This document shows positions 1 to 64,000 of a DNA stretch of 64,000 bases, piece after piece. This DNA is from Puffinus mauretanicus (lineage: Eukaryota; Chordata; Aves; Procellariiformes; Procellariidae), in assembly GCA_023333565.1 (NCBI GenBank), contig JAJKFH010001548.1:1550001-1614000 (forward strand), written 5' to 3'. The notes beneath the pieces were generated by a model. That model did not search any database, was not told where the DNA came from, and worked only from the letters and a program-made list of their open reading frames with translations. Within the stretch, counting starts at the first letter, position 1. Each line of letters begins with the position of its first letter. The position numbers were made by a program, and so were the translations under genes.

Positions 1-779
1 CTAGCCTTTATTATCTACTCGATTCTTCCCGTAAAACTGACGCGGGGCGAGGAGGAAATAGCAGTGTCTCCGCGGTGGGAAAGGCACAGGAGCACGTGGC
101 CCAGCGTATGAGCACTGCAGCGCGCCGCGATGCGCCCTGCATCCTGCAGCCACCCGGCTGTGGCACAAGGGCTGGTCAAGCAGTCATGCCATCTTCTCTC
201 TTTCTGGCAGTGACACCAGCTTGCCCTTAGCTAAGGTGGTGAGTCAGTAAAGAACAAACAATACAATATCGAAATACCTTTTTTTTTTAACTAAGGAGCA
301 AAAACCAATGAGTATTAAGCACATAATTCCTACTTTTCTCAAATATGGAATTATTAGGAGTACATAAAAACCACATGCTTGCTTGTTCTCTGACAGCACC
401 TTGGGACTGCCAGAAAGATTGTCAGTAACTTTCTACCACTCCTGCCAAAGGAAAGCTCCTGAAACACATTGTAATGTCCTCTAAATGCTGCAGGGGAAAG
501 ATGTGTGCCAACAATTTCTGTCGTTTCTGGTTTTACTTGTAATCACACTGAAAGAACAGGTTGCCAAAAATGGATGCCATGAAAAGCATTAGGGATTATG
601 CAGAACTGTTTTCACTCTGCAGGTAAAACTCTGCCTCTTTCCTGCTAAATGCCCAAGACTCCGGTTCCCATCAGATTTTCCTTGAAGTGTTGGAAGGATG
701 CGTAACTGAGGAATAAAAAACAGTAGGTTTATTTCCTCAGGTGTCCGGTGAAGGACCAGCCTCACCCCACTGTTTGTCA

Positions 780-843
780 GGAAGGAAGGAAGGAAGGAAG
801 GAGGGAAGGAAGGAAAGAAGGAAAGAAGGAACAAAGGAAGGAA
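780..843. repeat. GGAA/GAAA purine microsatellite
   Basis: An imperfect GGAA tetranucleotide array with GAGG, AAAG and ACAA interruptions. One strand is entirely purine apart from a single C near the end. GGAA is the core of ETS-family binding sites, so arrays like this can attract ETS proteins, but there is no gene evidence here. Confidence 0.9.
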
Positions 844-3800
844 CCACATGAGAATAATAATTCCCTACTGGGGGCATATTTTGCACTTTTTGTTTTGCCA
901 GGTTGATTTTTGCTTGGGGCTTGCCAATTCATTCATTCTGATTGTTTGATCTATTTATTTATGTATTTAGGCCTTTTCCACTGGCAGGCAGTAATGATTC
1001 CGGATAGTTAAGAGTATCCTGGTGATGACCCACCAGACCTACTCAGGGAATACAGCAGCAGATGTGGTTTCTGTGCATAGTTTCTTTGCAGTGGGAGCTG
1101 GAATGAGCCCTTATTTGCCGTGGTCCCTAAGTAAATGTCAGTTGTTATAGAGGACTCAAAATCCGAACTTTAGACCTAACTGCAACGCAGGTAGAAAGCT
1201 GAATGCTTAACACTGCTAATCCCTGTGGCAGGGTCTGTGACCCAGCTAGCTGGAGCTGTGACTAGCTGGTGTGCAGTCTCTACCTTTCAGAGCTCTTCAT
1301 CCTCCCAGTTGGGAATGTGAAAAAGCAAAATCATTCCTTGACCTTTTTCGCTCAAATTAGAGTTTCTTTTTGTTCTCTTCCCTGCTGCCAAAGACCTCCA
1401 GGCCCCTCTGCAGCTCTGCCAGTGCTCTGCAAAATAGTGTTGCCCCAGCTGAAGGCTGAGGAAGCCTGTGGGGAGCTCGTTCTGCAGCAGAGACAGTGAC
1501 AGAGGGCAAGAAATGCCTCCCTGCCTTTCCAGTCCGGCTGGCGCAGGGGAGCACGGAGCACGCTGCTCTGTCGGGAGAGCGGCAGACTGCCGATGGCAAG
1601 GTGGTGACGCTGAGGCTCTAAGTTGCTAGAAGAGCAAGAGTTCTGCTTTACTGCCCACATATGTGTGATTGTTTCCCTTAAGTAGGTGTAAATGCAGTTT
1701 TGCTAGTGGCTTTAATTGGGTGAAACAAAGTGGAATACCCCTCTGGATACTCCTATCCTTTTTCCTTTAAGAAAGACCACCTGGAGAGCATTGGAAAGAA
1801 CCAAAACCAAGCACATTAGGTCCCGCAAGACTTATGTAGGCAACAGGGTTGGGTACAGGAGTAGTGCTTTTCTCTCTGAGATTTTTCAGTTGCATCTTAC
1901 CACTCTTAGGCAAGCAGTGGGCTCCCTGCCTGTTGCTCTTGGACAGATATGCTCAGTCCCCTAAGACAATTGAGTCTCTCCCATTCCTGAGCAGTCTGAT
2001 CCTGCCTTCTCTGATGTCACTCGAAATTGGGCCAGTTTGGGGCATTTGCCCTAAGAGACTGTACAAAGATGTCGCTCAGAGAAGAGTACTGATCGCTGGG
2101 AAGAGTAACCCATGCGGCTGGTGATGGCAAGGCTCGGTGGGCAGCCCAGAGCTGGGAGCACTCAGAGGGTCACTGCAATTCTGGCAGCGCGACTGCTGCC
2201 TTGTGACCCCGATGGGAGAAGAATCGACAGCCCCTTACGGACATTTCCACTAGAGGAGTGAGGTAAGTAAATGCCGGCTGGAAACCACCAGGGAGTTACT
2301 CAAGTGAGAGACCCAGCAGCGAAAGAGCAAAATGCCTCGGTGTGGAAAAACAAAGCGAAGCGGGAAGCTGGAGGATGCTGAGGAGAGGGGGCAATAGCAG
2401 GATGACTGGGGCAAGCGCTGGGTGGGATCCCGCGTCTGATCCTGGGTCTGGGGGGCAGAGACGGGCTCTCTTCGGGGGGAGTCTGAGCAGCAGGCATAAA
2501 GGACGTCTGCTCCCTTCTTTTTTCTTGGTGGGGTGGTCCCGTACCAGCCCCGTACATGAATCCCAGCCCGGGTGCAGTGACGGCTCCTGTTCAGCAGGAG
2601 AGGGGTGCCACTGCCGAACCGCAGGCGCCGCAGAGGAGACCGGTGCCATTAGGAGTCAGTCCTGCTGCGTGACCATGATGTCGGTGGTCGTAGCGTGTGG
2701 CCCAGCCCAGGCCCCCTGGCTCCGCGTGCCTTTGTGATAATCTTCTCCCCACAGAGCTGGGGCGGCCCTCTCTGTTCAAGCAGTGGAAAAGGGCTGGAGG
2801 TGGTCTGTGTCCTCCAATACCACTTCTGGTCATCGTTCTCAGGAAGGGTGTCCAGTGTCCCACACTAGTGGAGTGGGGGACGTAGCAGTACCAGAGATCG
2901 TTATCCACTGCAGCTTCTCTGGCAGGATATCATCCCCCGAAGATGGATCCCAAGCTCTCTTCTCTTGGATCACTTGGAAAGCAGTGAGTTAAGGAGGAGT
3001 TGGGGAGACATCCACAGCATCCCTGATTCACCCAGAGCCTCCAACGCCTCCCTGGCCCCTTCTCCAGAAAGTGTAGCAGTCTCCTCACCGCACTTGCTGT
3101 TTTGGAAAAGTTCGGTTGGTGTGTCCCATCTCTGATGAGATGATGCCCCAAGGCCACCTGCTTACAGGCAAAACCAAGCACAGACAGAATGGTTTGAGTC
3201 TCCCTTCTTGGCTCATCTGCCGATTTTAAGTAAGGATATTTGGGTTGTCTTTAGCTGTCTGAAGGGTGCAAGCCCTGGTGGGAAAAATGGGCTTTTAGCA
3301 ATGGTATGGAGAGGAGTGAACAATGGAGCGAGGCAAAGCACAACTCATTTGGGGCTTGCTGTTGCAAAGAATAGTGTGAAAGCAAGGACCATTTGCCTGT
3401 ACGATGCCGAGTTTTAACACATCATCCCTGTCGTCAGGGGCACTGCTTGCTTCTATTCTTACAGTTAAAACTGCAGGTTGTTGCACATAATTGTATGAAA
3501 CAGAGAGGTCCAAAGTGTCCTGTCACACATGAGCAGGCTGTGCGGACTGAAAGCGGTGAAGAGCATGGTCAACGAGATCATGGGGAAGAGGTCTCAGTTA
3601 CTCAGAAAGCCTTGCGTTTTATGTCTGGGAAGGAACGCAGCAGAGGAGTGGTGAGGAAAAACTGGAGAAAATGAGTGAAACTGGGTGGGAGAGTAGAAGG
3701 AAAGAAAAGGAAAATTTAAGGCAAACTAAAATGAAATCTGTGCCGGTGGTTGCGAGACCTTCATAAACTATGCTCGGGAACGAGAGGGTGATTTGCTGGT

Positions 3801-5931
3801 GTCACTCGCTTTGTGCAGAGGTGAGGATGCTCCCAGCGAGCACCCAGTGCCCTCTGCTGACACGAGGCCGAGCAGCAGCTTCTGCAGGGAGCCCGCACGT
3901 TTTCCGTTGCAGGCAGCTTAGCAAACGCAGGTTTCTGAGCTCTTAATTCCTCTGGCAACAAGAAAACCCAACAATTCCCCTCTGGGGAAATGCTGAAAAC
4001 GACGCTGGCCTGGCCCTCCCCGGAGCTCTTGCGGGTCCTGTGTCCTGCCTGTGCCTGCCTGCCAACGCGCGTCCTCACACCTTCCAGCGCACATGGAAAC
4101 ACCCGTGATTCAGCCTCACGAGATGCTGTGGAAAAACGGTCCTGTGAGAGTGGTACAAAGGCAAGGCTTGCAGCGAGAGACAGGCTGAGATAGCTGGGGA
4201 AACCAAACAAATAAGCTTTCAGACACAGAAATGATAACCTTTATTTTAGAGGCTGTTTTTTTCAAATGTGAGGATTGGGAACTTTTTTAACCATTAACGC
4301 CCTGGAAAGATTCGTGATGGCTACTATAAGTCCAAGTAAGGACTTCAGGCATTGGCAAACGAGATGCTGTGGCATTAACTTTTCCCGGCCCGTACCCAAG
4401 AGCGAATCTGCAAGTTTGAAAGGAGAGATGACTGTGTCCCGCACAGGTGAGTTTGGATACTCTGCCCGGGAAGGTTGAGGATGTAAAAGCCTATCTGGCT
4501 TTTATGGGCTGGACAAATTCACTGGACAAATAAGCCATCTGCATTATTTAATGCAAAGGCATCGTTTGTCCCTGAACCACAGTTTGCTGGGAGGCTGGGA
4601 GAAGTATCTCTCTTCTGGAGAAGTATCGTGTTAGCTTTGTCCTTATGTCTGCCAGGGAAAGGCTGTCGGCCAGATGACTTCTGGCCAGCGATACTTGTTC
4701 TTAGGTGAGCTTGTGACTTCTCATGCTGAGAGGGGAACTGCATTTGCCTCCTCCACTTCCCAGGAAAGCGACTTAGCCAGTGGGTGCTGATGTAAAAGCA
4801 GATACCACTGTCCAGCCCCTTTCCCTCAGGCTGTGTCCAGAAAGCGAGTGTCGCTGCCTCTGAGAGTGGTGTGAAGATGCTAAATCATTGTCAAGACAGG
4901 GCAGCCTGGATGGCTTTGGAGGCACAGGTCTCTTTTTCGGAGGGCTACTGTCTCTTGGTCAGCTGAACCTGGATTATAGTGGAATCTTAAAACCTCTCTG
5001 CGGGCTGTACCCCCCAGCCAGCGTCCAGCTCACATGTAGACTTGCAGCCCACGGTGGCCCAGGCTTACACCGGGAGCCATGAGCACTGGAAAGCACGTTC
5101 CTGTCTTGGGAAAGGCTTGCCTAGCTTCCTGACTCAGGCCCTCGAGCACCACAAGACAGTATTTTAGAGAAGCCAAATGTCTTCTAAATACTTTTACAAA
5201 AAAGACAGCAACAAGTCCTAACTGACATGTACAGAAGAGTCGCAGCATGCATGGGGTGATCATGTGAAAAACCTGATTTATGTAATGGCCCTGGAAAGAA
5301 ACCATGCTTGCTGAGTTAGATGTATAGGTGCAGTAAATGCCACATGGCCAGGCATGATAATAACTTCCTCTGAACACATGCCCTATTATTTTGAGCACTG
5401 TGAGTGGAAAGGGCACTGAATCAAAGAACAAAAAAGTCACAAATCACCTCAAAACTCTACTGCTCAGCTATATCTTAGGCAATCACAGGAAATTTTTCAT
5501 AGGGAAAATTCAGTAGATAGCCCAAAGCAGCTTCTCTCGCAAGGTAAGCAATAAAGGTGGCTCTGAAGAGGTGGCCTTGACCATGAAACAAGAACTACAA
5601 CTGGAGAAACATCCTGGCAGGGATGAGACTTCAGCTGAACGTCGTGTCTGGCTGAGCACTGGGCACTTCCATGGAGCACCTCCAACAGGTCTCACCTGGA
5701 GACCAGGTGCATCAGAGCATTTGCAGAGGGGAATTCTGCACTGCTCCCATTGCCTTTCATAACCTCCCCACCTGCTTAAAATATGATTTTGTGACGCCTT
5801 AGGCAGGGATGGGCAGAGCACTGATCTGAAACGGAGGGGAAGGTGGAAGGTGTCCAGCTGACTGTACAAGTGTGACTTCTTCACCGCATCATGTGTTAAG
5901 TGGATGACCCACCTGTGTCAGTGGAGGGTAT

Positions 5932-5952
5932 TTGTGTGTGTGTGTATGTGTG
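5932..5952. repeat. TG dinucleotide microsatellite
   Basis: A short TG run with one TA interruption, continuing into TG-rich degenerate sequence. No associated gene. Confidence 0.8.
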
Positions 5953-8339
5953 CCTGCATGCGGGTGGGGTGTTTGCAGTCTGCTTTGCCCCCACGATAGA
6001 TTCGTGCCTGGACTTGGTGCCCTCTAGTGTTGTGAATACTCCAGTATGTAAGAAAAAACTGTAAAACGGATTCCCTGCTTCAGAATTCGTGATTTTGCTA
6101 ACTCATAATACAGTAATTTTCTAATTATGCTACGCAGTTACAACTTAACTATTATTAGTTAAGATAACGTGACCCTGAGCATATCGGGTAATTACAGTCA
6201 CAACACCAAATACCTCAGGACATGTTTCTGTAAGTTGAAGCTAACATCTGAAAGGTCTTAGCCTGCAAAATACACCCAAATCTGTTGGATGTACAACACT
6301 TTACCTTACCCAACAACCCCTGCATCTGGAATATCAGAAATCTGGCAAACACCACACAACCAGTCACTCCTTGATGCAGTTTGGCAAGCCGCTAAAGCCA
6401 GTCTAAGTCTGTGCTGCCAGCAAGGGCAGCCCTGCCACCTCCCCAGGTCGCTGTAGGCTTTCATAGCCGTCCTCGGGGCAGCGCTGGTGCTCATGGATGT
6501 GACTGTGAGGTGCTGATCTGACTGGGAAAAAACACCACCACCATAACAGCATTTCCAGCTCTATCGGCGGTTTTCTCTGGCTCCCATGAGGCCATGAAGG
6601 GTGAGAGCAGAACCCCAGAGAAAGGAACTGGGGCAAGAGCGGGGCCGCCTGCTTCAGCCTCGGCCCCAGCGCCGGCGGGCTCCGGCTGGCCGCTGCAGTG
6701 CAGCTTCCCAGCGCCTCAGCAGCACCGTGCATCAGCCGCCAGCCGGACCACCACCAACTGCACGGGCTCGGGGAAGCTCTGCGAATAACCACCCATCCCC
6801 CAGCCGGCGTGGTGTGCCAGATGCTCTATTGCAAATCTTTCACCTTGATTGAATCAGCTTTTTAGCGGAAAATAATCCTACAGATGACCTCTGCTGATGT
6901 AATTTTGCTCCGTTAAACAACTCTTATATCAGCCTTCCAAAGTGCAAAAGCTGGTGTTTATGTCCTTGACTGTCCTGCCTGCCTCAGAGCCCTGATGCGA
7001 GGTGGCCCCTCCGTCGACTGCTGTCTGCATGATGCAAGAGGGGCAGCAGCGTTACAGTGCAGGCCAGTTGCATCAGACACGGACCCGCGTGAGGCAAACT
7101 GCCCCATGTGAAAGATGAAGTCATCCTTATCCCCCTGCAGAACAACTCCTGTTGAGCTTTTTTCCTGTGGAGATTGCATCATCAACCTGGCTGAAGCACC
7201 GAGCTGTGAAAAATCAGAAGACTTAGTGAGAAAACAGTGAGGAAGTTGACTGCTTAATTGAATTTTATATAAAATCCTTCCAGTTATTCCAATCTGACAG
7301 TCTAGCTTCTCTAGAATCGGTTATGTGATGATGGTGGGGAACTGATGGGACTTCTCAAAAGCATTTGCTGGAGAGAGATTGCTCAAATTTTGAAACAGAG
7401 AGAAATGGGGAGAATGTCCCAAAATAACAGGTTTAAAACCACAGTTCAGGTACACATCCTTGTGCAGCAACTGTTACTGAGAGCTACTGCCCAAGCCACC
7501 AAAATATGCACTAGCTCTGCCTACCCTCCATGTCCCAAAGCTTGGGAAGACAGCAAGATTTTGCAATGGGCCTGGCAGATCAAAACTTAAGAGCTAACTA
7601 GTTTGGAGGCACAATAAACTGAAGAGAGAGTGCCAAGATCAGTACTACTGGGAAAATAAACTCCCTCCTGCACAAGAAAGTTAGATTCCACATGGCAATT
7701 TGGTAAACACTGTGGTGGAGTCTTTTGCACAATAATCCTGGGATACTTCCAGGATAACACCCCTGAGCCACCCCAAAGATTCAAGCGATGAGTCACGCCA
7801 AATGCGCTGTTAGAAGTTTAATTCTGAGCGTGAGAGAAGCCCCCCGGCCATGGCCATCTCGGGTTGCTCCGGTGTTTGCCTGCCTACACACGTTCTACGT
7901 GCGCACGGCGTGGCAGAGCCGCAGCCAAAAATGGTAAATGTGTTCATTTCTCGTATTCACTCTCGCTGACGGCGAGGGGTGGTTGGACAGGGCCTCGTCC
8001 AACCTCCAGAAGCATGGAGCTGAGATGCCAAACAAATCCAGGTCTTGGGGACGAGGTCCTCGCCTGGGGCTCCCGGCTGCCTTCCCCGCCCCACGGCACC
8101 CCCTCCGCTGCTGCCGGCGGCTGTTGAGCCCACACGGGCACGAGTGGCCCGGGGTTTCTCTTTTTTCACAGACGCCCTGTGGCGGCTCCGCGCTCCGCTC
8201 CCCGCCCCGCGGCTGCCGGGCCCGGTGCTCGGCGCCACAGGTCGGCGCCGCTCCCGGCCGCCCCGGCAAGGGCCGCTCCTTTGTATAACTCCGCCCAGGC
8301 GGCGGCGCCCGCCAATGGGAGCCGGCGGGGCGGGGTGGG

Positions 8340-8721
8340 GCGTGGCGGCGGCGCTCCCGGCTGCCCGGGCACGCCGCGCTCGCTCCACGCGGGGTCCTGC
8401 CGGTGCTGCCTGCGCCGCTCCGCTCCGCTCCGCTCCGTCCTGCCTGCCCGCCCCGCTCCGCACCGTCCCGCCGGTGCTGCCCGCCCCGCTCCGCACCGTC
8501 CCGCCGGTGCTGCCTGCGCTGCCTGCCCCGCTCCGCACCGTCCCGCCGGTGCTGCCTGCGCTGCCTGCCCCGCTCCGCACCGTCCCGCCGGTGCTGCCTG
8601 CGCTGCCTGCCCCGCTCCGCACCGTCCCGCCGGTGCTGCCTGCGCTGCCTGCCCCGCTCCGCACCGTCCCGCCGGTGCTGCCTGCCCCGCTCCGCACTGT
8701 TCCGCCGGCACCGGCACACAG
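8340..8721 (+). other. EDA2R: Probable non-coding first exon of EDA2R
   Basis: The + strand sequence ending at 8721 reads ACACAG followed by GTAAGC, a near-ideal splice donor, just downstream of CCAAT and GC boxes. The next good acceptor in a known exon is at 14301-14302, in front of the EDA2R start codon. The exon would therefore be 5'UTR. Its start is a guess from promoter motifs. A second donor (GCGGTGAGT near 8823-8831) could be used instead. The exon body is mostly the GC-rich minisatellite described separately. Confidence 0.5.
8451..8708. repeat. GC-rich 33/42-bp minisatellite
   Basis: Seven tandem copies of a GC-rich unit beginning CCCCGCTCCGCACCGTCCCG start at 8451, 8484, 8526, 8568, 8610, 8652 and 8685. 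The spacings are 33, 42, 42, 42, 42 and 33 bp. The 42-bp form is the 33-bp form plus a 9-bp TGCGCTGCC insertion. All units are multiples of three, so every frame stays open through the array, which creates several long spurious reading frames. A pentamer run (CCGCT) at about 8415-8437 precedes it. The array is nearly homogeneous, suggesting recent expansion. Confidence 0.93.
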
Positions 8722-11700
8722 GTAAGCCGCGGGGTCCGCGCACCTGCCTGCCCGCCCGCGGCGGCGGTCCCGACCCTCCCCGGTGCCGCTGTCACCGCCG
8801 GGCGGGGGCTGTTGCGGGGGCTGCGGTGAGTGCCGCACCCGGGAGGGCAGCGGCAGCGATACACGTGGGCTGCAGCCGGCTCCGGCGGGCACCTTCGAGC
8901 GCCGGGGGCTGCGGGAGCCCGGGGGTGCTGGGCCCGGGGGTGCCGGGCGGGGCGATGCGGGGCGGTCGTGCCGCCGCGGAGACCCTCGCCGAGACGTGCC
9001 CGGGCATATCCCGGCGCGCTGCCCGCCTTCCCGCGGGCGGGCGGCGGGGGGCGCTGGCGGGGCCGGGCGGCCCGGGGCCGCGCCGGCAGCTCGCCCCGCG
9101 TGGGTCGGGCGGCGGCCGGGCTCCGCGCGTGGCGGGCCGGGGGGGGCGGCGGGCAGGCCGGGGCTTGCTGGGCGGCGCGGCGGGTGGGCGGGCGGCCCCC
9201 GGCACAGCGGGGACCCGCAGGCGGGCGGCCCCGGGGCGCGCCCCACGGACGGCACCCGCCCGCCGCCCGCACCGCGTGGGCGGTGCACACGCGTGGGCGG
9301 CACCCGCCACACGCATCGCACAGCCGCGTGGGGCGGTGCGCACGCCGCGCTGCACGGCACGCCCGTGTCTCGCAGCCCGCCACCAGCCTCGCCCGATTGT
9401 TTCAGTCAAAACTAAGCTGTCGGATCCGCAGGCGCTGGCGCGGGGTGCTCGGTTCCTCCTCGCCTCTACGCGAGGATTTGGGGATGTACCGGTGATAGCC
9501 GCGTAACCAAGCGCTTGCTGGGGTCAGCTGTCGGGGCACACGGCGGTGTTCACCCCTTGAAAATGCTGTGAGTATTTTCACCTATCGAAAGGTGTCGGGC
9601 ATTTTTAGGGGCACATCTAAGTAGTTCAGAATAAGTACTGATTGCAAATTTCTTTTATTCATAACAGTCATTATTCAAATTACATGATGCTTTTCTCTTA
9701 GTGTAATCTGTGTGAGCTATTTACAATGGTGTTAAGAACTGAAGAAAAAAACAGGCACTCCAAAGAGACTGAATTATTATTGCAAGCAAGACAGTGACAA
9801 TTACTAAGAAGTAGGTGTGGGGAAAAAAACAGATAGAAATCCAAGGTTTTAAAAAAATTGATAGGAGTTTTGGAAGTCTTACTTGAGATATCTAGCAAGG
9901 CAGAGTGTGGATGTCCAAGGTGGATAGCCAGAACTTGACAAAAAATCAGTGGTTATGGTCCCAATCTGTAATTATTTATCAAACCTCTGTGCAGTGAATA
10001 TAGGAATAGAGCCCTGTAGCTGCAACCCGGGGTGGCCTAGGACTGAAGTCATCCACGTACTGGAGGGATGTCTTGCTCCTCCAGGACCCTGGGTTCTCCT
10101 TTCTCGAGCCTCGGTTGTCCACCGCAGCTTGTAGTCTGGCTCCTGCTCCCCACGGGCACGTGGCGCTGGGGGCAGCCCTTCCTTTGGGCAGGGATAAACC
10201 TGTGTCTGGGTGGGTGCCTTGTGGGACTCTGCAAAGCTGAATGGGAACAGCAGCAAAACCAGGAGTGATGCACTCTGTCCTGTGTTGGGGGGTTGGTGGT
10301 GGTTCTGATGCCTCCCTCTGCAGCTGAAGTGAGCAAGCAGGAGTAGAAAGTGAGCGTTGCAACCGGGGGGCTGTTGCAGTGCAGTGAAGAGAGATGAGAC
10401 CAGCCCAGGGTGCTTCCCGCCTGAGGCTGGGGTGTTTTCACCTAAAGCAAACATGAGTTCCCAGCCACTCCAAATTAAACAATTAGTGGACAATCTTGTG
10501 AGTAAAATTTCCAAATATATTGGAAAACTGGCTGATTTCCAAGCCCCATGGAAAGATTTGGATTCAGCCTTTTTTCCCCTATTTTTGCTTCCCTGAGCAG
10601 TCCTTCATCTACAAGGCATCCTATGGCAGAGTCACTCCCAGCACGGTTTGTAGCGTAGGGAGGCACAGAGAGATGCTGTCCGGCCAAAACGAGTGCAGAC
10701 TAATGAGCAGGAGCAGAGGAATGACTGAGCAAGAGACTGGGACTAGACACTGCCATACGCAAGGCATGCAGTAATATTTTCCAGATAACATTTCATTTTT
10801 TCCCCCTTCCTTTTCACTTGCAGTTCTTATTTAGGATTTCAGCTCTCTAGTTTTATGTTCCAATATATACAAGTATCTCATCTGAGCCGCAGTTACTGCC
10901 TGGCTGTGCTAGTCTGTCGTGCAGCAGAGTAGAAACCTCTTGCGACGTCCCGCTGGCTGGCGCGGTGACGTAGGAGAGCCGCCGCCGGTGTGCGGGTGTC
11001 GGAGCCCCGGAAGGTGGGTCTTGGCACCCCCCTGTCCCGGGCAAGCAGAGACCCACGGCTTGAGAGGACGGGGTCTGCGCCTGGGGCAGCGACCAGCCCG
11101 GCCCTGCCCGCCCTACCCACCCCCGTACCTGCTGGGCCGTGGTCAGACGGGGAAAACCAGAAGCGCTAACGCTTTCACGGATGATTTTTTGGTACCCTTT
11201 CACTTATTGATTTCCTTGCCCTCCTTTTCCTACCAGAATCCATTAGCTGGACACAAAAGAAATTTATAAATAGTTTAGATTCCCAGATAGTCTAACTTTT
11301 TTTTAAAGTTACATTTTCACAGGAAAAACAAAATGACAGAGCGCAGAACTGTCACAGGGGTGAATGAACTGCAACTTGCACTGTAGCTTTGCTGAAATGC
11401 TTTTTACCTCGTGCAGTGAGACTCGTTCAGCAACTCATGTTTTTGCTGTCTTGCATAATAATGCAGTGGGGAACACACTCTGCTCGCCTTGCTCAGGAAA
11501 GTTGTCCCATTAAGACAATAAAAGAGTCCTTTAATGAATTACGATGTTTTTAAGTTAGGAGATTTCATGCATCTCGAAACAATGTGCATACAAGCAGTAC
11601 ATTTTGCTTGCCTCCAACTTGTAAGTGCATTGATACTGTATCATGTTTATATTCCTCTTTCTTTGGCAAGTAAAATCTCTTGCTCTGGCAGTCACCTTGA

Positions 11701-14302
11701 GATCCCATGTAGTTTCCAAAGAGGTGGGAGGGTTTTGTTGTTTGTTTTTGTTTTTTACTTTCGGCTAATTAGGACCAGTTGTTTTAGTGGCTTATCAGAA
11801 ATTGCTGCTTTACCAGGGCAGTGCTATGCGGTTTGGATGAATGCTCCACTTACAAATTAAATGTCTCGGTTCTGGTATGGTTAAAATAAGAAGTAAGAAA
11901 AAAATCCCACAGCTTTGAATTTCATGCCAGATATTCAACAAAGCGTTCGTTCCATGTATCATTATATTGTGGCTTGAGAAATAGCAGGCCTGCTCTACAC
12001 TTAATAGTTTTGCTGGCATGGTTGCGGCGCGCTGTTTCCCCCGCCATCCCGGAGCGATACCGTCATGCTGGCAGATGTCCTTGTGCGTGGAGTTGCACTG
12101 GCATGGGATTCCTTTTGCCTGTGTAATTTCTGTATTTGGGAAACTGGTTTAAGCTGTGCCTCTTCTGGGGAGGTAGGCTGCGAGGGATGTATCCCTAGCT
12201 GCAGACCCTTCTGCAGTGCAGAGAAGTCCATAGATATATGAGAGGAAGTGGTCATGTTGTGTTCACAGGACAGTTTCACCAAAAAGACTGCTGGTTTGGT
12301 TTTTTGGTGTTTTTTTTTTTTCCACCAGTACTTCTTGTATTACAACAGCATTTTGGAGAGCCGATGAAAATCGGTCCCCTTGTTCTCCAGACTCTGGTGC
12401 CTTGGCTCCTTTTCTGTTGCTTGCAACTCTATTTCATACATCTTTATGCTCTTGTTACGAGTGAAAGCCTACATCAAACTCCGGACCAGCGCATCAGCAG
12501 CGCTGACCCCCTGCGTTGGGCAGAGGCACCCGCCGGCGGGGGCGAGGGGGGTGCGGGCTCGGAGCTCACCGAGAGGTTGGGTTCGGGCCGTTAGCGTGCC
12601 AGCCCTCCGCAGCAGTTGTGTATCACCCCTCTTGAGCCTATCTCCCCCCTTTTTATTTTTGCTACTGCATTCAGCCTGTAGCTGAACCCTGACGCGAAAG
12701 CCTGTGCTTCTCCCTGGGCATTGGCACCGAGCTCCCTCTTCGCCACCTTCTGAGATGGTGACAAATCTCCTTTATTTATTCAGTAGTGTCAGTAACCTTT
12801 ATGCTATTTATAGGCTGTGATCATGCCCCTCCCGAGATGTTTGCAAGATAAATTTAGCTCCCTTAGCTTCTCATCGCCAATCCTTGCTGGCTTGCGCTGC
12901 CTTTCCTCGTAACAGCTAATGAGACCCGGCCGCGTGCGGGAGCTACGGCGAGGGGTGACTCACTTTCTATGCTCGTCCGGGGCAGACTTCATCTCGAATG
13001 AATCTCGGTCGTTCAGAGCCTGGGGAGCCTGTCCAAGTGTCCGCTTCCAAAAGGCAGCCGGCAAGGGAGTGGTGGGGGATTAAGCAGAGGAGCGCAGAAA
13101 AAGCCTGCAGAGGAATGCTGCTGTGGGACGTTGTGTTCGGTGCCCGGAACGGTGCGGATGGGAGGGGAAGGGGGCTGTGGCAGGAGGGGCAGGGGGTGCT
13201 TGGGGGCCCTGCAGTCCGCTCCCCCCTCTGCTGCTAGAGCCTCGCAGGGGACGGCCGAGCCTTTCCTCCTCCCGAGGCTGTGGAGCAGGACTGCTCTGGT
13301 TGAAATGCCAGGCTTCCCCAGGAGGTTCAGGCTGTTCGGGGTGGTGGTCTTCAAAAGAGCATTTTCAGGTGTTCCCTATTCCTGGTGGGTGTTTAGAAGT
13401 TAACGAGTTTTGCTCCAAAGGCTGGTTGGACACTGTTTCTTTCCTGATTTGCTGCACAACGTTATGGGGAAAGCAAAATGAAGATTGGTCTAGTGGGGGT
13501 GGATTTTATTCCATTTCTGTCATCACAGCAAGAACCCATCTAGAATATGCAGAAATGAACAGACAGCCCCAAAACTCCAAACAAATTGCTCAGTTTTGCA
13601 GCTTCAGCCGGAGTTGCTTGTTCTTGGTGAGATGCCGGTCGCATCTTCCCCTGTGAGCCGCCCTTGCTGAAGGTGCAAACTGTGGCTCTGCTGAGGCTGG
13701 GGCGGTTCTGCCGTTAACTTCAGCTGAGCCATTAATTCACCTCGGGAAGGCCCTGGATGGTGTTTTCAAGGGAGGTGGGTGCTTCTTCTGCTGGTCCTCT
13801 GAGATGTCTGCAAGCGAGCCTGCACTGAGCCGGAATGTGTGTGGAGCAAGAGCCTGGGCAGCCTGCGCTGGCTGGAGCTGGGCTGCCGGCTCCCAGAGCT
13901 GGGACTTTGCTGGTACTGAGCTCTCTGCCGATAGTCTGGGGTGCCCAGTCCTACAGCCGGGGCTGGCAAAGCCACTGGCCGCCTGCGAATCTGTGACCTG
14001 AGCAATCAGGGGGTCTACCTTAATACTGGAAAGGAAATTTCATTTGCTCCATCGTGAAGGCTGCGATGTGGCAGCAAAACCAGGCAGTTCATCCCCAGCC
14101 TGGCTGGGAAGCCCTTCCCGAGCCCCTCCGTGCGGTGGGAGCAGGCAGCCTCCTCCTGCCAGTGACATCCATGATGCATAAGAAATGCAGCCTGCCGTCC
14201 TGGCCAGAGCGGAAACTTCTGCCCAGAAAAGGGCATGCTGCTCATCTTAAAAGCGTTGGGGCTGGCTGTGACCGCTCTGCCTTCTCTTCCTCTCCTCCTC
14301 AG
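8722..14302 (+). other. EDA2R: Probable intron 1 of EDA2R
   Basis: About 5.6 kb between the CpG-island donor and the acceptor before the coding start. The first 700 bases continue the CpG island; the rest is mixed composition with T-rich runs (for example 12300-12322). I see no coding exon in it. Placement depends on the non-coding first exon being correct. Confidence 0.5.
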
Positions 14303-14413
14303 GCTCCCGACCCCTCTCCGGCCCCGATGAGCTGCCAAGAGAGCGAGTACCTGGATGAGCATGGGAAATGCATCCCCTGCAGAAACTGCATGCCCGGGCA
14401 GGAGCTTTCCAAG
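14303..14413 (+). CDS. EDA2R: EDA2R exon with start codon (residues 1-29)
   Basis: Acceptor AG at 14301-14302 follows a pyrimidine-rich tract. The ATG is at 14327 and the donor GTAAAT at 14414. It encodes residues 1-29 in phase 0, beginning MSCQESEYLDEHGKC. Cysteines at 3, 15, 18 and 21 start the first TNFR repeat, and the segment ends GQELSK as in human EDA2R. No hydrophobic leader precedes the cysteines, which is normal for this receptor. Bases 14303-14326 are 5'UTR. Confidence 0.92.
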
Positions 14414-17400
14414 GTAAATCGGCTGCTCTGGAAGGACTGGGAATCATCTGGCACCGAGGCTTTTACGATGCTAGGGGAATCCTCTGCCAGCCTTCCTTCA
14501 GAAGGATAATCTTAGGTCCCGGCATGTTGGGAAGAGCTGGGACTCGGTGGGAAGGGACGGTGACCAGTCTCCCTCACCTTGGATAGGAGGGCAAGACGGT
14601 GGAAGCAACAGGTGGGAAGGGATTTCGCGTTGCTGCTCAGGGTGCCCTCTCTCCTTTTTTGTCAATGGAAATCTAAATTTCCTCCTGGTCTGTAGCGCCG
14701 GGTGAAGCCGTGCTGCCTGGCCAGGCTGCACGCTGGATGGCTGCAAGCAGGACACGGCTGCAGGGGGGATCCGGCCCAGCCTCGGCAGCGGGACTGGTGC
14801 TTCCCCCCAGGCGCCCCGCAGGATCCCCCCGCCAGCGGTGCCTCCTGGGGCGCGTCGCTGTCGGAGCTTTCCTCCTCCCTAAACATGGCCAGCGGGCCCC
14901 GGCTGGGCAGCAAACGGCTTCCCCTGTCTCCATCGGAGCTGCTCTGGTGGCGTCTGCTCTCGGCTGGGTTCTGAGCACCCTTCGCATGAGCGGTAACCCC
15001 TGTGCCCCCGAAGAAGGGACACTGTTCCCCTTGGTACCACTTTGGGACCTGAAGTGGCTCCTCGCCGCAGCCGTGCACCCGACCTCGTGTCTTGCAGGAC
15101 TGTGGCGACGGCGGCGGGGGGGATGCGCAGTGCGTTGCCTGCCCTCCCAGGAAGTTTAAGGACAGCTGGGGGCATCACGGCTGCAAGCCCTGCCTGTCCT
15201 GCACCCTCATCAACCGCGTCCAGAAGTCCAACTGCACGGCGACGACCAACGCGGTCTGCGGGGAATGCCTGCCCGGGTGAGTGGGGCCGGATCCTGGCTC
15301 GAGCGGCGCCGCGGTGCTCGCACCAGGGAGCGTGCAGGGAGGGGATGGACGGGGGACTTTATTGGGGCCACCCAGATCATGGGACATAAGAGGAGCCCTG
15401 GTGACCCAGGACTGCCTCTTTGAGGACACTGCTAATGACATGCAAATCAGACCCATCCGATGGCCCCCTTGTAGCTCCAAAGAAGGGAATGTGAAGGCTC
15501 CAGTGAACGAGCAGTGGAAGAAAATTCCTTCCAGGCCTCAGTTGTTCCTGGGGACACCAGGGTGGCTAAGCCCTGGAAGATGAGTGGCTGTAGACCACTA
15601 CAATGGGTGGTCCCCAAGAGGAGGTCAGACTGTGCCTCGGGTGGTGGGTTTAAGGGGTCGCTGAAATGAAGACTGCTGCGTACAGCCAGCTTGCGAAATG
15701 CCCGAGGGCTGCAGACCACGTGCTGGCGAGCAGTGGGAACGAGTCAGGGCTCTGGTGTGTGAGCTCTTCCCAGGCGCAGTTGTAGGCTGGGGTGTTGCTG
15801 TGGCTTCGCGGAGCTATTGATCACTATCGCCCACTTTAGCAGGCGCGGGGCGGGGGTGGAGGCAGCTCCAGTGATGTCGCTCCTTGGCCAAAGTGGCGAC
15901 AGACATGAAAAAGTAGCTGCGGTATGGCTTCGGCCAGCGACGGAGAGACCTGCTGCCTTGGGGCGTCCCAGCCCGCCGGGGCAGGAGCGCGGGGGGGTCG
16001 GCTCTCCCCGCCCTGCCGCGGGACGGACAAACCGCCCGTCCCTCCGGAGCCAGGCCGGCGGGGACTCGCCGCGGGGCCATGCGCTGCTGAGACCCTCTGC
16101 TCTGTTGGCAGGTTTTACCGCAAGGCGCGGATCAGCGGGCAGCTGGACTGGGAGTGCATCCCTTGCACCAAGCAGACGCCCTCCTCCGAGCCTCAGTGTA
16201 CGTGCCGTCCCTCGCCGGCGGGGGGGAGGCCCTCTGGGGTAGAGGGGGCGGTGAGGACGTGGTGGAGCAGATTCATGGTACATGCTGAGCCATTGTGACC
16301 GTGTCAAAGGCGTGCTCTCGGATGTGCACCATCCTTTCACCGATCCTGCCTGCTGGCCAGCCTACTCCACCGGCCACAGCACAAGCCCCTGTCCCACAGA
16401 CCTGCTGGAGGAGGCACGGTCATTACACGTGAAGAGGGACGGGCAGGGAGGGGGTGGCCCAAGCCTTGGGGATGGGTTCCAACGTTTTGTGGCTGGTGTG
16501 TTTGCAGGTCGGTCCAGAACAAACCTGGTGAAGGTAGCCATCCCGACCGTACCGCCACAGGACACGGCCCTTCTTGCACTGACCAGCAGTGCCCTGGTCA
16601 TCATCGTACTGGTGCTTCTGGCGCTCTCCATCATCTACTGTAAGCGGTTTTGGAAGAGCCAGTGCCAGCGAGGTGAGTCAATGCCTGCTTCTCTTCCTTC
16701 TCCCTTTGCTGTTCGCACGTGCCTCCTCGCTGTGTAGAGCATTGCCCGAGCGTTGCTGCTCTTGCAGCATACAGTGACCCAAACGTTCCTCTGCTCATGC
16801 AGAATAAACGCCTCGTCCTGCCTTTTACATCTGCAGGACCTCTCTTGTGCTCTGCCTGCTCAAAGAGACGGAGGAGCCTCCCTCCTCCCCAGTACCGTAA
16901 TTGGCAGGAGGAGGATGCGTTTCACAGGCAGAACCGGGGTTTCTCGGGGGCAGGCTGAGGTGGAGCGGCTCTTTGCCGGGCAGGACCGTGGGGTGGTGAG
17001 GGAAGAGGGCAGCAGGTTTGGGGGCTGGAGCTGGGGCATGTTGGTGTCCAGCAGCGTGCCAGGGAGCTGCTGGCTCCCGGCTCCTCGCCGGCAGACATAC
17101 CCACAGCTGAGGACGTGCTGGGGAAGCAAGCCAAGCCTTCACTCAGACTGGTTCTCCTCTATCCTGCAAGTCTTCCTGAGGACTCAGAACTTCTCGGGCC
17201 AGCGAGCAATGTTCCCGACCGCGGCGGCGCCCGGCAGATTCCTGTGTGAGGAGCAGATGTCTGGTCCCTGCTGCCTGGGTGTGAAGAACCTGAGCCCCTG
17301 CTACAGGCAGGCAGAAGGTACCTGCTCCTCTGGGTGGAGGGAGGGTGGTGCTGGGCTCCAGCTCGCACGGCCCTAGGACCTACTGAGATGCCCTTAGGCA

Positions 17401-19656
17401 GGAAGGATGGGGCTGGACGGTGTCCGAGTCCCACCAACAGGAAATCTGGGACCTCTCTTAACGAACGCTTGCAGGCCCTGTACCAGAAGTGCGTGCATGC
17501 AGCCCCTGCGGCTCCTCATCCCCCCAGCCCGCTCCCGCTCTCCCTGCGACTGGGGGAGGGATCGACCCCACTCAAAACTTCGCTGAAAGGCACAAAAGTG
17601 GCTTTGCTCAGGGGTGGTGCAGGGCACAGGATCGGGCCCCTGGCAGGGTCTCCCAGCTCCGCCTGCAGGCCCTGGGCCAGTGGGTTTAGCGGCGGGGCTG
17701 GCAGACCCCCGGCAGGGGCCAGGGCAGATCCCGGGCTTCGCTGAGCCGTGCCGGTTTCTGGTTTCAGGCCCCGTGGAAGCGGTGCAGTTCATCTCAGATG
17801 GGGAAGCCGTGGGTCTCCAGCTCCCCTCTCTCCAGCCGGAGATGGACTTGCCACCGGCCGTCGTGGTCGGCACTGCCTCCAAAGCCCAGCTGGGCAGGAG
17901 CCTCCTGGAAAGCCAGCCCCTCATCCGGGCCTCGGGCCGTGGCGACTGCCTGGCCGGGGTCCTGCCGCCCTCCGACCCCAGGCAGGGCCAGCCGGGCACG
18001 GCGGAGGCCCTGGCCCCCCTCTCCTCCTGCGCCTCCGAGATGCAGCACAAGTGGCCGCACGCCCCGGTGGAGTGCACCGAGCTGGACCTCCAGAAGTTCT
18101 CCACCCAGGCAGAGTTTGTGGGCGGCGAGCGGCCGGAGGACGCGGCGAGCCGGGCGGTGCAGAGGATCCCGGCAGAGAGCAGCGGCGCAGGGAGGGAGGG
18201 AGCCCGGCGCCTGCCCTCCACCTTCCCGAATCCCACTGCCGAAAGCGGGGAGCAGCCGGTAAGTTCCTCCGGCCTCGTTGCTCCTCCGAACCACTGCCGG
18301 ACACCCGGGGCTCGGGCACAGGGTGCTGGGCTCGCCGGTGGGTTAGGGATGTAGGGAAAGGTTCGTTAATATCTGGGACTAACCGGTAACTACCAAAAAT
18401 GATTTGTCAGATGTTCAGTGATGTGTCACTCAACAGGCCATTGGCCACGGAGACGTGCCCTGCTGGGGCGGTTTCAAACACCCGGAAGACCAGAGTCAAT
18501 GTATTGAATGTTTAAGCGTATCTCTTACTGATGTGCTCCCGAGTGGTTCTTGTCCTCTTGCTCTCCAGAAAGCTGGCCTGGCAGCGGGGGAGCTGCCTCC
18601 TCCTCCCTCTCTGGTGGGCTCGTCATGAACCTGGTGACTCGCATCACTGAGGCTCAGAAAGTGTCCGGCAGAGAGTCGCCTTTAACAGCGTAGCTGTAGG
18701 TGACCGTTTATAGAAGCAGTTTGCTGGGAGGCCCTGGAGCATCCCGAGGAGGTCGTTGGCTCTGTGGGATGGTGGAGCTGGAAGGAGAAGCGCCATTCCC
18801 CTGAGCCTCTGTGACGGCCCTGGGAGCAGTGACAGGCGTTGCTGTTCTCACCAGACCGCCACCAACCGTGGGTCTTTGTCTTGCCAGGTGGATGATGCCC
18901 AGAGCCTCGTGACTCAGATCAGCAGCACGGCGAAGGGTAAGTGTCTTCTCAGCTTCATCTTTGTTCTCCAAGTATTGGGGTAGCGGAGAGAGGCAGATTC
19001 TTGGAAGGGAGCTCCTCCGGAAGCCCGCCACGGCTACGTGGAGGTGCCAGTCATCACAGGGACTTACCTGACTTTTGTGGCCTTTGGTGCTAGTTCACAG
19101 GGTGGGGTTTTTGTGATGCTGCCTTGAATGGTCTGCGGGTGGGTGGTGGATGGATGCCCAGTTGTCACCAGTTACCAGCCTCCCCGGGACTGAGCCAGCT
19201 CCATGTTGCTGAGCTCTGAAAGTGATGTTGGAGGAGATACCCGCCCTGGCAGCGTGGCGTTTCACCTGCTCGGCGGGGACAGGGGCTGGAGTCTGGCTGC
19301 TCTGTTTATCCTTATCCTAGCCGGATAGGTTGGTTTCTAACCCCGCTTTGCTGCCCCCAGGTCTCCCAGTAGCAGAGCTGCCCCATTCCTTGGTGCAGTC
19401 ACTTGCCTTCTTGTTGGACCCTTCCTTGAACGGTGTGAAGAACTTCAGCCACGTGGCGCTGGAGCTGGGGGTCGCGCCCCAGTTGCTGGGACGGCTATCT
19501 GGATTTGAGCAGCTCGTCGCTCACTTCACCTACTCGGGAGACGCGGTCACCATCCCGCTCCTGGCCCAGGCTCTGCAGCGGCTCCAGCGGTTCGACGCCT
19601 TGCTCCTGCTCTGCGACCACTTCGCGCTCAGCCAGGCTCAGGGCCGCCAGCGCTAG
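14327..19656 (+). CDS. EDA2R: EDA2R (TNFRSF27/XEDAR) with a C-terminal death domain; whole spliced CDS
   Basis: Ectodysplasin-A2 receptor, a TNF-receptor family plasma-membrane protein that signals to NF-kB and JNK through TRAFs. Seven coding exons (14327-14413, 15098-15276, 16112-16197, 16508-16672, 17768-18258, 18888-18936, 19361-19656) join with GT/AG junctions and matching phases to give 450 residues. The N terminus has no signal peptide, as in mammalian EDA2R (type III topology). Cysteine-rich TNFR repeats cover residues 3-118, with an NCT glycosylation site at 74. The membrane segment is about residues 138-161. The cytoplasmic motif PVECTELDLQKF (272-283) is nearly identical to human EDA2R and fixes the identity. 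Human EDA2R ends soon after this motif at about 297 aa. Here two further exons add a p75NTR-type death domain (about 359-441). It converges on the GPR83-like gene. No frameshift or internal stop was found. Confidence 0.93.
15098..15276 (+). CDS. EDA2R: EDA2R exon, ligand-binding cysteine-rich repeats (residues 30-88)
   Basis: The acceptor TTGCAG ends at 15097 and the donor GTGAGT starts at 15277; the exon leaves phase 2. Nine cysteines (31, 41, 44, 58, 61, 64, 75, 83, 86) show the spacing of TNFR repeats 1-2. WGHH at 53-56 and INRVQK at 67-72 match the human receptor. N74 is in an NCT sequon. A glycine-rich stretch (GDGGGGD, 32-38) replaces the human YGEGGD region. Confidence 0.94.
16112..16197 (+). 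CDS. EDA2R: EDA2R exon, third cysteine-rich segment (residues 89-118)
   Basis: The acceptor TTGGCAG ends at 16111 and the donor GTACGT starts at 16198. The exon encodes a conserved FYRKARI start and an ECIPCTKQTP motif (103-112), very close to human EDA2R. Cysteines 104 and 107 lie here and C118 is split across the next junction. Phases (2 in, 1 out) match both neighbours. Confidence 0.93.
16508..16672 (+). CDS. EDA2R: EDA2R exon, stalk and transmembrane segment (residues 118-173)
   Basis: The acceptor TTTGCAG ends at 16507 and the donor GTGAGT starts at 16673. The exon encodes the membrane-proximal stalk with the conserved TVPPQD (131-136), then a hydrophobic helix at about 138-161 rich in A, L, I and V, then a basic stop-transfer YCKRFW. 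Both ends are phase 1. Confidence 0.92.
17768..18258 (+). CDS. EDA2R: EDA2R exon, cytoplasmic linker with ECTELDLQKF motif (residues 173-336)
   Basis: The acceptor GTTTCAG ends at 17767 and the donor GTAAGT starts at 18259. It encodes 163 whole codons of low-complexity cytoplasmic tail with one strongly conserved island, PVECTELDLQKF (272-283). In mammals this region lies close to the C terminus and is associated with TRAF recruitment. The rest is poorly conserved and biased by high GC. It ends in phase 0; reading through the donor continues to a stop at 18352-18354. Confidence 0.9.
18259..18354 (+). other. EDA2R: Read-through tail of EDA2R cytoplasmic exon (intron retention form)
   Basis: If the donor at 18259 is not used, the frame continues for 31 more codons and stops at 18352-18354. 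That product would keep the ligand-binding, membrane and TELDLQKF parts but lack the death domain, giving a protein of about 367 residues organised like mammalian EDA2R. It is a formal possibility only, since the donor is a strong GTAAGT. Confidence 0.3.
18888..18936 (+). CDS. EDA2R: EDA2R 49-bp exon (residues 337-353)
   Basis: A very short exon with acceptor TTGCCAG ending at 18887 and an ideal donor GTAAGT at 18937. It encodes VDDAQSLVTQISSTAK plus one base, taking phase 0 to phase 1. It is the only link that joins the cytoplasmic-tail exon in frame to the death-domain exon. I know of no counterpart in the human protein. Confidence 0.82.
19361..19656 (+). CDS. EDA2R: EDA2R last coding exon, death domain (residues 353-450)
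   Basis: The acceptor CTGCCCCCAG ends at 19360 and the TAG stop is 19654-19656. The 98 residues have the six-amphipathic-helix pattern of a death domain. They run from LPHSLVQSLAFLLD, through a central FSHVALELGV, to a final LLAQALQRLQRFDALLLL. The pattern is closest to the p75NTR type (LxxxLGxxxE-like core, then ALRRIQRADLV-like helix), judged from memory. Death domains recruit adaptors by homotypic contact, so the receptor could signal differently from the mammalian one. Phase 1 entry matches the 49-bp exon. Confidence 0.87.
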
Positions 19657-20679
19657 AGAGGACAGGGGAGGGACGGAGGAAGCTCCAGGCACTGGAGTAC
19701 TGGTGTACTGGTACGGGAGAGGATCCGGTAGCCCTGCGGTCACATCGTCTCTCTGGTGTGCACGGGGGGAGTACGTGGAGGTGGTCTTTGCATCGCAGAG
19801 CAGAAGGACGCGAGGGGCAGCGTCCCTCCGCGGGGGAGTGCCGGGAGGCCGCAGCCGTGCCTCCTCCCAGCCTCCACGCGGGAGGGTTCGCTCAGGCCCC
19901 TCTGGAGGCCATTTTTCTCCGGCTGTGTGGACACCCTTGTCTGGCAGCGGAGTGCCGTCAGTCGCTGTGCCGCCCGTGCCACGGTGCTCTCGCTCTGCAG
20001 CGAGCCCCCGCTGCTGGCATGGGGTCCCTCGCCCACGGGGCTCGGTCTCCACGCCCAGCCACCCTCCTGTGGGCCCAGCCGCCGCCTCCCTCCCATTCCA
20101 GCTTTCCTGTCCTTCATCTGGCCCATGCTCTGCTTTCCCGGGTGCCGGTGGCCACTTTCCCAGTTTACTCTTCGCTCGCTCCTCTCCCTCTGTGCCGGGT
20201 ATGGTCCTCGGCAGAGGACCTGGCTGTGGCTGCTGCGCCGGGCTCCAGCCTTCGGTCCCCCTGTGCCACCCTGGCGCCTTCCCCTTCGTGTCCTTTTTGT
20301 GAAGCGGTGCGGTTTTCTTGCAGGAGTCTCAGACTGATCCCCGGGATGGGGGACGTATGTCCTTGTTACAGCGCAGAGCTGTGGCTGCCAGCCTGGGGAG
20401 GTGCTGGCTCCTGCCCTGGGCTCCTGCCGTGCGCCCCGGCCCCGCAGACCTCTGCTGACCGCCGCCTCCGAGCGCCGAGGCTTTGCAAACCGCCCTGCGG
20501 TGACACGGGGCAGCAGAGCCAGGGCTGCTTCACCGCCGTGCCCCGGGGAGCGACTGGCGCCAAGCCAGCGCCAGGCAGCAGCTGGAGGCTGAAGCCGTGA
20601 CCGTGGCTGCGTCACAGTCAGCAGTGACGTCCCTGTGCCAGTCACGGCAGAGCCGGCTTGTTTTAAAATAATCTTTCTC

Positions 20680-20694
20680 TTTTTTTTTTTTTTT
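20680..20694. repeat. Poly(T) tract
   Basis: An uninterrupted run of 15 T within the proposed EDA2R 3'UTR, flanked by pyrimidines. No sign that it is the tail of a retroposon. Confidence 0.9.
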
Positions 20695-22572
20695 CCCCTG
20701 CCTAAAAATGGCCCAATTTTCTAATTTCTGGGAGTAGCTGCTAGGGAGGGGAGCACCCTTCTGCTTTTAATTTCTTCCTGGAGGATTTGTTGGAGCTTGC
20801 AACAGCCCCGCCTGCACCATGCGCCCCTGATTTTGGGTGTTGTGCCCCGGGGCTGGTGGCTGCAGGCGTCCGGGCTGTTCTGAATCTGCCCCCAGCCTCT
20901 GCGGCATTACACGGGATTTTGCCGGAGGCCTGACAGACGGGGCTTGGGGGATGCAGCGGGAGCCCGTGCCGGAGCCGAGCCCTGCCCGGCGAGCGCTGCT
21001 CCTGCCCGTCTCTCTGCAGTCTGGCACGTCTGTCGGGGGCGAGTGCCTGCGCGCAGGGCGAGGCGGCGCGGGGGCGGCCAGGCATGCGGGGAGCTGCCCC
21101 GGCGCGGCCGCCAGCCGGCATGGGGCCAGCGCGGCGGTGCCGGCGCCCGGCCACGGATGCCGTTCCTGCTGAGGTCATGGGCAGAGCAGCCGGCAGCGGG
21201 GCTGTGGCGGGCGCCGGCGACCCGCAGCTCCCTGCGACCGGCGGTTCAGCGCCCGGCGCCTTTAGGTGTCATCCCATAAGTGTCACCCCGGGTTGTCCCG
21301 GGACCCCTGTGCAGCAGCGCCAGGGCCGAGCTGGCGGCACGCGCTCTGGCATTTAGTTGCTTTGTTCCTCAATGCTGTGGCTGGGTCTGGTGACCGCTTT
21401 CTGCTTTCTCCCCTGTCACCGGGGTCCTTGGCCATGCCGGCGGCACGGCGGTCGCCAGCAAGCGGCACTGTTACCCTGCTGCCCGCCCGGGCACCCGCTG
21501 GGCATCCCCAGCTGAGCTCGCAAGTTTTGCCTTTTATCTGACCACAGTACTTGGAAAAAGCAGGCGACCTTCTGGGAAGGCAGCCCTTTCCTCAGACCTG
21601 CCCGAACACGGGTATTAATAGCTGCTGTTCTCTTTTCTTTTCCCTGTTACATGCTGTTAAGACTTGAACGCGCTCAGGATGTGGTTAGATAACGCACGGC
21701 ACAGGCAGTTTCAGCTGGATGTGACACTTTCTCTCCCCCGCTGTTCGTTTCTTCCAAAGTCAAGGTCGTTTTATTGCTCGGTGCTCTGCAAGACCCAGAA
21801 GTATGAGACCTTGTACCCGTTTTAGGCCGGGGTTAGTCAGGCTCTCGTTACATGCTTGGTCTGTTACAGAGCAGTCGGGAAAAGTATTGCTAAAGCAAAC
21901 GCAGCCCGGGGTCAGGGTTTTTTTGTTTGAGGTTTATCTGCGGCAGGGTGAGAGCGTTTGGATTAATCATGTAACAAAATTGAATAAATATTTAGTCCCT
22001 CTGTGGACACACTTAGTCACTTCCAGTGGGAATTAAGATAAATTCACCTAGAGTGTCTGAGTAAGAGCATTCGTGCAGCTCAACTCACCAGCTCTGGCTT
22101 TGAAGTTGGGCCCCATCTGGGTGGCTTGTCCAGCGTGTCCCTGTGTACGGGTGTCACCAGTGCCACCAGTGGGTGGTCCCTCGGGGTGCCCAGAGCCGTG
22201 GCGGCCAGGCAGGACGGCAGAGCCGGCTTCCTCCTCTCCCACGGCAGCGTCGGGAGCAAGGGATAGGCAGGAACGGCTGTTAAATTAAAAACAGTGAATA
22301 ATGAGGACATCGTCACGCGTGTGTGCTGCAGGTCCTTGCATTTGTCCCTCCCGCACGTGCTGAGCACTTCTGCTGGTGTGCCAACGGGTGGGCTCTGGAC
22401 CCATTGGACGGATTATTTTTTAATTTTTTTTTTCTTCCTTCTTTAAAGAAATCAACCCCATTCCCTTCATAGTTTTTAAGGTAAAGTATTATTTTTTCAG
22501 CTGTTTGCTGTCTGAGCAATATTATTCATGGTCAAAACTTAACCTCTGCCTCGAGGCTGAGGAGGTGGCACA

Positions 22573-22695
22573 TAGGGTGGGTGTGTGCATGCCATATACA
22601 ATGTGTAGGGTGGGTGTGTGCCATGCCCTGCACGGTGCGTAGGGTGGGTGTGTGCCGTGCCATATACAATGTGTAGGGTGGGTTTGTGCTGTGCC
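22573..22695. repeat. 34-bp tandem repeat in EDA2R 3'UTR
   Basis: Four imperfect copies start with TAGGGTGGGTGTGTGC (third-to-last position varies) at 22573, 22606, 22640 and 22674, spaced 33-34 bp. Copies 1 and 3 also share a CATATACAATGTG segment, suggesting a higher-order 68-bp dimer. Confidence 0.88.
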
Positions 22696-24011
22696 GCAGC
22701 TCCTGGTGCTGCCCCTCGAGCCGCAGCCGTGCCGCGGGGCGCGCTGCCTGCGGCGCTGGGCTGGCAGGAGCTGGCAGCGCAAGGCAGGGGTGGTTTTAAG
22801 TGTGCGTTTACTGTTCTCAGTCCCACCCAGAGCCTCATACGTGGTCCCGGTGCGAGTCGCCGTGGTTGGTGCTCCAGGGAGGCTTGACCCCGCACGAGAG
22901 CATTGCGGGACGGGGCTTTTCAGCGGTGGAGCCCCCCCAGCTCCCACCCAAGGGCTGCTCCCCCCTCTCACTGGTGTCCGTGGCAGGTACCCTCCTTCTG
23001 GCTGTGGTGACAAAATCAGCTGTGTTTACACGGGCCAAACTTCTACAGGTGGCCTTCAACTCACCCCTGAGGACCCCTTTGGCCGGGTTGCCACAAGCCC
23101 AGCTGAAGCCCTCGGGAGACGGGGAACCACGAGAGCCTGAAAAACAGGGCATAGCGCTGCGGTTTGGACGTCAGAAACGGCGGCAGTCCCTGGGCGGTGA
23201 ATTTCTTTAGCTGGGAACCAATGGACTTGATACTTGACTTTTGCTTTTTAATAGTATTTTCAGCACAATACGTGGAATGTAAGGGAAGGAAATTCCCATA
23301 GCGCTGGATCTCGTGTTGCAGCGTCAGGAAGCTGTCCGTGCCAAGCTGGCATGGCTCAAAAAGAGTTGAAAGAAATCAAATAATTCAGCATCTGTGCAAA
23401 CTTTAGCTGGGGCTGAACAATGGAAAGACTCTTGTGCAGCAGGATTATTTTTTTACAAGCGATTGTTTTTGACACCACTCTTGTCTGGAAGTCTGATTTG
23501 CAGAGGAATTTGTATGATAAGTTTAAATCCAGCCCTGTTCTGGAAAGCTCTTAAGCATAGACTTAAAATAGGCACATACTTAAATCCTATTAAAGCGTTC
23601 ATTAAAATGAACAATTAGTACATCCTTGGGTGCTTTTCTTGAACAGGGTGCTTATAAGAATTGTGCCTTCAATATGTTCTTACAGAAGCAGGCAATACTG
23701 AAGAAAACTCGGTTTTAAGGATCTGGGCACACTTCTCAGAAAAGTCTGCAAGTGTTAGGGGGAAATGCCCTACGTGTTTTGGATTACTTAATAATGCAGA
23801 CTCTGGTGCTTCTTAAAAAAAAATAATTAAAACCATACATTTCTGTAGCCATGGTTTACCTAGGGGAATACATGGTATTTTTTATGGTGGATGTTATTTT
23901 TCTTTAAGGTTACGAATAGGTTATTTATATTTTTGTAAATTTTGTGTCATTACCATTGTAATTCTTAAGTAGAGTTGTTCCTGTTGTTTTTTGGGCTGAT
24001 GTCTGTATTCA

Positions 24012-24017
24012 AATAAA
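24012..24017 (+). terminator. EDA2R: AATAAA poly(A) signal, likely EDA2R end
   Basis: A canonical AATAAA after an AT-rich segment. A TTTTTGTT stretch about 25-30 bases downstream could be the U/GU-rich downstream element. Cleavage would be near 24030-24040. Confidence 0.55.
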
Positions 24018-27000
24018 GCAGTAGCTGAGGCTCCTGCCCTTTTTGTTAAACAAGGGGTGCATGCGTGCGTGCCCCACATTCCTCCAGACCTGGTGCTCTC
24101 GAATGCTGCGTGTTTGTAGTTAAATAAATTTCAAGGTCGGAGGTGGTGATGCTCGGTGTCGATTCCTCGGGTCGGTCTGTCGGGCAGGAGCGTACAGCCC
24201 CCCAGCCCCGCTGCCCGGCCGCGGGCACAGGGCAGCCCCAGCCCTCGGGGCAGCCGTGCGGCCGCGGACCTGGCCGTGCGTGCTGGCCGCGGCGGTGCCC
24301 CGGAGGGGTGCCTCTGGCAGGGGCAGGCGGCGCTTTTCAGAGGAGATGCTGTTGCAGCCAAGTCCGTCATCCTCATGATGCTGGTGTGGGAATGGGGCAG
24401 GAGCAGCGCAAATGGGCACTGCTGGAGAGGAGCAGCTGTGGCCCCGGCCCCTTCCCCGCGAGGTGCCTGCCCCCACGGGGGGCATCAGCCGCTGTTTGTT
24501 GCTTAATCTTCCTCAAAGGGCCAAACCCCAGGTGGGGTTCATTGCGTGGCCTGGGGATGGGGAGGTGGCAGAGACCCCATAAATGATGCCCAAGGAACTC
24601 CTGTTCCTGAAGCTTTGCCGAGGAACAGTTGTTCTTTAAGCTCGGTAATTACAGTGCTCGTTAAGTCTGTTCATGCCCTTACACTTGGTCTGTTCTTTTA
24701 AATAATTATTGGAATGAAGGATATGATTTTCTTTTCTAATTAAAGCTATTATACTTGTCCAAACTCTCACAGGCCTTACAGGTGCTGGTATTGCTATAGC
24801 TCATTCCTGTTGTAAAGAATACCCACACGCGCTGCTGCTGCCTGCAGCCCTGCGTCGCTGGCTGTGCCTCTGCCCTTAAAGCAGTACGATAGGTGTGGAT
24901 AGAGAAGCCTCTGACATCGGGGCCCAGGAGAACCGGTCATTCATCACTGAATGCAAACCCATAGTATCGGTAGAGGTATTCGGCGTACGTGGAAAAAGAA
25001 GCCTTTTCCACAGAGTTCCTCAGGTGCGTGGGGCTTCTGTTCTCAGAGATGCTTGAAATAACACACCCCAAGTTAACGGGGAAGTGAATTTGCTGCTGCA
25101 CTGAGGACAACCAGCCTAACCGAAGGTCTGCAAGGGCTCGGGGATCCTGACGTCTCTGCCTGCACCGAGCCCCCAGTAACGGGGGGTGGATGGTGCGGGC
25201 AGGCGTGCTGCAGCTCGGAGGAGCCCAGCCCTCCCGTGGGCGAGGCAGGCCTTGCGGCTGGGCCGAGAGCCCAGCCCGTGCCCAGCAGCTTGCCTGCGGC
25301 CGCTGGCTCGCTGCAGGAAGGCTGCGCGTGGAGGAGAGCGCCCGCGGCGCATCTGCTGGGAGAGCAGCCTCTTGCGCGCCGCTGGGGTGGGCACATGCAG
25401 TGTGCCTTGCCTTGCCTGCCAGCGACTCCTGGCTTTGGGGCTGTAACCGTCCAGGACTCTTCATCCTCCGGTGCCTGAGGACTGGACACGCTGCAGTAGG
25501 TAAGGTGTGGGTGGGTTTGGCCCCACCTCAAGGGTCCGCTCTTCTGGAGAAGTCCCTGGGGTGACCACTCCCATGCAAAGCAGACGCTTGCACCCAAACC
25601 AGGAGCTCCCTGAGAACAGGAGGTTTACACCCCGCTCTGCCTCTTGCCTCAGAGCGTTTGTGTTGTCTGGTCTCGCCTCATTTTTGGCTGATGCACAAGG
25701 AACGGTGATAAACCATGTTCCCCTCAAAGTACTTGGGATTCTTGTTCTCAGCACTGTGATAAACGCAGACATCTGTGGACCAGAGCTGGCAGGAGGAATA
25801 CTCCACGCAAGGAGAGAAGTGTGGGGTTGAAAACCAGCTCCGCGGTGGTCAGAACAAGGCTGACTCCTGCCTCTCCGGTTCCTGGTGCCTCATCAGCCAC
25901 AATTTGCAGAGAGGCTGGCAGCATATCAAGATGCTGGGGTACACACGGTCCTCACCTCAACTGCCTCTGGGAGGAACATCTCCAGCTGGGACGCAAAACT
26001 GATACAAAGGCATTCAAAGCACACAGGGCGACTGCTGGACAAGCCTCCAGTTCCAGAGGAGGATGCCAGTAAATGCCATTTGGCCCACACGAGGCATGTG
26101 CACTGGGCGTTCTCCTGAGCTGGTGTCTGGAGCAGGAATGCAGACGTGTGTCCTGCCTTTCACAGCAGCCACAGCTCGATCCTGCCAAGCCAAATATTCC
26201 TGATGGGTTTTTACTTAAAGAATTTGGCTGAAATGTGTGGGCTGTTGAGACACATCACTTGCATCCCCTGACGAAGTAACTGCAGGGGTGGAGACCAGTG
26301 ACTCCATGTCCTTGTGTAGACCGGTACATCCGGAGCAGACTTTATTTAAGACCTACTGAGGTGCTGTGGCAAGTCAAGTGGGGTCTTTGCTTCTTCCTCA
26401 GGGGCTCCCATCTGAGGGCACGTCCTTCTGCCCAGCCAGCAGTGAGTCGCAAAGGGGAGCTGATGGAGAGGTCTCACCAGGCTGGAGGAGATGTTCCCAC
26501 TAATTAAATGCTCCGGGTGGGATCCTGCTTGGCAGCCTACGGCAAGAGCCAGGCTAATTAATGAGCCCTGTGAACAGTTAAGCGAGATGAGCTTTCTAAG
26601 GTTTCCTTCGCGTGCAGATTCTGGATGCACAGAGCAAGTGCTTTTACATTAAGACCTTGTTCCTGAAACCCTGTGTTTGTCCCTCTTTGGTCTGAGATGA
26701 TCTGGACTAAAAACAGCGTTGCATGAAAACACAGACCAAAAAACTGTACTTAGAGGAAGGAGAGGGCAGGAAAAGGGACTGTGTGACCAGAGAAAGGCTG
26801 CTCTTTTCTCTGTAGAAAAGGGTCAGAAGAGGGAAGCAGGTTCTCCTCAGGGGAGTTTGGCTAAACTGCAAAGCTGGGGTGGAGCGAGCCGATAGCAGAA
26901 ATGATGGAGTGCTCAGTAACACCTCGGCAAATGCAGCTTTCCTGCTTTTGCACTTCATTTTCTTGCCTACCCTACAGAAAGCTATGATGTTTAAACACAG

Positions 27001-28736
27001 CCCAACAGGGTCTGAAGAAAAGCGAGCCACCACAAATAAGAGAGGCAGAAAACCCACCGGCAGCGAGCGGAGGCGAGCCCTGCGCAGCTCGGCTCTGCAG
27101 AGCCTTGACCTGGCACAGCCGCTTCATTAGCACACAGAGATGCCTGATTGCATTCACTTATGTGACAGAAGAATCTTTCCCAAACGTTCAGAGCGCATTT
27201 CAGGTGGGCGGAAAACGGTCCGACCAAATTTCTGTGACAGTCTAAGGTAACTTAAGCCAAGTCATTAACATCTACTTGCCCAGCATGAATAGTTTGGCAG
27301 AATTTAGGTAGACAGCCGGGCACCAAACTGCACCTGGACTTGGAAGCTCACCAGTACGGAAACTATGTTCCTCCAAAGGTTTCCTTCAAACACCTGCGAC
27401 AGGCTGTCCTCGACCCAAGGTGGGACAGCCATGGAGAAGAGGAAGGAGGGGAGGAACGTGCTGCTGGCTCTCTCCGTGCTGGCGCCTGCTGCGGGTCCCT
27501 GCTCTCAGCCCGCTGCCCTCGCGTGCAAGGTTGTCCCTGGCCGCGCAGCCCCCGCCCTGAGCACCCCCGTGTCCCCAGGCCCAGCGGCGGTGACGAGCTG
27601 CTGCAGGGCTTTTAGGTGAGGGGAGGCTGGTGGAAGTGGCGATGCAGCAGCCACCCCAGCGGAGGGTCCGGCCCCGCTCCCCAGCCTCCCTGCGCGCGTC
27701 CATCGCGAGCAGGAAAGAGCAGGAACCCCACGGGGACGACGGCGGGGAGAGAAGGGGATTCACAGGGGTGAACTCAAGGAGAAAGCCGGTAATTAAATTT
27801 CAGCTCGTTCTGATGTCAGGAGGGCCAGGCCCGGGTGATGCTCAGCTCCCCGTGCTGCTGCAGCTCGCGTGGGGATTACTCGCCCCCGCGGGCACCGGTC
27901 GCACTCAGCACCGTAAAAACCCACTTCTCCCGCTGGGCTCACCTCGCTCAGCCGCACGCCTCCGCGCTCTCCTTGACGGAGTCATTGTGGCACTGAGCCT
28001 TTCAGACCTGCTCTGCACCAATTTCTGCGCCTGTCTCCTCTGCATAGGGGGCTAGAGGACAGTTCGTTAAATTTCGGTTGCTAAAAATGAAGACTTAAAT
28101 CAATTAGAGAGAACTGAATTTCCAGTCCTAAGTTTCTTTCCTTCTCTACTTTCTTCTCCTTCCCCACAGATGATTTTTTATTGTTTGTTCTCTGATTTTC
28201 CCATTTTGTATTTTCCGCAGGCTCTCCCTTGCGTGCATGGTTCTCGTGTAACTGCCTCTCTGCAGGACACCAGGGCAATTACAAGTGAATGAAAACACAC
28301 ATTTTACAGCAAATTATTGAATGTGTTTGCCAGGAGACAGAAATTTATTTTTCTTCCACCTTCCAAAGCCACCTGTCAGACCTGTGAGCTGACTCCCAGG
28401 GACTCTCCAGATGTAGTCTTCAAAAAGCAGCTAAAAAGCTTCACAGTGCTGTGTTTGGGACGCAGCGTCTCCGGCTGCTTTGCATCGCCCGCGCAGTAAG
28501 TGCAAATATCACCCCATGGCTTTGCTGGGCAGACGAAACCGCAGCCAGGCCCGGGGACCGTCTCTGCCATCAGATTCCCTCCAAATTTGAAGAAGGGGAC
28601 CCCCCCACCCCACGCTGCCCCGGCTGTGTGGACGGAGGGCTGGGAAACTGGACACAGTGTTTAGGGATTAGGGGGACATTAATGAGAGCAAACCCTCTCA
28701 GCTGGAACCAAACTGGCAGCAACAACAACCACCACC

Positions 28737-28756
28737 AAAAAAAAAAAAAAAAAAAA
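28737..28756. repeat. Poly(A) tract
   Basis: Twenty A residues preceded by a CAACAACAACCACCACC segment. It could be an old A-rich microsatellite. No SINE or processed transcript body is recognisable upstream. Confidence 0.85.
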
Positions 28757-31489
28757 GAGATTAAAAATGGGAACCTGATTCCTTTTATTGGCAGCAGAAG
28801 TTAATTTTTAAGGAAAAACATTGCAGCTCCAATCATAAAGCCTTACTGATGAAAAACAAACACTCTTTGTCTTCAGGGACAGTGTGATGCCAATAATTAT
28901 TACTATCCATCAAAATACATTATTATCCCAGTGAAATTCCTGTATTCCTTCCCTGAGTCCTGGTGGTAAATGAGGTTTTTTGAGACTGGCCAGCCTATTT
29001 GTGTGTGACAATTATGTTGTTAACGGGAGCCAATACGCTGGAAAATGGGCTGGTTTTGGATTCGAATGCAGCTGCACTGGGGAACAGAGTTTTAGCAAAA
29101 GAATAAAATGTTTTTGCAACCTATTCAACACCTCTTCAAACTCCCCCTCACATCCTCCTCTGAGCTGGTTTTAAGGAATTATTGGATTACAAATAAATAC
29201 CCCAATCAAATACAACAACAATAGGGCCAATTTTCATAATTTCTTACCTCCTACCGTTGATTTAAAACAAGTAGGAGTGACGAGCACACGATGCCTCGGG
29301 GTGTTCGCCCCGGCCACCCCCAAAGGCCAGACGGCAGAGCTCTGGCAGGAGCAGGGCGGCCTGTGAGCTGCTCTCCCGTCCTCGCTGAGCTCTCACCCTG
29401 GTCGTGCCCCAGAGGGTCCTCCCAAAGCGTGCACCCCTCAGCCTGGGCACCGGCGGAGACCTGCTCCTGCCCCGTGGCACAGGCGCCACGGACGGGTATT
29501 TGAAATGGCAGCCTCGCATCCGCAGTGTGTGTGTACACATACGTACGCACATGTAAATATAGATACAAACTAAATGCAATGGAGGAAAGGCTCGTATCCT
29601 CCACTTTGGGTAAGGAGAGGGAGCAGAGAACATATTAGCAATGCTTAAAACAACAGACAGGAAAGTACTACACTTCCTCCCACCTTCACCCTCAGTCTCT
29701 CCTTCCTTTGAAATGACCAGGAAAACACAAAGGCAAAATAAAAAATTTGACAACTTGGCTTCAGAGAAAATAGGTAAATCAATTCAGGCTTGGCCACTGG
29801 GGCCGTTACTGGCCTGGCACAAGCCGGGGCCAGCTCAGGGGGACAGCAGTGACTGCCTGGCCAGCTGGGCAGGGAGGAGAGGCCGAGGGAGCCGGGATGC
29901 GGGAGACGCAAGCCGGGGTGGAAAGCTCGAGCTGCTGGTGGGCGACAAGGGGAGAAAGCAGGAGGGGTCTCCGGGAGAGCTGTGAGTGCTGGGGGGTCAC
30001 GTTGTCACTTGGCCATTAGACACCATGGCTCCAGACAGCGCTGGATGAGGTGCCACGAGCTCTACTTTCCAGCGAGGAGCTCTGGTTTCCACAGCTATTA
30101 ACTTTGCCTCGCGTAAGTTCCATGGATTTTTACCATACTCTGTCTGCCTTAGACTAATCATTTTTTATGGGGGAACTCCAGATGAAAGAACTAAGCTTTT
30201 CCCGAGAATGAGGTTAGTGGAAAACCTGTTTCATGCAGACATACACATATGAGATCTCATTCGTCACATCTGGCTGACATTTAGCTGAAAATGGCAGCAC
30301 CTGTAGCACAATGCAGAGGCACAAGAACGCCGATTTTCATGGGAAGCTTTGATTTCCTACTTTTTTACTGTTTGATTCTCCAACTCTCATGTTCTTTACA
30401 GCCATGATTTAGAATGCTTTGGAGTAGAGTATTTTGGTAAAACCTGGCATAACTTCCTGGAGCACCTTGCTTTCGCTTGCAGGCCAAGGCAGACGCAGGC
30501 CCCAGGTTGGTTCCCCGGGGGAACCGGCAGCCCGTGCCAATAACACACACCCTGCAGCAGCGCTTGCAGGCGCTCCCCCTTCCCGCTCCATTTTTGCTGG
30601 TACGAGACTGTGTCCGTACCCCCACTTCTCTCCCCACGGAGAGGAGCTCTGGAAGATCTCAGCATCTTTTACAAGCAGGAACTAGACTGCCATTAAATGT
30701 GTGAGCTTTTCCTTTCCAGACACTTGGTGCCCAGCGTGGAATCACCGTGCGGGAGGCAGCGAAGAGCCGATGAACGCAGCGCTGCCAGCACTACCTTTGC
30801 CTCTGGCGAAACCAGCCAGGCTCCTCAGCTGCCTGCGCGGATGAACGGATCTCTGTTCAGGTCCAGCTGCGTGCACAGCGCACCCCTGTGAATGACACCT
30901 TAGCATAAAGCATCCCTTCCCTCTGCCTTTCCTCCTCCCAGTTCCCTGGCTTTGTCCAAGCCTGTGTTTTATTTCCTATTCTATTAATTTGCTGCTATGT
31001 CGATTTTCTGAGATAATGAAAATGCAGTGTTCTTCACTTACCAAACATTATGGCTAGCCATGGTAAGTGCTCAAAGGAGCAAACAGATAAAAGGTTGTAA
31101 ACCAGCACTCTTAAAGTTTCTAAAAGAGCTTTAGTTTCTCCAAGAATATGGAGAATAAAATCATGGAATCATGTAGTTACATGATATTTGGGCTTTCTGT
31201 GCTATTGTAAGCTTCTATAACAAGGGATATGAGCCAAGCTGATGTTGCCAGTGTCCTCCCCTTTCCTTTTTTTGCTGCCCCTTTTCACACCAGCCTGCAA
31301 GCGGTCAGCTCTGCTGCAAGCCACTCTTCCTGGGCCCACCTGCGACGCGGTGCCTCTCCCAAAGGCACGCCCTGGGCGCGGGGCAGGCAGCTGTGCCACA
31401 GCTGGCTGTGGGGACTGGCAGCGGGGCGGTAGCGCTGATGAGCAAAATCATCCAGGGGGAAGGGAGAGAATCTTCCTTTAGATTTAGAG

Positions 31490-31547
31490 GAACTTCTTAC
31501 AAGTTCCTGCTTGTAAGAAGAGAACTTCAGCTCTTCTAGAGCTGAAG
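31490..31547. repeat. Tandem perfect hairpins
   Basis: Two perfect inverted repeats lie back to back. The first pairs CTTCTTACAAG (31493-31503) with CTTGTAAGAAG (31510-31520) across a 6-base loop. The second pairs CTTCAGCTCT (31525-31534) with AGAGCTGAAG (31538-31547) across a 3-base loop. GAACTT at 31490-31495 and 31522-31527 both pair with AAGTTC at 31501-31506, giving alternative folds. Origin and role are unknown. Confidence 0.85.
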
Positions 31548-34500
31548 GGTCTGTCCTCTTCTTGAGCAAGCTCCTCTGTCATTCTCAGATAAGACCTAGA
31601 GGATGCAGCGATAAATAACCTTTCATGTGGCAAGAACGTGAGCCAGCTGGATTTTATAATGTTTGAGTTCGGAGGAAAAGAAGAGCACAAAACATAGCCA
31701 GTCCTGAGGTCACCAGCCTCCCTTTATTGTCACTTGCAGGCGTTAGCAACCCTGCTGCTTTAAAATGCAGGGATCGCTTTGCAGGGTTGCACGCAGGACT
31801 GAAATGAATGCCTTAACTGCTAATTCCCTGGCCAAAACCCCAGGAACCCATTGCTTCTGCCTGGCCCCCTGTGAAACCGAGTTAACAGCACAAGACTGGC
31901 TGCTGGGCAGGTGGGGGCTCAGGCTGGGCACGGGGCTCTGACCGGCCCATCGGCACCCAGAGGGGTCGAGGGATGCTCGGCCAGGGTGCGTGGACGGCGC
32001 TGAGGGAACGAGCGTAGGAATTGCTGCTGGAAGGTCTGGCACACCCGAGCTGGTTTGTCACTAACCCTCAGAGTGCTCTTTTTCCTCTTTTTTTTTCTGT
32101 CCCTCCATTTCTCCGTCCGCACCGTGAATCACATCATAAATGAAATAAAAATCTTCCCTTAAATTAGAATTAGTGCCCCCAGAGCTAACCAGAAATGTAG
32201 GGCACTAAACTTCATATTTGCAATATGTACAGTTTAAAGGTACAATCCTCCAGCTTCTCACCAGAAGTATTTCACAAGGGCACCAGTGAGTATTAAAAGT
32301 TGCTCATCCTGGCCACTGCTGGATGGTGCCTGCAGCATTTGAATGCTGGGGATCAGCGAAGGTTAAGGTTCATTTTCAACCTGTTCCCATTTATAGCTGA
32401 GATGTCTGAATATATTGCTGAATATTCATGGTCTTTATTAGCTATGTTAATCATTACAGTTCACCCAGAGGATGAATATATTTCTATATTATGCCCTGCA
32501 ATCTGTGAAGGACAACAGAATACTTCTATTCCACTAAATAGAAGGCAAGATAATGCAATTTAATAAAATTCTTTTAAATAGAACACTGGGCAACCTTATG
32601 TTCAAGTCAGCTTTAGCTTTAGGTTTCTTAAAATTAACCTTCAAATTTAATAAAGGGAAAAAAAACCTATAGCCTGCAATAGAAATGTGAACATAAAGAG
32701 GGGATACTGTGTTAAGGCATTTATTCGGAGCAGTAGCTATTGCCATCTCCATGCAGGGAACTGTCGGCATTATTCACTGTTTGTAAGCAAGAGCCACTGG
32801 TGCATTTAATTCAAGAACAGGGTAGAAAATGAAGATAGTCTGTTAAAGTGGACCTGTAAAGACAGATTCACGAAAGACACCGTGCTATGAAGGGAATCCT
32901 AGAAAAACCCTAATGGTAAAAACTAAAACTTGATTCCTTTCCAGTCTTTAGGAGGCACTTGGTTTATTAACCTTAATGTGAAAGGTCTGAGCAATGTATC
33001 ACAATTCAGAAGGAAATGAAAACTTCCAAAATAGCCCAGGGTCATCCAGGCTATTGCAGCTCCTCATTAACTGAGCTTTGTGGCAAATCCATCATGGAAA
33101 TTTTGGGTGATCCAGGAACTCCTTATAATTCTGAATTCTGCCTTGTTTGACATGTGTCACCAGTAAAAGATCAAAACGAGCAGTGGAAGGAGAAAGAAGC
33201 TGCAAAAGGTTTAGGTCGTTGACTAATTGATCATTTAATTTCTGTTTGAAATTGCCTGGGACAAGATGTGGCAGCAAGCAAACATCATCTCAAAAAAGAA
33301 GAACAAAATCTGTTGCTCTAAAATTTGCCTGCCATCATTTTTATTATGTATCATAAACTATCTCCTAAGAACCCCCAAAGTCTGGCCACCTTGGAATCAT
33401 GCTGATCACGGTACTCAAGTTGGCCACAAGCGTGGATCTGAAATAATAGCAATGACTTCGGCAGGTCTGGCTGAGGAATCTGCTGCAGTTCTGTAGAATG
33501 GCATGAAACTGTCCAAATGGTGTTTTGAAATCACTGTCGCTACTTTCAGCTACAAACACCAACTGAAGATCCTTGCAGGGGGGAAATCCTTGGGGCAAGA
33601 GACCACCGAGGTTTGACAACCTGCCAGGACACAGTATGGATTAGATACTTCGGCATACAATGAAAGCATATGGGTATGTTAGATAGAGATGAGACTTGGA
33701 GAGGATATAAACCTTTATGCTCTGAAGCAGCATTTATTGCGAGGCAATAAGCAGAAATTCCATTAATGGGGACACTCCCTTTAATTGCCCTTATGGTGTC
33801 CCGGAAAGCAATTGTTTTTGTCTCCAGCAGACAAATTAGCTGGCCCATCAGTCTGATTTTATAAAGCAATTCGTCTGTTCTTATCTGCCAAGGAGATATT
33901 TATGAGGCCTGGAGAAGTCTCTTCAAGTGACAGACTATTGTGTTGTAAAATCAGACACATGGTTTCTGCAGGACTCAGCCTGTTGGTTCTTTGGTTTTTT
34001 TATAACTTTTTTTTTTCCTCTCACCTCTGATAAGTGACAGCTGCTCTTCATTGACAGCTCATTGCAGAGGGCAGTGTCCTCACCCTATTTAGCATTGCTG
34101 AACAAGGCATTATCAGCCAGTATTGGTTCATGGGAGAATAAAACTTCATTACAGGGGCCAAACCCATTAATTCAACCCTTATTACTGGGGCAAAGGAAAA
34201 AAATACTGGTGGGGGCAGGGCAAGAAGTGCTTTTGCTTTGCTGTCTGGGGAGACTTCCAGTAACCTCCTGAGGAAGGGTGTGCTTCAGTGCGGCGCACCA
34301 GGCACAGAGGCTCGCAGCCCTCCCTGCCCCCTCCGCTCGCTGTTACCTGCCCTCTCCGGAGCATCGCTCAGGCACTTGCAGCGTTCGGTAAGCTGCTCCC
34401 GCACTCTGCCTCGTACCCTCAGCCAGCGACCCCAAAGGACTTCAGTCCTGTTCCAACGCAGCACTGCCAACGCGTCTTGGCAATGGGACTGCCCCTGACG

Positions 34501-35204
34501 TACCTGCTCGGCGGAGAAAGCTCCGCGGGGTGAGCGGGGCGGTGCGGTCATCATGGGCAAGGTGTGTGCGCTGGGAGGGCTTGGACATCAAGCTCGGCGG
34601 AGCGGTTTAGGAATACATGCTAGAGTTTGGGTAGGGATTACTGCTGAGCACTGGTCGGACAGGGCAGCTTTGTGAAAAGCCTTGAATCTTTAGCCGAGAG
34701 CTGGCTGCAGCGCTGTGCTTGGCGTGATAAACCTGCCCTTACCCTGCCAGTATTCCTGCTTGGGCTTCATCCAAAGTCTGGGGAGATCAGAAGCATTTTT
34801 CTCCCTACCGCAGCGCAGGAGGCGATAGCTCGAGGGAAGCAGGCATGTTTGCTCCTCAGTCGGTGAGAGGGTAGAGCCATCTGCCCTGACTTGAGGCAGA
34901 GACTCTCCTTTGCTGCCCATGGCAGAGGGTGTCTGCTCATTATTGTCCAAGTGTTAATTCTGGGTGTGCCCTTTGCATCCAAGCCTCCTGGGCAAGGTTT
35001 GGGGTTTTTCCTCCCTCTTCTTCCCCTGGTCTGGGAGTGACCCAAGCTGCTGAGTTATATCTCAGTGCAAGAGGATGGTCTCTGACACTGACCCAGCTAT
35101 ATCCCCACTTCCCAGGATCTGGATTTAACTGAGGACATTTCCATTTACTCCTTCAGCGTGCTTCGGACAGCCCCTCGGTACTGTTTTCCACTTGAAGAGC
35201 TAAC

Positions 35205-35497
35205 TGATGATAATTGTATTCTGTTTCTCCTTCCTGAGCTAATTTTCTGACTCATTGTGGGGTTTTTCTGCTTGCTTTTTGTTAATCTAGTTGGCATTTT
35301 GTGGTTTCTTTGTTCATTATGTGATGGGGCTATATAAGGGGATTTGTCTCTGGAATTCAGGTATCCCCTGCTCTGTGTTCTCTGTTATCGTCTTCATCAG
35401 CAACTATGCTGAAGGCAGTTAGATGCATTTGGCATGAGCTAACGTTAATAAATCTGGGTTGTTAATCACTCAGACATGCCTCTGTTGAATCTTTGCA
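35205..35497 (+). mobile_element. Possible solo LTR of an avian endogenous retrovirus
   Basis: A TATATAAG box at 35331-35338 is followed about 110 bases later by AATAAA at 35447-35452, then a T/G-rich segment. This is the U3-R-U5 signal order of a retroviral LTR in + orientation. No gag, pol or env-like frame lies nearby, so it would be a solo LTR. I could not fix TG...CA ends or a target-site duplication, so the boundaries are approximate. An unrelated small promoter-like sequence is also possible. Confidence 0.33.
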
Positions 35498-38400
35498 TAC
35501 TGATTTGTGTGTGCTCAAATAGTTTCTCTACTCTACTCTAGAAGGAGTAGACTTCTGGTAACTCAGTGTTTTAACAATCTGCCCTCCAAATTCACCTCGG
35601 GGTCTTGCCTCCTGGGGCTTTGCCCGCCAGGGACAGGTTCAAGTCATCTGCCTGCCGAGGACGGCAGCACCGCAGCTGCCAAAGGCGCAGGGTGACGGCT
35701 CTGTCCGCAGCGGTGAGCAGGACGAGGCCTCTCCGGATGGCACAGGCTTCCTGGGGGACTCTTCTGCCACCCCACGCTCCCACCCAGCCCTCCGGCCTCG
35801 GGGCTGCCACACCGTCGGGCTGCAGGGAGCAAACGCGTGCTTCTGCTGCCTGCATGCCGCTGCCTGCTGCCCCAGCCAGGGCAGGTCTCTGTGCACAAAA
35901 CCCGCAGCAGCCCTGCTGGGAACGGGGAGGAAAACACCCAGCGGGAAGCGGTGGTCCCGATTTTGGGAGATCTGCCTTGGTCCTATTCATCTTGGACATG
36001 GGGCTGCCTCCGACGCCACTCAGGAAGCCATTCCCACAGGCGAGCGGCGTGTCTGAAGACGAATGAATGTTTAAGCATCTATTTACCTGCTGAGTTGGCT
36101 CAGACCTTGACCTGTTTCAGCAAAAGCAGAATTTCTTAGGTTCTCTTTTCCAGACCTTGGCTAGGTAAGCCCCTGATTGCTGCAGCAAGCCTTGCGCCTG
36201 CAGTTCAGCAGAGATGTGATCTCTTGCCCCTCAGTCACTGTGCCTTGCCCAAATCAAACAACATAGCTCAGTTTATCTTTTTTATTTATGTTGTGTATCC
36301 TATCGTTTGCCTAAATGCTGCTGAGAGAGTGCTGCCGTGTTAGTCAGAGCACCCTCAAGTGATACAAGAGCCTCGAGGCAATGGGCAAAGCGTGCGAGGC
36401 TTTGAATCTCTTTCAGGCATTGATAATTACCAGTCTAGATAGCTAAGCCGTTACGAAGATGCAATACAGTCAGCTCTTACATCATGCCCATTTAGGGGAG
36501 AAAAATTCAGCAATGAAGAGATGCTACGATTGACAGATCCAAGGAAAACCAGCTAGGTTATTTTTCACAGCAAAAGATAGCTAACTACATGGATTAGCAG
36601 AAGATCAAGGGAGTATGAAGAGAGACCCACTTCTTTGGATTGAGGTCTTTGGTTCTTCCAGAAAAAGATTATTAAGCCATTTAAAGAAAGAAAGGGAGGG
36701 GGGAAAAAAAACAACCTAAGAAATATTAAAGATGGACTCAACACAAGGTTAAGAGACTTCTAGTTCACCCATAGCCACTAGAGGTGACAGGGGCTCCCAG
36801 AACAGCTCTCCTGTCGAAGGGAAGATGGGCAGGTACGACTCCAAGGTTTGCTTGCTCCTTCCCAGAAATTTGGCTGTTTCTGAGGAAACCGGCAGCCAGT
36901 CTGTATCAGTATTCTTGGACAAACATCTCAGAACCTACTGAAAATTTCTATCTATCCGTCTTGCCTTGTAAAACAGCCCTGGGGATGGGATTTAATCCCT
37001 GGCTTGGCTCATACCCCACAATTTGCCAACAGCGTGGTAGATTTCATTTCGGAATCACAGCAAGAGCCGTAGCTTAATATTTCTCAAGGAAGATATCAGT
37101 GTTAGTGTTGTTGCTACGGTTATTTCATAGAAGCTCAAGATATAATGTGTACATTGAAAGAAAACATAGAAATATCCCTTTAGAAACTGTGTGAGTTTTG
37201 TGTGCCCAGTGGATCGTACAGCAGCCCACGGAGAGGCCCCCTGAGAACCACGGGCTGAGCTCGGGGCTGGAAGTCCGTGCCAGCGCTGCCGCTTGGCTGT
37301 AGGGTCACGCACAGCTCCCCGAGCTGTTACAGACAGCTTCAGGGGCAGGATGCGATTCTCACTTTCTGTGGTTTCTCTGTGAAATGTTTGCTTTGCAGGT
37401 GTTATTCAAAGTGCCCTGGAAAGTTTTGTCCGGGGCAATAAAACATAGCAAATAAAGAACATGCTCATCCAGGATGAAATTTTAGGTGAGTGCTTTTGTT
37501 AAACTCTGCACGGTTTTCGGGTGACACCAGTCATGAGTATCTATCTGAATCAGCTGAATAACTGTGAACAGCAAATAAGCCCGTGAATCACAGCTAACGA
37601 AGCTCTGCGTCTGCCTTGTTAACTGATGGATGCTGCTATCACAGTTCACTCAGCACCACTGCTACGGCACTAGAGACGTGGGTACTCTTTTTTTACTTAT
37701 CACTTGGCATGAACCCTGTTACCTACTGGCAAATAGTGAGTTTAAACCTCGTTTTCTGAAGGGGTCCTGCAAGAGCATATCGGAGAAGCTCAATAGCCCA
37801 GATCAAGTCCTCCGGATTCAGAGCAAGCACCGTGGGGGTCTCGGTGCCACGGGGCTGTCCCCTCCTGCCCCCAGGCCAGGTCCTGGGTGACTCCATGCTT
37901 TACCCAACCGTTGCTGAACTCTCTTTTCTGCTGATTTTTCATCCCTGTTCTGGACTCTGAAGAGGGGGGAGGCTTTTTCCAGTTGGTCCTTTTAAAGTAG
38001 GACCTCCCAGGACTTTTTCCTTCCTGTTCCCATACAACATGGCACCTCCCAGGCTTTTTGTGGCCATCTCCCGGGTTGCCCCAAGGCTGCCATTGCTCAC
38101 ATTTCCACTCTGGAAGGAAACTTTCCAGTTGCTGGGAGAAGCCCGTCCACGGTACCTTATAACTGAGTCTTATTTACATCCTCAGCTCACGCTAAAAACT
38201 TGTGCTACAGCAACCAAAGGATGAAGGATGCTGGGTTTTGCAATCTTTGGGAAAAAGTCTCTTAAACTTCTGAAGATATTTGAGTGGAAACGGGCTGCTA
38301 CACTTCTGTAGTGGAAACCGAAAACTCCATACTGACATCCACCTTTCCACAGGGAAGAAATAAGATTTTAATGAAGTGGAACACATGGTAGTTTGAGGGC

Positions 38401-39044
38401 CTTTCACTAAAAGTTGATGAGAAGCGAGGAACAGTAAAAAGGCAAATGACAGCTTCTCTTAATAATTAAATGAGGTGATGCTCGATAATTAGAGATGCTT
38501 TTAACATTTTGACAAACTCACAACGATGCTTTTCAACTGAAAACGGCCCCTGCTCTACACAGAGAGAGGGCAGCGCCTGCACCCAGCGGCAGGTGGCCTT
38601 AAACTCCCATAGTCAAATAATGGTTAAGTTTCCAAGTGAAGTGCGTCAGGGATCGTGTGTTGGTCCAGTTCTGCTGCCGCTCCCGATGCTCTGCTCTCTT
38701 CTCCTCGTGCAGACGTTGCCACGTACACCTGAGGTGCAGGGACGTGCCCCAGTGGGGTCAAGTGGCCTGGAAGTGAGGACTCCCCTCCTTTCTCTCCTGT
38801 TCCTTCTCCCTGCGCAAATGGGGGAAAAAAATCAATCCTTAGTTTCCCTTCTTTGGTCTGTCTTATCCTCCCCCAGAAAGGTGGTGGGAGCACGTCCTCG
38901 TCCCCGCCAGCAACCCAGGTCCCCCTGCCTCCTCCCCAGGCAGAAGCTCAGCCCAGGCTATCGCTAGGGCAGACCTGGAGCATCCCTGACCCCGAGCAGC
39001 CACGACTGCCTTTAAACTACTGAAAACCACCACCTGGTTTTCAC

Positions 39045-39205
39045 CAGCTGGTCCAACGCAGAGTCCTCAGCGGCTCCTCGCAGGGCTCCTTCCAGCCCTT
39101 CAGCAGCTGCGCTGCCCTCCTCTGGAGGCGTTCAAGGACCTTCACCTCCTTCTTAAACTGTGGGGCTCCAGGTGAGGCCGCAGCAACGCCGAATACTTTT
39201 TATCC
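39045..39205 (-). mobile_element. CR1 LINE fragment
   Basis: The + strand shows the reverse complement of the CR1 3' region: a CTCAGCGGCTCCTC-like start, then GCGCTGCCCTCCTCTGGA, a CTTCTTAAACTGTGGGGC segment and AGGTGAGGCCGCAGCAACGC. This order is a hallmark of chicken-repeat-1 elements in birds and other sauropsids. It is 5'- and 3'-truncated and carries no coding part. Confidence 0.85.
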
Positions 39206-39989
39206 AAAGCAGTTTGTTTGGGTTTTTTTGCCACGAGTACAGTGTTCCCCTATGAATTTCAGGTCTGAGGACCAGAGAGTAACCGCCCCGGCTGGTCCGT
39301 ACCACAGCCCCTGTGTCACCATTGCAGCACGTACCGGTCGCCAGCACCGAGTTTTGAAGGATTACCCAGGAACTGTCGGGGATCAAAACACACATAGCTT
39401 TATTCCTGCAGAAGACTTACAACTACTCAACCCAAAGTCTGGATGGATAAGTAAGTAATAAATATTTTCCCATCTTTTGTCTGTCTTCTCCCAGTAAGAG
39501 AAGTCCCTTGCTCAAGCTCAACCGGGGAAACTGAGAGGAGAAGTCTGGCCTCTCTGGTCTTGGTGCAATTTTTAAGAGGGATGGTATGATGGAGAAAGGG
39601 ACATCGCTGGCCACGCCAGGAGGTCCTTCCAGTCCCAGTGCCCAGCCACTGCTCCACACTGCTTGCGAAATCACATAGCAATTCTGGTTTCTTTCTGCCT
39701 TTAATGTCTCTTTTCCCTGTCTTTTTCTTTTTTTCCCTTCTCTCTCGTGTACTAAATCTTTCCTTTGTTCTGTATCCTTTTTTTCACCTACCTCCCAAGC
39801 GCAGCTAAATTATACTGTATTTTTCCCAGGACTCTAAACAAAACCTTTCCTCTTAGTCGGAGTCAATTCCGTTGTTTTAATGAAACTCTTTTACACCAAT
39901 TAGTAATTATGCAGAAGGATTCCATTCTTCAGTTAGTGCTGCAGCCCTGATGAAATATTTTGTGGCCTTTTGTTTAGTGCCAGTGTAGG

Positions 39990-39995
39990 TTTATT
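39990..39995 (-). terminator. GPR83L: Candidate poly(A) signal of the GPR83-like gene
   Basis: TTTATT on the + strand is AATAAA on the minus strand, about 740 bases beyond the receptor stop codon. The sequence around it is AT-rich. Another AATAAA on the minus strand lies at 39399-39404. The choice between them cannot be made from sequence alone. Confidence 0.4.
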
Positions 39996-40735
39996 TCCTG
40001 AATTAATATATTTATAATAAAACCAAAAAGAAATTCTCAATGGACTAAATTTGTCTGCCTGCGTGCCTTCTGAGGCTGTGCCGCCGATGCCCGGCGTGCA
40101 TTCCCGCTCCCCTCGGCCGGGCTGGTTTCCAGCTGCCGGCTCTGCAGTGGGAGGGGTGGGACAGAGCTGGGGCAGAAGGAGCAAGGGGAAGAGGAGCAGC
40201 ACCGTCTGAGGGGAAATTGCTGTTGATGACCCTTACCTCTGCCAGGAGGATTTGGTATAAATTATCTGCTGAAACTCCGTATGGATGGAGTCAACCTGGA
40301 TGTTCAAGTCCTTCCTTCAAACACACGTCAGAACGGGTCCGTTTCTGTTGCTCTGCAAAGCCCCGATAGTGTCGTGGCACGTGTTACGAGCGCCGAGACA
40401 TGCCAGCGACTCGGGACAGCAGGAGCAATGATGGAAACCTGGGTCCCACTCCCTCTGCTAGCAATAAGATGGGAAACCGCAAAAGCACATCACGTCTGTG
40501 GACCGCCATGTCCCCCGCGCATATACCGGCTCCTCGGGCCAGCTGCAGCTGTGGGCTCACGGGGAGGGTGCCCGAGCGGCCGTGCCCCCGCTGCAGCGAG
40601 TAGAGGGGGTGCTGCTGTGACACAAGTCACAAGCCAGCAGCAAACACCAGAGCGGCAGCGTCGATTCCTGAGGAGAAACGGGGAGATGCCCTTTGACGAC
40701 CACCGAATCCAGGTAACTCACCTCAGCCCTCCGGC

Positions 40736-51930
<11,195 letters not shown>

Positions 51931-52720
51931 CCCCCCCGCCATCCGCCGCTTGCATCCCGGCCCCGGTCCCACGGGGCAGCAGCGGCTCCTCCGTGCCCTG
52001 TGACCGAACCCCCCCCACAGCCGCCACCGCCCCGTGTCCCCCCCCGCGGCCCCGCCCCGCCCCGCCCCGCCCCGCGCGCAGCCGAGAGGGTGCGGAGCCG
52101 CCAATCCGGGGGCGGGGCGGGGCTCGGGGGGGGGGGTCACCACTCCATTCATAAAAAGCCCCGGGCGCGCCCGCGGAGCCCCCTAGGCGCGGCGCCAAGC
52201 CCCGCTGCCGCCCCGCTGCCGGCGGCTTCCCCAGGAAAGTGCCGGGGGGCGGGAGGGACGCAGCGTGTCCTCGCTGCCCGGGGCGCGGCCGTCACGGGGG
52301 CGTGCGGCGGGAGACGCTCTCCCTCAGGGAGCGCTGCGCACACCCACGGGCGCCGTGCCTTCCCCCCGCGCGGCCGGGACCTCCCTCGCGGGACCACCCG
52401 TCGCCGCGGGCCCGGCGGGGGGGCGTCCGGGCTGGCCTGCGCGGCTCGGGCGGGAGCTCCCACCCGCGGGAGCGGGGCCCTGGTGCAGCCCGGACGGGGG
52501 CGGCGGGGGGCGGCTCTCTGCGGGCAGAGCTGGCTGCAGCAGCCGCCCCGGCGGGGCCCGAGGCAGGGCCCCGAGGTCTCCCGACGCGCTGGCTGCGCTC
52601 GGTTCCTTAGTTCTTAACAAAGCCTCGCCGCTGAGCCGGCTCTGCGCACCCGGTGCACGGGTCCCGTATCGATCTGCGCTCCAAGGAACAGGAGTTAGTT
52701 ATTCCATTTGATTGGAATTT
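51931..52720. promoter_or_regulatory. GPR83L: CpG island, probable promoter of the GPR83-like gene
   Basis: About 0.8 kb of very GC- and CpG-rich DNA upstream of the minus-strand receptor. On the minus strand a perfect donor context (GG then GTAAGT, exon end 51931) sits at the island edge, suggesting a non-coding first exon transcribed leftward. On the + strand GC boxes (near 52108-52126) precede a TATA-like CATAAAAAG (52150-52158), which could start a divergent + transcript near 52180. No + strand gene is recognisable to the right. Long open frames in the island are GC artefacts. Confidence 0.6.
52050..52075. repeat. CCCCG pentamer repeat
   Basis: About five tandem CCCCG units inside the CpG island. 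Each junction resembles an Sp1/KLF GC box (CCCCGCCCC), so it may act as a cluster of Sp1-type sites. Confidence 0.85.
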
Positions 52721-55700
52721 TGATTTATTTCTGTGCCACAGGTCTCCATATACTTTATAGGCATGAAAAGAGAGGTCCAGAAAAGACAGAAGTTTGCAGC
52801 ATGGAGGAATCTATAAGAATCACAACTCACGTGTTCCTCTATGGCATTTTAGCAGGGTAAAGAGCTGCTTACAAGTTTCAGGTTATTCTTTCATTTTAAA
52901 AGTATAAGAAACAGCAGATAGGATGCTCGATAAATGTAGTGAAGGTTGTCACTGTTCCTTCTGGAGACGAGCTGTTCATAAGTTCTTGTGAAAAAGGAAC
53001 AAGACTCTCTTCTTCTAAGAGATTTGGCTGGTCTCAAAAGTCATTAACAGGAGCTAGAATAACATATCGGTTTTTTCTTCCGTGGGGGTTGCCAGAACAC
53101 ATACACGCTGATGCTGAGGATGAAAGTCTGATCTCCTCCCCACATTAATTCCCAGACCAGCTGGTATGGAAAGCTAGTGCCTGTGCCACCTTCCTGAAAG
53201 CTGATTGTTGAAAAGCCTGATTCTAAGCCCAGCAAGCTCAATGGAGATCTTAGTGTTGACTTCTCTGGACTCCAGATCAAGTCCTCGGGCAGGGACGGGC
53301 AGAGCTGCGGTGCCGAAAAGCGGAGCCCGCTACAGCCGCCATGCTGCAGGTGCAAAACCAGGCTGGGTGGGCTGTGAACGTGGGTCCTTCGCCGCCTTTT
53401 CTAGTATGGAGCATCTGTGTGTGCAGAGACGCTTGCAATGTAATTAACAGGAAAAGAAAAAAACCCTCACAAAACTCTCCAAGCCCGAATTTCTGAAATG
53501 AGGCTCTTAGTGGATTTTCAGCACTGACGGGTTGTTCTTAGATAAGTGTTTTTCCCATGTCTGGATTCCTCTTGACAGATGCTGACAGAGTTTAGGTTTC
53601 AGACAAAGATTTTAGACGACTTGTTTTTAAACTGGGTATTATCATCTTTCTCATTTTGCATGCTGTGTGTGTCACTCACACCTTATTTAAAAAAAAAAGA
53701 AAGAAGGTTTTGTTTTCTGCCCGCTTCCAGTCACCTCTGTGATCTCCTGATCCTGCCCGTGGCTCCGTTCCCACTGTCCCTTTCGTGCCTGGCACGACGA
53801 CGGCCACGTCATGCCAAGCCGACGGCTGGCTCCTGGCAGCTACAGGATGGGGAACGCATGGGAGGGACATGGGACGCAGAGAACATGCCTCCTGCTAGAT
53901 TCAGAATTTTGTTTACAGGTAAAAAGGTCACACACTGATGTGCCAATAATTCAAATTTATTGCAAATCTAAGGTTTTAATGGTCCAGGCCAATTCAACAA
54001 GCAGCTGTTGGTAGTCCTGTTTGTTACAATGATAATAACACTTTTATTTTCCAAATGATCTAATTATTGCTAATTCCAATTAATAATGCATTTAAAATTG
54101 TTATACACGAGCTTCCTAACACCTGTCCTGTTCTCTGGCGTTAAGCTCACCTTTTCTGCATGCTGTTAGAGCAACCAGTTGGTGTCCCCAGTTCTTCTCT
54201 GGGAAGATGGACTAGTATCCAGTAGCTGTTACTACCAAGAATTAAAAAACGATAATCCAGACGTATCCTCAAGCTCAGTTTCCCGTTCCTGGGAAGCTGA
54301 GGTGGTGCTGGGGAGAGGTAACTCAGCGTGTGCCCTCTCCTACACCGCCCAAAGCCAGAGCCGCTGGCGGCCATGGAGCCACATGCGGGGCTGGAGCGAT
54401 GGGTCCTTGTGCTCCCTCAGCCTTGACGGGATCACTTGTCCTGGCTCTAGCACACACCCTGGTCCCCAGCCACATCTGTAACCTCTGCAAATAAATAGTA
54501 ATGATAACGTAAAGATTTTTTTTTTTTTTTCCAGTTTGGGTATCTGCCGTGAAGCAGACCGAGCATCCCAGCTTGCACCGCATCAGCCAGAGGCTTTTTG
54601 AGAAACCAGTGAAGGTCTTTCTAGTAAATAGGAGAAAAAGAGAGCTAGATAGAGATAGGAATTCCTTCTGTGGGAGGAAAGCTATGTACGTTTGATGTAC
54701 GTGTTTCCAGGGAACCAGTTCTTTGCTCAGAATTTTGTATTTATTGCTCAAAGCTGCTCCAGTTCAAGGCTGTGGCAAAACTCCAGTTGCTTTCAGCAGA
54801 AGCAGAATGAAGTCTTGTATTTACTATATGGAGTTTCTTGCCTGAGGGCTGTAGAAAGGACATGCTGTACATTTATTATCATTACAACAAGATGATCTGG
54901 TAGGCTTCTGCCTTTTTTTTTCCCCCTGAAGTCATTCTCATCACGACTGTGAGATTCCCATGCAGCTGAAGAGTCATTTCATTATCCTCTCATATTTTTC
55001 TTGCCTGGCACATATTATTACTGGCTTTAATAACTGCAACTATGTTCAAAGAGGAAAGCTATGAGTTTAGTCTAATCAAATTTCCAGCAAAATCCCAGGC
55101 ATGTTATCTTTCTCCAGGTGCAAATTATTTAATTACAGGTATGTGCTAGAACCTCTTGCAGGTTCTCTGGCACTCACTGGTTGAAGAATTAAGACTTGAT
55201 TGATTACAATTGCTGCATCTAGCCTTCCTTTGTACAACAATAATCCTTATTAACCCTCCTGACTGGGGACAGAGACTCTACTCTTTGCAGTTGGTCCCGC
55301 TATTGCCCACTTACACCTTACCGCTTGCTTGGTTTCTGGATTGAGGATAGACAAGAAGCTGGATGCCCACTACTCCTCCTGGCTTCTCCTCTTGCCCTGG
55401 GTTACTGCCCCTCTGCTCGGTGAAGGGGCAAGAGGAAGGGATTTGTCCAGGAGCCTTCTCCTTCTCCAACCCACTCTCTCTGTACGCTTTCCTGGTGGCT
55501 AAAATGGACCTTCCACGCTCAGCCGGCCTGCGCACAGCCTCCAGCAGGTCGAGGTCATTCATCATCCACGGGTCCCAGTGCTGCAGTGGGTTTGATCTTC
55601 TGCTGCAGTCAATGTTCATGCATGTGCTTCAATGTCCGATGAACTGAACAGCTCAGATAGTTTGCAACCTGAAATCCAAGCGGAGGATAACATCATTGTC

Positions 55701-58700
55701 AGCAATGCTGCCAAAAGCACAGTTGAAAGCATTTGATTGAAATCAAGCTATTTTAAAGGAATTCATAGCAACGAAATGAGTCTCCCTTTGCCTTAAGCTT
55801 CCCAAGACGCTGATGCTTTGACTGATGTTGACACTGCGCACTCTTGTCTTTGCTCCATGCCAGCCACCTCCTGTCCCATGGACGCTCCATGGAGCTGCCA
55901 GTCCTTTGTTTTCCATGTCATTAGACAAGTGTCTCTTTGGTGCTTGTCTGCTTTTTTACCTGTCGGAAAACAGTTTAGGAGCAGGAATGGCTGTGCTGTG
56001 GAATAAAATTGCTTAGAGTTTTCTGCCTGTTTTTCTTGGGCAATATTCAAGTTACCTGCCTGTCTCTGCAGAGGCTTTGCAGGCTGGAGATATTAAAGAC
56101 ATTCAGTATCTTTCCTTCTTGTGTCTTACTTTTAAATGTCAGAAGGTCTTTTTCTTTCCTGGAGGGCTAGATGCCCTCTAGACAGATGAATTAATAATAC
56201 CACAGATACACAGGCACCAGAGGCATTGTAACTTATGAGCTGCAAGAACTCCTCTTTTTGCTCTCAAATATTGGTGTCTACTCTCTTATCACCACCAGAT
56301 TTTAAGGCACAAAAGATAGAGCTGAGTCCCTGAAATATTTATTACCAAGCCCTATACCTGCATGCGCTGTTTAATGTGCACAGACGGGCAACGTGTAGGT
56401 CACTCACCCCTTCTCGCTCCTGAGACACACATTTAAAAAGCCAGCTCAGGTTTACCGAAGGTGGCTGCAGCACAGCCAGGGCTTGAATTAATAACTTCGA
56501 AACTGCAGGGCAAGATCTTCTGCACCAGACCGCTTCCCTTCGTCTTACTGTCGCATCTGGGCTCGGCTCACGCAGCGTGGACTACAAGCCTCCCTCCAGA
56601 CGGAGCCACTCTGCAGCAGCCATGCGGAGGCTTTCCTAACCTGGGATAAACATGCCAGATTTCTAAACAACTGACATTTCACATTTAAAACAGAAACTAC
56701 AACCAGATTTTAAATTCATCTGCTATCTTAAGTCAAATTAAAATTCAGGTGGCAGTAACTGGGAAGTGCAAACTAATCTTCCAGTGACACTCAGGCACAA
56801 TTTCCCCAGGGTCAGAGTGTGATCTAGCATTAGCTGCCCATTTAAATGGGAACAGTGCTTTCAAACACATTATTTCAGATTAAAGTCTGCCATTAGCACA
56901 TATTCTAAATAGCACTTACATTCATCACAAGCGAGTGGGTGGAGGGGCAAGTTTTACAAAATGGGCTTCAATAGGAGAAATAAGAAAAGAGCAAAAATGC
57001 AATAGCAATTGCATTTGATTTTCTGTGGACAGTTACAATTTAGACTTTATTATTCAAAATACAAATGGCAAGTACGTAATAGCTACTAATAATGGAACTT
57101 CAGAGTGGTTGGAAAAGAAAGGCTTTAAAATGGATTTGATAGTCCTTGAATTTTCAGCTGAAAGGCTTGGGTGACAGAACAAAGAAAACCAATATGATGT
57201 TGTAAATCTGCCCTCTCCCTGAGCTGATGGCTTTGTCTAGTGGCTCCACTGAGGTCTGGATCTTCAGCCTTGATTTTTTATTTTTTTTTTTTTCCTTTTT
57301 TCCTCCTTGAAATCACACAGAACGCCACTGACAGCATGTTCAGTTCCTGCCTGACAGCTGGCCGCATGATTTCCACTGTGGTATGACAAACCAGCAGCTG
57401 ACAGTGACAGCCAGCCAGTCCCTACCTGCGCCTCCCAGCGCTCCAGCCCGGCTGTTGCGCGGGTCGGCAATCTTCTGTCCTTAGGACCGGAACAGCCCGT
57501 ACGTGTGGGAAGACCAACCCCTCCGATCTTCTCTGAAGAATCCATCTTCCTTTGCTGTGGTAGACTTGGCTCCAGAAAACATACCCCTTCATGTATGTTT
57601 TCTTCTTAGGAGGTTCTTCTGTAGTTCTTCTTCACCCTCTGTGTAGGAGGACAGGACAGAAAAACAAACCAACCAACCAGCCAACCAACCATGTTTTCCT
57701 TAACAGAAAACTCATTGCTAATAAAACTGACTTGACAATGAGTGGAAAGGACAAGTCATTTCTTGTGTGTGATGTACGTACGACCGTTACTGTGCACGTT
57801 TATTTCTTCATCCCTCTTACTTACTTCATCCCGGCTTACTCTTGGGTGCACCAGCCAGTGCATATTGCTTTTAGCCTGCCTGTGAAGATACAGAAACAGT
57901 AAGCAGGGGCACTCCCAAGTTCAGGTGAGACCATGCAAAAACTACATTTAAAACCACACTTCACTGCGTTCACAAGGAGCCCTGTTGCCTTTGATGAAAA
58001 GTTCAAAACTCGCTCACTTTTCACAGTCTTAGAACTAAGCCTGTCCACGAGTGCATAGCTGATCTGAGGCCAGAGAGCCGAAACTCTGCAGGCGAGACTT
58101 TGCGACAGAAACGCTGTCACTTTGAACCCTTCTGAAGGTGCCTGAGACCGGGAGGCAAGAGCGCCGGCAGACGCCGAGAGAGCTCTCATTTGCGCCTCGC
58201 CCGCCACGAGCCAAGGAGGCCAAGCCTGACAAGGTGAGGAAAACTTAGGTAGCACCTTAGCATTTGCTGTACATTTTCCTGGCTTTTAAATAATGGCATC
58301 CTGTAACGGCTCATCAACTCTTTTCCCTTTAAAGGCCTGATTAATTTGAAGGCATGATACGTTTGCTGTCATGGCTCACATACCAAAGGAAGGGAGGAAT
58401 GAAGGAAGATGAGGCTCAAAAAGTAGTGGTAAAATACACATTTACTTCAAAACTCTGTCCCTTTGTGCAGTTCTGACCAAAGGAAGAGAGGTGACAAAGC
58501 CAGAAGTTGCATAAGCCAGCAAAGGACGGTCATGCAGAGAAGCTGACAGCAACTGCAGCGTCCTTCCAAGCTCTAACTGGGTCCCAGTCACCCACCAGCC
58601 GCTGATTTGGGGACCTTAATGGGGTGGCAAATGTGTCTGTGGGCGGCTGTAAACGGACGTGTCAGGTCATTAAACCTCTGAGCTGTGGAGCTCTGGTGAA

Positions 58701-61700
58701 AGCTCACCCGCTCAGCGGGGAGGGATCTCTGCATTTCCCCATCTTCTGGATGGGGGAGAAAAGGTGGCGAAGCACCAGTGACGGGTGGCTATCTCCCTGC
58801 ATCGCCCCGTGGCCGGCCGGCGTTTTGCCCTGGCCCTTTTCCCGCACGGCACGTGCGGAGGCTCGCCCTGCCGTGGGCGCAGCTCTGCCCGCGCAGCCCG
58901 GGGCGGCCAGGGCTGGGGCGCGGCCGAGGCAGAGGACGGAGGGTGCTGAGGCTCTGCAGGTTTCTGAAAAAAAGCAAAAAAGCCAAGCGCATCGGCAGCG
59001 TGCTCGCAGGGAGGACGGGGGGCAAAAGCCTTTGCAAAGCTGGGATTCAGCGGGTGGCGGAGGGGTTTGAGCAGTACATCGCTCTGTATTTGCCAACAAA
59101 CGGCAGCAGAAGCAAAAACAATCAGGAAAGGAGCAGGGTTTTGGCAGTCACTCGCTCTGAAGCATTCAATATTTAGTTTTCAGCTAATTCGGTCAAAAGA
59201 GGTTATGAAATTATAATAATGAAATCTGAAGAGCATACTCCAAATGGCACTTCCCCAGGAGGTCTAAAGAGCTCAATTACAAAATTACTGATTATCATGC
59301 TTTTTAATTTATAAGTTAAACCTGCCTTACCACCAAGGGAACGGAAAATGGCAAATGTGGCATCCTTTCTAAAATGGGCTCCAGGGGCAATCCTGGTTAT
59401 TTTACACCCAACTTCCCTTCCAAGCAGCCTGAAAAATAGGATTAATGCGCACGTGGAGAAATGTGATAACTGGAGGAAAAGTCCAGACACCTTCGTTTTA
59501 GAGAAAAGATATCCTTGCTTGAAGGAGGCAACGTGGATAAGGAGGACCCCCTATGTACAGCCAGATTGGGTCCCCAGGAAGGTTTCAGCTGGGTTTCTCA
59601 ACGAAGGATTTTGAAGAAACGGAGCTGCTGCGGGACCGTGGGCACGGGGCAGCCCAACCAGCCCCAGGAACGGGCAAGCCTGGCAGAGAGCAATCGCCTG
59701 CCGGCTTTGCCGTCCCGGGATAGCGTCAGTCTGCGTGCATAGGGCATACGGACAACCACAGCAGGGCCGTAGGCTCAGAGAAACGCTTCAGGGGAAACAC
59801 TGCGGAGACAGAGGAATAGCTTAACTGGTCTGAAATGAAGAGGAGCATTTTTCAATGTCGTGAAAAGCCTCGGGTTTGCTGAGCAGTGCTGGGACTTTCC
59901 TGAAGGGCTGGCCTTCAGGTGCTGGAAAAATGCCGCAGTTTAGACATGTAGTTATGCAGCACCACACTTGCACCTCTACACCTTTAAGCAAACAAACAGC
60001 TCAGGGGCTATAGTGTCTTATCAAAATGCAGCGCTTGAGAAAATCGGCGCCTCAAAGTCTCAGGTCTAAGGAGCTAAATAAGAGCACTGGGGAGTGATCT
60101 CTGGATCTGGGACCAAGCGATACGGAAAGATTTCCAGAGCCGCTTGGAGACTTAGATTTCTGTAATAACTGTGGTGAAGGTAGTAATTTTCCATTTCTTT
60201 CCTTACTGGTACAGAATCCTAGACAATCCAGGCAAGAAATAAAGACACAAACCACCCAGCTAGCATACGGCTGTAGAATACAGCCAGCCAGCATCCTCCG
60301 TGAAGACTGCTCCTGGCCTCAATTATTGGGCAAAAGATATTACTTGTGCAAACTTTGGCTCTTTTATCCGCAATATTTTGTACAACTTACTCAAATGGAA
60401 ACAGTCGCGCAGTGCGAAGTTAAGGCCCATCAATACACATTTCACTGCTGGGTAAAGTTGGGACAGATTATTTCCTCTTCACTACAATATTAGTATACTG
60501 TTTTCTAGGGGGGAAAAAGCATAAACACAAATTTTAAAAAGGCAGTTTTTCCTATTGTAGGTTGTTTCTTAAAAGATCAGGCATTCAAAAGAAACCAGAG
60601 AGCTGAACCTGGGACTGAAGTCAGGCCGGTCCCTTCCCTTTCTCCCCGAGGAGCCAGCTGGAGCTCCGCGCTCGGAGCGGTGCGGGCACGAGGCTCCTCC
60701 GCCGTCTGCCGCCTTCCTTCAGCAGCGCCCATGGGCGAGTTTTGCACCCTTGCTGCTCTGGATTTTAAACTTAACTCTTCTGGAACTGGGATTGGGGAAG
60801 AAGCGCAGGAGTCAGCAAAACGGAAGGGAGCTACGTTACGGCGTACCACCTCGTCGGTTCACGGTCTTTTCGTCTCGGACAAACTGCCAAGGCTTGACAC
60901 AGCTGCCGCCTGTGGTCTCGACCCACCAGCCTCGCTCCGCCTTCGGCCGCTGGAGCCCCCTCCCGCAGGGAGATCCGGACGGGCAGTGATGGGCGTGCAT
61001 CCGTGGGGAGCAAACCCAGCTCCAGGCACTCCCGCCCGGCCAGACACCCTGGAGATTTACCTGCACACACTCCCTCGGGGTTTGTTATCTCTAGGGAAAT
61101 ACCAAGCACTTGCCAGCTTCTGCGAAATTCCTGCTTAACTCAGCTTAAGGAAAAAACATGCAACTTTATTACACCAGAAGATTAGGTTCTCACAAAAAAG
61201 AGAAAAAATACCTATCATTAGCGAGCACAGCTAGTAAAGCTTCCCAAGCTGTCACACCGGCAGCGGGAGTCACGTCTCAGCACCACGGCTGGCGCGCGGC
61301 AGGAGCAGCACGCTGCGTCCCAGCTATTACCCTTCAGCTTGCGGGATTTCTGCAGGGGTCGGTCCCCCTCGGCCAAGATGGAAAATGTTTTCCGTGCCAC
61401 TGGGTTCAAATGAAACTTCAAAGTGTTTTTGAAACTCTCAGGTTTCCCTCCGGATTCAGGGGAGCTTTGTTCAGCTCTTCGGAGCCTGTCGGAGCAGATG
61501 AGAGGCTGTTAGCCCTCTCTGAAGCTGAGGTACCTCTGGCACGAGGAGAGGTTTCAGGAATGCCGATCTCCTGCTTCTGTTCGACTCTTGCTCAAGGGAC
61601 TGATCTAAATCACAGTCCTGTGGGGTTCTTCCCCTTCCAGATGTGAGAGCAAAAATTACGAAACCCTTCCTTGCTTTTGTGATGCTTTGCTAAGGAGAGG

Positions 61701-64000
61701 AGGCACTAAGCGTCCAACAGGTCTGCTGCTTACCGCACATCCCGGCTTCTCCCAGAAACTGCCTGAGATACAGGTGAAAGGAGCAGGGTTTGGCGAGAGG
61801 ATGCTCACAGGGGACTGCCTGCTCCCTCCCTGCCTGCCCTCCCCGATGCACGCCGCACGGCACCCAGCGCCCGCCTGAGACCCCGAAATGCGTAACATGG
61901 GGCTGCAAAGCATTCGACGTCAAAGAGAAGGAGACCCGCGCATTGCAGGAGTCTCCCGGTGGGCAAAAATACAGACGCCGAGCAAAACGCTGCTGGTGAC
62001 GGCTTTTCCCAGGAGGAAACGCGGAGCAGGATTTCAAAGCCTTCGGTCTGCTTACTGCTGTCCTCCTCGGCGCCAAGGCCCGCGCCGGGACCTCTGGAAA
62101 GCCTGCCCGAACTGCCTGTTCATCAGCCTCCCTGGCAACCTGCTCCTCATGTTGGCGATGCTTAATTACACTGGGTGATGGGTTAATTTGTGTATTTGGG
62201 GCTTATCCAACCTGGAACTCAGGTCCTATCCATTTTTCTTCCAGTTTTTTTCCTGTCCCAGCTGGTATCTCAGTCAGGAAACTTCAAATTGAAAAAGTCC
62301 CCTCTGCTTTTCTCTCCCTAGACTGAGGCACTTACCGTCGAGCGGCCGTGGGGATCAGGTGGGTATCTCTTTCGAACATTTTTTCTTTTTTTTTGTGACT
62401 ATACAGTGCCTGGGATTTAAATGCACATTAATGTTCTGTGTTTTCTGTTTCACTGATTAGCTTGGCAAGCACAGAAGCCAAACCTTTCCCAGAGGCAAAT
62501 GAATGGCTGCAGAGGAGGAATACCAGGAACCTCTCTTTGTTAGCTTAAGAATACGAACACTTAAAACTGAAGAGACAGGCATTTCCTTTTCGTGTAGAAA
62601 ATCTATTGCCAAGTGCTGGGCCTGGGGAGCAATTTTCCTCTTTCTATTCAGTTCATTTCTGCTAACCAACAGGGTATAATCTAAGTGAAAAAAGACAGTG
62701 CGGGTCAGCGGCCCTGGTCACCGATGTGGCTTGCTGGGGTGGAGGCACGGCCGGCTTAGACCAGCCTAGACTGATTCGTGGACCTGAACCCTAAAATCCT
62801 TCTGTGATGAAAAGAGTCATCTGTCGTCAGCGTCGGAGACCTCAGATGAGAGCAGAGATACGCGGCAGGGCTGGTGCCGTCTGCTTATTTCTGCAGCCTA
62901 AGCCCCCCCCTCTGGTTCAGGAAGCGATATTTGCTTGCCTCGGGAGAGGAGAAGGTGCAGCAATGGCTGGTACAGTTGGGAGCTGTGAACAAAGACGGGC
63001 CGATATTCTGCTTTGTGTGCCGTTCAAGTGATAATAAATGGACAGCTTCCCCATGTGCAAGAAGCTCATTGCCAGAAAAGATTTGCTAAAGCTAGGGGTA
63101 GTTTTTGAGGCGGCTGTATCTCCACGTCTCCTAATCACGCCAGCCACTGCTTTCTGCTCCAGTCAATCAGGACTGCAATGAAGCGAAGGAAGCGACTTAC
63201 AAAGCCACCTGAGTACCTTCATTGCCACAGCGAGGAGGAGGAGGACCTTAAGCAGTGTGATTCTTCTGCCAGGCTGCTCAGAAAGCAATTTTCTCTCTTC
63301 TCTCCTTAGTATATGATTGGGATCATAAATGCTGACAATGCAATTGAAAGGAAGATTTCAAAAAGAAAGAAAGAAAGTGTTGTGTGTATGCGTGGGGAAA
63401 TAGGAACAGCAAAATAATAGCAGCCTGTAACTCAAACCATGCCACAGGTCTTCTGATGCCTTTCTGCTCGGCAGAACCAGCTGTGCTCCAGCGGTGGCTG
63501 TTTGTCAGGAGCTGGGTTAGCGGCAGCTGGCAGCTTCCTGCAGCCAAGCCGCAAAGTACCGCAGCTGCAGAGCACAGCATCCTCCCCGAGCTCAGAATTA
63601 TTTCAGACTATCTGCAATTACAGCCAAAGGAAACTGCCTTGGTAGAGCACTTGCTAAGGCTGCAAAGCCAAAGACGCGGCAATTGATAAATGCCAGAGTG
63701 AAGATTTCTCGTGCAACATGAATCCTTGCTGCTTATGTGTCTGTTTTATGATAGTCTTCATTTACGCAGTCCAGTACTATTTCTCCATCAGGACTTCTGT
63801 TTCTTCTCCACCAGGACTGGATAATGTTTATTTAATGAGCGCTTTATCAATATGCAGTTGCTTTCTGGAGATGAGCTGCCAGGGCATGACGGAGTCTTTC
63901 TGCTGGATGACACTCAAATTTCTTACATAGGCATTTTTATTCAAAAGTAACTAGTTGTCTAATAAAAGCTTTGAATCAATCTGTAGCTCTCACTACTGGA
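52721..64000. other. Intergenic DNA with AT-rich blocks, no gene recognised
   Basis: No exon of a known protein is visible on either strand; in particular no hephaestin-like multicopper-oxidase segment, which synteny might suggest further right. A GC-rich patch lies at 58780-58960 without promoter or splice signals I can support. AT-rich blocks at 53930-54140, 54950-55250, 56650-57200 and 59190-59480 stand out and may be regulatory. Simple repeats include T runs near 54519-54532 and 57276-57300, an AACC array at 57664-57690 and a short AAAG run near 63360-63377. Confidence 0.55.
57664..57690. repeat. AACC tetranucleotide microsatellite
   Basis: Six AACC-type units with one AG interruption, immediately followed by ATG. 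No gene association. Confidence 0.88.

What the first reader, a model, noticed from the sequence alone, without database searches (positions are those of the whole stretch)
18888..19656. EDA2R carries a C-terminal p75NTR-type death domain
Seen: after the ECTELDLQKF region, which in human EDA2R is near the end of a protein of about 297 aa, two more exons (49 and 296 bp) with strong splice sites and matching phases add 114 residues. The last 90 form a death-domain-like pattern ending LLAQALQRLQRFDALLLL. Known: mammalian EDA2R is described as lacking a death domain and signalling through TRAFs, whereas EDAR and p75NTR have one. Inference: the ancestral receptor had a death domain that mammals lost, so in this lineage EDA-A2 signalling could engage death-domain adaptors directly.
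Basis: partly seen in the sequence, partly recalled or inferred. Interest (0 to 1): 0.82.

Follow-up and report, generated by a model that had tools for sequence, protein, structure and literature searches.

The report
Bird EDA2R has a death domain
In birds and other reptiles the EDA2R receptor ends in what is very probably a death domain, which the human receptor appears to lack; it seems to have been reported for the chicken in 2007, so it is an under-noticed known fact rather than a discovery.

The parts
14327..14413 (+). EDA2R first exon of the model (MSCQESEY...), start of the extracellular cysteine-rich region; the open frame continues upstream to an acceptor-like site before 14303, so the true 5' end is uncertain
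   Evidence: splice and phase check; sequence; tblastn of penguin, crane and turtle proteins
15098..15276 (+). EDA2R exon 2, cysteine-rich domain
   Evidence: Pfam TNFR_c6
16112..16197 (+). EDA2R exon 3, end of cysteine-rich region
16508..16672 (+). EDA2R exon 4, transmembrane segment
17171..17317 (+).
   Evidence: tblastn; in-frame 499-aa model; absent from the Anas model P0023
17768..18258 (+). EDA2R exon 6, cytoplasmic linker
   Evidence: homologous linker predicted disordered in the lizard protein
18064..18081 (+). PVECTE, fits the TRAF6-binding consensus PxExx(acidic/aromatic) (consensus recalled); overlaps the start of the CTELDLQKF block
   Evidence: sequence; PVECTELDLQ conserved in 90% or more of the 19 rows of A3
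18888..18936 (+). EDA2R exon 7, 49 bp; its counterpart in the lizard protein forms a helix leading into the death domain
   Evidence: lizard model helix 372-390
19361..19656 (+). EDA2R last exon: death domain (about 19361-19620), short tail and stop

Best explanation
The window holds a bird orthologue of EDA2R (TNFRSF27/XEDAR): an extracellular cysteine-rich region, one transmembrane helix, a long cytoplasmic linker with a TRAF6-type site (PVECTE), and a C-terminal EDAR/p75NTR-like death domain in the last exon. Shown here: exon structure, conservation in sauropsids, predicted death fold. Inferred: EDA-A2 clusters the receptor, the linker site recruits TRAF6 as in mammals, and the clustered death domains recruit a death-domain adaptor (an EDARADD-like one most likely, given the kinship to EDAR), giving NF-kB and possibly death signalling. 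The domain was present in the sauropsid ancestor; mammals most likely lost the last exons. The confidence given is for the death domain in EDA2R; I put the adaptor step at about 0.5.
Confidence: 0.9

Rival explanations
1. The last exon is a death-fold remnant without adaptor function: it only folds and caps the tail, and signalling is through TRAFs alone as in mammals.
For: Divergent from the curated death-domain models; the linker TRAF6-type site is kept; the tuatara model lacks part of the domain.
Against: The domain is better conserved than the linker in 12 of 12 species compared, and 32 columns are invariant over 12 sauropsid rows, so it is under constraint.
Confidence: 0.2
2. The last two exons belong to a separate downstream gene or are joined only by gene prediction.
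For: No RNA evidence was seen here; 71 of 125 fetched proteins are short models without the domain, and one long stork model (P0033) lacks it.
Against: The models longer than 330 aa from birds, turtles, alligator and lizards carry the domain at the same C-terminal place, P0033 excepted; the short models stop about where, by the recalled sequence, human similarity fades; a chicken orthologue with the domain was reported (Drew et al. 2007, recalled).
Confidence: 0.03
3. The domain was gained in the sauropsid line, for example by exon shuffling from EDAR, rather than lost in mammals.
For: The hits listed that bear an animal's name are sauropsid; EDAR is the nearest death domain by profile and tree.
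Against: EDAR and EDA2R are paralogues, so a shared ancestral domain needs no shuffling; the EDA2R and EDAR branches are long (1.6 and 1.96 changes per column), which suits an old split.
Confidence: 0.15

Closest known systems
Chicken Xedar with an intracellular death domain (Drew et al. 2007, Dev Biol 305:232-245; statement recalled, paper not held)
   Same: Same gene, same class of animals, same kind of C-terminal domain
Mammalian EDA2R/XEDAR (TNFRSF27)
   Same: Extracellular region, transmembrane segment and CTELDLQKF block align with the recalled human sequence
   Different: Human, 297 aa, ends in the linker with no counterpart of exons 7 and 8 (human sequence recalled)
EDAR death domain
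   Same: Best profile match of 27 in this genome; shared LDP...KN-W/F block
   Different: About 24% identical over 72 columns
p75NTR (NGFR) death domain
   Same: 1.8 A over 80 residues, 29% identity (1ngr); highest single-sequence profile score, 34.0
   Different: The copy in the same genome scores below EDAR (20.4 against 28.1); not its sister in the tree

Membership tests
Death domain superfamily | Six-helix antiparallel death fold | tested here: met
Death domain superfamily | Significant sequence match to a curated death-domain model | tested here: not met
   Death_EDAR 12.5 bits against a cut-off of 27; no PF00531 match listed. Membership therefore rests on fold and profile comparison
Death domain superfamily | Profile similarity above shuffled controls | tested here: met
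   0 of 300 shuffles reach the score for EDAR or for p75NTR
Death domain superfamily | Binding to another death domain | not testable with these tools
   Needs a binding assay
EDA2R/XEDAR orthologue | TNFR cysteine-rich region, one transmembrane helix, CTELDLQKF block | tested here: met
   TNFR_c6 45.6 bits; best protein hits named TNFRSF27; alignment to recalled human sequence
EDA2R/XEDAR orthologue | Binds EDA-A2 and not EDA-A1 | not testable with these tools
   Needs a binding assay
p75NTR-type death domain | Groups with p75NTR rather than other death domains | tested here: inconclusive
   Grouped with EDAR at 82/73; EDA2R+p75NTR clade p-AU 0.073
EDAR-type death domain | Groups with EDAR | tested here: inconclusive
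   Best of 27 by profile but tree support weak with long branches

The most novel reading that the evidence does not exclude
EDAR and EDA2R both descend from one death-domain receptor. In sauropsids EDA2R kept the domain and signals with two arms (TRAF6 site plus a death-domain adaptor, probably EDARADD), so the EDA-A1 and EDA-A2 pathways converge on the same adaptor in feathers and scales, while mammals cut EDA2R free from it by losing the last exons.
Probability: 0.35. Interest if true: 0.5.

Novelty: already known. Interest (0 to 1): 0.22.

Why it matters
A review says without qualification that XEDAR lacks a death domain (PMC9408960, passage), while another says the 297-aa human and mouse forms contain one (PMC4731439, passage). 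The state may well differ by animal class, so results on EDA-A2 signalling in mice and people should not be carried over to birds and reptiles unchecked. The domain was missed by the Pfam models used here and is absent from many short public bird models, so automatic annotation can overlook it.

Tried and rejected
Sequence-only proof: single-sequence and profile searches of Pfam and PDB stayed below significance; kept as evidence against. Type_III_SycN (best E 0.0043, 7 of 12 members) was set aside as chance: below its own cut-off, a bacterial secretion family, over 37 residues. NCBIfam gave nothing for 3 proteins, but that library is for bacteria and archaea.

Reaching frogs, fish and mammals: two domain-only homology searches (5 proteins of 97 candidates; 39 of 336) listed sauropsids plus two unnamed sequences (P0122, P0123) that read like bird EDA2R; the best 120 of 236 were listed and the other 116 were not seen. 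All three searches are used. The absence says nothing, as even the lizard Elgaria, which has the domain, was missed.

Literature: ten searches. I saw their listings and passages of 11 papers (PMC13367198, PMC2772990, PMC12686597, PMC2542418, PMC8917759, PMC6001812, PMC4731439, PMC9408960, PMC2659790, PMC12971886, PMC9918506), none in full; none of what I saw states that bird EDA2R has a death domain. Drew et al. 2007 was met only as a citation. The library lacks most subscription papers. Pantalacci et al. 2008 (Mol Biol Evol 25:912), which may treat the mammalian loss, is not held either.

The name p75NTR-type was tested by profile ranking and tree and not confirmed. The tree used 13 of the 27 own-genome domains, chosen by me (14 left out, mostly shorter matches but some near full length), with 6 EDA2R rows and 2 reference sequences. 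One search read minus-strand loci on the wrong strand; it was redone as and its ranking is not used. The first exon borders tried were wrong at several places and were corrected.

Full report
What is there. The window is part of a 1.21-Gb genome (G000, contig C2297); its EDA2R is nearest to penguin and crane proteins, so it is a bird. The + strand holds an EDA2R gene with coding exons 14327-14413, 15098-15276, 16112-16197, 16508-16672, 17768-18258, 18888-18936 and 19361-19656, all joined in frame with gt/ag borders, the first exon's start and the last exon's stop apart. One exon was missed: 17171-17317, 147 bp, phase 1-1, matched by bird, turtle and alligator proteins; with it the protein is 499 aa. 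The model starts at MSCQESEY; the open frame runs on upstream to an acceptor-like site before 14303, so the true 5' end is open.

Is it more than chance? A homology search with the 450-aa model gave 236 proteins at E <= 0.001, of which the best 120 were listed; two further searches with the turtle domain gave 5 and 39. Of the 125 distinct proteins fetched, 53 match the window's domain at E <= 1e-3, 71 are models of 268-316 aa without it, and one long stork model (P0033, 520 aa) also lacks it. The 12 commonest endings of the 71 short models cover 64 of them and are of the type ...QAEFVGGE, about where similarity to the recalled human protein fades. The short models are therefore best read as human-guided gene predictions, not as evidence of a short bird receptor; that is an inference. 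Domain identity to the window over aligned positions is 98% penguin, 94% crane, 87% manakin, 91% duck, 94% turkey, 93% ostrich, 72% alligator, 71% and 66% two turtles, 59% two lizards, 58% tuatara (73 of 87 positions). The linker just before it gives 82, 78, 64, 51, 50, 56, 51, 40, 40, 36 (14 positions only), 40 and 43% in the same order. The domain is thus under stronger constraint than its flank.

Which death domain is it nearest to? In the same genome 27 death-domain exons, some of them only part of a domain, were collected with Pfam Death at E <= 0.01; the EDA2R exon is not among them. Ranked by profile, the best is L013 (score 28.1, 72 columns), which I read as EDAR from its near identity to the sequence printed in PMC13367198. 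The next are L010 (22.8), L007 (21.4) and L005 (20.4), which I read as MyD88, an UNC5 and p75NTR; these names are my reading, not a tool's. A tree of 21 domains (13 of the 27, six EDA2R, two references) groups EDA2R with EDAR at 82/73 and warns of long branches; an EDA2R+p75NTR clade has p-AU 0.073, not rejected. So 'EDAR/p75NTR group, leaning to EDAR' is as far as the evidence goes.

How it most likely works. The linker keeps PVECTE, fitting the recalled TRAF6 consensus, and PVECTELDLQ is kept in 90% or more of 19 rows. The receptor would thus have two arms: the TRAF arm known from mammals and a death-domain arm. Kinship to EDAR makes EDARADD the first adaptor to test, but no binding was tested. 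Papers that cite Drew et al. [quoted passage not shown] That fits convergence on a shared pathway.

Ancestry. The domain in birds, alligator, turtles and lizards places it in the sauropsid ancestor. The tuatara model lacks 14 alignment columns of it, which may be a prediction fault. Human EDA2R, recalled and not fetched, ends in the linker. Loss in mammals is the simplest reading because the paralogue EDAR has the domain, but gain in sauropsids is not excluded here.

Known or new. From memory, the abstract of Drew et al. 2007 (Dev Biol 305:232-245; pmid 17362907) says that cXedar differs from its mammalian orthologue in that it contains an intracellular death domain. I could not open the paper and met it only in reference lists and citing passages. 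I am confident of the recall, so I file the finding as already known. Open reviews disagree on mammals: PMC9408960 says XEDAR lacks a death domain (passage), PMC4731439 says the human and mouse 297-aa forms both contain one (passage). In PMC13367198, on the emergence of the pathway, none of the 11 passages holding 'death domain' or 'EDA2R' gives EDA2R a death domain.

Noticed in passing
17171-17317: In-frame cassette exon (49 aa) just after the transmembrane exon, with counterparts in the bird, turtle, alligator and lizard models compared; absent from the duck model P0023, from the six short bird models printed, and from the recalled human sequence.
   Followed up: partly
P0038, P0057, P0125 and other turtle, alligator and lizard models; window about 14303-14327: These models start with a hydrophobic, signal-peptide-like stretch (MKRGPMLVFTLFLVTEVRG... 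in the sea turtle) before the first cysteine; most bird models with the domain, Elgaria, tuatara and the recalled human protein start at MxCxE, and XEDAR is described as a type III protein (PMC6001812, passage). No convincing counterpart was found in the window by tblastn.
   Followed up: partly
71 short models among P0039-P0120: Many public bird models named 'TNR27 factor, partial' stop before the death-domain exons, which hides the domain from database users.
   Followed up: yes
P0117 (tuatara): The tuatara model lacks 14 alignment columns in the second half of the domain, up to the counterpart of ALQRL; decay or a gene-prediction fault.
   Followed up: no
P0033 (stork): A 520-aa stork isoform keeps the end of exon 7 (ISSTAKG) but runs on into other sequence without the death domain, perhaps a natural domain-less splice form.
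   Followed up: no
L011 (G000 contig C843): A second p75NTR-like death domain in the same genome besides the apparent p75NTR (L005); flagged for unusual letter make-up; identity not settled.
   Followed up: no
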